Shown here: positions 1 to 64,000 of the stretch, in pieces
Position numbering within the stretch: the first letter of the stretch is position 1
Layout of the letters: each line of letters opens with the position of its first letter
Assembly: GCA_002077065.1 (NCBI GenBank)
Contig: NAJO01000021.1
Location: 1-64,000 of the forward strand
DNA: 64,000 bases
Direction of reading: 5' to 3'
From: Cryoendolithus antarcticus
Lineage: Eukaryota > Ascomycota > Dothideomycetes > Cladosporiales > Cladosporiaceae
Position numbers and translations under genes: made by a program
The notes under the pieces: model-generated
Told to the model about the DNA's origin: nothing
The model's database searches: none
The model's input: only the letters and a program-made list of their open reading frames with translations

Positions 1-755
1 AGTTGAGGTAGTCTTGATGGAGCCTGAGAGGGGGGTGAATCTACTGAGGACAACCAGGGGCCGGATTGTGAAGCCCACAGCAAGGGCCAGGGCCTCAAAC
101 CCGCGCAGTGGATAGACTGATTCTAGAGCTTTGACTGGCTATCACAACATGATAATAGACTTGGTATTGAGTGATCTAGAGCCTCAGAACAACTGCTCAA
201 TATCAATGCCAAGAGCGTGCACGCGCTGTCTGCGTGCACGGACTGTCCGAGACTTCTATCTTCCACCGCCGATGCGCGACAAAAGTCACATATGCTTGCG
301 TACCCGCAGCAGCCTTTGCAACTCCTAATTCAGGAAGACAAAGCTTTGCGAAGTAATCGTCGACCAGACAACTGCTTGGCGTGTGGCACACTCGCTCGGC
401 CTCTACGGTATTCTGCCGTTTGCCTATGATGGATTTCAGTGTGAAATGCACAGCCTCTGTGTGGATGTGGAATAAACTATCGTCTTAGGCGGAGTACAAG
501 CGTCCAATGGGCGGAGCTAAGCTTTGGGCTAAAATTGGGAAACTTGAGTTCGTATCGCCTCAGGCACACATAATGCATAGTGCGCGACACGATGTTCGTC
601 ACCATATATAGGCCTCCACCGCAGGACATGTGGATAAAAGAGACATCAATTACGACACGAGACCACCTCAGAACAGCGCTGACTTACCTCCCACACGCAA
701 TCTCCACGTCAACTATCGCCTTTCCGCCCTCACATCGGCAGCCATACCGGAAGCC
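1..755. other. Intergenic, 5' flank of the small secreted protein gene
   Basis: No coding region is supported here. The short open frames overlap one another on both strands and lack family features. A TATA-type sequence lies at 605-610, about 150 bases upstream of the next start codon. Confidence 0.5.
605..610 (+). promoter_or_regulatory. TATA-box-like element
   Basis: TATATA lies about 146 bases upstream of the ATG at 756. It is the only good TATA match close to this gene. That spacing would leave a 5' leader of roughly 100 bases. This is inferred from sequence only. Confidence 0.35.
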
Positions 756-1109
756 ATGAAGAGGATTATCCTCGCCATTGCCGCCACGTTGGCGACGCTC
801 GCAGCTGCAGACGTACGAATATACAGCGACATGTATTGCGAGAGCAGCGACGAGAGCGTGGTACAGACCAAGGCGGGTTACTGCTGCGACCTACCGGAGG
901 GTCGAAACAGCGCGGGGGGCTGCTCTAAGTATCACGACCTGAAGATCTTTGACGGTCCGCGCTGCACTGGGTGAGTGATTGTCGAGAGTATCGAAGCATC
1001 GAGTGCGACGGAGGCGGCTGACAGTCTGTGCAGCGACTCGGTTATCGTGAAGCCGCAATGGTGCGCGGCCGTTGGGGATCGCGCTGTTGCTTCAATTATG
1101 TGCTTGTAG
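756..1109 (+). CDS. Small secreted cysteine-rich protein (two exons)
   Basis: Exon 1 is 756-970 and exon 2 is 1034-1109. The 63-nt intron 971-1033 starts GTGAGT, has a CTGAC branch site and ends TGCAG. The joined frame encodes 96 residues. The N-terminus is a clear signal peptide (basic Lys2-Arg3, then an Ala/Leu/Ile core to about residue 19). The mature part, about 78 residues, has seven cysteines including a Cys-Cys pair. No known domain was recognised. Size, secretion and cysteine content match the fungal small secreted protein class, which includes effectors and surface proteins, but that role is not shown. An upstream in-frame non-ATG extension was discarded because the signal peptide begins exactly at this ATG. 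Confidence 0.7.
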
Positions 1110-2352
1110 CCTGACGGAATTGGGATTGAGGATGTTTGAGGAAGACCTTTCGCGCGAATGGGCGGAATTCAATGTGGTAAGGTGCAGGAAGCCAGGACTA
1201 CTTATCTTGTGAGCTGTATGGTGTATCGAGTGCGAACTACCTTCAAGCTTACATCAGTCTGAAGACACACAATAAGCGGTATTTCCTCGTTACTAAGGCG
1301 TCTTCACACTGAAGCGCAACCATCGACGGTCGATCGCTGGGCTCGCTCGAGCATTGCATCGCTGCGCACTACGCTACCTCAAGCTTTGTGAACACTATCT
1401 CGTCGGCTCTGCAGGAGTACATCGACAGGTCTGTTGTGCGTAGCATTGGCACAGGACCGCTCGGAGCTTTGGAGAAGCGGAACATTGCATCAAGCCGATG
1501 GATCGTAGAGCGCCGTGCGTGGCTTGATACCCTTGTGAAGTGGCGAACAACCTAGGTCTCGAGCTCAACCTGGATAGCCGCAGTGCTCGCTCATTGCATC
1601 AGTGCTGCGCTGATGGACGGTATGTCGATGTTTCCCGACGTTCTCGCTTAGGAACCCCGTTTACATCCAACGTTCGATCTTGACAGGGCTGTCTCGTGCT
1701 GTCCCCAACCCTTCAGTCGATGTCGCCCGTGAGAAGAGGCTTGGGGCACGCTTGCCAAAACCTTGTGTCCCTTGCCAGTATCCGACGGGAAATACCTCTG
1801 TGATGGTGCAGATTTGGGGACATGTTCGGAAAATTGAATCAAATTCGCACGCGTCGAGAGCGGAGTGAACGACGCGTTTGAAAGCTTATGTTCACCCGAC
1901 ATCCTGGACGAGCACAGACGCTGTCACTTTCAGCCTATCGACGGCCGTTGTGACACTGTAATATGAAACACGTCGTGAGAGGTATCCTGCCGAGATTGTG
2001 AAATGCGATGACGAGGCAGTCGAGTGAGGTGTGATATTGATCATGGTTTGAAGCTCTCATACCTTCCCGTTCTTGAGTTCGAGGCACACGTCGAGGCAAC
2101 AGCATTGGACCTCGCTGCTCGCCTTGACCATACATGTACATGTACTTACCCCTCGGCCATACACAATTGCCCTTCACAGTCCCCTCGAGGCTGTCCGCCA
2201 AAGTCGATATCCGGTGCGACCTACTTGGCCTCGAACGTTACTCAGTCGTCGGCCCAACAAACAAGGACCTCGTTTGCGAAGAGATCGCTGTCGTCAGCTC
2301 GCTCGACCATTGTACACGACACTGATGTAGCTAGGCTACCAGCGACCTCAAC
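1110..2352. other. Intergenic region upstream of KAR9, with an orphan open stretch
   Basis: No complete gene is supported. On the + strand, 1313-1555 is open for 80 codons and reads like plausible protein with a Lys-Arg site, but it begins at a TGA and has no start ATG. It could be a terminal exon or a decayed fragment. The remainder is probably the KAR9 promoter and leader. Confidence 0.4.
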
Positions 2353-5052
2353 ATGCCTTCGCGGCGCGGCGGTGGAGGTGGAGGCGGAGTGAGGTTGAGT
2401 GGCGGGCCTGCTCTCAGCGAGACAGAGATGTCAAGCTCCGTTCTGGAAAGCGATATCAACTCCTCGCCCATCAGCCTCGGGACTCGACTAGTGCTGTCAG
2501 ACTCGGAAGATGACTTGGCAGATACTCACAAGTATCGAATGCCGGATATGGGCAAGACGCGATTACACATACGGACCAAGGAACCCATGAGCCCAAATCC
2601 AAGACATGGGCGAGGAAGTCCGAGAGACGTTACAACACCTACAACGCCGCGTTCGATACGAAACGGTCGAGCTGCTACCTTTACCAATGGCTCACCACGG
2701 GCAGGGAGGTCAACGGTTGTACTGGATGACTCTCCCCGAGGGAGCATATCGCTCAAGGGCAGCGGCGACAATGTCAGTGACAGTGATTTTGTCAACTCAG
2801 GATTGTCACGTGCAGGTTCCATATACTCATTGTCGAGAGTGAGCTTCACTGGTCAGCTATCCCAGCTCACGTCAATGCGACTGCCCGATGCGAACACGCT
2901 GGCGAGACGAATGTCGTCAATTCCGACTGCGACGGAGGCAGCCAAGGCCCTCTCGGATGCTTCAGAGCAGATTCTACTATGGATCAGCAAAGCGGCCGAA
3001 GTGCTCGCCGGATTGGATTCCGAGGATGACGTAGAATGGGCAGCAGCTGGTGGAAGAGAAGGCATTGAAGAGGTGGACGCAGCCATTGATCGGTTTGAAC
3101 GACTTGTGCAGGTGTACATTGTGTCGATCGAGCGGCTGCAGACTCGAGACGATGTTGCAAAGCTGTCGGTGGCAGCATTGAGGGAGAACGTTACGCAGCT
3201 GGAAAGAGTCATTGTGGCATGGAAGCAGATCAAGGAGACGTTGAAGAGTATCAAGGTACAGGTTGAGATTGCGATGGAGTGGCAGGAGCTTTGGGACACA
3301 GTGCTGGGCGAGATCGGGCAAGAGATGGACTCTCTTGATCGGCTAGTCTTCCAGATGGAGGAGAAGCGGCATGAAGGTGTCTTCGCCGTGGGTGGATCCA
3401 TCGATCTGACCGAGTTGGAGACCATCGTCGAGGAGAAGCCGAAGGCTGGCGACAGAGCAAGGAATCGGTTCAGCATGCCTCCGCCTTTCTCACCGAGCTC
3501 ACCGATACATACGCCAGATACAGAAGAGAACAAGGATGACTCCTCGCTTCTGGCATTATACGCGAGGATGCAACCTCTTCGAGCCTCTTTAGACTTCCTA
3601 CCAATGCGACTGTCGACCTTCCACGGCCGTGGCAGTGCAAACTTTCCGACCGCATGCGAGGATCTGGAGCATCGCCGCGATACCCTCGAAGCACAGTGGA
3701 AAAGACTCGAAGGCGACGCTGAGTCGCTGCGTCGTGAACTCGGCGAAGATCGATGGGTCTCCGTTTTCCGCAATGCTGGGCGCCAGGCACTGAAGATGTG
3801 CGAGTCGGTTTCTCGTAGCTTTAAGAAGCTCAAGGAGCACATGGATGCGGGAGAGTTCCTGAGCAATCCGCTCGCAGTGAACAAGATGGTCGAGAACTAT
3901 GATGCGAAGAAGCTACACTACGGGCCAGCGATCGAACGCGTGCTAGCTATCATCGATAGAGGAGTGACAGATCGACTGACTGTCAACGGGGAGATCTTGC
4001 GTTTGCAGGCTGACATGAAGCGAAGATGGTCCTCACTACAAGCCGACATGCGCGACTTAGACGCCGCCCTCGAGGGTCTAAATGATGCGCGCGAGAAGCA
4101 GCTTCGAGACTCGGTCTCCACTGTCTTGTCTAGTGAAAGATCAGTCAATGGAAGCCTTCTCGACGGCACACCAGGGAGCTCGCCCGCTAGCAGTGTAGTG
4201 GGTAACAGCAGAACCAGCAGCTTACAACTGTCGAGAACGCCTGTGCCCTTGACCAACGGCAAGCTGAGATCAGGGAGCTTTACCACTAGTAGGCACTTGC
4301 ACAATGCCGATCGCCAGGCATCGTCCAGCTCGATCCCAACGCGCACGCCGCTGACGCTATTAACACTCTCTGGTATGCGCTCGAGCGCGTCTCCGTCGCC
4401 TTACATGGCACCAAGGACTACCAGCGCAATGTCGTGTTCCAGTCGCAAGCCAGACAACCGTCCTCGATTCGTGAGCGCGGCGAAGTCTGAGTCGCGAGAT
4501 TTTGCGCCGCTATCCAAGTTCGAGCCTTCTCCGTACGCCAAGACACCTGTCGAGAAGAAACCCTACGCTCCTCGCTTCCCGAGCTTGACTCCACCCTCCA
4601 TGATCGACCGGCGCATGACCCCGAGCCGCAACTTTAGTGCCCCTGTGACACAGCCCAACACAGCCTCTAGACGACCACAATCACGTCTCGAGTTGCTACC
4701 GAGGAAGTCTTCCCTCCCGATGCCGACGACGCCTTCAGCTCGTCCTGGAAGCGCAGCCACGTTCAAATACCCCTCGTCAAACTTGCGGTATGCTTCTGGT
4801 GGTAGTATAGGCTACGCTCGTACTTACGACGCTGTCGGAAGTACCCCGGAGATGCCGCTAGAGCAGACTACGGATGGCAACGAAGCAGATTGCGAGTCGC
4901 CACTTGCGTCTGCGCTACGTCGGCCGCCTAGCTCGCTCGAACAAAGTGGAAGAAGGAGCAGCATGCTTCCGGCGAGGTCTGCAAGTCGATTCGGGGAGGG
5001 CAGTATCGGGATGGCGACGGGCGACAAGCACAAGCCGAGATGGAAAGGATGA
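2353..5052 (+). CDS. KAR9: KAR9-like spindle-positioning / cortical protein
   Basis: This is a single-exon frame of 899 residues starting at ATG 2353. Residues about 180-560 are a predicted helical region that I recognise as the fungal KAR9 family, including the acidic Asp-Asp-Val-Glu-Trp-Ala stretch followed by Gly-Gly-Arg-Glu-Gly. Kar9 links the plus ends of astral microtubules, through the EB1 protein Bim1, to type V myosin and so orients the mitotic spindle. The last ~330 residues are Ser/Pro/Arg-rich and disordered. They contain an SxIP-type EB1-binding motif at residues 659-662 (Ser-Ser-Ile-Pro followed by Thr-Arg-Thr-Pro). The C-terminus ends in a basic Lys-Pro-Arg-Trp-Lys segment typical of the family. 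The Gly-rich N-terminus is low complexity. Confidence 0.83.
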   Translation: MPSRRGGGGGGGVRLSGGPALSETEMSSSVLESDINSSPISLGTRLVLSDSEDDLADTHKYRMPDMGKTRLHIRTKEPMSPNPRHGRGSPRDVTTPTTPRSIRNGRAATFTNGSPRAGRSTVVLDDSPRGSISLKGSGDNVSDSDFVNSGLSRAGSIYSLSRVSFTGQLSQLTSMRLPDANTLARRMSSIPTATEAAKALSDASEQILLWISKAAEVLAGLDSEDDVEWAAAGGREGIEEVDAAIDRFERLVQVYIVSIERLQTRDDVAKLSVAALRENVTQLERVIVAWKQIKETLKSIKVQVEIAMEWQELWDTVLGEIGQEMDSLDRLVFQMEEKRHEGVFAVGGSIDLTELETIVEEKPKAGDRARNRFSMPPPFSPSSPIHTPDTEENKDDSSLLALYARMQPLRASLDFLPMRLSTFHGRGSANFPTACEDLEHRRDTLEAQWKRLEGDAESLRRELGEDRWVSVFRNAGRQALKMCESVSRSFKKLKEHMDAGEFLSNPLAVNKMVENYDAKKLHYGPAIERVLAIIDRGVTDRLTVNGEILRLQADMKRRWSSLQADMRDLDAALEGLNDAREKQLRDSVSTVLSSERSVNGSLLDGTPGSSPASSVVGNSRTSSLQLSRTPVPLTNGKLRSGSFTTSRHLHNADRQASSSSIPTRTPLTLLTLSGMRSSASPSPYMAPRTTSAMSCSSRKPDNRPRFVSAAKSESRDFAPLSKFEPSPYAKTPVEKKPYAPRFPSLTPPSMIDRRMTPSRNFSAPVTQPNTASRRPQSRLELLPRKSSLPMPTTPSARPGSAATFKYPSSNLRYASGGSIGYARTYDAVGSTPEMPLEQTTDGNEADCESPLASALRRPPSSLEQSGRRSSMLPARSASRFGEGSIGMATGDKHKPRWKG

Positions 5053-5800
5053 GCTCGGTGTATGTGTTTGGGTGTAAACGAGAAGACCCGAAGGTGCGAG
5101 CGCACGCTTCACGGTCATAGAGATCGTATCTCAAGGCTTGAGTCCTAATGCATTTTCCAGCGAAACGTAACGAGAAAAGTGCTCTCGGCAGCTCAACGTT
5201 AAGCACGGGATAGCCATGCTCACACATACTGGGACTTTGCAAGCAATGTATGTACGCACCATAGGCCTGCAGACCGCAGACCTGGTCCGTCGCCTTGTTC
5301 AACTGGGGTGCAATGCTAAATCGCTACACACGAGACCGCAGAAGCACAAGAATCATGCTGGTGTATACAGATCTCTGTTTGAAATTACCTCTCCGCGCAA
5401 TCTCCAGCAGCTCGGCCGGTCCTGCCCTGAACCTCCGGGGGTCCTCGTGCATCACCACGTCCGACGTGGCCCCGAGCAAGAGACAGACGGTCCCCGTACC
5501 GTCAATCCAGTCCTGCTCTGCGCCTGTGAGCGAGTTTCTCATTGGCGTAATAGCCAAAGAACCCGAAACCCGCAGTGATAGTACAGGAACATCACCGGGT
5601 TACTTGAGGCAGTCGGATAAGGAAGCACGAGGTATCATACACGCTCTGTCTATCGTTTCGAATCTTGATCGACCTATTCGCTCCACAACCCCTCGAAGTA
5701 GTTGCCATTCCCCATGACTCTTCCCATTAACCCATCAACTTGCATCGAACCCCCAAACGCTTGTACGCTTCTACGTCACAGACTCTCAATTCACTCCAGT
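5053..5800. other. Intergenic between convergent KAR9 and the DUF7702 gene
   Basis: Short overlapping frames on both strands have no protein-like features. Nothing is supported beyond 3' flanking sequence of the two convergent genes. Confidence 0.5.
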
Positions 5801-6619
5801 TTAGTGTCCGGGCTTGACACCCCTCTCCATCCCAACACCGAGGCCCTGTTGCCCTCGCACCGAGTAGTGGTTTTCATCCATCACCGGCGTCAACAGCCCA
5901 GCGACCATAAACACTAGCACGATCACAGCCTCCATAGCAAATTGCATGAGAGCCTGCACCCACATCGAAATATCAAATCGGTAGAACGGCGAGGTCTTCG
6001 AGCTTGAGAAACCCACTGCCAGGGTGTAGACGAGCCTTACTAGCAAGAAGGGCAACGCCGCAACGCAGGCGTAGAGCAGCTTGTGCTCGGCGGACAGGAC
6101 GTGGCTGGCGCGCGACAGCGTGAGTAGCGTGATGGCTACGACGGCCAGGTAGACGACGAAGAAGAGCGCCGCGGCGACTTTGGACATCGTGGCACCTTGC
6201 GAGGCGTCTTTAGGATTGCTGCTGCCGAAGTCGGTGCTGCCAACGATAGCGACGATTAGGGCGACGAGTGAGACTAGTTGCACTGGGCGGAAAACTCTCC
6301 GCGGTAGGCCGCTGTCTTGCATGCCGGTGTTTATCCGCATGAGCTGGAAGAGGGCTAGGAGTAGTAGAGGAGCGGTGCCGACGCTGTTACAGATGAAGTA
6401 GGTTGTTTGGAGGTCTTTGTTCGTGGAGTGATTGGTTTCGGCGTAGAGTAGGCAGGCGGACCCGATTAGGCGGAGGAGGGAGAGGAGGAGCATATAGAAC
6501 CAGCCTGATTCGCGGCGGAACCCGTGGCGGAGGCAGAGGAAGATGCTCAGGAGGAGGATGGGGGAGAAGAAGGCGGTTTCGATGATGGCGAGAATGCCCT
6601 TGCCGTCGAGGGAAGACAT
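5801..6619 (-). CDS. Seven-helix integral membrane protein, DUF7702 type
   Basis: A single exon of 272 residues starts at ATG 6619. About seven hydrophobic helices span almost the whole protein, the first at about residues 8-28 and the last near 235-255. The C-terminal tail is short and soluble. Length, helix spacing and conserved features, such as an Arg-rich loop after helix 1 and an Asn-Ser-Val-Gly-Thr-Ala-Pro segment near residue 78, fit the fungal DUF7702 family of unknown function. Members resemble RTA1-like and GPCR-like seven-helix proteins in topology only. No ligand or partner can be inferred. Confidence 0.78.
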   Translation of the reverse strand: MSSLDGKGILAIIETAFFSPILLLSIFLCLRHGFRRESGWFYMLLLSLLRLIGSACLLYAETNHSTNKDLQTTYFICNSVGTAPLLLLALFQLMRINTGMQDSGLPRRVFRPVQLVSLVALIVAIVGSTDFGSSNPKDASQGATMSKVAAALFFVVYLAVVAITLLTLSRASHVLSAEHKLLYACVAALPFLLVRLVYTLAVGFSSSKTSPFYRFDISMWVQALMQFAMEAVIVLVFMVAGLLTPVMDENHYSVRGQQGLGVGMERGVKPGH

Positions 6620-7553
6620 CTTGTGTTGAGGGCTTGGGGTAGTCGGGTAGCGAGTTCGTTGTGGTGGGGTTTTTAAGAAACAGCGCTTGAAGGAGGAGTG
6701 TGGAAGGTAGCGCTGGATGGGAGACTTTGTTGCTTACTTGTCTGGCTTGAAAGAGAGAAGGGCATACTATATACCGCGAAGCTGCTGCCATTGAGTGCGG
6801 TGCGCATTGGCAGCGCTGCGACGGAGACCCCATGCGGCATGCTCTCGCGACTGCCACTGACTGTGAGCATCAATCAACGCCGCAGTAACCGACACCGTAA
6901 GCGGCATGCTGTTCGTCGACGCATTGTCGTGCCACCCCTACGTCGCAAGATAGCAGGCCTCTGAGTGCCAGCTGAGCGAGACGATGATCTCTACTCCTAG
7001 GCGCAGTCAAGACCACCAAGCGTCGCTTTAACACGGCTTCGCGCGTGTGCCAGGCAGCGATTTGTTTTGTGATGGGATTGGAGCGCAGGTATTCCTTACC
7101 TGACGTCGTTGAGCGCAACACAGCCTCAGGTCGCCGTGCATGCCGGATGCGGTTAGCTTGCGCTGACAGCACAGCCAAGCATCATGGCGTGAGCTTGTTG
7201 CTCTGCCAAGCAGCGACGTAGCATTGCCAGTACCATCTTTAGGTCCAGGACGATCGTGGTGCCGAAATGAGACCACATTGATACATCAGATCTCTGACTC
7301 AGCCGGTGAGAGCACCCTGCATCTCATCAGTCGTACGAAGGCATCGCGCATCTGGCAGCGGATCTGCGCCCTTTGATGACCCATTGCAGGACTTCTGTTG
7401 GTATTGTAGAGACACAGCAGACACTCCGCCCGTGCCGACGGCCACAGTATAGTACCTGCATCTGAGCTCATACCCCTGCTTTCCCAAGGGGAACTGAGGG
7501 CTCCGTGTGCGACTATCTACTGCATCATAGTAGTGAGAGTCTTGTCGTTGGCT
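6620..7553. other. Divergent promoter region
   Basis: About 930 bases separate the DUF7702 start and the C11orf54-like start. Small open frames here are not protein-like. No repeat or RNA gene was recognised. Confidence 0.5.
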
Positions 7554-8501
7554 ATGACCCCATTACTGCCCACAAGCAAGTACACCTTGACTCCCCCACC
7601 TCTCGAAGACCTAGCAACAAGGCTCCAATCAGCGCTGGCGAAGAACTATGGTCACTCCTCAGTTACCGTATCCCAATGTCCCGACCTCCGTCTCCCGCCC
7701 TTCCATCTCGCCACGCAAGGTCTCTCAAGCAACGAATGCATAGCAGACGTCGGCGGCCAGGCGAATCTCTTCCCTAAACCACGGCTAGAGTGCAAGTACT
7801 CCCTTCTCAAGATTGCGAAGGCGATGGAGATGGGTCCCGAGGTAGGGAGTCTGGTTGGAGCCGGCGCAGGACCGTTTCATGTTGTGGGCCAGAATTGTGA
7901 ACTCGCGCCGACCCTGAGCTGGAAGGGAAGCTTCGAGAACATCGAGAACCGCACGTACGTCGCCAAGATCGCCAAAGATTCCGGCGAGGCCATAGTGAGC
8001 AAGTGCCCGAGTACAGACTGCGCGTTGATGGTCAATCTCTTTGGCTCCTCAGGCTTGCCAGGCCCAGTCCTCAAGATCACCGCGCGCGGACGTCAAGGCA
8101 GCGAAGGCAGCTTCCCCAAATGCATTAGCACTGCGTTGCACGAGGCGTACGGCGACTCTCAACCCGTGAGTCTCGGCGGCGTCTTCCTAGTAAAGTCAGG
8201 CAAAGCACGCTACCACATCATGCCAGACTTTCCCTCTAAACCATTTGGAAGCAGAGACGACGTGGAAGACTGGCTCGCCTACCATACCTTCGCCGCACCA
8301 ATGGTGTGTCTAACCGTCATGCACTCGGCCGACCCGGGACTAGGATTGCGGATGGAGCACACGCATTGCTTCGCTCCTGACAGAAGGAACGCGGGTGGTC
8401 ACTATCATAACGACGTGGAGAGCGAGGATGGGGAGGAGATTGAGTATGAGGCTTACTTCAATACTGCGAAGGCGATCTATCGAATTGATGCACCGAGCTG
8501 A
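7554..8501 (+). CDS. C11orf54-like ester hydrolase (DUF1907)
   Basis: A single exon encodes 315 residues. ATG 7554 is chosen because the frame further upstream opens only from a GTG. The protein matches the DUF1907 family (human C11orf54/PTD012), a zinc-containing ester hydrolase fold. The zinc ligands are visible as a His-x-His pair at 269 and 271, followed by a Gly-Gly-His-x-His segment at 281-285. The N-terminal half contains the family's Asp-Val-Gly-Gly turn and a Gly-Ala-Gly loop. It has no signal peptide and is probably cytosolic. The natural substrate of this family is not settled. The stop lies only 17 bases from the stop of SLD2 on the other strand. Confidence 0.85.
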   Translation: MTPLLPTSKYTLTPPPLEDLATRLQSALAKNYGHSSVTVSQCPDLRLPPFHLATQGLSSNECIADVGGQANLFPKPRLECKYSLLKIAKAMEMGPEVGSLVGAGAGPFHVVGQNCELAPTLSWKGSFENIENRTYVAKIAKDSGEAIVSKCPSTDCALMVNLFGSSGLPGPVLKITARGRQGSEGSFPKCISTALHEAYGDSQPVSLGGVFLVKSGKARYHIMPDFPSKPFGSRDDVEDWLAYHTFAAPMVCLTVMHSADPGLGLRMEHTHCFAPDRRNAGGHYHNDVESEDGEEIEYEAYFNTAKAIYRIDAPS

Positions 8502-8518
8502 GCAAGATGCGGAGGTCA

Positions 8519-9937
8519 TCAGCGTTTGCCGAAACGTTTACCTCCACCCCGTCCGTTGGCCTTGGAGTTCTTGTTCTTGATCTTCAGCTTGTGGAAGTTG
8601 GCGTTGGCTGAGGCGCTGACTTTCTTCGCAACTTTGCTCACGGGTCCGTCTGGTGGTGCAGCATCCGCTACTGCTGCGGTCGATGCCTTTGCCTGCGGCG
8701 GCTTCGCGGACATTGTGGCGATATCTGGCAACTCATCATTGTCGGTATAGTCGGCATCGCCATCCACCACACCTGGCACAGCGCCAGTCTGCCGCGTCTC
8801 ACTAACGACCTCCTCCTCAAGCACATCCTCCAGCTCCGCAGCTTTGCGAGGCTTCCGTAACACCGGCTTGAACTTGTGCGCCTTCGTCGTCCGCTTCAGT
8901 CCCTTCTTCTTCCACACCTTCCTTGGCAGTCCGTTCGGACCCAATGCACCGTGCGCAGCCGGGTCGAACTCATCGTCGCTCTCTTCCGGCCCTTAATCGG
9001 GTCCCAGTGGCATCTCCTGGCTGTCATCAACCATAACCTCAGGTCTTGCTGGTCTCCGCTCTTCGCCTCGGGCTGCTGCCTCGAGCTCGTCCAAGACGTC
9101 CCACTCATCTTCCATGCGCTTGTCTTCGCTCTTCTTCATGTCGCGGATGATACTGCTCAGACTACGGGCTAGCGATCGCCGTGGCGGGAGAGGAGGAAGC
9201 ATTGCAGGGAGCTCTTCGTGATCTTCCTCGATTTGGGCCAAGGGGAAAGACCGACGGAGAAAAGCAGGCGTAGAGAAGGCGCGTTTACTGGTGCCGGGTG
9301 TACCGACATCGAGGGTGTCTCGTTTCCGCTTGAGTGGCGTGCCCGCGAACCTGTCGAGGAAGCGACGGGTGCCTGAGGACTGTGGAGTTCGGGATAGAGC
9401 GTCGAGCGAGGCAATGGACTTAACGGACTTGCTTGGTGTGGCGGCGACCAGAGTGCCGTTGAAAGCTGCGGCATCTGCAGTACCCTTGCTGGGTGTACCG
9501 CTTTCGAGCATGTCGAAAATGCCCAGCACCTGTCCATCGCGTTGAGGTGTAGGTCCAAGCAGGCATTTGATATGCGCCGGAGTGGCTTGATCCTCATTCA
9601 CCGGAGACAACGCTATGGCAGCGAGAGTTTTGTGTGCCGGCACCGCTTTTTGAGGGGTGCCGCGTGAGCTATTCGTAGGCCACTCGCCAAGCGGCTGCAC
9701 ATTTGGTATGGAGCGCCGCGTTGCCCTCCGTGGCGGAGTTGCTCCCACGGGAGCTTCTGGTTGTATGTGGACAGGCTTCGATCTTCCATTGAGTCCATTG
9801 AAGATCTTGTACTTCGCCGCTATCGATTCATCGTTCTTGATGTCGTCTCGTCCAGGTTTTCGGCCATGATCTGCCCGAAAGTTCTTCTCCCAAGTCTTCA
9901 GCTCATCTCGCAGCGCGTTTGCTGCTTGTACACTCAT
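8519..9937 (-). CDS. SLD2: DNA replication regulator SLD2, interrupted by an in-frame TAA
   Basis: ATG 9937 begins the conserved SLD2 N-terminus, with a Leu-Lys-x-Trp-Glu-Lys helix followed by Gly-Arg-Asp-Asp-Ile-Lys. SLD2 binds Dpb11 after CDK phosphorylation to start DNA replication. Many Ser/Thr-Pro sites are visible in residues about 75-250. The frame runs 314 codons to a TAA at 8993-8995. The same frame then continues for 157 codons with sequence that matches the family's conserved basic C-terminus: an acidic patch, then Gly-Pro-Asn-Gly-x-Pro-Arg-Lys-Val-Trp-Lys-Lys-Lys-Gly. The stop therefore splits a conserved protein in the same frame. A CAA-to-TAA change would explain it. It could be a nonsense allele, a base-call error or, less likely, readthrough. 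The truncated product alone may be what is made. Confidence 0.8.
8993..8995 (-). other. Premature TAA inside SLD2
   Basis: This stop codon is followed by GGG, then by in-frame conserved SLD2 sequence. The upstream frame ends Pro-Leu-Gly-Pro-Asp, directly before it. The one possible intron covering it (GT at about 9038, AG just after the TAA) would be 46 nt, not a multiple of three, with a poor donor, and would remove conserved residues. Confidence 0.75.
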
Positions 9938-10129
9938 GATGACGACCTTACGAGCTGTCCAGGCCCGCATCAAGTGATAGGTGAATACACTGAATGGCTT
10001 GAAGTTGACGGAGACGCGCCTGGACGCGTCGCGGGGAGTGGTCTTGGCATCACTTGACACGCAGGCGTTCGCACTTTGCTCTCCCTCCCGCTTCTCTCTC
10101 TCATCCATATCGCATGACACACTCGCCGT

Positions 10130-10173
10130 TACAGATGCACTTATAGCAGCATAGAAGCATGTACGCAGTCCGA
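10130..10173 (+). repeat. Degenerate end of the inverted-repeat element family
   Basis: This segment resembles the right terminal repeat of the element at 11099-11290. Both have a CAG-x-TGCA core, then an ATAG-type centre, then a CAGTCC/CAGACC end. It lies upstream of SLD2, and the rest of the copy is not clear. A second possible degenerate copy spans roughly 10265-10470, with a partial inverted repeat around a GCTGCAACAG core. Both are alignments by eye. Confidence 0.35.
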
Positions 10174-10589
10174 GGGCATCTCCACTATTTCGCAACTTAT
10201 TTCTTTCCAGGGGCCAAACACAAGATACTACTTCTACATCTATCTGCGTGCCTCCCCTGCTCCAGGCTCTCGGACCGCAGGCACCGTGACTATACCGGTA
10301 GCTGCAACAGCGGCGCCCTCGGACACGGCCATCGTGAGAAACTAGGCGTGAGTGGGAGAGTATTGCAGGATACCGCAACTCCATCTCTCTGATACTGCAG
10401 GGCCAACCACCTGGTATCGGATTTTCTTCACCGAAGCACAGGAGCGGCTCAGGCTTGCGGAGAGACGACGCACGTTGAACGGCTTCGAAGCTGAGCGACT
10501 CAAGTCGAAAGTGAGTCATTGCTCACCGCCTGCATCGCCTCCGCCTGCTCTCTCTCCAGCTGCTTCCTCTCCGCTTGCTTCCTGTCAGC

Positions 10590-11901
10590 CTACTTCCTCT
10601 CCTCTTCCCTCTTCTTCTCCCCTTCAATCTTTTCCTCCGCAACGGCTTTCCCAACATCTTCAATCTTTCTCAAGCTCTCGACTCCATTCCACTGCTCCCA
10701 CTGCTCCATCCCATCAAGCCACTGCCGATCTCGAGCTCGTGAACCAAGCGAGCTGAGCGTGGACAATCCGTCCATCCCGATCGTATATCCGGCAGCCAGT
10801 CGTGGTCGCGTGGCCGCGTCTCTGCCCCTGGATCGAATCAGGGTCAATCCCCAACCTTTGATTGAACCATCCACGCGGTGCTCGTGCCTGATGAGAAGCG
10901 TTTTGATTGGCGGTTGCGAGATCAGCATCTTCTTCCATGAAGCCTCTTCATGATGGAACGTATAGGGGAGGTTCAGCTCGTGCTCTCCTGAGTAGAGGCC
11001 ATCTGGTTTGAGGAAGTCAAAAGCGTGCATGAGGAGAGGGTTGGCGAAGACGTGGTGCCTGCGAGGACTCATCAGACTCCGATTCCAGAGATGACGCCTC
11101 CCTCTTCTCCAAAAGTCTTAGTGCTCCCCTGTGCTACCATAAGTGCACCTGCAACAGGACATGATCCATGCAGCATCAACGAGAGCATGTTCAGTACTGG
11201 CGACTCTCAACGACACGGTGATATCGCAAATCGCTGCTGCAGGTGCATTTACAACAGCGCAGAAGTATTCAGACCATGCGAGAGATGGACTTGTACGGAA
11301 CGACTTACCGGCCAGCATCATCCCGGTATTCGCCCCAATGCGCTCGATACTTCCTCACCAGGATTTGCCCTTCCGGTCCATATACTGGACCACTTTCTTC
11401 ATCGAAGCTGCTTTTCAGTGGATCTTTGTAGTGCTTCAAAGAGTCAAGATGCCAATCGATATACGACACCGGCTCGCACTTGGCCGGCTCAAGGAAAAGG
11501 AGCCGCTGTAACTGTCCCGATTCCTTGATGGTGTTCCGCCAGACTTTGCCCACTTTTTGGGCGAGCAACAGAGTGCGCATGCCGGTGAGAGCACTCCAGC
11601 GTTGCACTTCAGCCCAGGTGGACCCCTCCGGTACCTTCCATGGCCTTGCTACCTCGATCAGGATCAGGACCAGCAATTCAGCCGTACCAAACACCTTAGC
11701 TGAAGGCAAGACTGCAGCCTCATCTACATCGTTCGGCTGCTACGAGTATATTAGTATCTGTGTCTCCCTCTCAGCCGGACGCTCGGCCACCATTTGCGCA
11801 GGACCTACGTTCTTAAGCCACTTCTCGTTCTCGAAATCAGCGGCTTTTTTCATACGCAGCGACATCGCCAGTCTCTTGGCATCCTCGGTTATTGCGCTCA
11901 T
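10590..11901 (-). CDS. F-box-like protein (three exons)
   Basis: Exons are 11809-11901, 11309-11739 and 10590-11058. Intron 1 (11740-11808) has a TACTAAT branch site. Intron 2 (11059-11308) is 250 nt and contains a TIR element. The joined frame encodes about 330 residues. Exon 2 holds an F-box-like segment of the style common in Mycosphaerellaceae: Val-Phe-x-Thr-Ala-Glu-Leu-Leu, then Leu-Leu-Ala-Gln-x-Val-x-Lys-Val-Trp-Arg. Such proteins usually recruit substrates to SCF ubiquitin ligases. The C-terminus is a charged Glu/Lys/Arg coil ending at TAG 10590. The same frame continues past this TAG with another 27 charged codons, so the stop may be recent. ATG 11937 is an alternative start. Confidence 0.55.
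11099..11290 (-). mobile_element. TIR element (MITE-like), copy A, in the F-box gene intron
   Basis: This copy is about 190 bases. The inner inverted repeats are GTGCACCTGCAACAG near 11143 and its near-complement CTGCTGCAGGTGCAT near 11248. Outside these the arms continue to AGTCTTA on one side and TCAGACC on the other, and further into TCTTCTCC / GAGAGATGG. Read on the minus strand it shares a CACCGTGTC core and its right end with copy B at 12385-12598. There is no coding capacity. Removing it would leave a normal intron of about 58 nt. Confidence 0.6.
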
Positions 11902-12255
11902 CTTTCGTAAAGCACAGGCTATGCGTTTGCCCCGCATACGGTATCGTGGCTACGTGCAGAGTGATCGCAGAAGTCCGAATCTGGCTACCGGGTGTGCATT
12001 ACCTTGCTTTATGTCGTGATGGGTCGTGAGTCTAGTATAGAGGCCGATGCCTTTTTGTTCGCGGGAGCGAAAGCTACATGTGACTTTTGGCATCGACATC
12101 TCATTTCGCATCTCGAAATTCTCGGGTGGGTTATATTCCAACGTGATTTGTGGCCAGTGGCATAGAGCGGAAAGGTCGAGGGAGGTCACTCAAGTGCGGT
12201 CGAGTGAAGGTCGGAGGATTGTCGCTGACCACCTGTCATTGCAGCAGCAGCAGCG

Positions 12256-13549
12256 ATGAAATTTGTCGCGCTCGGAGGCGTGTGGTTGGACGAGATGTAC
12301 ACATCGGGTGAGGAGGTGCTGAGAGATGTACCTGGAGGCTCTGTTGCATTTGGTACGCTCCGGCTCCTCTGCCTTGCTTCCTTATCTCCGCTTCACCAGA
12401 GATTGGGAATATTGATGATGCTTCTATCAACGTAACTGCGGCAGTGCGACACTGTATCACCGTGTCTGTGAGAATATCGGAGCTTGGAGCGACGCGCCTG
12501 ATAACTCTGCTCTCTCTTGCAGACATCAAGGGACAGTTCCACTATCGCAGGTACCATTATAGTAGCATAGGAGTGTCCAGACTTATGGAGAAGGGGATGT
12601 AGTTCCTTCAGACTAGGGTTCTCTGACAACGCGTTTAGCGACCCTCGGTGCACGAGTTTTCACCACCGACCCTGAAGATATGGGCCTCATCGTCAAGACT
12701 GGCTTCGACTTCCCCAACACCCTGCTCTCGCTCTTCTCAACATGGACACCCAGCTTCCGCACCTTACCATGCTCTGACCAGCCAGCAGCACGCGGCCGAG
12801 TCCGTTATGGCCATTCCACTTCTGACCGCATCTTTACCCGCCTTACGCCACCCCTCAACACTACACCTGCAGATCTCGTCAACACGCCACTGCTGACCGC
12901 GCAAAGCTTTCACTTCTTCGACACTGCCGACACAGTCAGCTCGCAGATCGACGAGCTAAATATGCTCCGCAAGCAGGCTGGGATTGAAGCTAAGCCGTTG
13001 GTGATTTGGGAGCCGCATCCGAAGTCTTGCACTTCTGAGGTGCTAGAGGTGCACAAGCAGCTGGTGGTGAGTGGTAAGGTGCTGGTCTTTTCGCCGAATC
13101 ATGTCGAGCTGGCTGCTTTCTTTGGCGCCTCGAACGACACCAGCGATGCAAGCTTTGACAGAGCACAAGTGGAGCGGCAATCGCGAGCGTTCTTACCCTC
13201 GTCTACAGAAGTGGAGGATCCTCGTGACATAGTCTGTATCCTAATCCGCTGCGCTGAGCACGGCTGCTTCGCCCTCCATACCTCTCCCTCCTCCAAGGAG
13301 CATCCCCGTTCAGCCTGGCTTCCTCCGTTCTTCGGATTAGATCAGACAGTCCGCATAGTGGACCCTACCGGAGCAGGCAACGCTTTCCTCGGTGGCTTCG
13401 CCATGGGCTGGCTGGAGACGAAGGACTTCGTGCAAGCAGCGGCGTACGGCAACGTAGCTGCGAGCTTTGCACTCGAAGTCGTCGGCTTGCCGGATCTGGG
13501 GGCTTGCGATGCGAGGGGGAGATTGGCTGAGTATGAGGCTCGTTCGTAG
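12256..13549 (+). CDS. MAK32-like pfkB-family carbohydrate kinase homologue (two exons)
   Basis: Exon 1 is 12256-12352 and exon 2 is 12639-13549, giving 335 residues. The intron 12353-12638 is unusually long (286 nt), with a CTGAC branch site and a TTTAG acceptor, and carries TIR element copy B. The N-terminus (Gly-Gly-x-Trp-Leu-Asp-Glu, then Val-Pro-Gly-Gly-Ser) and the C-terminal pfkB signature at residues 274-282 identify the ribokinase fold. The closest type I recognise is MAK32-like. The signature reads Asp-Pro-Thr-Gly-Ala-Gly-Asn, with Asn280 where active sugar kinases have the catalytic Asp. The sugar substrate is unknown, and kinase activity is doubtful. Confidence 0.75.
12385..12598 (+). 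mobile_element. TIR element (MITE-like), copy B, in the pfkB gene intron
   Basis: The right arm 12547-12583 aligns without gaps to the right arm of copy C (47869-47905) with 30 of 37 bases identical. Inside, CCGTGTCTGTGAGA and CTGCTCTCTCT occur in the same order as in copy C. The left arm is degraded but keeps an AACTGCGGCAGTG block complementary in position to the right arm. The element fills most of the 286-nt intron. The left limit is approximate. Confidence 0.6.
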
Positions 13550-13691
13550 GGTGATGCTGCCCAAAATGGCAAGGCTGCATCATTGCTGCTCCTAGGCTTG
13601 AAGTCATCGATAGGCATACTTAGAAAATCGGGCCAGAGGCAGCTGGTTGTCAAAGAATACGAAAAGTCTATCCAAACCTTACTACCGTACT

Positions 13692-15167
13692 CTACCTCCC
13701 CTGCTTCTCCTTCTCCTCCTCATCAACCATCCAATACCCCCCCAACTCCTCAAACAGCTCATTGATCCCAGGTATCAAATCATCCATCGGCTGTTCATCC
13801 ACGCCCTCCAGTCCCATACAATGCCACCCGCCCTCCACGCCCTCAATCCCCGTACCTCCCCAAACGCTCTCCTGCGGAAACGCAAAGTCCTCCGGATACT
13901 TACTCTGCTTGAACTTCTGGAACACGCCGCCTCGCTCCCTGAACCACTTGAGCGCAGGCGCCTTCATGCCCTTGAAATAACCTCGATGTAAGAAAGCCAT
14001 TTCGCCATTATCAGGATGGGCTTGAATGAATGTGTGCCCGCAGTAATTCCCATCATGGGAAGTTCCGCCGGATGTGAGCCATTTCGACGGTTTGCCGTAC
14101 GGCGTTTTCAAGGCGTGCCAGGCGAAGCGGAACATGTCCTTGTCGCCTAGGAGGAGGTGTTTGTAGTAATCTTGCTCATTGAACCAGGCTGCTAGCTGCA
14201 AGTGGTAGAAGAATTTCGATTTGTTCACGAGCATCTGGCCGGACTCTTGCTCGTACTCGGCCGGGTTGCAGAAAGTGCGTGTGATGGCCCAGATTGGGTT
14301 CTGGTGCCGCGTGCGCGCGATATCGGGCCAGAAGACTGTGCCGTATTCTTTGTAGGTTGGTGCTTCGAAGAGGTCTTCTGGGAGGGTGAGGGGAATGTTG
14401 TCGGAGTCTAGGAGCAGGAATTCGGAGAATAAGGTGTCGACCACGGCGGCGGTCTTGAAATGGTAGTGTCCGTAATTCCTCTCCGTGGGGCCATGCGTCT
14501 TCCAGAAGTTGTCCGAGGCGCTCAAGTCATTGTATCGAATCCGAGGGTATATAGCGTTCAAGAATGCCTTACTCTCTTCGTTCATCTCGTCTTCCCAGAA
14601 GTGTATCTCCACCGGAAGCTTACTACCCAGCCTCACCAACTGCCTCATCAAAATCGCCACGCGCGGGATCGTATCGCCATGTCCTGCCAGTGTCACGATT
14701 CCCCTCCCCTTATGTTTCCCCTTCACGCTCTCCCATGGCACCAGGTCGTTCGCGACAAATTCATGCCACTCCTGCCGCCTCGCCTCAGTCTCAGCGAGCG
14801 TGGATTGGTTTGCAAACCAATCCTGATCCGGACCCCACTGGAATTGCTGTTTCCTGTAATCCTCATCGTTCCAGAAGCACGTCCTCTTCGCGTCCTGCAC
14901 GTCTATTGGACTGAGCTTCGCGACCTGGAAGAAATGCGGCTTGAAGTCATCCGGCGTCTTGAAATGGTGCGCATAGTCTGTGACAGCGGTCCCGCTCGCA
15001 GCCGCTGCGGTGCTGTGTGAGGTCTTGGGCGGGAAGTAGTTGGTGTAGGTGTCGTGGATCGCTTCGCGGTGGTGGCGAGGGAAGATGGCGAGGAGGAGTA
15101 TGACTAATATAACGGAGACAGCGATCGGGCGCTGCCAGCGGCCAAGGAAAGAAGTGATCGGGGTCAT
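13692..15167 (-). CDS. MNN2-type alpha-1,2-mannosyltransferase (GT71)
   Basis: A single exon encodes 491 residues. ATG 15167 is chosen because the extension upstream has no ATG. A short cytosolic tail and one hydrophobic anchor (about residues 13-28) predict a type II Golgi protein. The luminal domain matches the fungal MNN2/MNN5/MNN1 family (pfam Mannosyl_trans3). It includes a Gly-His-Gly-Asp turn and an Asp-Ser-Asp metal/donor-binding motif at residues 254-256 within a Leu-Leu-Leu-Asp-Ser-Asp-Asn strand. Such enzymes add mannose branches to N-glycans and wall mannan using GDP-mannose. The gene is tail-to-tail with the pfkB gene. Confidence 0.85.
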   Translation of the reverse strand: MTPITSFLGRWQRPIAVSVILVILLLAIFPRHHREAIHDTYTNYFPPKTSHSTAAAASGTAVTDYAHHFKTPDDFKPHFFQVAKLSPIDVQDAKRTCFWNDEDYRKQQFQWGPDQDWFANQSTLAETEARRQEWHEFVANDLVPWESVKGKHKGRGIVTLAGHGDTIPRVAILMRQLVRLGSKLPVEIHFWEDEMNEESKAFLNAIYPRIRYNDLSASDNFWKTHGPTERNYGHYHFKTAAVVDTLFSEFLLLDSDNIPLTLPEDLFEAPTYKEYGTVFWPDIARTRHQNPIWAITRTFCNPAEYEQESGQMLVNKSKFFYHLQLAAWFNEQDYYKHLLLGDKDMFRFAWHALKTPYGKPSKWLTSGGTSHDGNYCGHTFIQAHPDNGEMAFLHRGYFKGMKAPALKWFRERGGVFQKFKQSKYPEDFAFPQESVWGGTGIEGVEGGWHCMGLEGVDEQPMDDLIPGINELFEELGGYWMVDEEEKEKQGR

Positions 15168-15685
15168 CGTGATGGAGCGAGAGGATGCCACCGCCTAAAG
15201 ACTGTGTGCACGCATGCAGACAAACCGATACAACATGTCGAGGGAGGTGATTGCTACATGGCGCGAACCATCACGAGACAACCCAGAATCTCCCCTCTCC
15301 CTGATCTGACCATGAACGGTGGCTTCGTCTGGTCCCGCTGAGGTGGAGGCGCAACGCGAACTCTCCCAAACGCGGAGCGCCACATGTCTGAAGCCGAGGC
15401 AGCTTGGCAACGATTTACGCAGGGGGTCATCGTCTTGTTCCGGGGACTGCCAAATCTAAATGCAGATCCTCGGAGGACGCACGAGCGTAGCGTTTGAGGG
15501 ATGAGACGTTCAAGACGCGGAATCACAGGTCAGGGTGCTATCCGAAAGGTCATATTGCATTGCAGTGTATCATAGGTATCATCGCATCGTTCGAGCAACA
15601 TGTCCACGGTCTCTGATCAAGCCGTCGCATCATAGCACAAATCACCACCTGTCCAGGCGTCTCGTTGCGGCTCGTCATCAAGTCA
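15168..15685. other. Intergenic
   Basis: This is the 5' flank of the mannosyltransferase gene and 3' flank of the DUF3824 gene, both on the minus strand. No supported feature was seen. Confidence 0.5.
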
Positions 15686-18600
15686 TCACTCCGCCCTCCG
15701 GCGCCTCCTCCGCCCACTGCGCCCACTACCTCCATCACTCTCCCCCTCCCCACCTCCAGCCCCCATGATCCCCTTGAGCAGGTCCCCAGCTCCGCCTCTC
15801 CCACTTAGCAGCGCCTGAATGCTTTCCGCCAGCTCATTCCCGCTACCCTCCGGCTTGCGTTGTCCGCGTTCATCGAACCTGGCAGGCATCTCAACAGTAC
15901 TGTCCGAATCGTCTTCGTGCGGCGGGTCATCGTATTTGTCGCCGAAGAGAGATGGTGAGTCGCGCGCGCCGTCGCTATCGGGGCGCGTCTTCCTGTGGTG
16001 TCGATGTCGGTCAGGCGAGTCTTCATTATCAGCGTCTCGGCGATGACGTCGTTCGCGAGAGCGGAAGGAGCGGTCATCACTGGAAGTGCCTGTTCTACGA
16101 GTAGCTTCTGGTGAGATGGCGATGTTGGAGCCGAGATCGAAGCGGACGCGGCTGGTCGAGCGGGCGCGAGGTGTGATTACACCATCTGTGACCGACCAGT
16201 CAGTATCCACGTCACGCAGATGAAGTATATATGTAAACCACGCTCAATCAGTGCTGGGTGCCATCGGTAGACATACCCGCATCCTGATCCTCGCCACCAC
16301 CACCACCAACGCCGCCAACCGCAGCAGCCTCCATCCCCTGCTGCTGAGCCGGCTCAAACGAATGTACTGGAGAGCCACTCACATTTCCTGGATCACGGTC
16401 TCGACCATGCCGTCTGGCCTCCTCAGCCGCAGCATCCTCACGTATCTCATGCTCGCGCTCACGCTGTGCAGCAGCATCCTCGGGCGCCGCGAAGCGACTG
16501 TCTCCCGCAAAGGTGTCTTGGCCAGGATACGGCGCGCCGAGCGTTGCGTCGCTCTCGCCATAGACACCGCGTGTCTGTTCGTAAGGGTGTGTAGTACCGG
16601 TCGGAGGGTAGTCGGCTGGGTTGTAAGCAGGATACGGGCTGTAGTTCTGAGCTGCTGCAGTACTATCACGATTAGTGGCGAATGGGTCGGCGTGCGCATT
16701 CGCGTATGCTGGATCTGCTTGCGCGGCGTTTGGAGGTGGTGGGAATTGCATGCCGCCAGGGTATGAAGACTGTCCGCCTTGGCGATTGTACCCAGCGTCC
16801 GAGTGCCGCGGTGCGATGTAGCCGCTCGGGTGGTCGTAGTCGCTGAACGTTGTATCGGTGTAGTCATCGCTTCGTCCTAGATAGGTATTAGTATTGCCTG
16901 TGCTCGATATCACAAATGGATACGCCTACTCCTCCCATCTGTGTCTGCGCGACTGCGACTGCGCTCTCGCCTCTTACCAAGCTCATGCGCACCCAGTGCA
17001 GCAGCGCCGGCAAGCCCAGCAGCTTGCGCACCAGAAACTCCTCGGCTGCGACTTCTGCTAGAGTGTCTGCGCCTGTTGTCTGGACTGCTTCCGCTCGAGT
17101 GACCTCTTGAGTGTCCCCTCGAATGCCTTCTACGGTAAGATCCGGGCTCCTCGTCGCTATAGTAAGCACGATCGCGATCAGGGTGAATAGGATCGGCGCC
17201 GTAGGCTACGTAGTCCTCATCAACCCTGTGTCTGTCACGCGCAGTATAAGGTGCAGGGACGGACCTACTCCTTGACCGGCTTCTCGAGTGCCTTCCTCTC
17301 CCTCTGTAGATCTCACTTTCAATGATAGCCGCCTTCTTGGCTTCCTTGTTCGCCTTGTTCTTCTCGTATAGGCCTGCCAAAGCAGCACCTCCAAGTCCGG
17401 CCACCGCGATGGGCGCACCCTGTTGTATGCGGCTGCGAGATCGAGACTTACCACCACCGCGGCTCTTCGATCGGACGTGATTGTAGATACCAGCTGCTGC
17501 AGCACTGAGTGCACCAGCTTGTGCTATGCGTTTGTTTCGGTTCTCCGGGTTCAGAGCTGATTGGCTTCGGCTTCGACTCCTGAAAGAAGATCCTGACAGG
17601 TAGCCAGTGTCCCTGCTGGCGGGGCGGCGTCTTGATCGTGACCGTCTGTCATTGCCCTCTTTCACGATGATCGTCTCGCCCTTGTTGCCTTTGTTCTTCA
17701 TCAAAGCGTAGCCCGCTAGTGCACCAGCTGCTGCCACCGCCGCCATACCACCGTACTGTCTGACCCGCGACTTGCTACGTTCACGGGACTTCGAACGGTG
17801 CTTGCGATGCCGCCTTGACTCGTACGAGCTGCTCCTGGATCGACTGCGACTGCGAGAGTCTTTCCTGAAGCTCTTGGCGCGACGAACGGCCTCGGCACCA
17901 ATCGCACCCACAGCGGCGCCGCCAATGATCGAGCGACCTCGTCCTCCCACATCCTTGCCCTCCTTCTGACGATGGCTGCGAAGGATCTCAGCACCTGCAA
18001 CACCAGCGAGAGCGCCAGCAGCGAGGTCCCGTTTGCGATGACTTGATCGCGACCGTTCACGCTCGCCCTCAATCACGCGCTCGCGACGAATGTACTCGTA
18101 GCTGTCATCGCTGCTGGCCTGGGAAGCGCTGTCTCGCGGTCTGATGTCATCTCGTGGTGCGCGCTCGACCTCACGTATGCGACGCTCATAGAAGTAATCC
18201 TCGTCATTCGCCTTGTTCTGCACTGTCAGCGCTCTGGACGGTGCTTTGGAGACAACAGTAGCAGGGGCCGGTGGATCTTCTCTGCGGACCATCGACATCC
18301 TTTCTTCACGCACTTCGTCTCGCTCAATTACCTCGTACTGTGGTTCCTCACGCCGGATGACGATCGGCTGTGGCTCCCGCCGTTCACGCTCGATGATGAT
18401 CGGCTGCGGTGCGGCAGACTCTCGGATGATGATCGGTTGAGGTTGCTGGTAGTACTCGGTGCTGCGCACATATCGCTCGACTTCAGGCTCCCTCTCGCGC
18501 TCACGCCGGGGAGGCGAGTACGACCTCTCACGCTCGAATCGATACTCGCGCACACGCTCTTCGACAGGCGGTGGGGGTGCGCGCACAGTCTCCCGCTCTC

Positions 18601-18997
18601 GCTCGACAAAGCGGAACTCGCTGCGTGAGTCCGAGTGAGAGTGACGGTCGTGGTCATCCCGCTCAAGTACACGATAAGAGATGTCGCGGCGTTGTGGGAT
18701 TTCTCGTTCGCGCTCTCGCTCGGTGACTCTTTCCGTGACACGATACTCGCTCTCTTCACGATGGCCGCGTTCCCTTATGTCTCGATCGCTGCCGCGATAG
18801 CTGACCTCAGTACGAGGTGGAGGATCTTCACGGCGCTCTCGCCGCACCATGATCTTGTCTGTCTGCACCACATCCTCGTCGAAGGACCGGTCGGGGACTT
18901 GGTAGCGCTTTACTGTGGTGTATGATCGTTTCTCAGGCTGCCAATCATCTTCGCGGTCGCGTTCGCGGTACACAACCCGCTCTCCGCGGACTGACAT
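15686..18997 (-). CDS. DUF3824-repeat Arg/Ser/Glu-rich protein (three exons)
   Basis: Exons are 16930-18997, 16277-16876 and 15686-16185. Introns are 16877-16929 (53 nt, TACTAAT branch) and 16186-16276 (91 nt, ACTGACT branch). The joined frame is 1055 residues. Residues 1-300 are Arg/Glu-rich with repeated Gln-Pro-Ile-x-Ile units near 190-220. The middle has repeated short Ala/Gly hydrophobic segments flanked by Arg-Ser repeats, the pattern of DUF3824 proteins. Exon 2 is Tyr/Pro/Gly-rich and exon 3 acidic. Almost the whole protein is predicted to be disordered. DUF3824 proteins have no settled function. It is divergently transcribed from the HET-S-like gene. Confidence 0.72.
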
Positions 18998-19627
18998 GAT
19001 AGCGATGTGATGGTCGTGGCTGTGGCCAGTTACCTCCTCAAGTGAATGTCGATGTGAAGAGCCTTACACAGTGGCTCAGCAAGACTGGCAGGTGCTGAGA
19101 TGCGACTGCGGGAAGATGCGCTGGCTTGTGACTGCGGGTGTGGTGTGACGGGAGCAGCGGCGGGCGGGATGCGACTTCTACGTATCGATAGTGGGATGAA
19201 GCGCCGGAAGGCACGCGTCCGCAGCGTGTGGCAGGAAGCCTCAGCCCGCACCTGCTGCTGCCCAAGACTGGTGGTGACGTCAGCAGTGTACTGGGCGGAT
19301 GAGTCTTGGCCGGATTGGACTCCAACACCTCTCCCCTGTTACGTGGTAATACACACCAGCGCATTCGAATGAGTCATTGCGTCTATCGTGGACAGCTTTG
19401 CAGACGTACGATGGCCAGCCAGCAGCATCAGCATTGCGCAGAAGCACAAGACAATTCCGATCATGCTCTCCTGCGGCCTGCGAGTGGGTGGCTGCATGGG
19501 AGGTACGCAGCTGGCCAGCCTCGATCACAGCCTCACCGGCAGCCCATCGTGGACAGCTATGGTACATCAGATTTCTCTCCAACTCCTCATCTCACTTCAT
19601 CTGTCCTCTCTGCATCTTGCCGTCGCG
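18998..19627. other. Divergent promoter between the DUF3824 and HET-S-like genes
   Basis: About 630 bases separate the two start codons. The HET-S-like frame stays open upstream to 19388 but begins there with GTG and looks non-coding. No repeat was recognised. Confidence 0.45.
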
Positions 19628-20512
19628 ATGTCTGGCCTCACAGCCTTGAGCGTACCGGGCCTCTTTCTTACATGTGTCAACTACTTCGAGCTCATCCAGC
19701 TCGGCCGCAACTTCAAGTCCGACTATGCCACCTGTGCTATTAGATTGGAAGCTGCTCACATCCATCTACTGCGCTGGGGCAAGGCAGTAGACATTACGAA
19801 TACCGAAGCCTTGCAGGCCAAGCTCTCAGCATACAAGGAAGAAGACGTCGACTTCGCGAAAGACCTACTGGGAGAGATCAAAGAGAAGTTCGAACGGGCC
19901 GAGAAAGACTCTGGCTCCTTCAAGAAACGCGCAACTCGTAATGCAAGCGCCAGCACCGAGACCGACACTGAAGTCCTCGATCCGAGCGCAGAGCTGCACC
20001 TTGCCTCCAAAGAGCACATCACCGCCAGTAAAGCTCTGACCAAAATCAAGCATGGTTACACCGAAGCACTGAATGTCGTAAGTGGGGCCCACAACCGAAC
20101 GAGATGGGCTCTCTACCAGAAGAAGAATCTCAAAGCCCTCGTAGATGAAGTCTCGGGGCTAGTCACAGAGCTCGAGAAGCTCTTCCCAGACATCGATCCC
20201 GAGATGACGCAGCGCGAGGATCAGCTAGCCAGAGACGAAGTCGCGACGCTGGACAAAACTACCTTGGAACTCCTGCCTGCGCTGCTCGAAAACACCGATC
20301 CATTTTTCACGGCGGCCGTCAAGAGTGTAGAGAAGCTGCGTGGGCTCGACATCCGAGACGTCAGTATTGACGGCGACGGCATAGTTCATATGGGGAATAA
20401 GTACGCGCCAAATCAACCACACGACGGTGGCAGCAGTATCAGCATCGGCAGCCTTAGTGTGAAGGGCAGTGCAAATTCACATATCGGACACAGCTTTGGG
20501 TACGCGAAGTAG
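19628..20512 (+). CDS. HET-S-like HeLo-domain protein with two C-terminal amyloid-type repeats
   Basis: A single exon from ATG 19628 encodes 294 residues, close to the 289 of Podospora HET-S. Residues 1-230 are a HeLo domain, recognised by the N-terminal Gly-Leu-Phe-x-x-Cys-Val-x-x-Phe-Glu segment, then Gln-Leu-Gly-Arg-x-Phe, then Leu-Arg-Trp-Gly-Lys-Ala-Val. In HET-S this domain becomes membrane-active and kills the cell when the C-terminal prion-forming domain folds as a beta-solenoid. Two repeats are visible at residues 245-260 and 276-291. They share hydrophobic-Ser-hydrophobic-x-Gly, then His-hydrophobic-Gly, then an aromatic residue, 31 residues apart. This is the layout of the HET-s prion domain. 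Residue Asn28 aligns with HET-s position 33 (Pro in HET-s, His in HET-S). Assignment of the repeats is by eye. No STAND/NLR partner gene lies in this window. Confidence 0.75.
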   Translation: MSGLTALSVPGLFLTCVNYFELIQLGRNFKSDYATCAIRLEAAHIHLLRWGKAVDITNTEALQAKLSAYKEEDVDFAKDLLGEIKEKFERAEKDSGSFKKRATRNASASTETDTEVLDPSAELHLASKEHITASKALTKIKHGYTEALNVVSGAHNRTRWALYQKKNLKALVDEVSGLVTELEKLFPDIDPEMTQREDQLARDEVATLDKTTLELLPALLENTDPFFTAAVKSVEKLRGLDIRDVSIDGDGIVHMGNKYAPNQPHDGGSSISIGSLSVKGSANSHIGHSFGYAK

Positions 20513-21127
20513 TGGCATCGACAGCCGGATATTAGATCAACGCTTTGGCAGCGACTCTCCGGCGCGCAGTACGTCGACCGTTTCGCTCCACCTGACCGCC
20601 GATTCCGATACTGTGCCATGTTAGCCATTCGGATTCATATCTGCGCTCGGACAATGACTTTGCCCCGTCGCACTGCTCTTCCAATCGAGGACAACCATCT
20701 CTTCCTGACCCAATCCGACCGGCGGTGGTATTCTTACCAGGGAAAACACTGGCGGTCTCCAGCTTCCAGCTCCACGATCCTGATCACGCATGAACGTCAG
20801 AGCTGCGTGGCATAGCGCTTCCAAGCCTTCGTCCCCAGACGCCTTGTCCCTGTTGTGACACAAGGGCAGCTGCTAGCGCGGAGAGTCTCGAGTATGCCGA
20901 TGGGCCATCAGATCCCGAGGCTCACATCGACAAAGAGACGAACCGACCGCCAATGACACGAGTGCTTGGCCGCTTCGTCGGCGGCTTGCTGAGGTGGTCT
21001 CGTGCCGTCGAATTTGACAACCGTAAGTAGCCCGAGTAGCAACCGTCGGAAACAAGTGTGTTGCACACCGCCGCAAGTCAGCTTTCCCCCAATACCCGCT
21101 GAGCTGGTCGTCTCACTCAGAAACATC
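20513..21127. other. Intergenic
   Basis: The 3' flank of the HET-S-like gene and promoter of the cutinase-like gene. No supported feature was seen. Confidence 0.5.
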
Positions 21128-21938
21128 ATGCATACCACCCAGTTCCTGCCCCTTCTCCATGTCCTCTATTCTCCGACATCCGCCTCATCCCTTCTCCCCC
21201 GCGCCCCCACCTGCGTCAAAGGCCTCTACATCATCTCCGCGCGCGGCTCGACCGAAGCGCCAGGCGAAGGGAAACTAAGCCAGGTCTTCAGTGCGCTGAA
21301 GGCCAAAGTCCCAAACTCCATCCCAGTAGCCCTGGATTACCCGGCTACAATATACCCTACGACACTTGATCTCTCGGTCTTCGATCCAAGCCAGTACTAC
21401 CCAGAGAGTCCGGAGGAAGGACTCGCGGCTATGAAGAGCCTTGTGACGGATCATGTCGATTCGTGTGGGAGCGCGAGTCGTATCGTCCTGCTGGGTTGTA
21501 GTCAGGGTGGTCAAGTGGTTTCCGAAGTCCTTGCTGGCGGGCTGTTGAACACGCCTCTCGACGCGGAATACAAGAAGTACAGTGGAGGTCCTCCACGTAT
21601 TGACTCTCATGACATGTTCCAATGCTTACGTCCCACCCAGTCACTACAGCCGTCGGTTTCGGCGACCGCTCTTCGTCACCCACTCTTCCTACTCCGCCGG
21701 TAAGAGCACGCACGACGGCGTCTTTTCGCGGCGGCTAAATGCTGCGTCGCAGAAATTGCTGAGTGAATGTGGTGGGAAGTACTGGAGCTACTGCACCGAG
21801 AGTGATTATTATTTATGCAGTAGTGTGATCACGCCCGGAGTGAACGCTGATGTTGCGGGAGACATTCATAGGGTGGAGGTAGCGACTTGGACGGACGTGG
21901 CGGAGGCGTTCGTCGCCGGACTGGCTGGGGAAAGCTGA
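21128..21938 (+). pseudogene. Cutinase / acetylxylan esterase family (CE5) gene with a 1-nt frameshift
   Basis: Exon 1 (21128-21581) encodes a signal peptide, a paired cysteine, an Ala-Arg-Gly-Ser-Thr-Glu loop and the nucleophile elbow Gly-Cys-Ser-Gln-Gly-Gly. The 59-nt intron is 21582-21640. Exon 2 begins in the correct frame (Thr-Ala-Val-Gly-Phe-Gly-Asp). At about 21664-21670 the frame must shift by one base to reach the conserved remainder: Gly-Lys-Ser-Thr-x-Asp-Gly-Val-Phe, then the Cys-x-x-Ser-Asp-x-x-x-Cys segment with the catalytic Asp, then the catalytic His near the C-terminus. One missing C in GACC(C)GCTC would explain it. Read as given, the protein loses catalytic Asp and His. This is either a recent pseudogene or a homopolymer sequencing error. 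Family members hydrolyse cutin or acetylated xylan outside the cell. Confidence 0.75.
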
Positions 21939-22444
21939 GGAGAGGTTAAAGGAGATAGAGGAAGGACATATAGTGAGGAGTGACGGGAGATGACAATCGG
22001 ATCTGCGAAATCGCGAGATCGCCTTTGGTCAGTCCTCGTAGTGCGGAACCGAGACCTCTCTCATTTTATCATACCCAATGTTCATACTTCTGCAATGAAG
22101 TGAGAGAATTGAGGACAACATCGTGAGATGCAAACCCGGTGATCAAGCCAAAAAACATGCAAAAGGGAAGGGTCGCCCTCTGCGACATCTGCTCCACTGG
22201 CTTGTGTGGTCCAGCTACTTCCCTGTCTGAATCCCTCTAAACACAGTATATAAAGTGTGCTACCTGAGTGCTTGCAGCTACCACGGAAATTTGCTCGGAA
22301 AGGCGCATGGCGGTGAAGATCGTTGGAGAGAAAGATCTGTTCATAAGTGCACACTGAGTGCATGATCTGGATTCCATGTGTGTGACTGTTGTACATGTGT
22401 CTGCTCCACTGCTATCAGTACACTTTTCAGCCACTACGATTAGG
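21939..22444. other. Intergenic between convergent genes
   Basis: No gene is supported. A 19-base segment at 22277-22295 recurs at 48564-48582 with one mismatch. Confidence 0.45.
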
Positions 22445-23714
22445 CTACGGCGTCTTTTCCCAATCGACCTTGCCGCTCCGCACGGTGGCGAAGCTCATGC
22501 TCGTTGACTTCAGATTGGTTGCCGGCGTGTCTCCCAAGAGAGAGGCGCCAGCTTCGGCAGCAGATGTCAATGACTTTGCCGGAGGCACAATGCCGGCTGG
22601 ACTGTCGGCGATCTCGTTCACGTCTCGGGCGGTTAGCACGTCACGCAGGGCGCCGCCGCGGGACTGTATTAGGATTGTGACTGGACCGCGGAAGTGGAGG
22701 AAGAGCTGTGTACGATCAGTGATATGCGCTCATAGTATGGCTTCGTCAGACCTACCCGGTCGCCCCATATTGTTCGCCGAGCCGTCGTCCGTACAGCATA
22801 CGCAGTATTGCTCAGGAACCTCCAGATAGTCGTCTCCCGCATCGTTCGCCAGAACCGCGACTCTGAGAACCATGCGGTCTTCGGGATCTGCAGCCTCAGC
22901 ACATTCGCCTTGAAGCGATACGCCTGCGGCGCATTTGGCATCTGGCTGTACGCCACCACATTGCTGGGATGTAAGACATACTCCTCACCAGTCTTCAGTG
23001 TGACTTGATGGATCTGTCCTCGACCACTCAGAGCGAGTAAGCCTCGTCCAGTGACGTGTGTATTACCCCAGTGTGCTAGACTCTTGGTCCGTTAGTCTTC
23101 TGTCTGCGTTGCGTGGAGTGACTGCAGCTCACCATTTTCGTGTTCACCCTCGGCGACAGACTTAACGTATGTCCCGTCCACGCCAATAATGCATTCCGCT
23201 GCGCTATGATCCAGTCCAGCCGTCCGTCGAGATGTACCACTACCATGGACGTGATAGCTGATCGCGTCGCGATTAGGGCTGTGTAGGGCGTATTCGATGT
23301 GACCTTCTGGTACACGAACGGTACACCGAGGAAGGCTCTTCGGAAGGGACCAAGTAGTGACAGTGTAGAGACGGCATCTTCGGGCTTGCCATTGAAGCCC
23401 ACCAATGTGCCTTTCCGTGCGTACAGGTTCTGGGAGGCGGAGATGGAGGCTGAGAGGAGGGAGAATGGGCTGCTTAGCACTTCGAAGCGTGCATCTAAGT
23501 CTTGTTAGTCATGAAGCCCAATTCGGCAGAATGTCACAGTCATACCGGCGCCTGTTGTGCTCGCGCTGCTGGCACTGGCCGGGCTTAAGCTCTGCGATGG
23601 CTCGGTGGAGGAGGGTGTTGGGCTGATATGGACCAAGCGGCGAGATGGGACATTACTGCGCCTTAGTGTATGCCGGCATGATGCGCATGCGGGCTGCAGT
23701 ATGCGATGCCGCAT
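22445..23714 (-). CDS. AIM24: AIM24-like mitochondrial protein (four exons)
   Basis: Exons are 23546-23714, 23133-23494, 22756-23082 and 22445-22705. Introns are 51, 50 and 50 nt, two of them with GACTAAC branch sites. The protein is 372 residues. The N-terminus is an Arg-rich mitochondrial presequence. The body follows the AIM24 family: Ser-Pro-Phe-Ser-Leu-Leu-Ser, then Ala-Arg-Lys-Gly-Thr-Leu-Val-Gly, then Trp-Thr-Gly-His-Thr-Leu, then Ala-His-Trp-Gly-Asn, then a Gly-Arg-Gly beta turn. In yeast Aim24 is an inner-membrane protein that supports the MICOS complex and crista structure. It is divergent from the alpha/beta hydrolase gene, 446 bases away. Confidence 0.85.
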
Positions 23715-24160
23715 TGTGTATGCCTCCTCTCACCAAGCTCACGATGAGGTCGCGTAGAGCTCTTTTGGTACGCGCGGGTTTACCTCGGGACTACGTTTGG
23801 AGAGCAGTTGCAGATGGACCTCACATCTTGGTACCACTGTTCATGCTTGGAAGAGTCCATCATATATTGCCGGGACTGCAGAAGTCGGTACTCATCACTG
23901 TTGTCCAGTCGTGTGGCCACCAAGTCTTCTACCCATAGACTCGCTTTCGATGTCGCCCGTCCCATGCACACACGGCAAGCCCCCTCGCCAGGATCATGTA
24001 GGTAGCAATTTACTTCCTCGCGTATACCACATCTCCCGTCTCGCTCGCATTCAACTCGTCCCCTCCTCCATTTCTCTACTCTACTGCTGCGACTGACATT
24101 GCACAATCAGCCACATTGCGTCGCATTCAGACCATTAATTCTGGTTTCAGCACGACTCTC

Positions 24161-25219
24161 ATGGCTTCGATCAATGCAGAAGGCAAACCACTTGAGACTT
24201 CGGCAATCTTCCCGAGCTCATCTGCAATCGAAACTTCCAATGCAGGTTCAACGCAAAATCCGGCCTGGTGCGACTTCAAAGCCTGCATCGACGTTATCCA
24301 CAGATCGTCTAGCCACCAGAAGTTCTCTCTCCCTGGGGGCCGCTCACTCGGCTTCGCGACTTTCGGAGCCGAGTCTGGCCCAACGGTATTCTACCTACAT
24401 GGCCTCGGTGACAGTCGCCTGACAGGTGCGTGGTTCCATGATGCCTGTCTCGCACAGAGCATTCGGCTCGTTGCCGTCGACCGCCCCGGCATTGGTCTAA
24501 GCGACCAGCATGGTGACCGCACTGTTCTGAATCATGCGGAAGACATTCGCTTCTTAGCGCAGCATTTGAGCGCAGCCACTTATGGCGTGATGGGAGTCAG
24601 TGGCGGTGGCATTTACGCCCAGGCCTGTGCCTACGCCTTGCCTGCTTCCGAGCTCAAAAGCGTCGCCATCGTTGCCGGCATGGGCCCATTCCACTTGACA
24701 ATGGCGTACTCCAACTGGACGACCTACACTGTCTTCAGCGCATTCAAGCTCCTCCCCGCTATACCCCGCTGGGCCTACTCCAGGGAACTGGAGCAGCTCA
24801 AAGCTCAATCCCTAGAAGACTACACCAACATGAGCAAGGCCCGCATGAGTGCATGGTACCTCCGCTTCGTCGGCCCTGACGCAAAGGATCTTGCACTCAT
24901 GCGGGACGATGAATTCCTCGCCTGCGTATACGAGGCAATACGTGAAAATCATAATATTGAAGATCACATGATAGAGAGAGCAGTCATCTGCGCAAGTGAT
25001 CCAGGCTTCACATTGGATGCGATCAGACCGACCTTGCCGATCACTCTGTGGTACGGGAAAAGGGACGCAAGTCTGAGCCCAGCTGTTGGCCAAGCAATCC
25101 GCGATGCGATCGGTGGATCTGCGAGGCTGATCACAAGGGATGAAGCGCACCTGAGTCTCGTGATCGGGTGCAGGAGGGAAATCGTTGCGACTATGGCGCA
25201 GCAAATACTGCATGACTAG
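24161..25219 (+). CDS. Alpha/beta hydrolase
   Basis: A single exon encodes 352 residues. ATG 24161 is chosen because the upstream extension starts at TTG. The fold is shown by an oxyanion-hole His-Gly in Tyr-Leu-His-Gly-Leu-Gly, the nucleophile Ser147 in Gly-Val-Ser-Gly-Gly, a likely catalytic Asp302 (Tyr-Gly-Lys-Arg-Asp) and His330 (Glu-Ala-His-Leu). Residues about 180-260 form a helical lid. No signal peptide is present, so it is probably intracellular. The substrate cannot be inferred. The first 50 residues are Ser/Thr-rich and poorly conserved in appearance. Confidence 0.8.
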   Translation: MASINAEGKPLETSAIFPSSSAIETSNAGSTQNPAWCDFKACIDVIHRSSSHQKFSLPGGRSLGFATFGAESGPTVFYLHGLGDSRLTGAWFHDACLAQSIRLVAVDRPGIGLSDQHGDRTVLNHAEDIRFLAQHLSAATYGVMGVSGGGIYAQACAYALPASELKSVAIVAGMGPFHLTMAYSNWTTYTVFSAFKLLPAIPRWAYSRELEQLKAQSLEDYTNMSKARMSAWYLRFVGPDAKDLALMRDDEFLACVYEAIRENHNIEDHMIERAVICASDPGFTLDAIRPTLPITLWYGKRDASLSPAVGQAIRDAIGGSARLITRDEAHLSLVIGCRREIVATMAQQILHD

Positions 25220-25479
25220 TGGTCGTTTGAACGAACTACTGTTGCGCAACACGCGTGAGGATACTCATCTACACCGCTGACATCGCTGCTGTGGGCGTCC
25301 GCATCGACGTAAATGGAGGGATCTCCTGCACCTGCGGCTCAACTGTCCGCAATACCAAGAAGCTTCCCGAAGACGATGGCATTCACGAGTAAACAGACGG
25401 ACGTGACAAGCACCTCTCACTTGCTCAGAGATGCGATGAAAAGGACGTGGTCTCGCGTCGTAGTGTCGGTTGAGCTCTC

Positions 25480-25959
25480 ATGCTCGTCCTCCGCATCGAG
25501 CAACTCTGTCCCGAATGCAGCTGGACCGAGATCTGTCAGCGCTGCCACCCTCCGCAGAACACTTGCTTCCAATCGCGAATCTGTCGACTCCCAGCGTCAA
25601 GCCCGACACCAACAATCGCGACGTCTCCAGACGACAGCTCATCTCACTACAGTCCCTCTGCGCCAGCTCCGCCCGACTTGAGAGCGCTGGTTAGGGAACA
25701 CGAAGCCAATTCGAAGCGCGACGGCGATCCGCCAGAATACGCCATGGCCAAGAAGGCTGCTATCGATCTCGAGCTCGCTGGTCGCCGCGACGGACATACT
25801 TTTGGCGACTTGCGATCTGCGGCGAAGGCGACAGGCAGACTGCGTGAGGCCAAGGCTTGGTGCATCACTTCATTCCAGCGCAAGACCAAAAAGCTGGAGC
25901 ATCAGTTCGGGGTCAATTTTCGCCGCGGTCGGATGTCCAAATGGGGTGCACAAGCGTAA
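25480..25959 (+). CDS. Small hypothetical protein
   Basis: The frame of 159 residues starts at ATG 25480. The last 90 residues look protein-like, with two charged helices (Ala-Met-Ala-Lys-Lys-Ala-Ala-Ile-Asp-Leu-Glu-Leu and a Lys/Arg-rich C-terminus). The N-terminal 60 residues, with several cysteines and a Ser/Pro stretch, look less convincing and might belong to an unrecognised upstream exon. No known domain was recognised. Confidence 0.35.
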   Translation: MLVLRIEQLCPECSWTEICQRCHPPQNTCFQSRICRLPASSPTPTIATSPDDSSSHYSPSAPAPPDLRALVREHEANSKRDGDPPEYAMAKKAAIDLELAGRRDGHTFGDLRSAAKATGRLREAKAWCITSFQRKTKKLEHQFGVNFRRGRMSKWGAQA

Positions 25960-26521
25960 TGTGACAAGGAGGTGAAGGCAATGAAGTAGAGGAGATTTGC
26001 TAGGTTCGCGCTGGAAAGTTGAGGTCCGCTGGGGAAGTCGCAAGTCTGGCTGCTGTTAGAAGAGCTCGAAGAATCGGGAGTGTATCCAGCGTGACTGTCT
26101 TTGAACGGACTTAAAGAGGGCTTTTGTCCTCTCGCAGGAAATCACTTGTATCCTCGCATGGACACGATAGCATCGTCATACGAGCGCGACGCAATTGATA
26201 TCAGCGCAAGCAAACATCACCTTCGCTCCCGTGCCTTACTTGTAGACATAGCCAAAGAATTTCAACATCGTGAACTGCAACGGCGGAACATGAAACGCGG
26301 CGCTTGACCCTGACGTGAGCGTTGTGACGTTTCACATGATCCCTGTCAGCGAGGGGTTCAAAGTATGGGGTTGAGCCAGACCACGTTCAATGCAGTCCAA
26401 TTTATTGTGCCCAACACTTTCGCAACATTGCAACGCCACACTCGTTTGGACATGTTTGCATGATTCATAGTAGCGAGACGGAGATACGTGATCACTACCA
26501 GCTTCGGACTGCAGCGCCGAG
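25960..26521. other. Intergenic, 5' flank of the BAR gene
   Basis: No supported feature was seen. Confidence 0.45.
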
Positions 26522-27934
26522 ATGAACGTCAATAAGAAATTCGACCGGTTCAAGCAATGGGGACGTGAACGCTTGGGTGCAGATGGCAGCAAGACTGATT
26601 TGGGCGATGAGTTCAGGTCGTTGGAGACAGAGATGACGCTGCGGAATGATGGTGTGTACGCTAGTCCTTTGCAAACATGGAGTCGCTTGCTGACTATAGA
26701 TCAGGTATGGACCGACTTGGGCTATGCTCAAACGCCTACATCAAATCGTTGTCCCGCCGCGATCAAGGGGAGGGCAAAGAGAAGCAGCTGCCAATTGGCT
26801 ACTTCGGCAGCACACTCGCCAGTCATGGCGACGACTTCGAGCCGGACTCTGAGTTTGGCCAATGCTTAGGTCAGCTCGGACGAGCCAACGAGCGGCTCGC
26901 ACGTGTCCAGGAGACTTACGTTGCGAACGCGACTTCCAGCTGGCTGGAGTCTGTGGAGCGCTCGCAGATCCAGATGAAGGAGTATCAGAAAGCCAAGGCG
27001 AAGCTGGAGAGCCGGCGTCTAGCTTACGATACAGCGCAGCGCAATGTACAGAAGATGAAGAAGGAGGACTTCAGGGCGGAAGAGGAGCTACGAAGTCAGA
27101 AGGCGAAGTATGAGGAGAGTAGTGAGGACGTGTACAGGCGGATGTTGGATATCAAGGAGGCTGAGGCGGATAGTATTGCGGATTTGTCGAGCTTCCTGGA
27201 CGCGGAGCTGACGTACTATGATCGGTGTCGGGAGGTGCTACTGCAGGTCAAGAGGGAATGGCCGGCGTATGTTATTCTGCTTTTGGATGTCTACTCACGA
27301 TGTCGATGCTAACATGCGTCTCAGTGCTACCGCACCATCACGATCCGACACGGCCTCTCCTGTCAACGGTCTCGCCCGCCGCGGTACACGGTCTCGCTCT
27401 AATACAGCATCCTCGTTTACTGCCGGTGGCTTCCCGCGTATAAGCGAAGAGCCAGTCATCGGCGCACCCGCACGAATCAGCTCGCGTCTTCCATCAGGCC
27501 AGAACTCCCCTCGTCGCGAACTACCCGGCTTCGATCTACAAATGCCTGCCCGGCCGACGATCGGCAGGACGAACTCCAACTTCGAAGGCCCATCCGCACG
27601 CGATGTAAGCCCAGCAGGTGGCGTGAATCGCCTCTCTCGCGTCCCCACAGCAGATAGCGTCTCGATCTCAGCTGCTAGGCTGAACCTGCGAAACACTCAA
27701 GCACCTGCGTCTCAATATGGCGGCATCAGTGCAGGGAACATCTTTGACGACGACTCGCATAGTGAGCATCACTCAGATGGGTCTGACTTCGCGCCTTCGA
27801 ATCAAAGACGACAGAGTTGGGTTGATGGAAAAAAACCGCCTCCTCCGCCACCACCGAGCCGGGCGAAGAAGCCGCCTCCACCTCCGCCACTCAAGCGAAG
27901 TGCGTTGAGTGAAAGTCAGGTCAGCCAGTATTGA
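26522..27934 (+). CDS. Endophilin-like BAR-domain protein with proline-rich tail (three exons)
   Basis: Exons are 26522-26651, 26705-27266 and 27325-27934. Introns are 53 and 58 nt. The protein is 433 residues. Residues 1-235 form a BAR domain of the conserved fungal type: Lys-Lys-Phe-Asp-Arg-Phe-Lys-Gln-Trp at the start, Glu-Asp/Asp-Phe-Glu-Pro-Asp-Ser-Glu-Phe-Gly in the middle, Asp-Ala-Glu-Leu-Thr-Tyr-Tyr-Asp-Arg-Cys in helix 3. BAR dimers bind and bend membranes in endocytosis. Residues about 240-433 are Ser/Arg-rich and disordered, and end in two polyproline runs that could bind SH3 domains. The N-terminal helix may insert in membrane. Confidence 0.83.
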
Positions 27935-28209
27935 TATTAAATCGACAGACGTAGGAACGCGGGATGTGGTGGCTGCTTCATTTCACGACGGGGGTCACGA
28001 TTCGGGACTGCATGGGAGGGATCTTACTATACCCAGTCATGTTGATACCGTTCGAGCTTCACCACCCAACATTATGTCTCCCATTTGGAGGTCGTTCAAG
28101 CGCTAGACGCATGTTGCTTGGCGCTATATGTCTATCTCTTACTTACGTTCCCCATTGTAGACCGTTCAGGTAACCTGCCAATGCGTTCCACTTCTTCGTA
28201 CGGGCAATA

Positions 28210-29703
28210 TCAAGTCCGATAATCCCCATTGATAGTCACATATTCATGGCTGAAATCGCAAGTCCAGAAAACAGCTTCACGCTGGTCCTCATCACCCATT
28301 CGCCCCGGCCGATCATCGAGGTTGACGAGGATTTCCAGGTCCTCCGCTTCCAGAATCTGCTTCGCACGCGCCTCATCAACCTTCTCCGGCTCACCACGTA
28401 CAAGCAACCGCAGCTCCTCACTACCATCTGTAGGTAGGAAGCTCACGCTCGTGTTCCCCGGCTCAAAGCCAATAGGATTGCTGCGCATCGGAATCTCAGG
28501 CGAGTCCATGAGCATTGGCGCATACCCGATCGCGCACAGAATGCGTCCCCAATTGGCATCCTTGCCATACAGCGCGGTCTTCACCAGCGAGCTCGTGGCA
28601 ATGCTGACGGCTGCGCGCTTCGCTACCATGATGTTCTTGTCCGAACGCACGCGGATTGTGACGAATTTCGTCGCGCCCTCTCCGTCACGCACGATGAGTT
28701 TGGCGAGGTCTCGCATCAGGTCCGTCAGTGCGGCTTGGAAAGCGATGTGGTCTGGATCGGTGGATGGGGCCGGCCTGAGATCCTTCTTCTTCAATCGGCC
28801 GTTCTTACTGTACATTTCAGGGTAAGCTAAGGGTTGCACGCCTTCGGGTGTTGCGGCGGCGTTGGCGAAGAAGGCTACGGTGTCGTTGGTGCTCGTGTCG
28901 CCATCCACGGAGATACTGTTGAATGTTGTGTTGGCTGCTTCACGCAGGATGGTCTGCATTGAATCCGGATGAATGGCTGCATCTGTACAGACGATGGCGA
29001 GCAAAGTGGCCATGTTTGGATGGATCATACCGGCGCCTTTTGTCATGCCTGCGATGCTGTAGGTTGTCTGGGGATGGGAGGGTAGGGTGAATGTTCGTGA
29101 GATTAGCTTCGGGAAAGTGTCAGTGGTGCAGATAGCCTGAGCCGCATTCATCCAGTGTTGGTGATTAGATCCAAGTGCCGCGTAAGCTTTTGGTATCGCA
29201 TTTGTGATTTTGTCTATTGGCAGCTGCTGGCCGATGACTCCAGTGCTCATGACGATCGTCTGAGGGACGCACTCGGCGGCGGCACCAGAACAGGCATCTG
29301 CTGCAGTCGACATAGCCTGGGCGTTCTGACGCCCTTCGATCCCAGTGACAGCATTGGCACAGCCGGAGTTGACTACGACGCCTCGGAAACCCTCTGATCG
29401 TCGCTGCTCCAGCAAGTCCCTTGACACAGTAACGGGTGCCGCCTTGAAGAGGTTTCGCGTGAATATCGCTGTTGCTGGGCAGGGCTTCTCGGAAATGATC
29501 AGGGCCACATCATCGTACTTCGTGTTTGACGCCTTTACGCCAGCGTGAGCGCTGCCTGCCAGGAACCCTTTCGGGTATGTACCGGTCGTGGGCACATACT
29601 TTTGTTTGGCGGCTGGAATCGATCGCTCAGCTGGAGCAGAGTAGTTGCGGTACTGTGACAGACTCAAGCAGACTCGCTTCATCGTCGAACGACTTTGAGC
29701 CAT
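28210..29703 (-). CDS. argJ: ArgJ: mitochondrial glutamate N-acetyltransferase / N-acetylglutamate synthase
   Basis: A single exon encodes 497 residues. The enzyme moves the acetyl group from N-acetylornithine to glutamate, closing the acetyl cycle of arginine biosynthesis, and can also acetylate glutamate from acetyl-CoA. The ArgJ autocleavage site is visible as Asn-Met-Ala-Thr-Leu-Leu, with the nucleophilic Thr233 that becomes the N-terminus of the beta chain. Other family features are Asn-Ser-Gly-Cys-Ala-Asn-Ala, Ser-Thr-Gly-Val-Ile-Gly and Asp-Gly-Asp-Thr-Ser-Thr-Asn-Asp. The first ~25 residues are basic and Ser-rich, as expected for mitochondrial import. It is tail-to-tail with the BAR gene. 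Confidence 0.93.
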
Positions 29704-30264
29704 TGGAGGCAGTCCTTGGAATAAGTTGTTTCAAGTGTTGAAATGCGTTAGCCGTCCACGATATCTTACCCCTCAGAGGACACTACATGTAATCATCTCC
29801 AGTCAACCAGTCTTCACGTCGCCCGGCGTCGGTGGTTGATCGAGTCTTCACAGTGAGAGATTTTCACTGCATCTCAGAACAGGCACCCAGTCATATTGAT
29901 CTGCAGGGCGTGGGATTATATTAAGATTTGCCGCTACGCGGCTAGACCCGAGTCGCTTCGTTCCCCGCGATTCTGCAGGTATCAACATCGTTCGTCGACC
30001 CGACCATTTCGCCATCGTGCGAGCGCAACTCGGACAAGTGCGGCCCGTGGACGACTGCGGTCAGTCTACTAGTATGATCCGTGAAATCCATCTTCCGCTT
30101 GAAAGCGTGGGAATTACTACGCATCAAGTGATGCATTGTTGCTCAAACCACAGGCCGACAGTGGTACTGAACGGCTACGTGCTGTACACCTGACCATGCT
30201 TCATGCAGTGCGAAAGTCATTCTCCTGTTCGGAGTTTCATCCCTTGTACAACGACCCGTTAATC
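29704..30264. other. Intergenic
   Basis: Promoter side of argJ and 3' flank of the RVS161-like gene. No supported feature was seen. Confidence 0.5.
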
Positions 30265-32086
30265 TCATACAGTCCCCGCAATACTCAGCTCCCGTATCTG
30301 GCCAAGCACATCCTCCACTCGCGCGTCCAGATCACCGCTGGCATACTGGTCTCTCGTCGATGCATCCAGGTACCTATGGAGAAGTGTAAGATACGGCAAG
30401 CAGTTTGTAAGGAGAAGGTTGACGTACTGCTGCACTTGTGCCATGCGACTGTACGCCTCTGCGCAGAACCTCAATTGGATCTTCACTAGCGCTTCGAATG
30501 AAGGGTCAAGGTAGGGTACCCTATGATGGGGTCAGCTTTTCCGCGACAGCCATTGGCAAGCAGCGTCAACTTACCGTAGATCGATCAATTGTGGCAATTC
30601 GGTAGTCAACTGCTCGTTCAGCTGTTCGTACCCGGCTTTCGCCTGTTTGAGTTCGTCAGCTTGCTTTCGCATAAACTCCTCACGTACAGGCGCCATGATG
30701 TCCTCGAGCTCGCTGGACTCAAACCAGGGAGCAGGAGAGATGCGAACGCTGCCAGAGGAAACACGCGCCAACGTACCTCCGCGCGTTGAGGCGGAGGCTG
30801 AAGGTTTGCGAGCAATGGAATGCGCAGAAGAAACGTCCAGTAAGCGCGTTGCTCTCGCGCGGGAAGGCGATTCGGGTGGCGAGATATCGCAGAGAGCAGG
30901 ATGAGTGGCTCTGGAGACTTTGCGCCTTGGGATGGTGTCTGTGGTTGAAGCGCGCTTGGCTTGTTGATGTTGGACAGTAGGGCTTGTGCTCTCGCGACGC
31001 TGGAAGATTGTCTCGTTTGGACCGGCACCGAGACGAGGCGACAACAGCGTCGAGCAACGCCGCAACAAGCTCGAGGCTCTGTGCGAACCATCTCCCTGAG
31101 TCGTACCTCGAGTCGGTGATACTAGCAGTGGCTCTTCATCGTCCGGGACATCCGGAGGCGCAAGTCCCAGCCGCTGCCGAATGCCGTTGAGGGCTTTCGG
31201 CGGCGAGGGCATTGCGAGATCAATTGTTGAGTCGACAGTAAGGAAAGATGCGGTGCTGAGGCGCTTGACGCTCTTTCTGCGGAGGATATTGGGGTGGGAA
31301 GCAGAAGCCGGGGAGACATGAAAAGAGTCGGGGGATCTGACCATTTCGGCTTCCTTCTCTGTGCGAGGAAGCTTGCCGGGATCTTTGTCGGGCTTCTCAG
31401 TGAGTTTGCGGACTCTTGCGCGGACAGAGTCGTAGTCTAGCATTTTGTGGTTACGCTTCTTGATGCCTGCCGATCTCAGTCAGTACCTTCGCCACTCTGC
31501 CACTCCAGATGTTTTACTTACACTCGTTGATATCCGGAAAGTAAGCACAAAATCGGTTGATAGGCTCCAGCACAGTCGTCCTGTAAATGAAGTCCATGAG
31601 CTCTCCGTACTCATCAATCTCAACCCTCCTCGCGCCGGTGCACGTCTTCCACCTCCCATGATTCATCTCCCACTCGATCTTCCTCAACTCCTCGGTATCC
31701 TCCACGCCCCTCCCCTCATCCCACGCATAACCCCTCAAATCAGAAGGTACTGACCTGTACGGCCCATCAAGCGCCTTCACAGTCTCCGCATCAAGATCCT
31801 CAACAGCCTGCTTGTAGCTCCTGCTCACGCCATCGCTCGCGCCGCTGTCGCCGTAGAAAGCGTCAATCGTTTCAGCTATGCGCATCTGCGAGGCAGTCAT
31901 GGCGCGCAGTGAGTCTAGGTAGCCCTTCGCTTCTTTTTGGAGGCGCAGAGAGGCGGATTCGAGGGTTCGGTAGCGGCGCTCTTCGACTTCGTATTCGCGG
32001 TCGCTGGTCTTCTCGACGTGGCCGGTCTTCATCATTACCTGGGTGGTTGCGCGGCCGACGTTCTTCTTGAAGCCGGACCACGACAT
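30265..32086 (-). CDS. RVS161: RVS161/Hob3 amphiphysin-type BAR protein with a large internal insert (five exons)
   Basis: Exons are 31755-32086, 31522-31580, 30575-31466, 30428-30520 and 30265-30373. Introns are 174, 55, 54 and 54 nt, and every join restores conserved sequence (Gly-Pro-Tyr-Arg-Thr-Thr-Val-Leu, Asn-Glu-Cys-Ile-Lys-Lys-Arg-Asn-His, Asp-Leu-Arg-Val-Pro-Tyr-Leu, Gln-Gln-Tyr-Leu-Asp). The product is 494 residues, against about 265 in yeast Rvs161 and Hob3. The extra ~220 residues (about 173-395) are Ser/Pro/Arg-rich and lie between BAR helices 2 and 3, at the dimer tips. Rvs161 binds curved membrane and helps vesicle scission with Rvs167. Start Met-Ser-Trp-Ser-Gly-Phe-Lys-Lys is the family N-terminus. 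Introns 1 and 4 are multiples of three without stops. Confidence 0.85.
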
Positions 32087-32538
32087 GATTGCGGTTGTTG
32101 GGTGGTTCCAAACTCAGAAACAAGAACAGATATACGACAGCGACGGGGTGCAGACGGCTCAGCAGTGCAATGTATGGGTGAAGAGGTTTGGTGTGATGTT
32201 GCGGTAGTCACTGGAGTCGCAAGCAGTCGGACTGAGGTTGACCGGGCTTGGCTGATGTTGTGGGGTCGGTTTATGCGTCCAGGGTGGACTTGATCGGATT
32301 TACTCTTGATGCACTTATTGTTCTAGTAAACTGTTCAATGAACAGTACCTTATCGATCAGTCACGAGACTGAGACAGGCCAGCAGGTACGGAATGTAGTT
32401 GATGTGAAGAAGGTACGATGGACAGTCAAATGAAAGTCCATTGCATCTATCGATCTATGTACTATACAAGAGCGAACGAACATGGTATATGTGCTAATCC
32501 AGCAAACTTCCCTTTCACTTCTTAACCTCTTCAACAAT
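32087..32538. other. Intergenic
   Basis: 5' flank of the RVS161-like gene and 3' flank of the hydroxylase gene. No supported feature was seen. Confidence 0.5.
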
Positions 32539-33591
32539 CTAGAACAAGTTCAACTTGACCGGCGTAGTCCAGTCAATGTTCTCCGCACTCATCTCAATCC
32601 TTTTCGTGGTAGTGCCAAACAGCCTGTCCCACAACCTGGTTTGCTTGCCATAGCTATGGCTTGGCTTCCAGCCCTGTCGGTGATGAAGATCATGATCCTC
32701 AGTGATGAGCTCAGCGTCAAACATGTGAAGGAACGGCGTGGCGGTCGTGGCAGGAGTAGTCCACACCCTCAGCCCGCTGTGTCCCCACATCTCCGTGAAG
32801 ACGACGTACTCGTGGCAGACCCACCAATCGAAGAAGCCCATTGGCAAGCCCGACAAACGCATGGTACCCCAGGTGAGGAGTGGGATGCCGACGATGTCGA
32901 AAATCTCTTGTACGCCATCTGCGTATAGGCTGAGAAGCGGGTTGGGATGCTTTGTGAGGTGATGCGTGCGGTGGAACTTCCAGAGAGTGTCGGACTCGTG
33001 CATGCAGCGGTGATACCAGTAGAAGAAGAAGTCTAGGACGATCCCGTAGAGTCCGATCTCAAGCGGCAGCCAGAGCCAGGGCATCGATGCCGAGGGTAGG
33101 GCATTCTTGTTGTAAGTAAGGACAATGCACATCAGTGGTCGAAGCGCACCGGTCAGCTCAAGTGATCGCCAGACCGAGGTCGTGGCATGGTCTGGGACTT
33201 GATCGCGCTCGTGCTTGTCGCCATCGAGATGGCCGTATTTGTGTCCCAGCTCACGAAGGAGATGAATTTGGTGGATGGCATTCGCCTTGAAGGCAATCAT
33301 GTAGAGCACGAAGGCTGCGGCGATGTGAATCCGGTAGCCGGTGGCTCTGATGAACAGCTCTGATGCGATGATGGGCCAGAAGGCGTGTATGAGCACCCAC
33401 TTGTGTGCTTGCCAGTGTGGTACGTATGGCATGCTGTCGGTTTTCGCGTGCTTGGGAACCTCTCGCTTCATGTCAGTGGGATGTGCACCGAGCATGTCCA
33501 TCATCTTTTCTTGATGGCTCCAGGTGCTCTTGTCGTTGTGTCGCCACGTCGACTTCATTGAGTCTCTGGGGTTTCGTTCAATTGCGCCCAT
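32539..33591 (-). CDS. Sterol desaturase / fatty acid hydroxylase superfamily enzyme
   Basis: A single exon encodes 350 residues. The three histidine boxes that hold the di-iron centre are clear: His194-x-x-x-His (Arg-Cys-Met between), His207-x-x-His-His, and His300-x-x-His-His. Several hydrophobic helices lie at about 65-110, 145-190 and 225-260, placing it in the ER membrane. Superfamily members hydroxylate or desaturate sterols, fatty acids or alkanes. The exact substrate cannot be told from sequence. The charged N-terminal 55 residues with no helix are cytosolic. Confidence 0.85.
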   Translation of the reverse strand: MGAIERNPRDSMKSTWRHNDKSTWSHQEKMMDMLGAHPTDMKREVPKHAKTDSMPYVPHWQAHKWVLIHAFWPIIASELFIRATGYRIHIAAAFVLYMIAFKANAIHQIHLLRELGHKYGHLDGDKHERDQVPDHATTSVWRSLELTGALRPLMCIVLTYNKNALPSASMPWLWLPLEIGLYGIVLDFFFYWYHRCMHESDTLWKFHRTHHLTKHPNPLLSLYADGVQEIFDIVGIPLLTWGTMRLSGLPMGFFDWWVCHEYVVFTEMWGHSGLRVWTTPATTATPFLHMFDAELITEDHDLHHRQGWKPSHSYGKQTRLWDRLFGTTTKRIEMSAENIDWTTPVKLNLF

Positions 33592-34383
33592 GGTGGCGGT
33601 AGTCTGTGTAAACTTGCGTCCAGAGAAGAGTTTGCAGAATGAGCAGTGCTAGACTTGATGAATATGGATTGCTGTTCCGTTGTTGACGATGAGAAACAGA
33701 TCAAGAGAAGAGGCCGTGTATGGGTTCATATCATCCCACGCAGAAATGTAGCCACACCACACTTCCGGCCTCAACACACGACATCACACTGCCGACCAGG
33801 CACCTACATTCTCTCATCCGCCGTGATTGGCCGTACACACAAGTAGACTCCAAGTCGTACTTCACTATACACCGTAAAAAGAAGAGAAGTAAGGTTTTGG
33901 AGAAGTGGCGTCTGTCAAACTTGCCTCGGCATTTTCGGTGCTCAGATCTGAGACAGCATTTTGGTTGGTGGAGACGGTCTCAGCCCTGCACCAAGCATTG
34001 GCGACGATGACAGTATTGCGCGATCTGGCACAATGTGCGCACCTAATCTCAACTTCGCCGCCTAGTGTTCTTACTCAATCCAGCTGCCGACGTGCGAGCC
34101 TCGGTGCGTGCCGAGCATCTTCGGGATGCTTCGAGGTTGCTGCCATGTGGAAGGGACTCCGTGGCGTGGCATACGCCTATGAGCTCGAGGCAACATAATT
34201 AAACTATACGAGTCCGGCCGTAAACACCGTCTGGCAACGTTGCAACTGGGTTGACGTGAAAAGTGCCGACGAAAATGCAGACGTACTGATGCAAAGAGAA
34301 ACCCCGTCAGTGATGTCATTTGATAGTGTGGTGTTGTTGCGTTGTAGTGAATGGTGGCTGATCAACTTTTCTCAATTTCCGCC
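33592..34383. other. Intergenic
   Basis: About 790 bases between two minus-strand genes. Small open frames here have no protein features. Confidence 0.5.
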
Positions 34384-35444
34384 TCAGTGCTTGTGGCCGC
34401 AGTCCCAGCCTACAGCTTGACGCGCCAACTTCGCACGGCTCAGCTCCCTCGGTGCTGGCAGCAGCGCGTCAACATCGAACTCGGGCGCAGCCGCACGAAC
34501 GAAATTCTTCGAGTGGACCTTCTTCGAGGCCGCCGCAAGCTGGTCTAGCCAGTTCGCCAGGCGGTAGCCACCCTTCGCGATCTGCATCTCCACCGTGTCG
34601 ATTGTATCGGCATAGTAAGTTCCAGAGAGCTCCATGCCCTGTACCGCTGGGACACCATCTGGGATGACTTCCGAGCAGACATACGCGTTGCCGTCGCGTG
34701 CCCAAATCATTGCCGAGGCTACAGGATCGGAGATCGTGGAGTCCTTGGTGAACCATGACTTCGCTTGCTTCTTGTACTTGCCTTTCTGAATTTCCATGGT
34801 CAGGTTGGCAGCCCACTCCTTTGCGTCAGCAAGGCTGTAGCCGCCGACGAACTTCTCTGGGATCGACGTGTCCCAGGTAGCATGTAGGTTCGTGGTCTTG
34901 TTGTTGAACTTGACGGGGATTGTGTTACCGCCGAGGGCAAGTGCCTCGTCATGCAGAGGCTCTGGACAGACGTCAGTGACGAACTCTTTGGGTGATTGCC
35001 ATGTGACTCACGGGTAATATCTCCGATGAAGTGGATCAGGAATCGCAGGGCGTAGTTGACTTGCTGCGCTGAGAGAGCCTGCGTCTGCTGGACACGCTGA
35101 GTGTAGTTTGCAATAGCAGACACGACACAACCCGCAGCGCCACAGTCGCGCTCGTAGTCGACATCGCAGGTCGTTGGTGGGTCGTCCTCGGCATCGATGA
35201 AGTGGTAAGGCGCGCTGAACTTACCCTCGGCAGTGCTCCTGTATGAGTCGGCCCACGTAGCAACACCTGCAAGGTAGCCGGCTGACGAGTTACCTGTGGC
35301 GTTGAGAATGTCGCGTGCCCAAGCCTCTCCTTTCTTGTCGATCAGGTTCTCTGCGATGTAGCCGATGGTGGTGTGGCCGAGCGAGCCCCAGGCATGGGCG
35401 CCCTCGATAGCGATGAACGCAGTGGTGATGATAGAGGCACGCAT
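34384..35444 (-). CDS. Secreted S1/P1-type nuclease (two exons)
   Basis: Exon 1 is 35012-35444 and exon 2 is 34384-34961, separated by a 50-nt intron. The protein is 336 residues. The signal peptide (1-18) is followed directly by Trp19-Gly-x-x-Gly-His24, so Trp19 becomes the N-terminal zinc ligand of the mature enzyme, as in nuclease P1. Other metal-site segments are present: Thr-Trp-Ala-Asp, Tyr-His-Phe-Ile-Asp, and the splice-joined Phe-Ile-Gly-Asp-Ile-x-Gln-Pro-Leu-His. S1/P1 enzymes are tri-zinc phosphodiesterases that cut single-stranded DNA and RNA and remove 3' phosphates, usually for nutrient scavenging outside the cell. Asn-x-Ser/Thr glycosylation sites are visible. Confidence 0.9.
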
Positions 35445-36172
35445 CTTGAGGTTGAGGTGAAGTCAATTGAAACTGGATTTACCTTGATGGACAGAGCGGA
35501 AGGTTTGAACATATACGCAAACAGATGCAAATTTCGCCACGCTTGTAGTCGCGGAGAGGTCCACCAGACCGAGTTCTGCACGACCGTGCCTGACAGAAGC
35601 AAGTCATTCTTGTGCAGACTGCCCTATCAGTCTCTTCGCATAGCCCACAAGCCCGGCAGTGATGTTGACGTGAAGCTTAGCCAGCTTGATATAGAAGGTC
35701 GAATATGGAGGAACGGAGGTTTTGCCTCATGCTGTGCAGGTGCCCAGCCAGTGAGCATGGTAGATGGCGTTTCCACTGCGGCTCACTGTAGATCAGTGCG
35801 TTAGCTGCATCGCAAATCATGCAAGGCGTGCGCAAACGGCAGGCAATGATAGGAACACCTTTGGGTGGTCGGAGATGGGCGATGATGGGGAACCCGGGAC
35901 GCCCAAGATGCAGGGCAGACGGGATCTGAGACGCGAGACCTGAGGTGGGGTGGCGGTGCATCCTCTTGGCAGGACGCGGGCGCGCTTTCCGACAACACAG
36001 TGGCGCAGGCGAGCCTTCTGCATCTGCACGCCAGCAGCTCCGACCGGCAGCCAATACCTGCTCGAGCTTTTGGGCAGCGTTCGAGTGGTAATGCGAGCTG
36101 CACAGCGACGGTGAGGTGCTTGCACCGCTAGCAAGCGTACACCGCGAGCTGATCGCACCCCCACCACCCGCC
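35445..36172. other. Divergent promoter region
   Basis: The minus-strand open frame 35677-36243 overlaps the next gene's start and is judged a shadow. Nothing else is supported. Confidence 0.45.
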
Positions 36173-37513
36173 ATGGCGGAACAGACAGCGAACAAACCCA
36201 ATGCTATGACGGCAGAGATCAGACAGCGCCTGGCCACGCGCAAAGCCAGTCAGCAAGATCTTCGTTCACCTCCCGCGCTCTCACGCCGTCGCAGCTCTCT
36301 CATCTCGTATTCTAGCCTGGACGATATGTCGAGCTCTTTCGATGACCTGGTAAACCCAACATCTCGACATCGGCGACCTGTGACCGCCAGTGGAGAGGAG
36401 TTCACGCACTGGCATTCCACTCCTCTAGCATTCGCTATCCTGCCTGCTTTGGCTGGCTTGCTGTTCAATAACGGGAGCGCATTCGTAACCGATGTGCTTC
36501 TGCTTGGATTGGCGGCAGTTTTCATGAATTGGAGTATCAGGATACCGAGGGACTGGTACCATTCTGCGCAGGCTGTTGGGGAGAGTCAGGAAGGGGACCT
36601 CGCTCCGATTGATGAGGAGAGCGAGGCGGACATTGCAGTAGACTCGGAGTCAGACTCGTCACCCAAGCAGGAGGAAAGTGCCACGGTGAAGACAACGCGG
36701 CACAGGGACCAGGCAAAGAGCGATCTAGAGAGGCAAGAGGTCCACGCCTTGCTTGCTAGCTTCGTGATGCCGGCAGTAGCAGCGTACCTCCTCCATGTCA
36801 TTCGTGCACAGCTATCACGTCCATCGACTGGTCTAGTGTCCGACTACAACCTCAGCGTCTTCCTATTGGCTGCGGAATTTTGGCCGACCCGACAGGTATT
36901 ACGTCTAATCACTGCGCGTACTCTGCATCTCCAGCGAACCGCAACAGGCCTTGATGACCCTTACAATGCAAGAAAGTCTGGAGTTCCGCCTGTGGAGCTT
37001 TCAAGTCTGACCACGAGGCTGGCGGAATTGGAAGCACGCTTGACTGAGTCCAACCCAGCGATGGCACAAAAGACTGACATCGATTCTCTGTCAGTACAGC
37101 TGCAGAAGCGCTACGAGCCACGGCTTGAGGGGCTTGAACGGGCTGTCCGGCGCTACGAGAAGCGCTCGGCAACACTCGCGATGGTAACCGAGCAGCGACT
37201 GCAGAGTTTGGAAGTGCGGCTCCAGGACGCTCTCTCGCTCGCAGCTGTGGCCGCACAGCACTCGCAAGGCAATGTAGTAACGAGCACAGTCAGCATTCTG
37301 GTTGACTTTGCTCTGATGCCTGCGAAGATCGTTTGGTCGTTTTGTGTGTGGCCACTACATGTGGGTGAGCAGCTGTACGTACAGGCGAAGGCACTGGTCC
37401 TTGGACCTTCACCCGTGCGAGCTCCAAGGCGGCGTACTGACAAGGCTTCGGTCGGCAATGGCATCGAGGAACGTGTACGAGACAAGGCTGCGCTACGCAA
37501 GCCGCAAAGGTAG
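36173..37513 (+). CDS. Conserved fungal membrane protein with coiled coil, function unknown
   Basis: A single exon encodes 446 residues. ATG 36173 is used because the longer frame begins with GTG. The first 75 residues are basic and Ser-rich. One or two hydrophobic helices lie at about 85-125, followed by a Tyr-His motif after Ile-Pro-Arg-Asp-Trp, an acidic linker, a further hydrophobic segment at about 195-215, a coiled coil at about 280-360, and an amphipathic region near 380-415. I do not recognise a named family. An organelle-membrane location is inferred from the helices only. Confidence 0.65.
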   Translation: MAEQTANKPNAMTAEIRQRLATRKASQQDLRSPPALSRRRSSLISYSSLDDMSSSFDDLVNPTSRHRRPVTASGEEFTHWHSTPLAFAILPALAGLLFNNGSAFVTDVLLLGLAAVFMNWSIRIPRDWYHSAQAVGESQEGDLAPIDEESEADIAVDSESDSSPKQEESATVKTTRHRDQAKSDLERQEVHALLASFVMPAVAAYLLHVIRAQLSRPSTGLVSDYNLSVFLLAAEFWPTRQVLRLITARTLHLQRTATGLDDPYNARKSGVPPVELSSLTTRLAELEARLTESNPAMAQKTDIDSLSVQLQKRYEPRLEGLERAVRRYEKRSATLAMVTEQRLQSLEVRLQDALSLAAVAAQHSQGNVVTSTVSILVDFALMPAKIVWSFCVWPLHVGEQLYVQAKALVLGPSPVRAPRRRTDKASVGNGIEERVRDKAALRKPQR

Positions 37514-37647
37514 ACATTTGGAAAACCATGGATTTAGCGTGGCGTTGGGTGTGAGCGGAGGGCATCTACCCCAGATCTTGTATGTGTACAATACATGTAG
37601 ACATTTGAGTTGCTTCAACAAATTGAAGAGGTACGTGTGAGCGTCTG

Positions 37648-38605
37648 TCAACTTCTCTGCCCTTTGCTATCGGTTCTCAGACCCCCTATCGCAGCGTCGT
37701 CGGCCTCCTTGTCCTCCAAAGCTTTGATCTGCCCAGCATTGCCCTCGAGTCCGGCCAGGTTCTTCTGATCGCCCGGTATTATCATCTCGAAGACAGCATC
37801 AGGACGGATGACTGCATATTCATAGTACCCGCAGCGGGCTATGGGCTGCACTTTTCCGATGTCAACCTTGCCGTCCGTGATGACAGAGTCAGAGATGTGG
37901 ACCGCGATCACGCGGCCGATGACTATGTTCGTTGAGCCTGAGGGTGAGGAGCCTGCAAACGTCAGATATAGACTAATCACAGCGATTGATACAGACTGAC
38001 CGGGCAGCCTGAGAGTCGTATAGTACGAGCACTCGAACCTCACCGGACTTCGCTTTACCAAGCTCACACCAATCAACTTCGCTTCCTCCTTCTCGAGATC
38101 CGCTTTCTCGAACTCGTCAACCTCAGGCCCTAGCAGCTCAGCAGATGCGTTCACCGCTTCGCGCAGATCCCATGTCGCAACGTTCCAGCCGAAGACCCCG
38201 GTCGTCTCAGCGTTTACGACGCTGTCTTTGCGCGTGCCGGTGGAGTTTTCGTTGGCTGCGAACATGACATAGGGAGGGTCGAAGGTAAGGTTGTTAAATT
38301 GGGAGTACGGGGCGAGGTTGTCGACGCCGGTAGGGGAGCGGGTGGAGAGCCAGCCGATCTGTAAGAATCACGTGAGACAACGATTGTCTGCATGTTTCGT
38401 ACCTTCACCAGCAGGAAGTCTCACAAACGCGATTCGCGCATTGAATCGCCTCTATTGAGACTGTTGACATACCGGCCGTGGCACTACACATGCCTGCGCT
38501 CGCGATCAATCGTTTGGCACCTGTAGGAGCGAGTGGCTTTTGCTATACCTTGAACGGGTCCCTTGGCAGGCCATGTGAAGTTTTGCCGGGCTCGTAGAAC
38601 ACCAT
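37648..38605 (-). CDS. Flavin-reductase-like (FMN-binding split barrel) protein with a 21-nt microexon
   Basis: Exons are 38549-38605, 38473-38493, 38001-38358 and 37648-37952. Introns are 55, 114 and 48 nt. The protein is 246 residues. The fold is recognised from the start (Phe-Tyr-Glu-Pro-Gly-Lys, then Gly-Leu-Pro-x-Asp-Pro-Phe-Lys), the microexon-encoded Cys-Val-Val-Pro-Arg-Pro joined to Ile-Gly-Trp, then Asn-Leu-Ala-Pro-Tyr-Ser-Gln-Phe-Asn-Asn, which binds FMN. The C-terminal part has Ile-Ala-Arg-Cys-Gly-Tyr-Tyr-Glu-Tyr. Relatives reduce flavins or bind FMN as oxidoreductase partners. The substrate is unknown. Only the microexon join gives the conserved strand. It is divergent from peptidyl-tRNA hydrolase, 380 bases away. 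Confidence 0.75.
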
Positions 38606-38985
38606 CCCAGGACTCAGAAATGTGTTGAACTCGAGGAAAGGATAGATTGTGAAAGGTGAAGGGCTGTTGAACGTATCTCTGAACCTGAATTACGCCGGAA
38701 GAGCTACGGCCCCCACTTCACGATCATTCCATTACCTTGGGAGTGGCAGAACGCGAGAAATATCTCTTGATCTACACTTGACGACGGTCTCGTCTATTGG
38801 GAACAATGAGCAACTATATGCACACTCTGGCTCCGATTTCGCGCAGTGAACATGCCTCTGTTGAGAGTAGGTTCGAGCGGCATGAGTGGTGGTTGAGTCC
38901 TTGAAATGACTCACAACGAGGCTGTGGCCGCGAACATGACGGTGGAATTTTCTAGTAGACCATACATAAAGACGGGCGAGCGCCC

Positions 38986-39816
38986 ATGATCTCAATCGCG
39001 GCACGTGAGAGAGTCTCTGGTCGTCAAAACGAGTCTTTGTCACTGCAAAGATTTGAGAAATTGAGTACTGAAGTGAACATGGCCAGTGCACCTTCCACCT
39101 CCGAGGCCGAGACGACTCGATCGGAGAACACATCACGATCTACACACAAGGCCGCTGTTGTTAAGGGACAGCGTAGTAGCGCGGCAGGCAACGTCGTACC
39201 TCGCGGTGCCGACCCACGACTAAGTCCTCCCATGTCTGCCGGGCGGAGTGTGCCTCTCCTCATCTGCAGCATTGGCAACTCTGGGTCATGCCTCAACACC
39301 CTCCACAGCGCGGGACATACAGTTCTCAGCAAAGTAGCCGAAGTAATCCATGCTCCACCCTTCCGCAAAGACCGCGCACTCGGGAATGGCCTAGTCAGCA
39401 ATGCTATATCCCCTCACAGTGGTAGCCAATGGATGCTATGGCAAAGCACATCACTTATGAATATCTCTGGAGCGGGATTGAAGGCTGCGTACAATTCGTG
39501 GTCGAAGAGTCTACCGGATGGCGAAGGCAAGCTTGTCGTGATACATGATGAGCTTGAGAAACCACTCGGTGCTGTCAGTGTCAAAGTCAAGCAAGGCGCC
39601 AGTGCGAAGGGTCACAATGGGCTGAAAAGCATACTATCTAGTATGGGAGGAAAGCCCTTTGTCAGGATCGGCATTGGCATCGGCAGACCGGTTAGTCGGG
39701 AGCCCAACGACGTTGCCGAGTATGTCCTGAGGAAGATGACGCCCGAGCAACGCATGAAGGTCGAGATTTGCGTTGAGGAAGTCATCAAGAAGCTGAACGA
39801 TCTGGAGTCGGGGTGA
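38986..39816 (+). CDS. Peptidyl-tRNA hydrolase, PTH1 type
   Basis: A single exon encodes 276 residues. An internal ATG at 39079 would give 245. From about residue 85 it follows the Pth fold: Ser-Ile-Gly-Asn-x-Gly, a catalytic His in Leu-His-Ser-Ala-Gly-His, Met-Asn-Ile-Ser-Gly, Val-Ile-His-Asp-Glu-Leu-Glu with the catalytic Asp, then Gly-His-Asn-Gly-Leu-Lys-Ser and Arg-Ile-Gly-Ile-Gly-Arg-Pro. The enzyme frees tRNA from stalled peptidyl-tRNA. The N-terminal 80 residues are basic and Ser/Thr-rich and may direct it to mitochondria. The usual Pro of the Asn-Pro-Gly loop is Ser here. Confidence 0.85.
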   Translation: MISIAARERVSGRQNESLSLQRFEKLSTEVNMASAPSTSEAETTRSENTSRSTHKAAVVKGQRSSAAGNVVPRGADPRLSPPMSAGRSVPLLICSIGNSGSCLNTLHSAGHTVLSKVAEVIHAPPFRKDRALGNGLVSNAISPHSGSQWMLWQSTSLMNISGAGLKAAYNSWSKSLPDGEGKLVVIHDELEKPLGAVSVKVKQGASAKGHNGLKSILSSMGGKPFVRIGIGIGRPVSREPNDVAEYVLRKMTPEQRMKVEICVEEVIKKLNDLESG

Positions 39817-40787
39817 AAGCTGTGCAGTCAGCCCAGAGACAGTCAAAAAGCATGCGATAACGATTTTGCGTACGCTGCGCCCTCGCCGTAAGACTCCGGG
39901 GACATGAAAGCTTGCGGATTGGTCTGATTGTAGTGACATCTCACTGACGCCGACCTCGGAATCATAGACGATCCAGCCATATGATACAGGCTGAGGCAGA
40001 AGAGATGCAGTGCGGCGACCCGCCATCTTGGTCGAGCCTCACTTCGGGTTACTATTTCGACTTTCGGACCAAGTAGGCACTTACTTCAGTGCCGTCGAAG
40101 CATCGGAAGCTTCCGAGACAGCCGCATCAGATCGATGGAATGTTCTGCTCGAATTGATGCGCACTCACGGCTTCGCACCCACAACGCGAAAGCTAACCTT
40201 AAACAGCCATGGCCTATACCAACGTCCGGAAGTTTTGCAGCGGATACGGGCGCGCCCCTCACACCCGCTCATAGAACCTTAGAAAATGTTCCGCCACGAT
40301 CCTAACTGCAATCCGACATTTCTGTCTGCGAATGCGACTTCGGCCATGTGCATACACTACACCCGAGGAACGAAGTCGTCCACAAATTCATGACGCTGAG
40401 ATCGCGCGTACCACAGGCATACATACCAGCTAATCTGTCCCCCGTTGTGACAAGAGTTGCAGCGCTCAGAGACACCAGCGGCTCCCTGCGGACGCGTTTA
40501 AATCCTAAATTGCCTCTTCTCCGCTGTGATACCACAAGTCCGTCAACTTGCACGTTGGGCACAATGAGAAAACCATGTTCAGACGTTCCGTGCGAACGTG
40601 CGAATAGAGATAGGTCAAGATGGAGAGGGGTAGGCGAACTTGACCATAAAGCTTCCATGTCAGAACCCATAGGCGATCTCATCGGAAGACATGCTGTTGG
40701 GATCTCAAGTAGGTATATCCGTCTCCGCCTCTTTCTCAATTGCTGTCAATTGTTCATCCTAGATCTCTCTCTTCGTTCAATTTCAAG
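39817..40787. other. Intergenic, promoter of the PAN-domain gene
   Basis: About 970 bases with no supported gene. Short frames on both strands are not protein-like. Confidence 0.45.
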
Positions 40788-43751
40788 ATGGCGCGTGGTA
40801 TCACTGCTGGCCTTCTCAGTCTGAGCGTGTTGCTCACGCAGGCGAATGCCTTGCCCTCTCCTCAATGGAATGCGCCTCCCGTCAATGGGTGGAACGCCCC
40901 TCCCTCGAATGGCTGGAATGGCTCTCCTTCTCCACCAGGGAACGGCGCCCCTGCTCCTCATGGCAACGGTGCACCCGCCACTCCAGGGAATGGCGGCACA
41001 ACCCCTTCCTGGAGCGCCGGCCCCTCTACCTCGTCAACCAGCGTTCGCTCCTCTACTTTGACCACCGTGTCGACCACCACTTGGGGTGGCATCTCTACTT
41101 CGTCCACGAAACCCGTCACCTCTCCTACCTCAACCGTGTCCTCCAACACTTTGGGTGGCATGTCTACTTCGTCCTCGAGCCCCGTTCCATCTCCTACCAC
41201 AACCTCCATCCCTTCCCCGTCCTCGACGTCCGTCCCCGTCCCGTCATCAACCGGTACCAAGACCCCTGCACGAGGTTCTTGCGCCGCTGTCGCTGCTAGC
41301 GGTGACACATACGTCGAGCCTGCCACCGGCGATGTTTACAAGGTCCAACCCTCCTACGACTACCAAGACAGCGACCTCGCACCGATTCAAGTGAGCGCCT
41401 ATTCTGGCTGCTTCAGTGCCTGCAGCACCTACTTCCCTTGCGTTGCCTTTGTCTACCTCGGTGGCGACAATGGTGGCAACTGCTATCTCAAGAGCAGAGC
41501 GCAGGGCGGTAACACCAACCCAGGGGCTTGTGCCGGCGCTCGTATCTCTGATGGAAGTGGTCCCCGTACGTACACTAACCCAACCACGACCAGTGCCTCT
41601 CTGCCTGCCACCACATCGGCTGTGACTGCACCTTCTGCAAGCGCTATAGCCGTTGTTGCTGGATCTTGTGCCGCTCTCGCCGCGAAGGGTTCTTACTACA
41701 TCTCGTCAACTGGCCAGAATTATACTCTGCAGTGCGGCGAAGACCATAACGGCGGCGATCTACAGGGCTTGCCCATCAACAGCTTCGTCGACTGCACTAA
41801 TGTCTGCGACAAGACCGTTGGGTGCATCGCGTACTCCTACACGAACAATGGTGGCTCTCAGACTTGCTACCTCAAATCTGCCATCACCCATGGTGGTATT
41901 AGCCCTGGCGTCGACTACGCCTACAAGAACCAGTCGACCCCACAGTCTTGGACCAGCTCATCACAGCCATGGACGTCGACAACGTCCTCTATCTCGTCCT
42001 GGACCGACGCACCACCGCCGTACATTACAACGACCACGTCGTCATCTGGAAGTTGGGTGACTGTCACTTCCACGCGGACTGGCTCCTCTTCCTGGGTCAC
42101 TGTCACTGTCACCAGCAGTACCTCGTCGACCTCAAGCGCTCCCGCATCCACCAGCTGCAAGCCGAGTCTCAGCGTGAGCGTATCTGGCACCACAGTCACT
42201 GCCACGACTACGGCTGCTCCAACTCCACCACCACCACCACCGCCACCGTCACCATCAATCTCGTCGCAGTCAGCCATCACCACCAAGACGATTGTCACTA
42301 TCCCTTGGCCTACTACCACTTCGAAGTCGGTGTGGGCCACCACTTGGTCCAAGGGAGCACCTGCCCCCACTTACTATCCAGATCCAGGACCACCGGTTCC
42401 CATCGGCGGGCCAGGTGGCGCACCGTCGTCTCCTCCGCCACCGGGACCAGGCCCCATCGGTGGGCCAGGTGGCGCGGCCCCGTTCCCTCCGGCATCAGGA
42501 CCAGGTCCTATTGGAGGGCCAGGTGATTGGGACGGCAACTCACCGCAATCTGGCACTTGGTCATTTGATCAATCCGGTCGGGGCAGCTCTTGGGGAGGCT
42601 CAGAGTCTACAGGCGGGTGGAGCTCGGCTTCTGCTGTGGCATATGATCGTTCCGACCGTACGAAGGGCGTGAATGTGAAGCGCACTGTCGTTGGACCGCC
42701 TTCTGGACTGCCGCACATGGGAGACCAGATGCCAGAAGGACTTGCAGCTATTCTATGGGTGCCGAAGGAGGTTTCTGCTCTGCCAGACTCCACTTTGGTT
42801 CAGTATCCAAAGCTTGCGCCCGACCAACCCAGCGAGAATGAATCTAAAGCATTACGCGATCCGAAAATCGCCATGGACATATTGGTCAACGCCACGGTGG
42901 CGGAGGCTTCACGCAACTTTAGTCACAAGGATGGACCAGTGCCAACGCTGACTGAAGAGCAAGAGATGGTATTGAATTACACCCGCGCCGCTCCAGAGGA
43001 TGTTGCACAAGCTGATTCCGACCGCATCAAGTCTGCCCTGAAAGCTTACCGTGACGCGAATCCGGGCAAAGTCGGGGATGTCATATTGGATCATGGCGAA
43101 GCAGATAGGAATCTCATGGAAATGCAGCAAAAAGAGGATGTCTGGCCGGGCGCTGTCGTCACCCCTGAGTATGTCAAGATCATCGCCAAAGCGCTGGAGG
43201 TACCCGAGAAGCGTGCAGTCGCCGTGTTCGATCGCTTGGCAGATGAGAAGGCAACGGAAGCAGAGCGCGAGGCTCTAGAGATCAAATATGTTGAATCGCG
43301 AGCAGTCCACGATCTCTGGCACACCGACCCCGAGGACTTCAACCGCATCGCTCACGAAGTCTACAAGATCAGGCGGCAGCGGGGATTCCGCGACGCGGAG
43401 GCTTACGATCCCCGCAGCGAGATGTTGTCAGCCAGAGGTATCGTCTATGTCGTCCGTGAAGACAGTCATGACCGCCAGCAAAATCACATTCCTTTCAGCG
43501 AGCCCGGCAAGAAGTATGACAACAAGTCTGGTGATAAGTTCGACGCGGAGGATGAGGCACTCAAGGCTGCCGCAGAGGGATTGAAGAAGTGGAGCGATGA
43601 GAGGAAGGCGAAGGCGAAGGGCCGCGGAATCATTCACCACAAGAAGACTGGTAAGCAGACACGTGATGCTGTCGCTGGCGTTCACCATTGCCCTTGGACT
43701 GACGACGAGTCTTGTGACGCAGCTGAGATGTGGGGTGATCGAGACTGGTGA
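40788..43751 (+). CDS. Large secreted PAN/Apple-type surface protein
   Basis: A single exon encodes 987 residues. ATG 40788 starts a signal peptide ending at about residue 21, while the longer frame begins with TTG. Order of parts: Asn-Gly-Trp-Asn-Ala-Pro-Pro-type repeats (25-80), a Ser/Thr-rich linker, a cysteine domain at about 165-250, a second similar cysteine domain at about 285-375 (both with Gly-Ser-Cys-Ala-Ala starts and a Cys-Tyr-Leu-Lys-Ser end), long Ser/Thr/Val and polyproline runs, three Gly-Pro-Ile-Gly-Gly-Pro-Gly repeats near 530-580, and a 340-residue charged C-terminal region with paired cysteines at its end. The cysteine units resemble PAN/Apple domains, which bind sugars or proteins. 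The C-terminal region is unknown to me. A cell-wall or extracellular role is inferred. Confidence 0.75.
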   Translation: MARGITAGLLSLSVLLTQANALPSPQWNAPPVNGWNAPPSNGWNGSPSPPGNGAPAPHGNGAPATPGNGGTTPSWSAGPSTSSTSVRSSTLTTVSTTTWGGISTSSTKPVTSPTSTVSSNTLGGMSTSSSSPVPSPTTTSIPSPSSTSVPVPSSTGTKTPARGSCAAVAASGDTYVEPATGDVYKVQPSYDYQDSDLAPIQVSAYSGCFSACSTYFPCVAFVYLGGDNGGNCYLKSRAQGGNTNPGACAGARISDGSGPRTYTNPTTTSASLPATTSAVTAPSASAIAVVAGSCAALAAKGSYYISSTGQNYTLQCGEDHNGGDLQGLPINSFVDCTNVCDKTVGCIAYSYTNNGGSQTCYLKSAITHGGISPGVDYAYKNQSTPQSWTSSSQPWTSTTSSISSWTDAPPPYITTTTSSSGSWVTVTSTRTGSSSWVTVTVTSSTSSTSSAPASTSCKPSLSVSVSGTTVTATTTAAPTPPPPPPPPSPSISSQSAITTKTIVTIPWPTTTSKSVWATTWSKGAPAPTYYPDPGPPVPIGGPGGAPSSPPPPGPGPIGGPGGAAPFPPASGPGPIGGPGDWDGNSPQSGTWSFDQSGRGSSWGGSESTGGWSSASAVAYDRSDRTKGVNVKRTVVGPPSGLPHMGDQMPEGLAAILWVPKEVSALPDSTLVQYPKLAPDQPSENESKALRDPKIAMDILVNATVAEASRNFSHKDGPVPTLTEEQEMVLNYTRAAPEDVAQADSDRIKSALKAYRDANPGKVGDVILDHGEADRNLMEMQQKEDVWPGAVVTPEYVKIIAKALEVPEKRAVAVFDRLADEKATEAEREALEIKYVESRAVHDLWHTDPEDFNRIAHEVYKIRRQRGFRDAEAYDPRSEMLSARGIVYVVREDSHDRQQNHIPFSEPGKKYDNKSGDKFDAEDEALKAAAEGLKKWSDERKAKAKGRGIIHHKKTGKQTRDAVAGVHHCPWTDDESCDAAEMWGDRDW

Positions 43752-44373
43752 GAGATTTCATGGCCCTCGCTGCATACCTGCGTAGTCAGGAAGTGATGTC
43801 AAGGGTGGTGCGTGGGCTGCGGTACGATGTCCGGCTGGGACATGGGCGGAATTGGATGGACAGAATGATGGCGGCATAGGATGCCAGAGTGAGGATTAGA
43901 TTGAGTATGCGGATCGCAAAAGTATTAGAACTGTCGTATCAATTGGCACTTTACTTAAAATGACTGCGACGTCGAGTGCTCCACATGCGTATCATCGTCC
44001 AGAGTATTCGACTCCCCCAACGAGCGTTAACACCCCAGAGTGACTGCTATACACGTTTAAATCTCTTATGTCGCAGTTCAATTTAGATACGCCTCTTATC
44101 GATTTCCATGAGTCTGGACTTCTCGAAGCCTGCATGCAGATGAAACGGCGCTGCGGCTGAATATCGCCAGGGGTGGCGTCGCTTGACCTCGACCTTTAGC
44201 AGAGCGACAAGTGTAGATCCAGCATTTATCTGTTTCCTCCTGTCTGTTACCAGAGCCAGATTACAGTCGTGGTTGATTGATCTTGGCTGTGAGTGGAAAA
44301 TAATCCGAGCCGCTCGACAATAGGCAGTCACCGTTCGGCAGCATACACAACACGTCGATACAGAGCACTACTT
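43752..44373. other. Intergenic
   Basis: No supported feature was seen between the PAN-domain gene and the CorA-like gene. Confidence 0.5.
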
Positions 44374-45998
44374 ATGACCGCGGCCACTCCAGCTCCAAGA
44401 CTCTCTCCTGATGAGCACAAATATTTGACAACTGTCCAAGACAAGATCCGAGATCACAGCCCCTCCTTCCGATTCGATGGCAAACCAGGAGCACCACCGC
44501 CTCCGCCTCTGGCGGCTTGGTTTGGCTCACCTTCCGAGACAACTAGCATCAATGACATCCTAGAGCTCTGCATCGCAGAGCGCGACAAACCCGCGGCCTG
44601 CGTGATCGAAGCTATCAACTTCCACTGGATCGCTAGGATCGGGCACTTTCTCGACATCGAGCCTGCGTTCTTCGCGGAGTACTTTATCAACCCAGCGGCC
44701 TCAGATCCATGGGCTGAGACATTCGATCAGTATGAATGCAAAGACAAGCCAGACGATCACTGTCGGTCGCGACATATTGATGGCGTGTTCGAAGTCCGGC
44801 ACCTCAGCGGACAAAGTGACCCTCTCACAGCATTGCGAAACGCAGCAACGAGACCGGCCGCGGAACGCAATGCCTGGCTACCGGTGAACGGCTACGCACC
44901 TTCATGCACTATGCGGATTTCATACTGCCGGGTGACACCTCTGCTATGTGAGTTTTGGAGCTACGCTATGCTACAGCCTAGACTGATGAATCCCCAGACC
45001 TCTTCCTTGTCGACCCCGAGCTTTCTGCTACACCCAACACCAGTTCTCGCGCCGGGAAACACGACGGTCTCCGCCCGGGCAGTGGCCAAACGTACCTCGA
45101 TCTCTGCCACGACCGCCGGCGGACAGATCTCCGTGTAGCATACTCCACCCGCCGCGGCGGCATCTTTCTGCCCCAACTTGTGACGCACCACGAGCACCGC
45201 CTCTACGACATCTTCTGCAGCTTTTTCTACCACCGCTGGCACCTGAATGTCCTCTTCAGCGAGCATATCGATAAGCACACAGCGATAGGCCGCGAGTTCC
45301 TGCTCCACTTCGTCGCGACTTCGACCTGGCGAACGAATCTACTGACCATCAATCGTGAGATCAAAAAAGTCTCATTCAAAGAACTTCGTCAACCAGTCCT
45401 CTCGACGAACACAAAGCTTCACGACCTTCGCGAAGAGCTCGATGTCTTCATCACAGGCTTCTCCGAGATCTTCCGCGGTCGCTCTGGGCTTCGACGCGAA
45501 CACAACGAAATGCTCCGGAGGAACAATCCGGATCGCCTCAACAACCTTACCGAGTCTAACCCGTTGGCACACTTACAAGACACGATGAAAGATGCCCAAG
45601 AACTCCAGCGCTTCCTGATGGACAGTTTCCAGCTGCTGATCAGCTCCGTGAGCGTCATGGACATCAAGGACCAGGCGGCGCAGACTAAGATCTCGCAAGC
45701 GCAAAACGATCGCGCTGCGAGACTGACACAGCTGGCATTTGTTTATGTGCCGCTGTCATTCGTGACGGGGATCTTCGGAATGAATATTCGGGAGATCAAC
45801 GACTCACCGGTGCCGGCTTGGATTTGTGTTGTCGCGTTGGTAGTCGTGGCAGTTGCGACGGGGGCGATATTCGGAGGATACGAAGTATGGAAATTGCTTA
45901 CAAAGAAGGAACAGCCAGCGAACGGCCTAGGGACTGTGACGCCTTCGCCGTCGACTCTGAGGATTGTCGATGTTGAGAAGGGACAGAAGCAAGCTTAG
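44374..45998 (+). CDS. CorA-like divalent metal transporter family protein (two exons)
   Basis: Exon 1 is 44374-44947 and exon 2 is 44998-45998, with a 50-nt intron (GTGAGT, GACTGAT branch). The protein is 524 residues. The long N-terminal cytosolic domain is followed by a helical stalk and two C-terminal membrane helices. The selectivity motif Gly452-Met453-Asn454 follows a hydrophobic first helix (Phe-Val-Thr-Gly-Ile-Phe), as in CorA Mg2+ channels. The second helix is at about 468-490. Many fungal members are divergent and their metal is untested. Assignment as a CorA-like fold is firm, as a magnesium channel likely. Confidence 0.82.
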
Positions 45999-46298
45999 AT
46001 GGCCTTACCTACACCCCTTTCAATATGTTAAAGATCTCAGTGAGCAGCGCTGTTTTCCTATGCGTTGATTCTTCATTACACGGCAATGGCTAATTGAGAA
46101 GGTCACGGTGGAGAGGGAAATGTGAGAGGTATACCTTGTGGACTGGTGCTCCCACGGAAGTAGTTTTTGCAGTATGGCACTCCCAGTGGTCGTGATAGTA
46201 GCACCTCCTCTCGAGATCTAAACGAGAGCTCGGATCGAATCTTATATATGATCTCGTTGTGTATTATGTACCAAACCGTCTGTCAAACCTTCCATCAA

Positions 46299-48040
46299 TC
46301 AACAGTTCGTCAGCAGATACACAGCGGTATCATGCGGCTCCACCTTGGTCTTGATGCTTCCCCTCTTGCATCCCATGTCCTTTCCGGTCCATACATCGGT
46401 CGCCCTATACCTGCCTCTCGCCTTCAGTCCCGGGATTTCGCTGAACTGCGCAGTCATCGTCTTCGTATCGTTGTACGGGTTGAAGGTCGCAACCATCGTC
46501 CCCTTCTCGGACTGTCCAGCCCAGTACTGCGCCGGGAACGTCGAGTTGAAAGTGTAGTCTGCATTTGTACCCCATTTGTACGGCTTCGCGGGCTTGCCGA
46601 ACGTGCCATCTTGATTGAAGGCGATCAAGTACTTGTTCTCGAGTATGTTTAGCTCCGGCTGCGTGAGCTTAGTTATGTCTGTGCCGATGAGGAGAGGTGA
46701 CTTCATCATTGCCCAGAGCGCGAAGTGGGAGCGCTGTTCTTCGACTGTGAGGTTGCCGTTGCCGATCTCCAGCATGTCGGGGTCGTTGTGGCCGTAGAAA
46801 TCGGCGTAGTCGCCGAGGAAGGAGTTGACGTTCAGGATCTGGAGGATACGACCCCATCCGGCTACGAGAAACGTCAGTGTGTGCTACATTGCGTGGATCG
46901 ATTGTGATTGACTTACAGTTGATGTCGTTGGTCGTGCGCCACGAGCTGCCAGTAGCATTTCCCCATCTCCACGGCTGATCAACACCCCACTCGCACAAGC
47001 TGTACACAATCGTCCTGTTCTGCGCAAGTAGGGCGTCACGCATGATGCGGAAGCGAAGTGCAGTGTATTTCTGAGTGTAGTTCACGGAGTCCGAGGGGAA
47101 GTTTGGGTAGTCCAGGTTGCAGAATGGAAACGTAACGTTGAAGGAATAGTATCCGGTTTGCGGTGTAGCAGTGGTGCAACTACCATTCTTCATGCCCTTG
47201 CTATCGAAACTTGGGTCGCTGTTACATGAGAGGCAATCGTCAAAGTATTCAGGTTCCACGAAGCAGTTGTCGTACTAGTTTCACGTCAGCCCTGGTCCAG
47301 TGCCAGACGCATGACCGGAGGACAAACCTTCAAGTAATCCATCCCCCAGTCCGAGAACGTCTTCGCATCCAACTTCTCGTAGCCCAGAGATCCAGCGTAC
47401 CGACCGCAGGTCATAGACCCGCTCGAGGAATAAAATCCGACCTTCAGTCCGAGATCATGGACCTTCTGTGCTGTTCCTTGGAGACCAGTAGGGAACTTAG
47501 TCAAGTTCGGCCGCAGTTGGCTGGTGATGGGATCCCGTCCTTCGGAGTTCTGCCAGCAATCGTCCGTGATCACGTACTCGTAGCCGGCGCCCTTGAGACC
47601 TGTGTCGACGAGTGCATTGGCGGCGAGCAGGACCCTGGGCTCGTCGATGTCGCAGCCGTAGGCATTCTATGGATGATCAGCATTGCCTTTCGAACACAAC
47701 GTAGCTAACTCAGTCTTTCGTGAAGTCTGAGTGCTCCTGTGCAACTATCAGCGCACCTGCAACAGTGGAACGCCGTGTTGCCGTGTCTGTGAGATCGGAG
47801 AGACCGGAGCAGTAGTACGAACGAGTCTGCTCTCTCTCTCGGTGACATCGGACACTACATTGACTTTTGCGGGTGCCTCTATAGTACCATAGGAGCGTTC
47901 AGACTTCAAGAGAGACGTCGATGGTGTGTACTCACCCAACTGTTCCACCCAAGTGCTGGGAGTCTGCCGGCCTGATTGGCCAGCTCCAGTGTCCATGCTG
48001 CAGGCAGCGCAGCGAGAGCGAGTGCTGTAGTTCTGATCAT
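46299..48040 (-). CDS. Secreted alpha-galactosidase, GH27 (four exons)
   Basis: Exons are 47936-48040, 47328-47666, 46917-47274 and 46299-46861, giving 454 residues. Introns are 269, 53 and 55 nt. The first contains TIR element copy C. A signal peptide (about 1-17) is followed by the family start Leu-Gly-Trp-Asn-Ser-Trp, split by intron 1 from Asn-Ala-Tyr-Gly. The nucleophile is Asp150 in Lys-Tyr-Asp-Asn-Cys and the acid/base is Asp265 in Arg-Thr-Thr-Asn-Asp-Ile. The C-terminal beta domain is present. The enzyme removes terminal alpha-galactose from galactomannan and raffinose-type sugars. A mannanase gene lies 3 kb away on the same strand. Confidence 0.9.
47713..47918 (+). mobile_element. 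TIR element (MITE-like), copy C, in the alpha-galactosidase intron
   Basis: The two arms are 47724-47760 and 47869-47905, which are inverted repeats with 27 of 37 positions matching without gaps. Weaker similarity runs about 12 bases further out on both sides. The core carries CCGTGTCTGTGAGA and CTGCTCTCTCT, both also in copy B. Copy C is antisense to its host gene. Without it the intron would be about 63 nt. No open frame. Confidence 0.65.
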
Positions 48041-49604
48041 GTTGGTGAAGATATGAGATTGGAGATAAGTGACAGCTAAGAAAAGTCCTAGGAAGCGACT
48101 GAAAGACACTTAACCCTTCACGCCGAACAAGTCATAGCAATTGATGGAAGATCTCCTCCACCTTGCTCTGCTGTGTAGTGCAATTCTTTGCCGGATGTAG
48201 TGGGTAGTCGGGTATGCTCCTCTGTCAGTTGCTCTGTAGCCCAGCGGAATCCCCGCAGTTGATGACATTGACTTCTATTCAGTGTGACATGACGTTGCTT
48301 GGGGTAAAATGGGTAAAGCTGGAGGAATTGGAGAAGCTCAAAGTACCTGCATGACCGGGAAGTGGAGGAAGTGGGGGGACGTCTATGGTTGTCCTCTGAG
48401 CCTACCTGTGTAGCTACTGAGTTGGCCAGAGTGATCGCCTCACGATCGCAGGCTGCAAAACCAGAGGGAAAGGAAACCACGCATCAGACATGTATCATTT
48501 GCGCGAACTGCCGAAGTCCCTCACGCACCCGTTGCTGAATTCTCAACAATCAAAGCGACCTTCGCTACCACGGAAATTCGCTATCACCTGTGCTTTGGTA
48601 TCTATCAGCTCTCGTGACTCTCACAGGAAAGAGACCGGCGCTACAATGTCGTGCGTACGCTGGCAATAGCTCTATCCAAGTCTGCCATATTCTGGAGATC
48701 CAACATGGTCAACATGCAATGCTGGTGGACGTTCATCCAGCGTTACCATCGCCTCTCGCCTTTGGGAGAAAATTCGCCCGACACCAACTAAACCACTTCG
48801 CCATGCGCTATTCATTAGCTCTCAACATGATAGGATCGAGCTCAAGCTCAGGGTGGGGCTTGTGAAAGGCAATGCGTCCCTTGTTGGCCCTCGATATTCC
48901 ACATATCGCCAGTGTAATACGATGCCTGGTAAACGTTGCAAGCGTTACGAGCGCCAGGCCAGCGGTGTCAAGCCTTGCCCCTGATTGATCTGCGATATGG
49001 ATCTGGAGCAGGTATGCCAGGAAGTTCTGTCGCCATGATGATAGTGCGATCTTGCCGTCGCAATCATAGTCCGAAGATGGGAGTAAGCGACGCACCAGCT
49101 AGCTACTTCTTCTCCTGTCGTAAGAGCTTAAATCATGCTCTGTGTCCAAGCAAATGAAGCTCTCAATCGAATAAGGAAGGTAATCGCACGCGCAACGAAC
49201 TTGTAGTTTTATCTATGTGCAGCCTCGCTTTCACCTCTGAAAACCGGAGACTACGGCTCTGCTTTTGATGGCATCGAGCATCTTGCGCTTGTTGAAAGCG
49301 TAAGGTTGTGATCGAAGTGAAGGACATGCTGCACATACATGGGAAAATACATAGCACAGGTAGGCAAGGTCATCATGAGCGCAGAATCGCAGTGACGCTC
49401 GATAGAAGTTCAATCGCCGGCATTCCAAAACCGGTAAGCGCTGCGTCATTTCGCTTTCTGCACGTCGAACGCGAGATCGGGGCGTCGAAGCACGTCGTCC
49501 AGCCAAATTTTCTTATGGTGTATGACTGGTCGATATCACGCCATATATTGACTACGGCTAAGTCAAATTTTGTCTCAAGCCCTTCCTCTTGTACTCCATC
49601 CTCC
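48041..49604. other. Divergent intergenic region, GH27 and phosphoglycerate dehydrogenase
   Basis: About 1.56 kb without a supported gene. The phosphoglycerate dehydrogenase frame stays open upstream to 49308 but has no good start there. A 19-base segment at 48564-48582 nearly repeats 22277-22295. Confidence 0.45.
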
Positions 49605-51047
49605 ATGACTTCCAACACAATGCCCACCGCAGCTCGGGACATCCCTTCGCCGAATGGCTTCCACCCAGGTGACCTTGCACGCACAGTCTCAAGCTCGTTC
49701 GGCACACTCGACCTTTCCACCAGCCCGACAGCAACCTTCCACAGCCCTAACAACAGCTTCGGCGGCCCACCTCGGACGTCTGCCAAACAGCTCAAACCCT
49801 TCGCAACCTCAGACATCAAGGTTCTGCTGCTAGAGAATGTCAACCAGACGGGCCAGACCATCCTCAAGGGCCAAGGCTACCAAGTCGAAGCACACAAGAG
49901 CTCATTACCCGAGGATCAGCTGATAGAGAAGATTAGAGACGCGCATGTCATTGGCATTCGCTCGAAGACCAAGCTCACGGCGAATGTGCTCAAGCATGCC
50001 AAGAACTTGATAGTAGTTGGGTGCTTCTGCATTGGCACGAACCAGGTGGATCTCAAGTTTGCGGCGGAGAATGGTATTGCGGTCTTCAACTCGCCTTTCA
50101 GCAACTCGAGATCTGTGGCTGAGCTTATGATTGGCGAGATCATCTGCTTGGCAAGGCAGATCGGCGACAGGAGCAATGAGATGCACCAGGGTAGCTGGTC
50201 GAAGGTCTCAAATGGCTGCTGGGAAGTACGAGGAAAGACGCTGGGGATCGTGGGATACGGGCATGTCGGCAGTCAGCTGTCCGTGCTGGCAGAGGCTATG
50301 GGCATGAAGGTCATCTACTACGACGTGGTCAACCTTATGGGCATGGGCACCGCTGGACAAGTGCCTACGCTGGAGGCATTGCTCAACGGCGCAGACTTCG
50401 TCACATTGCACGTGCCTGAACTCCCCGAGACGAAAGACCTCATCGGCGAAAAGCAAATCTCCCAAATGCGCAATGGCGCCTACCTCCTAAACGCCTCTCG
50501 CGGCAGCGTAGTCGACATCCCCGCCCTCATCAAAGCACTCCAAGCTGGCAAGCTCGGAGGCGCAGCTCTAGACGTCTACCCCAATGAGCCCGGCGCCAAT
50601 GGCCCAACTTTCAACGCCGAGCTAAACGACTTCACCGAAGACTTGCGCAAATGCAAGAACATCCTGCTCACGCCTCACATCGGTGGCTCGACCGAGGAAG
50701 CGCAGTCAGCTATTGGCGTCGAAGTCGCGGACGCGCTGGTCAAGTACGTCAACTATGGCACTACTATCGGCGCGGTCAATATGCCTGAGGTGTCGCTCCG
50801 AAATCTGACGCAGGATGAGCCGAACCACGTGCGCGTGGTGTATATCCACAAGAACGTTCCTGGTGTGCTGCGGAAAGTCAACGAAGTGCTGGGAGACCAT
50901 AATGTTGACAAGCAGATGACAGATTCGAGGGGTGAGGTTGCCTACCTCATGGCTGATATCTCGAATGTCAACACCAGCGAGATCAAGAATCTGTATCAGA
51001 ATCTGGAGGATCTTGGAAGTCGGATACGGACGAGGGTGCTCTACTGA
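49605..51047 (+). CDS. D-3-phosphoglycerate dehydrogenase (serine biosynthesis)
   Basis: A single exon gives 480 residues from ATG 49605. ATG 49620 is an equally possible start. The enzyme oxidises 3-phosphoglycerate to 3-phosphohydroxypyruvate with NAD, the first step to serine. After a disordered ~55-residue N-terminus comes the catalytic domain, then the NAD-binding Rossmann motif Gly-Ile-Val-Gly-Tyr-Gly-His-Val-Gly-Ser, then Asn-Ala-Ser-Arg-Gly with a catalytic Arg, the acidic residue in Asp-Val-Tyr-Pro-Asn-Glu-Pro and the catalytic His in Thr-Pro-His-Ile-Gly-Gly. A C-terminal ACT domain (about 405-480) would allow feedback control by serine. It matches yeast Ser3/Ser33 in length. Confidence 0.93.
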   Translation: MTSNTMPTAARDIPSPNGFHPGDLARTVSSSFGTLDLSTSPTATFHSPNNSFGGPPRTSAKQLKPFATSDIKVLLLENVNQTGQTILKGQGYQVEAHKSSLPEDQLIEKIRDAHVIGIRSKTKLTANVLKHAKNLIVVGCFCIGTNQVDLKFAAENGIAVFNSPFSNSRSVAELMIGEIICLARQIGDRSNEMHQGSWSKVSNGCWEVRGKTLGIVGYGHVGSQLSVLAEAMGMKVIYYDVVNLMGMGTAGQVPTLEALLNGADFVTLHVPELPETKDLIGEKQISQMRNGAYLLNASRGSVVDIPALIKALQAGKLGGAALDVYPNEPGANGPTFNAELNDFTEDLRKCKNILLTPHIGGSTEEAQSAIGVEVADALVKYVNYGTTIGAVNMPEVSLRNLTQDEPNHVRVVYIHKNVPGVLRKVNEVLGDHNVDKQMTDSRGEVAYLMADISNVNTSEIKNLYQNLEDLGSRIRTRVLY

Positions 51048-51303
51048 GGGCGAGAGGGAAGCTGGTAATGTGGGATTAGCGAGGGGCGCATTGGAAGAAT
51101 ACAACCAAAAGCCTCGAGGGGCATGCATGATGATACTTCAACATAGATACGCGGGACATGAGTCCGCCGGCGACTGGATAAAGTATACTCAAAGGACCAC
51201 AATCGTCATCACGTTGAGGCAGAAATAGCGTAGAGGATTGGACCCAATTCGCTCATGCTACTTCAGAACAAAAGCTGCCCATTCCGCGATTCCACGCAGC
51301 CAC

Positions 51304-52824
51304 TCAACCGTTCTTCGCCTTCACATCCGCCAAATGCGGCGCAATCATGCAGTTCCACAAGTCGCTGAGGTAGTAGACGGTATTCCCGTCCTGCGACGTC
51401 AGCCCGCTGGACAGTGTGTCCCCATACTGCCAGAACATATCCCCGCCCGTCCCATTCGTCTTCGACGCCGTAGTCTCCCAGCTCAGCTCAATGGCACAAT
51501 TGTCACTATACCCGAATTCCTCCAGCACGCAAGGCTTACCAATAGCTATACAAGCCGCAGCATGGCTCTGGATCCACGCATTTCCCCAGGCCTGCGCTGA
51601 CGCGGCGGGGATCCCCCAGGAATCGGGGTACTGATGGTAAGTGCAGAAATCGATATTCGGGTCTGCGCAATTGGCCGCGAAGTCCGTGCCCTCGCCAAAT
51701 TGGTACGGATACGATCCGTCGCTTCCAGTCGTCAGTCCGAAGCCTTCGGAGCCCGTGGTCACCATGTGCTTGCCATCGAGCGATTTGATATGGGCAGCCG
51801 TAGTCTTGACCCAATTCTGCATCACGCTCGTAGCGCAGCCATTACACCTCGCCTCGTTCGCGAGCTCCCAGGCGAAGATCGCTGGACTACCTGCGTAGCG
51901 TGTCACGACGGCGCGGATGTAGGCTTGATACTGCGCTTGGGCTTTGGCGCTGGCATACCACTGGGCGTTTGAGGTTATGCCGGCGTAGGAGAAGTAGGCC
52001 GCCATGCCGCCGTAGTCGGTCCAGTTGTTGACGAAGTTTACGATTAGCTTGATGCCGTGGGCTTGTGCTGAAGCAACGACATAGTCGAGACGTTGCAGGC
52101 CATTTGTGCCGGTGTTGATGCTGGCGACGCCGTTGATGAATGATTGGTAGTAGACTGTTCCGGTGCTGGGGGTGGAGGTTACGTCGTTGAATCTGTTGCC
52201 ATCTGTCAGTAGTGAGCTGCATCGGCGAGAATGGAAAAGGGACTCACCCCCAGACTCGTAGCACTTTGATGCCAGATGTGGCGAGGTGCTGCATGACGAG
52301 ATCGACGTCCGCGTTGTTCGTGAGGAAGCCGATCCAGTAGGTGTTGGTGCCGACGAAGTACTGCAACTTTCCATCGATCACGAGACTGGTGCCGCTTGTG
52401 GTTGCGATGGCGCCTGAAACCGCGGGGAGGGTGGAAGTTGTGGTCGTGGTGGCGAGCTTCGAAGTGCTAGAGGTAGACGCTGAGGTCGTGATCACGGGCT
52501 TTGTAGTCGTAGTGGTAGACTTGGATGTAGTCGTCACGACTACCTTCAATGTCGTGGTGCTAGTCACGATGCTCCTTTGGGTCTTGTCAGCGCCGCTCAG
52601 TGTTCGCTCGTAATGATTAGACCAACTCACGTTGAAGGCTTAGTCGTCGACGCCGTCCCTGGCAAACACTGCGAGTAGTACTGATTCTGCGCCTGACAAG
52701 TATACCCAGCAACGCAAGTCGTTCCACCTGACCAACCCTGTCCGCCACACTGTCCCCAAGCGCCTACTGCTGCTTGCGCAGCAGCGACCGAAGCCAATGC
52801 TGCAATCGTGAGGAACACGTTCAT
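51304..52824 (-). CDS. Endo-beta-1,4-mannanase GH5_7 with N-terminal CBM1 (three exons)
   Basis: Exons are 52631-52824, 52248-52574 and 51304-52192. Introns are 56 and 55 nt. The second join restores Val-Trp-Gly-Phe-Asn-Asp. The protein is 469 residues: signal peptide (about 1-16), a CBM1 cellulose-binding module (about 20-55; Trp-Gly-Gln-Cys-Gly-Gly start and Tyr-Tyr-Ser-Gln-Cys-Leu end), a Thr/Ser-rich linker, and a GH5_7 catalytic domain from about 110. The acid/base is Glu287 in Ala-Asn-Glu-Ala-Arg-Cys. The nucleophile lies in the Glu398-Glu399-Phe-Gly pair. It cuts the backbone of mannan and galactomannan and would work with the GH27 enzyme nearby. Confidence 0.92.
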
Positions 52825-53317
52825 CTTGAGAGACTCGAAATGAGAGACTTGAAAAACGGCTTTGACTTAGGAATGGAAATCGAATGCTCCTATCATGATG
52901 TTACGCTTGATATACGTGCGAATCTGCTTAGGTACAAGCCGAGCATGCCCGGCCAGGACGGCAATCTGAGCCAGGACCGGATGGTGTTTCGCCGACGACT
53001 CTGCGCCACATGCGACTCGACATCTTCTAGTCGATTACAAGGCCAGCGGCTCGAAGAGGTCCTCCAATGTGAGATCTTCCGTGGTCTGTTGTCGTAGAGG
53101 ACAGCAACAAAGTCAGCGATCGCTCAAATGCCGCGCTAGACACGGAGGCCCAGGCTCCGCTTAGGACAAAGGTTGCGATTGGTGGCTTCTTCAACCCTGA
53201 CCTTGGTCTGCTCAGTCGAGGCCATGGTCTGAGCCCTTGAGAGATTGTCCTGCCAGAAGGGCTATGATACACTCGTGTATTCATACAATGCTACACTAAG
53301 TCTACAACGCCTCGGCC
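52825..53317. other. Intergenic
   Basis: Promoter of the mannanase gene and 3' flank of CTR9. No supported feature was seen. Confidence 0.5.
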
Positions 53318-56300
53318 TCAATCTTCCGCCGCAACCTCAGCGCCTTCCTCGACAGCAGGAACGGGTGCCGAATCTCCGCCCTCCTCATCGTCGTCGTCAT
53401 CATCCTCGACAACCCTCGCAGCAGACTTCCTAGGCTTCGCCTTACTGACAATCTCCTCCTCAACACCACTCATCTTATCCTCCCCGTCGATCCCAGTATT
53501 GCCGTTCACTTCATCAGTCTCGTCATCCTCATCGGACGCCTCGACCGTGTCTGCACTCTTGAACTTACTCTCCCGCCCACTCTTCCTCTCCAACCTCCGC
53601 TTCTTCTTCCGCCTCCCCGCACCACCCTCGCCCTCCTCACCGCCAGACCCACTAGCCTCCACGCTCTCCCTCGCACTCCGCCGTCCCTTCTTCCGCCTCT
53701 TCTTCGCCCCCTCTTCAGCCTCCTCGCCACTGGCCACAATGCCTCCGTCACCGCTCTCATCATCATCACCCTTCTTCTTCCGCTTCGCAGCCTTGCGCTT
53801 CTCCCGCTTCTTCTTCTCGCCAGTCTCAGCATCAGTAGTATACTCCGCCTCCTCCTTCGCTCTGTCCTCCTCCATTCGTCTGGCGATAAGCTCTTTATCC
53901 TCATCTCGCATCCGCTGTCGCTCTTCAGCGACTTTGCGTTGTCGCTCCTCAACAGCTTCAGCTACAGCGCGCTTCTCATCTTCCCGGCGCTGGATCTCAG
54001 CTTCGCGCTTCTTCCTCGCGTCATCAAGACGTGAAGCGTTCTTGCGCTCGTAGTCGGCTTGTTTCTCTGCCGCGGTCGTGAGCTGGCGTTTCATCGTGTT
54101 CCTGCCCATGCTGGCGCGGGCTTCAATGTCGCCCTTGGGGAACGGAGGGTGAGGCGATCGAGCAATCTCTTGGAAGGAGGTGATGGCAGCATCGAGGTCG
54201 TGACTTGCGGTCTCAACGTCAGCCAAGCTACGCTGAGCTTCGGGGAGTGTGGTGATGAGTTGTGCGATCTGGATCTGCACGAAGGCAACGTTGAAGCGGT
54301 GGTTGATCTCATCTTTCGCGCCTTTGCTTGCTTCGAGTGCACGACGAGAGTAGTCCAGCGAGGTCTTCATGGCTTCGAGTCGAGTCTCTTGCTTCTCTGC
54401 CTTGGCTCGAAGAAGCCAGGTGCGTCCGAGGCAGGCAAGGACACCAGCGAGCTGTGGATCTGAGCTCTTCGTCTTCGTAAGGGCAAGCTCGTAATTTTCT
54501 ACTGAGCGACCGAATTGCTTCACTTCGACGAAGATGTGCCCGAGATTGAGGTACACGCTAGAGTCTTTGATGCTTTCACGGACCTTGCTGAGGATCTGTA
54601 TAGCGTTCTGCAGGTCCTTGCGGTCTTCGGCCAGTGCAATGCTCATGCCTTGTGCAGCGTAAGCGTTACGTGGGTCGAGTGTGAGGACCTTGTCGTAGAA
54701 CTCGACGGCTCTGCGGTAGATACCACTCCGCTTGTCTTTCTCCTGATCAGTAGCCCGGGGCATCTCGCGCGCGACTTGTAGATGCAAGTTCCCCATGCCC
54801 GTCAGAGAGTACAGATCGTGCTTGTCATATGTCTGCAGAGTGCTCTTGTAGTGCTTTTGCTCGACGTCCTCATTCAGTGCCAGCGTCCGCCGCTTCGACC
54901 GGTTCACATGCCAACCGTACAGACTGCGGAGTTGCAGATTACTGGGATCTGACTCCATCAGCTGCTTCAGCATCTTCGCACCCTCCGCCGGCTCAGAGTT
55001 CAACGCAATGTACGACAGGCGAATGCTCGCATCGATGTAGTCTGGATGACGCTGCAGTAAGCTGCTGTACACGGTCTTCGCCTCCTCGTCCATGTTTTCG
55101 ACTTCATAAGTCCGAGCCAGGTTGAAGGAGATCGTAGTGACCAGCGCGTCCGTGTCGATGGGATCGTCCCGCTCTTGCATCTTTACACAAGCGTTCAATG
55201 CTGTCTGAAAGTCTTCCCGAGCCTGCGCAAAACGATCTCCGAAGAAGTGAAAGCAGCCAATGTTGTTCAGCAATTGTGGGCTGATCAGAGCGCGTTTGGC
55301 TTTGCGCTCTTCTTCCGGATCGTCAATGCCTTCAGGTCGGTCCTCTTCGGGGATGTCATCAATCTCCATCTGCTCGACTTGTAGCAGGCATTGCAGACTC
55401 TTTTCCGGAGCATCGGCTTCGTACAAACGTGCGAGGTTTAGAAGGACCGCAGAGTCTGGTGTAATCTTTCGCTTGGGATCCCGCCATGCTGAACGTACTT
55501 GCTCGAGTAACCCAATGGCCTTCCTCCGCTCTGTCGTTTTGTCCTCCTTGCCGCCACTAGCTTGGCTTGTAAACACATCTTCCGCATGCAGTATACCTAG
55601 CAGCGTCATGGCTTCGATGCTTCTATTCTGGGCGATTAATTTCTCAAGTCGAAACTTGGCGCCATCGAAGTCATTGTTCAGTGTTCGTAGCTGAGCAGCG
55701 CCGAATTTCGCTGGAGTGTAGCCCTTCTCATCTCCACCTCTCGCTAAGTCGGACTTGTTGTAGCAGTCTGCAGCTGTTGCGACATCATTCTGGTAGTGTG
55801 CTTGTCGCGCTCTGAGGTACCATCCATCACTTGCTATTGCTGTCATGTCCGTCTGCTCCACCGCACGCTTTGCCAGCTTGTCCACGTTCGCCCAGTTTTT
55901 GCGCAGCAGGAAGTAGCCGCCGAATGTCGCGCAAGTCAGCGGCTGCATGTCGTTGATCTTGAAGGCCGTCTGGGTGTGCACTGTCATTGCCTTCTTGTAC
56001 AACGGGCCGAATGCCTCATCAGTGGTGGAGTACTGACTGGCCTGATCGAGGTAGTGCAGACCAAGCAGCGTGTGCGCAATGTTCGAGTCTGGGCTCAGCT
56101 CCAGCGATCGCTCCCAGGCAGTATGTGCATGCTCCTTGTGCCCCAGCGCCCACAAGCAGCAACCGATGCCTATGCGTGGGTCCGGGTCCACCAGATCTGG
56201 CGCATTCTCCAGTGCGCGCTGGTATAGCTGAAGCGCGTCGGCAAATTTGCCCATCGAGTACAGCGCCTTTGCTCTGCCCAGCATTGCCATTACGCTCTTT

Positions 56301-56944
56301 CCCTGGCTGTGCCGTAGAGCATCTTCGAAGAACTTTGCAGCGGCGCCAAGGTGCGACGCTCGATCGCCCTGGCCTCGCCCAGGCTGACCGGTCACCAATG
56401 CAGCGCGCAGTAACGACAAGACTCCTCGTGCAAGATATAGCGGCGGATGTGAGGGGCTGATCTTGGAAGCCTCATTGAGCGTCTGAGTTGCTTCAGTGAG
56501 GAACGTCTCCTTGGTTCGCGGGTCCTCGCTATCTGACTCTGGCCGCGTACGCCGTGTGTGTCTACTCCTCCACAGCTGCAGCCATACTAGGCACGTAAGC
56601 ATGCTCAGCTTGTCCTCCGACTTTGATCGTAACCGTTCGTATGCAGCCAGTCCCTGCTTGATCATGTCGATGGCGATGTCGACCTTGTGCTGCTTTGCAT
56701 ATGCCAGTGCGATCGTGATCCAATATGTCTTGGCCGCAGCCTCGTTCTCAAGCAGACTACATAGCTCGTCGGTCTCATCAAGGAGGTCCGACAGATCCAG
56801 GTTGACCACCTCGTCGCCATCTCCGCCGCTGACGGGGATGTCAATCACGGCGGGGACATCGGCGAAGCGAGTGAAGCGATGAGGGTCGGTGTGGTGGTGC
56901 GCGCTATTGACGCCATTCGTGTAGCCGTTCACCTTTGCGGCCAT
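53318..56944 (-). CDS. CTR9: CTR9, TPR subunit of the Paf1 transcription-elongation complex
   Basis: A single exon encodes 1208 residues. The N-terminus (Ile-Asp-Ile-Pro-Val, then an acidic Asp-Leu-Ser-Asp-Leu-Leu) is typical of Ctr9. Residues about 60-900 are tandem tetratricopeptide repeats, with many Ala/Leu/Tyr pairs at TPR spacing. From about 950 a long Arg/Glu/Lys coiled coil follows, then a disordered acidic and basic tail with Ser-Asp/Glu patches that could be CK2 sites. Ctr9 is the scaffold of Paf1C, which travels with RNA polymerase II and promotes H2B ubiquitination and H3K4/K36 methylation. Nuclear location is supported by basic clusters in the tail. Confidence 0.92.
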   Translation of the reverse strand: MAAKVNGYTNGVNSAHHHTDPHRFTRFADVPAVIDIPVSGGDGDEVVNLDLSDLLDETDELCSLLENEAAAKTYWITIALAYAKQHKVDIAIDMIKQGLAAYERLRSKSEDKLSMLTCLVWLQLWRSRHTRRTRPESDSEDPRTKETFLTEATQTLNEASKISPSHPPLYLARGVLSLLRAALVTGQPGRGQGDRASHLGAAAKFFEDALRHSQGKSVMAMLGRAKALYSMGKFADALQLYQRALENAPDLVDPDPRIGIGCCLWALGHKEHAHTAWERSLELSPDSNIAHTLLGLHYLDQASQYSTTDEAFGPLYKKAMTVHTQTAFKINDMQPLTCATFGGYFLLRKNWANVDKLAKRAVEQTDMTAIASDGWYLRARQAHYQNDVATAADCYNKSDLARGGDEKGYTPAKFGAAQLRTLNNDFDGAKFRLEKLIAQNRSIEAMTLLGILHAEDVFTSQASGGKEDKTTERRKAIGLLEQVRSAWRDPKRKITPDSAVLLNLARLYEADAPEKSLQCLLQVEQMEIDDIPEEDRPEGIDDPEEERKAKRALISPQLLNNIGCFHFFGDRFAQAREDFQTALNACVKMQERDDPIDTDALVTTISFNLARTYEVENMDEEAKTVYSSLLQRHPDYIDASIRLSYIALNSEPAEGAKMLKQLMESDPSNLQLRSLYGWHVNRSKRRTLALNEDVEQKHYKSTLQTYDKHDLYSLTGMGNLHLQVAREMPRATDQEKDKRSGIYRRAVEFYDKVLTLDPRNAYAAQGMSIALAEDRKDLQNAIQILSKVRESIKDSSVYLNLGHIFVEVKQFGRSVENYELALTKTKSSDPQLAGVLACLGRTWLLRAKAEKQETRLEAMKTSLDYSRRALEASKGAKDEINHRFNVAFVQIQIAQLITTLPEAQRSLADVETASHDLDAAITSFQEIARSPHPPFPKGDIEARASMGRNTMKRQLTTAAEKQADYERKNASRLDDARKKREAEIQRREDEKRAVAEAVEERQRKVAEERQRMRDEDKELIARRMEEDRAKEEAEYTTDAETGEKKKREKRKAAKRKKKGDDDESGDGGIVASGEEAEEGAKKRRKKGRRSARESVEASGSGGEEGEGGAGRRKKKRRLERKSGRESKFKSADTVEASDEDDETDEVNGNTGIDGEDKMSGVEEEIVSKAKPRKSAARVVEDDDDDDEEGGDSAPVPAVEEGAEVAAED

Positions 56945-58169
56945 GGCGGAGGTGGGAGCGCGCTCAGCGCATTGGCTGGAGCGATGTGGTGGTCGAGGCT
57001 GGAATCCGCCGCACCAGTGGTGTCAGATAGGAGGGGGCGACAGGTGAACAGGGGCCCAGGTGCGGGCTGATGCTGTGTTGGTAAGTTACGAATGCACATG
57101 AGTATGTAACCCCGAACTCGCTGGCGCGTGAAAGTCAAGTCGCCAAATGCTAGCGCGGCCGAGGCGGATCCACTTCCGCAGAGAGCCTCATTGGCAGCCA
57201 GAACCCATTGGACTGCAATACATTCGTCAGTGCCTAATCTCACACACGTGTGCATATCGCAGAGCGAGTTGGTCTTTCACACGGCGAATGCAGAGCAACC
57301 GCCTTAGCACTTCCTCATCAACGACGGCGTCCGGGCCAGCGGGATTTGTCTTGTATCGCTACCTAACAGAGATCAACAGCCCCTTCCGCCGTGGACAAGC
57401 TTTGGACATCCCAAACATGATCATCAGCACCTGCCCGATGCGCTTTCAGGATACATTGACTACTGGTCGTGTCGGGGCTGCGAGCTGTACATCCGCTCCA
57501 TAACATACTGAAGATACGGCCGATGCAAGATTACCAACGATAGCCGTCGCAGCTTCATCTTCTGAGCCGAGCTGGCTGCACTGCCGAAGCTATGCGCGTG
57601 GTGAAGATAAGCATGTGTAGTCAGCATGCAGGTCCTTACTATATACAAGCCTCCCTAGCTCTCTAATGCACATCGGATATTGACACTATATCAAATCTAG
57701 CGGCTTCACGGTCCCAACTGCACGACACTCGACCCTGGCTACCGGGGCCGACTCAGACCCGACGTGACTATCATGTAGCACTATCTTGCACAACATGATC
57801 TACAATACTTGAGCCGATCGATAGTCGAGACACATCTGGCCGACAACATGCGATCGATCATTCGAGACCACGGATGCTCCATTTGATCGAAGGCCAAGAC
57901 GTGTGATTTGATTTCTTGTACGGCCGACACGGCCTGGCCCATGGTGGCCGTTTCGCATGAGCAAGCACGACAAGTAAGCCGTCGGCCAGACCGCAGGTAT
58001 AAGATATGTTCAGCAGTGTTCGCGTCCCCCAGTGAGTATATATCGAACAAGACCTCCCAACTAAGATTTTCCTGTTCTCCATTCCGCCACCATTCACTGC
58101 AAATATCGAGTCTAGCATCCCACCACAAGTCCTCACATTACGAAGGGGTCTGAATATACCACGAGCGCC
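56945..58169. other. Divergent intergenic region, CTR9 and pyruvate decarboxylase
   Basis: About 1.2 kb with no supported gene or repeat. Short frames on both strands are not protein-like. Confidence 0.5.
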
Positions 58170-60206
<2,037 letters not shown>

Positions 60207-60640
60207 AGTGAAGAATGATGGAGCTGTCCGTGGAGGCGGGAAGCGGGAGGGCCCATGCCTTGGGGGCCCTGAGAGAGGGGGCCGGATCACTCTTTTGGAC
60301 TGCGTGAGGCAATGAGACACGTGGTAGATAGATATGTTGGACGGACCCTCAACGGCCGTACTGTTCTGTTAGGACCGAAGACTCGGAAACGATGTATTCA
60401 ACAGCATCACTTTATATGACTCCGTCTGCATGACTCTCACATATCTCAGCGCGCACGTGATCGTTGTCGTCTTGGCAGAACGGAAGAGCACCGTGGCATG
60501 GACCTGGATAGGCTTGTACAGTCCGAGCTCACAATAACTTATTCAATATAATGTATTGACACTGAGAGACGTGTTGTACTTCATTCGCCATCGCTGAGAC
60601 ACGAAGAGTGATATGAATCGATAGCATACATCGACGCGCC
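60207..60640. other. Intergenic, promoter of SEC8
   Basis: No supported feature was seen. Confidence 0.5.
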
Positions 60641-63600
60641 ATGTCGCGCACACGCCCTCCCCCGAACGGAAACGGATACCTCAATGGCAACAGCTCGCAA
60701 CACCTCCAGCGCTTCGACTTCGATACTAGCAGTCGCGACACGAGCGCAGATGAGCGATCACGGTCTAGGGGTCCGGGTGACTATGGCGGTTTCGGAGAGT
60801 CGACTGCGCCAGGTGGGAGAATACGCGCACCAGGACGGCTAGATCGCGCGCAAGCCAACAGAAGAAGTAGAGATGGAGGAGCATGGGATAGCAGTCGAAG
60901 TCCCAGTAGGCCGGCGCCAATGTCACATCGCGGAGGGACGCAGGTTGAAGGTTAGTAGGACCTTGTATGTAGTTTGTACATACTAATGTATCAGACATAC
61001 TTGCACATGCTGAGCCTCCGCCTAGACATCTCACGCTACATTGACCAGCAATGGTCGTTCATGAGCTCGCAGTCATGTATACCCGTTAAAGTTGCGCTTC
61101 AGCTGAATGACCCGAGTTCACTGGGTCTCATGGACCAGTACGACCAATTCCAGGAGACGCATCGGCAGCTGCAGAATGCTTTGAAGGTGATTGTCAACGA
61201 GCACCATCAGGGTTTCAACAGCAGTATCGGAACCTTCCATACGATACAGGCAGCTATACACTCATCACAGCATCGTGTGCGGACGCTGAGATCCGGACTA
61301 GTGGCGGCGAAAGGCAGCTTAGCGACGACAAAGCCTGAGCTCAAGGCATTCGCTCAGGGCAGCCAGGAGTACGACAGTATGCTACAGACCCTCAGTATCA
61401 TCGAGACATTGCAAGCAGTGCCCGAAGTGCTCGAGGCCGAGATCTCGGAAAAGCGCTTTCTCGCAGCGGTCGATACACTCCAGGACGCACTCAGGCAGAT
61501 CCGCAACCCCGAGATGGAGGAGATCGGTGCGCTCACAGATTTGAGAGTCTATCTGAGCAATCAGGAGCACTCGCTTACAGATATCCTGGTAGAGGAACTG
61601 CATAGCCACCTCTACCTCAAGAGCCCGTATTGCGAAGAGCGGTGGAAGTCTCACGCACGGTACGACTCGAGTAAGACTTCGGTTGCTCCGGACCAAAGAC
61701 CACTGCACGTCTTCCTGGAGTCCTTCGATGGCACCAAGCCCATGCAGGAGGATACTACACGCAATCCAGAGGCCGAGACGTTCTACTACATTCAGCTGCT
61801 TGTCGAGTCGTTGAATAAAATGTCGCGGCTTGACATTGCTGTAGACGCGATCGAGCAGCGACTTCCCGTGGAGCTGTTCAGTGTAGTGGAAAGGTCACAT
61901 GCAGAGGTCGAGCAACGGCATCCTAACACACTTCGAGCTGGCTTGAGGAAGCGAATCGATGCTCTGGGCACGAAGGATCAAGCAGAGAGCGAGGAGAAGG
62001 CAACGCTCGAGGATCTGTTGACAACGCTGTATGCGAAGTTCGAGGCTATCGCAGAAGGACACTGTGTACTTCACGGTGTCATCGCTGCGATTCTAAGACG
62101 AGAGAACTTGCTCGATGGGCCGACTCTAAATCGCAGCTTCAGAGAAATGTGGAAGCTGCTGCAAAGCGAGATTCGCTCACTGCTGCATGACCATCTCGCT
62201 ACAAGCGGCGATGTCTCGCATCGCGGTGGTCAAGCTAACGATCCAGGTGCCAACATGTTCAAGCCGCAGCCACGAGATCGCAATCGGCGGATCTTCAGGT
62301 TGACTGATACCGATGCGAAGTCTACTGAGCTTGCTACCGAGCGAGAGGATCTCGAGTTCATTCTTCGAGCTTCAGTGCCAGGTCTTGTCAATGCGAACAG
62401 CCGCGATAGCACGAAGAAGCAGCATCATGATGAGATTATGTCGGATCGCTCCGCCACTGGCCACAAAATGCTGGTCGAGCCAAGCATCTTCAACATGGCG
62501 ATCCTGCTGCCGCCATCGCTCGACTTCCTGCACCGACTGCAAGAAGTCGTCCCGAGGGGCTCCACAGTCGTCGCATCGACATTAACATCGTTCCTTGACG
62601 ACTTCCTGGTAAATGTCTTCTACCCGCAACTCGACGAGACTCTGATGGACCTATGCTCGCGCTGCCTGAACGATACAGACGCCTTCCAACCCGACCCCAA
62701 GTGGCAAGAACACAGCCAACGGCCCATATTCAGAGGCGTCATCCGCTTCTACGAGATCATGGAGCGCGTGTGCACCATGCTAGATGCCTTGCCGCACGAT
62801 CAATCGTTCAGCCAGCTACTTATTAGTCAGATGCGCACGTACTACGATCGATGCTTCACCTGGTCGAAGTCCCTCTTGCAACGTTCCCAACTCAATCAAG
62901 AAGATCAGCCGCGTATGCGAATAGCTGCCGAGCTCGCTACCAGCGGCGCCATCCAGTCCGTCGTCGCTGATCTCCTCTCTCCTCCGGCGGACACCACAGC
63001 CTCAGCACTCATCGCAGATGAGGACACTGCTCTCATCTCCCTCGCGCAAACTCGCGTCATTGAAGAAGCAGACCTGATCCACGACCGTAAAGCCCTCGCC
63101 GCACTATGCACCCTGCATACAAGCATGAAGTGGCTCGCTGCACGCACGAAAGCGCTAGCGTTCATCTCGCCCCGCGCGATAGATAATACCACAACCTCCA
63201 GCTCGACGAACCACCACACCCGCCGCTGGACCAACAATACATCTCTCTCTTCCACCCTGCCCTCGATCCCATACCTGCCTCTGAACGCGGCCACGAGCGA
63301 AGAATTCGAAGCAGTAACCTTCAGCTTCACCGAGCTCTCGGGCCTGATTCTGCGAACATTACACATAGACTTCCGTCTGCATCTCCTCCACGGCGTATCG
63401 ACCTCACTGCGCAAGTCCTACGTCCTCACGCAGCCGTACACGGATCCTGATCCCTCAATCCTCGCTTTGACGTCCTCCCTCGCAACCTACTGTGGCGGTC
63501 TGGAAACGCATCTCCTGCCCAGCCAAGTGGAGTATATACTTATCTCGCTCGACAGTCTCGCCAACACGGCTCTGATCGAGCTGGTTGGTCTGGTGCAAGG

Positions 63601-63787
63601 TATGGACGCACATGGACGGGAGAGAATGAAGTTGAATGTTCTGGTGCTGCAGCAGGGGTTCAAGGGATTGAAGAGGGACTTTGAACTGGGAAAGGCTGGG
63701 GAATTCTGGGGAGAGGCGGGCGGAGATGAGGGAGCGGCGAGTGAAGAGGCAATGGCGGGGCTGAGGAAGTTAGTAGGCGGGAGTTGA
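60641..63787 (+). CDS. SEC8: Exocyst complex subunit SEC8 (two exons)
   Basis: Exon 1 is 60641-60950 and exon 2 is 61026-63787, separated by a 75-nt intron. The protein is 1023 residues. Residues 1-100 are disordered, rich in Asn, Gly, Ser and Arg. The conserved body begins at the splice join (Val-Glu-Asp-Ile-Ser-Arg-Tyr-Ile-Asp-Gln-Gln-Trp) and runs through the Sec8 hallmark Asn-Glu-His-His-Gln-Gly-Phe-Asn-Ser-Ser-Ile-Gly and the Leu-Lys-Ser-Pro-Tyr-Cys-Glu segment. Helical rods fill the rest. SEC8 is one of eight exocyst subunits that tether secretory vesicles at sites of growth such as the hyphal tip. Length is close to other filamentous fungal SEC8 proteins. Confidence 0.9.
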
Positions 63788-64000
63788 CGTTATCGATTGC
63801 GGTTTCAGGGGCCTAAAAGTCGCACCGCGTAGTATAGCAGTGCATGCCTTTATAGAAGGTACTGGTTGGCTAGCACATTTTGTGCGTGACTAACTTACTT
63901 GCTTCACATCTCCCACGCGCCTGTTCGAAGCAAGGATAGCGAGACTAGCGGGGCACAAGCAGCGGGACCTGTTCGTCGCTAATCCCAGTCACGAAAGCAT
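63788..64000. other. 3' flank of SEC8
   Basis: This 213-base end piece holds no supported feature. Confidence 0.5.

What the first reader, a model, noticed from the sequence alone, without database searches (positions are those of the whole stretch)
19628..20512. HET-S-like HeLo protein with two C-terminal amyloid-type repeats
Length (294), HeLo motifs and two repeats at residues 245-260 and 276-291 match the architecture of Podospora HET-S, whose C-terminus forms a two-layer beta-solenoid prion. HeLo proteins in Dothideomycetes are common, but one keeping a two-repeat prion-type tail is a candidate amyloid-triggered cell-death effector.
Basis: partly seen in the sequence, partly recalled or inferred. 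Interest (0 to 1): 0.75.

Follow-up and report, generated by a model that had tools for sequence, protein, structure and literature searches.

The report
HET-S-type cell-death protein with amyloid tail
This gene from an Antarctic rock-dwelling fungus encodes a probable membrane-attacking cell-death protein whose tail carries two amyloid-type repeats, a known kind of fungal immune effector, here without a likely receptor gene beside it.

Summary

The genome (assembly matches Cryoendolithus antarcticus; many genes duplicated) holds a second HeLo two-repeat pair and, on other contigs, receptor-like genes with one motif copy at the N-terminus: a NACHT-ankyrin pair, TPR STAND-like genes, and ankyrin genes without a detected NACHT. 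No NLR was found beside the window gene. Most likely it is a HET-S-like pore-forming effector switched on by amyloid templating from a receptor encoded elsewhere. New member of a known kind; function untested.

The parts
19628..20512 (+). Single-exon gene for a 294-aa HeLo protein with a two-repeat HRAM-type tail
   Evidence: P0002 98% identical and second copy P0003 78% identical
19640..20260 (+). HeLo domain (residues 5-211)
19640..19696 (+). Hydrophobic N-terminal segment (residues 5-23), taken as the equivalent of the HET-S membrane-attacking helix (inferred)
   Evidence: most hydrophobic 19-mer of the protein, mean Kyte-Doolittle 1.34; helix 9-22 in the model
20339..20401 (+). HRAM-type repeat r1 (residues 238-258, motif glycine G256)
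   Evidence: strands 240-247 and 251-255 in the model
20402..20431 (+). Loop between repeats (residues 259-268), poorly conserved
   Evidence: 4 of 10 residues identical to the second copy against 34 of 42 in the repeats, Fisher p=0.016
20432..20494 (+). HRAM-type repeat r2 (residues 269-289, motif glycine G287)
   Evidence: strands 271-278 and 282-286 in the model; dN/dS 0.04 against the second copy, on 21 codons only

Best explanation
The gene encodes a HET-S-type cell-death effector. At rest the N-terminal HeLo bundle is soluble and the tail is unfolded. A receptor carrying one copy of the motif (r0) at its N-terminus oligomerises on sensing its ligand; the clustered r0 copies form a beta-solenoid template; the two tail repeats fold onto it as two stacked rungs; this refolds HeLo and pushes its hydrophobic N-terminal helix into the membrane, killing the compartment. 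Shown here: HeLo domain, two in-register repeats, purifying selection between the two copies, and r0-like motifs at the N-terminus of other genes of the genome. Inferred from HET-S/NWD2: amyloid templating, pore formation and receptor pairing. No receptor gene was found beside it. By motif similarity the window gene fits best with the C128 ankyrin-type r0, and the second HeLo pair (C83/C81) with the C95 NACHT-ankyrin NLR; this pairing is tentative.
For: HeLo. Two repeats with the same 31-residue offset in sequence and in model strands. G256 and G287 invariant in a 10-sequence alignment made without reference to the motif. Leave-out profiles. dN/dS 0.12 HeLo, 0.18 r1, 0.04 r2 against the second copy; 34 of 42 repeat residues kept versus 4 of 10 in the loop. 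Receptor side: the HeLo-repeat profile finds an r0 in the first exon of 2 of 36 NLR loci, a duplicate pair, iE 3.8e-4 and 5.2e-3, against 2.6 for the next hit and 3.1 for the best reversed ORF; a 46-nt intron joins r0 to the NACHT exon in both. Similarity: window r2 to C128 r0 51; C83 r2 to C95 r0 54. Mechanism from PMC4344463 (abstract) and PMC12881547 (passages).
Against: PF11558 not met. Motif position 15 is I/N rather than R/K, position 3 is L/I rather than N/Q/H, r2 position 16 is S. r1 alone scores poorly in the leave-out profiles. A profile of the 11 r0 motifs does not list the window tail among its best six hits in 1568 ORFs, and the window tail as query finds only itself and its second copy in the genome, so pairing is weak; the C63 r0, duplicate of C95, scores only 32 with C83 r2 and 19 with window r2. 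No NLR in 19 of the other 35 window ORFs of at least 180 aa or found on contig C64. Model confidence in the repeats is low (pLDDT about 44-55); the tail folded alone gives short strands in r1 and none in r2.
Confidence: 0.7

Rival explanations
1. Decayed or inactive effector: HeLo is intact but the tail repeats have drifted so far that they no longer template; the gene is a relic or a HET-s-like (small s) inactive variant.
For: Departures at motif positions 3, 15 and 16; PF11558 not met; no NLR found beside it. The residues aligned to HET-S/s positions 23 and 33 are N/N here, neither the D/P of 2wvn nor the A/H of 2wvo; the second copy has D at the first of these.
Against: Purifying selection on HeLo and on the repeats, stronger than on the loop; repeats kept in P0002 and P0006; the position-33 equivalent is not proline.
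Confidence: 0.15
2. Effector triggered without a receptor: tail-to-tail prion-like spread between unlike strains (allorecognition), as in HET-s/HET-S incompatibility.
For: No NLR found beside it; two diverged copies in one genome that could cross-template, r2 86% identical.
Against: r0-bearing receptor-type genes exist in the genome; no population data here.
Confidence: 0.1
3. The tail is a linker in a HeLo-cutinase fusion, as the gene models of a relative suggest (P0006: HeLo plus cutinase).
For: P0006 is annotated as one 565-aa protein with PF14479 and PF01083; P0002 runs on past the repeats.
Against: In the window and in P0003 the ORF stops a few residues after r2; the cutinase ORF is separate; fusion of an intracellular HeLo protein to a secreted enzyme is implausible (inference).
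Confidence: 0.03

Closest known systems
HET-S / NWD2 of Podospora anserina (HRAM1, PF11558 tail)
   Different: Tail fails PF11558; HRAM1's N at position 3 and the positive residue at 15 absent; no adjacent NLR found
HRAM-bearing HeLo-related proteins (HRAM1-5), PMC4518210
   Same: Position-19 glycine in both repeats, hydrophobic 5/8/10/18, loop of 10 aa (range there 6-18), under 310 aa; 57 of 155 there also lack an adjacent NLR (155 minus 98)
   Different: None of the class-diagnostic residues (N, Q or H at 3; Q at 16 or 18)
Zymoseptoria tritici HeLo protein P0004
   Same: HeLo plus two HRAM-type repeats, 33% identity
   Different: R at position 15 in both repeats and H at position 3 of r1; longer C-terminal extension
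HeLo pair C83/C81 of the same genome (L007/L008)
   Same: HeLo plus two repeats with similar spacing (loop 11 aa)
   Different: 23% identity to the window protein; r2 closest to the C95 NACHT-ankyrin r0

Membership tests
HRAM-type HeLo effector | N-terminal HeLo domain | tested here: met
HRAM-type HeLo effector | Two motif copies in the last 80 aa, local alignment score >=20 and length >=15, loop 6-18 aa | tested here: met
   score 31, length 20, loop 10 aa; criterion from PMC4518210. My own BLOSUM62 alignment with gap costs 10/1, not EMBOSS matcher itself
HRAM-type HeLo effector | Glycine at motif position 19 and hydrophobic residues at 5, 8, 10, 16, 18 | tested here: met
   G in both repeats; 9 of 10 hydrophobic positions, r2 position 16 is S
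HRAM-type HeLo effector | Preference for R/K at position 15 | tested here: not met
   I and N; stated as a preference, not an absolute rule
HRAM classes 1-5 | Class-diagnostic residues: N, Q or H at 3 (HRAM1, 2, 3); Q at 18 (HRAM4) or 16 (HRAM5) | tested here: not met
   3 = L/I, 16 = V/S, 18 = M/I; so not filed in any of the five classes
Canonical HET-s prion domain (PF11558) | Pfam gathering score 32.2 bits | tested here: not met
   13.7 bits, profile 47-65 only; only 38 of 155 two-repeat proteins match it in PMC4518210
HET-S/NWD2-type gene pair | Adjacent NLR gene with N-terminal r0 | tested here: not met
   nearest ORFs are a DUF3824-like gene (18.9 bits, below cut-off 22.7) and a cutinase; no NLR in 19 scanned ORFs or on contig C64 in three family searches, which are not exhaustive
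HRAM signalling pair, partner elsewhere | r0-bearing receptor elsewhere in the genome | tested here: met
   C95/C63 NACHT-ankyrin genes with an N-terminal r0 exon; that either is the partner of this gene was not shown
Functional amyloid effector | Beta-solenoid fold and fibre formation of the tail | tested here: inconclusive
   strand pattern as expected but pLDDT about 44-55; tail alone gives no r2 strands; fibres need experiment
Functional amyloid effector | Membrane attack and cell death on tail conversion | not testable with these tools
   needs experiment

The most novel reading that the evidence does not exclude
The genome runs a dispersed amyloid-signalling network on an undescribed HRAM subfamily: two HeLo effector families and at least seven receptor-type genes on other contigs share one motif, split into two co-varying groups (window HeLo with ankyrin proteins that lack a nucleotide-binding domain; C83/C81 HeLo with the NACHT-ankyrin NLR). 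Ankyrin proteins without such a domain would then act as amyloid triggers, a new receptor architecture.
Probability: 0.2. Interest if true: 0.6.

Novelty: new member of a known kind. Interest (0 to 1): 0.4.

Why it matters
It extends HET-S-type amyloid death signalling to an Antarctic endolithic fungus, shows a tail that the standard profile misses, and gives receptor candidates with which specificity between parallel motif groups in one genome could be tested directly. If ankyrin proteins without a NACHT domain really seed such effectors, the definition of an amyloid-signalling receptor would widen.

Tried and rejected
The DNA-level repeat search found nothing; the repeat is visible only in protein. 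PF11558 and PF17108 over the genome gave only sub-cut-off matches (1 and 7); of the 7, three (C59, C65, C89) led to motif-bearing genes and four (C72, C106, C69, C140) were dropped, as the repeat profile gave nothing convincing there. The first homologue search gave 4 hits, the alignment-based one 8. P0011 was left out of the repeat set because its second repeat was unclear, and P0002 because its tail repeats that of P0006; 22 repeat copies from 11 proteins gave 17 distinct ones. The copies were anchored by hand on the motif glycine, so the presence of that glycine in all 22 is by construction.

A profile of the 11 r0 motifs does not list the window tail among its best six hits. The window tail as a query finds only itself and its second copy, not even the C83/C81 HeLo genes. 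The C89 and C92 receptor-type genes appear in none of the three NLR family searches, so those searches miss members. The window begins at base 1 of contig C64, so the gene lies 19.6 kb from a contig end; linkage beyond that end cannot be judged. The splice test found no fitting intron for C128 and C92. Foldseek lists only HeLo structures at E<=0.001 (4 matches) and the VIA rows mostly span residues 4-223, so the tail was not really compared with solved amyloid structures; the tail-alone model was too poor to search.

Considered and rejected: HeLo-cutinase fusion (stop codon present); chance HeLo look-alike (E 1e-33); contaminant contig (the second copy at C76 has the same DUF3824-like neighbour as the window). 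On checking this report I lowered the probability of the novel case from 0.25 to 0.2, because the C63 and C59 scores blur the two proposed motif groups.

Full report

The genome. The second copy P0003 carries the tag B0A48_13377 of Cryoendolithus antarcticus and lies on a contig of 521462 bases, the length of contig C76 of the window's own assembly, so the window very probably comes from that species' assembly. The genome announcement for Rachicladosporium antarcticum CCFEE 5527 (abstract and main section read) gives 47.4 Mb, 267 contigs and 18,781 genes; the assembly held here has 46,965,068 bases in 149 contigs, so the versions differ. That this is the older name of the same fungus is recalled. 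Three of the HeLo sets come in pairs (C64/C76, C83/C81, C107/C69), as do the NACHT-ankyrin genes and C57/C113, so much of the genome looks duplicated or hybrid. Synonymous divergence of the window pair is 0.90.

The tail. The best local self-alignment of the last 80 aa is ungapped, 240-259 with 271-290, score 31; 8 of 300 shuffles reach it. On its own that is modest. Five further lines add to it. (1) In an alignment of 10 homologues, made without reference to the motif, G256 and G287 are both invariant and H254 nearly so. (2) Profiles that leave out the window gene and its second copy (13 repeats, or 10 from five more distant proteins) place the window ORF first of 1568 ORFs, sequence E 0.0013 and 0.00019; r2 scores 10.3 and 10.2 bits against maxima of 9.2 and 9.6 among 2000 shuffles (1388 and 1407 of which gave a score), while r1 alone reaches only 3.8 and 5.8 bits. 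(3) AlphaFold puts strands at 240-247 and 251-255, and at 271-278 and 282-286, the same 31-residue shift, although pLDDT there is only about 44-55 and the tail folded alone shows strands in r1 only. (4) Between the two copies 34 of 42 repeat residues but 4 of 10 loop residues are kept (Fisher p=0.016). (5) dN/dS is 0.12 for HeLo, 0.18 for r1 and 0.04 for r2, the last two on 21 codons each. In 22 hand-anchored repeat copies from 11 proteins the hydrophobic pattern recurs; the glycine is there by construction.

Against canonical membership. PF11558 reaches 13.7 of the required 32.2 bits. In Daskalov et al. 2015 (PMC4518210; abstract, first part of the results, co-evolution section, discussion, methods, tables and legends read), position 3 is N in HRAM1, Q in HRAM2, H in HRAM3; HRAM4 and 5 have Q at 18 and 16; R/K is preferred at 15. 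The window has L/I at 3, I/N at 15, V/S at 16, M/I at 18. It fits the general pattern (9 of 10 hydrophobic positions, both glycines, a loop of 10 aa within 6-18) but no named class. Only 38 of that paper's 155 two-repeat proteins match PF11558, so that failure is not decisive.

Partner gene. In that paper 98 of 155 such genes sit next to an NLR with one motif copy. Here the nearby ORFs are a DUF3824-like gene (below cut-off), a mannosyltransferase, a cutinase and an alpha/beta hydrolase, and none of 19 of the other 35 window ORFs of at least 180 aa has a NACHT or NB-ARC match. Genome-wide, 26 NACHT, 36 NPHP3_N and 10 NB-ARC matches (overlapping sets, lower bounds) include none on contigs C64, C76, C83 or C81. 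These searches are not exhaustive: the STAND-like genes at C89 and C92 appear in none of the three. The window starts at the contig's first base, so the gene is 19.6 kb from a contig end.

Receptor-type genes with the motif. Scanning 36 NLR loci (124 kb, 3464 ORFs, some loci overlapping, 10 or more further NPHP3_N places not held) with the HeLo-repeat profile gives two clear hits, L018 (C95) and L020 (C63), iE 3.8e-4 and 5.2e-3; the next is 2.6 and the best reversed ORF 3.1. Both lie in a short first exon that starts at ATG and is joined by a 46-nt intron (donor GTAAGT in C95, GTGAAA in C63) to a NACHT exon, followed by ankyrin repeats. That r0 as query found C128 (E 0.0066), C92 (0.08), C57 (0.105) and C113 (0.112). 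C128, C57 and C113 are followed by ankyrin repeats with no NACHT match in the ORFs scanned; C89 and C92 by DUF7779 (28.7 and 27.3 bits, cut-off 27) and TPR repeats. At C89 a 52-nt intron gives a P-loop-like GLGGAGKSQ; at C113 a 65-nt intron is one of four candidates that join r0 to the ankyrin ORF; for C57 only GTG-donor introns passed; none fitted for C128 and C92. Motif-bearing N-termini at C65 and three at C59 precede proteins of unknown type. In ungapped similarity, window r2 scores 51 with the C128 r0, then 41 with one C59 copy, 40 and 39 with C57 and C113, 31 with C95 and 19 with C63; C83 r2 scores 54 with C95, 46 with C89, 43 with C128 and 32 with C63. I chose and registered the r0 segments by hand, and the shuffle fractions are not corrected for that, so the grouping is a lead only.

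Mechanism. From PMC4344463 (abstract) and PMC12881547 (passages): in Podospora the N-terminal motif of NWD2 templates the HET-S tail into the beta-solenoid, which activates the HeLo domain to attack the membrane through its N-terminal helix. The window protein has a counterpart of each part: hydrophobic N-terminal segment (residues 5-23), HeLo bundle, two repeats, and r0 genes in the same genome. At the positions that separate HET-S from HET-s (23 and 33; the D23A,P33H title of 2wvq, and the alignments) the window has N and N, so it is not of the proline type.

Known or new. HeLo with a double HRAM, and HRAM NLRs away from the HeLo gene, are known: PMC9815663 (passages) reports Sphaerobolus with 95 kb as the shortest NLR-HeLo distance. 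In the passages of PMC9815663, PMC5485727 and PMC12881547 that my term searches returned and in the listing I saw no HRAM-type r0 on ankyrin proteins without a nucleotide-binding domain; that speaks for those searches only.

Verdict. A real HET-S-type effector gene, ordinary in kind, with a divergent tail; the other motif bearers in its genome are the more interesting part.

Noticed in passing
L018 (C95:379357-380128) and L020 (C63:159825-160614): Duplicate pair of NACHT-ankyrin NLRs with an N-terminal HRAM-type r0 exon joined by a 46-nt intron.
   Followed up: yes
L053/L057 (C128), L055/L059 (C57), L056/L060 (C113): Ankyrin-repeat proteins without a detected NACHT domain that begin with an r0-like motif.
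   Followed up: partly
L048 (C89:155991) and L058 (C92:133258): TPR STAND-like genes with an r0-like motif near the start codon; returned by none of the NACHT, NPHP3_N and NB-ARC searches.
   Followed up: partly
L043/L044 (C59:703900-708700) and L047 (C65:43850): Small genes, tandem at C59, whose N-terminus carries an r0-like motif followed by a second short motif (RDxxGN[IV]TN[FL]YQxN); two of the downstream ORFs were scanned and have no Pfam match over cut-off.
   Followed up: partly
L007 (C83) and L008 (C81): Second pair of HeLo proteins with two HRAM-type repeats, next to a glycine/glutamine-rich ORF.
   Followed up: partly
P0002 and P0006 (Rachicladosporium sp. CCFEE 5018): Public gene models run the HeLo protein on past the repeats, in P0006 into a cutinase domain; probably an annotation error that hides the true C-terminus.
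   Followed up: no
L006 (C63:332370): HeLo match whose ORF runs on into a stretch that looks kinase-like to me (LHAVNWIHKGICSDSILL), possibly a HeLo-kinase; three stops inside the six-frame match.
   Followed up: no
L001 (C4:9542-10135): HeLo gene with a different C-terminus (TRVLNQIAGDQTLYGAQTFTL), perhaps another amyloid-type motif; one TAG inside the six-frame match.
   Followed up: no
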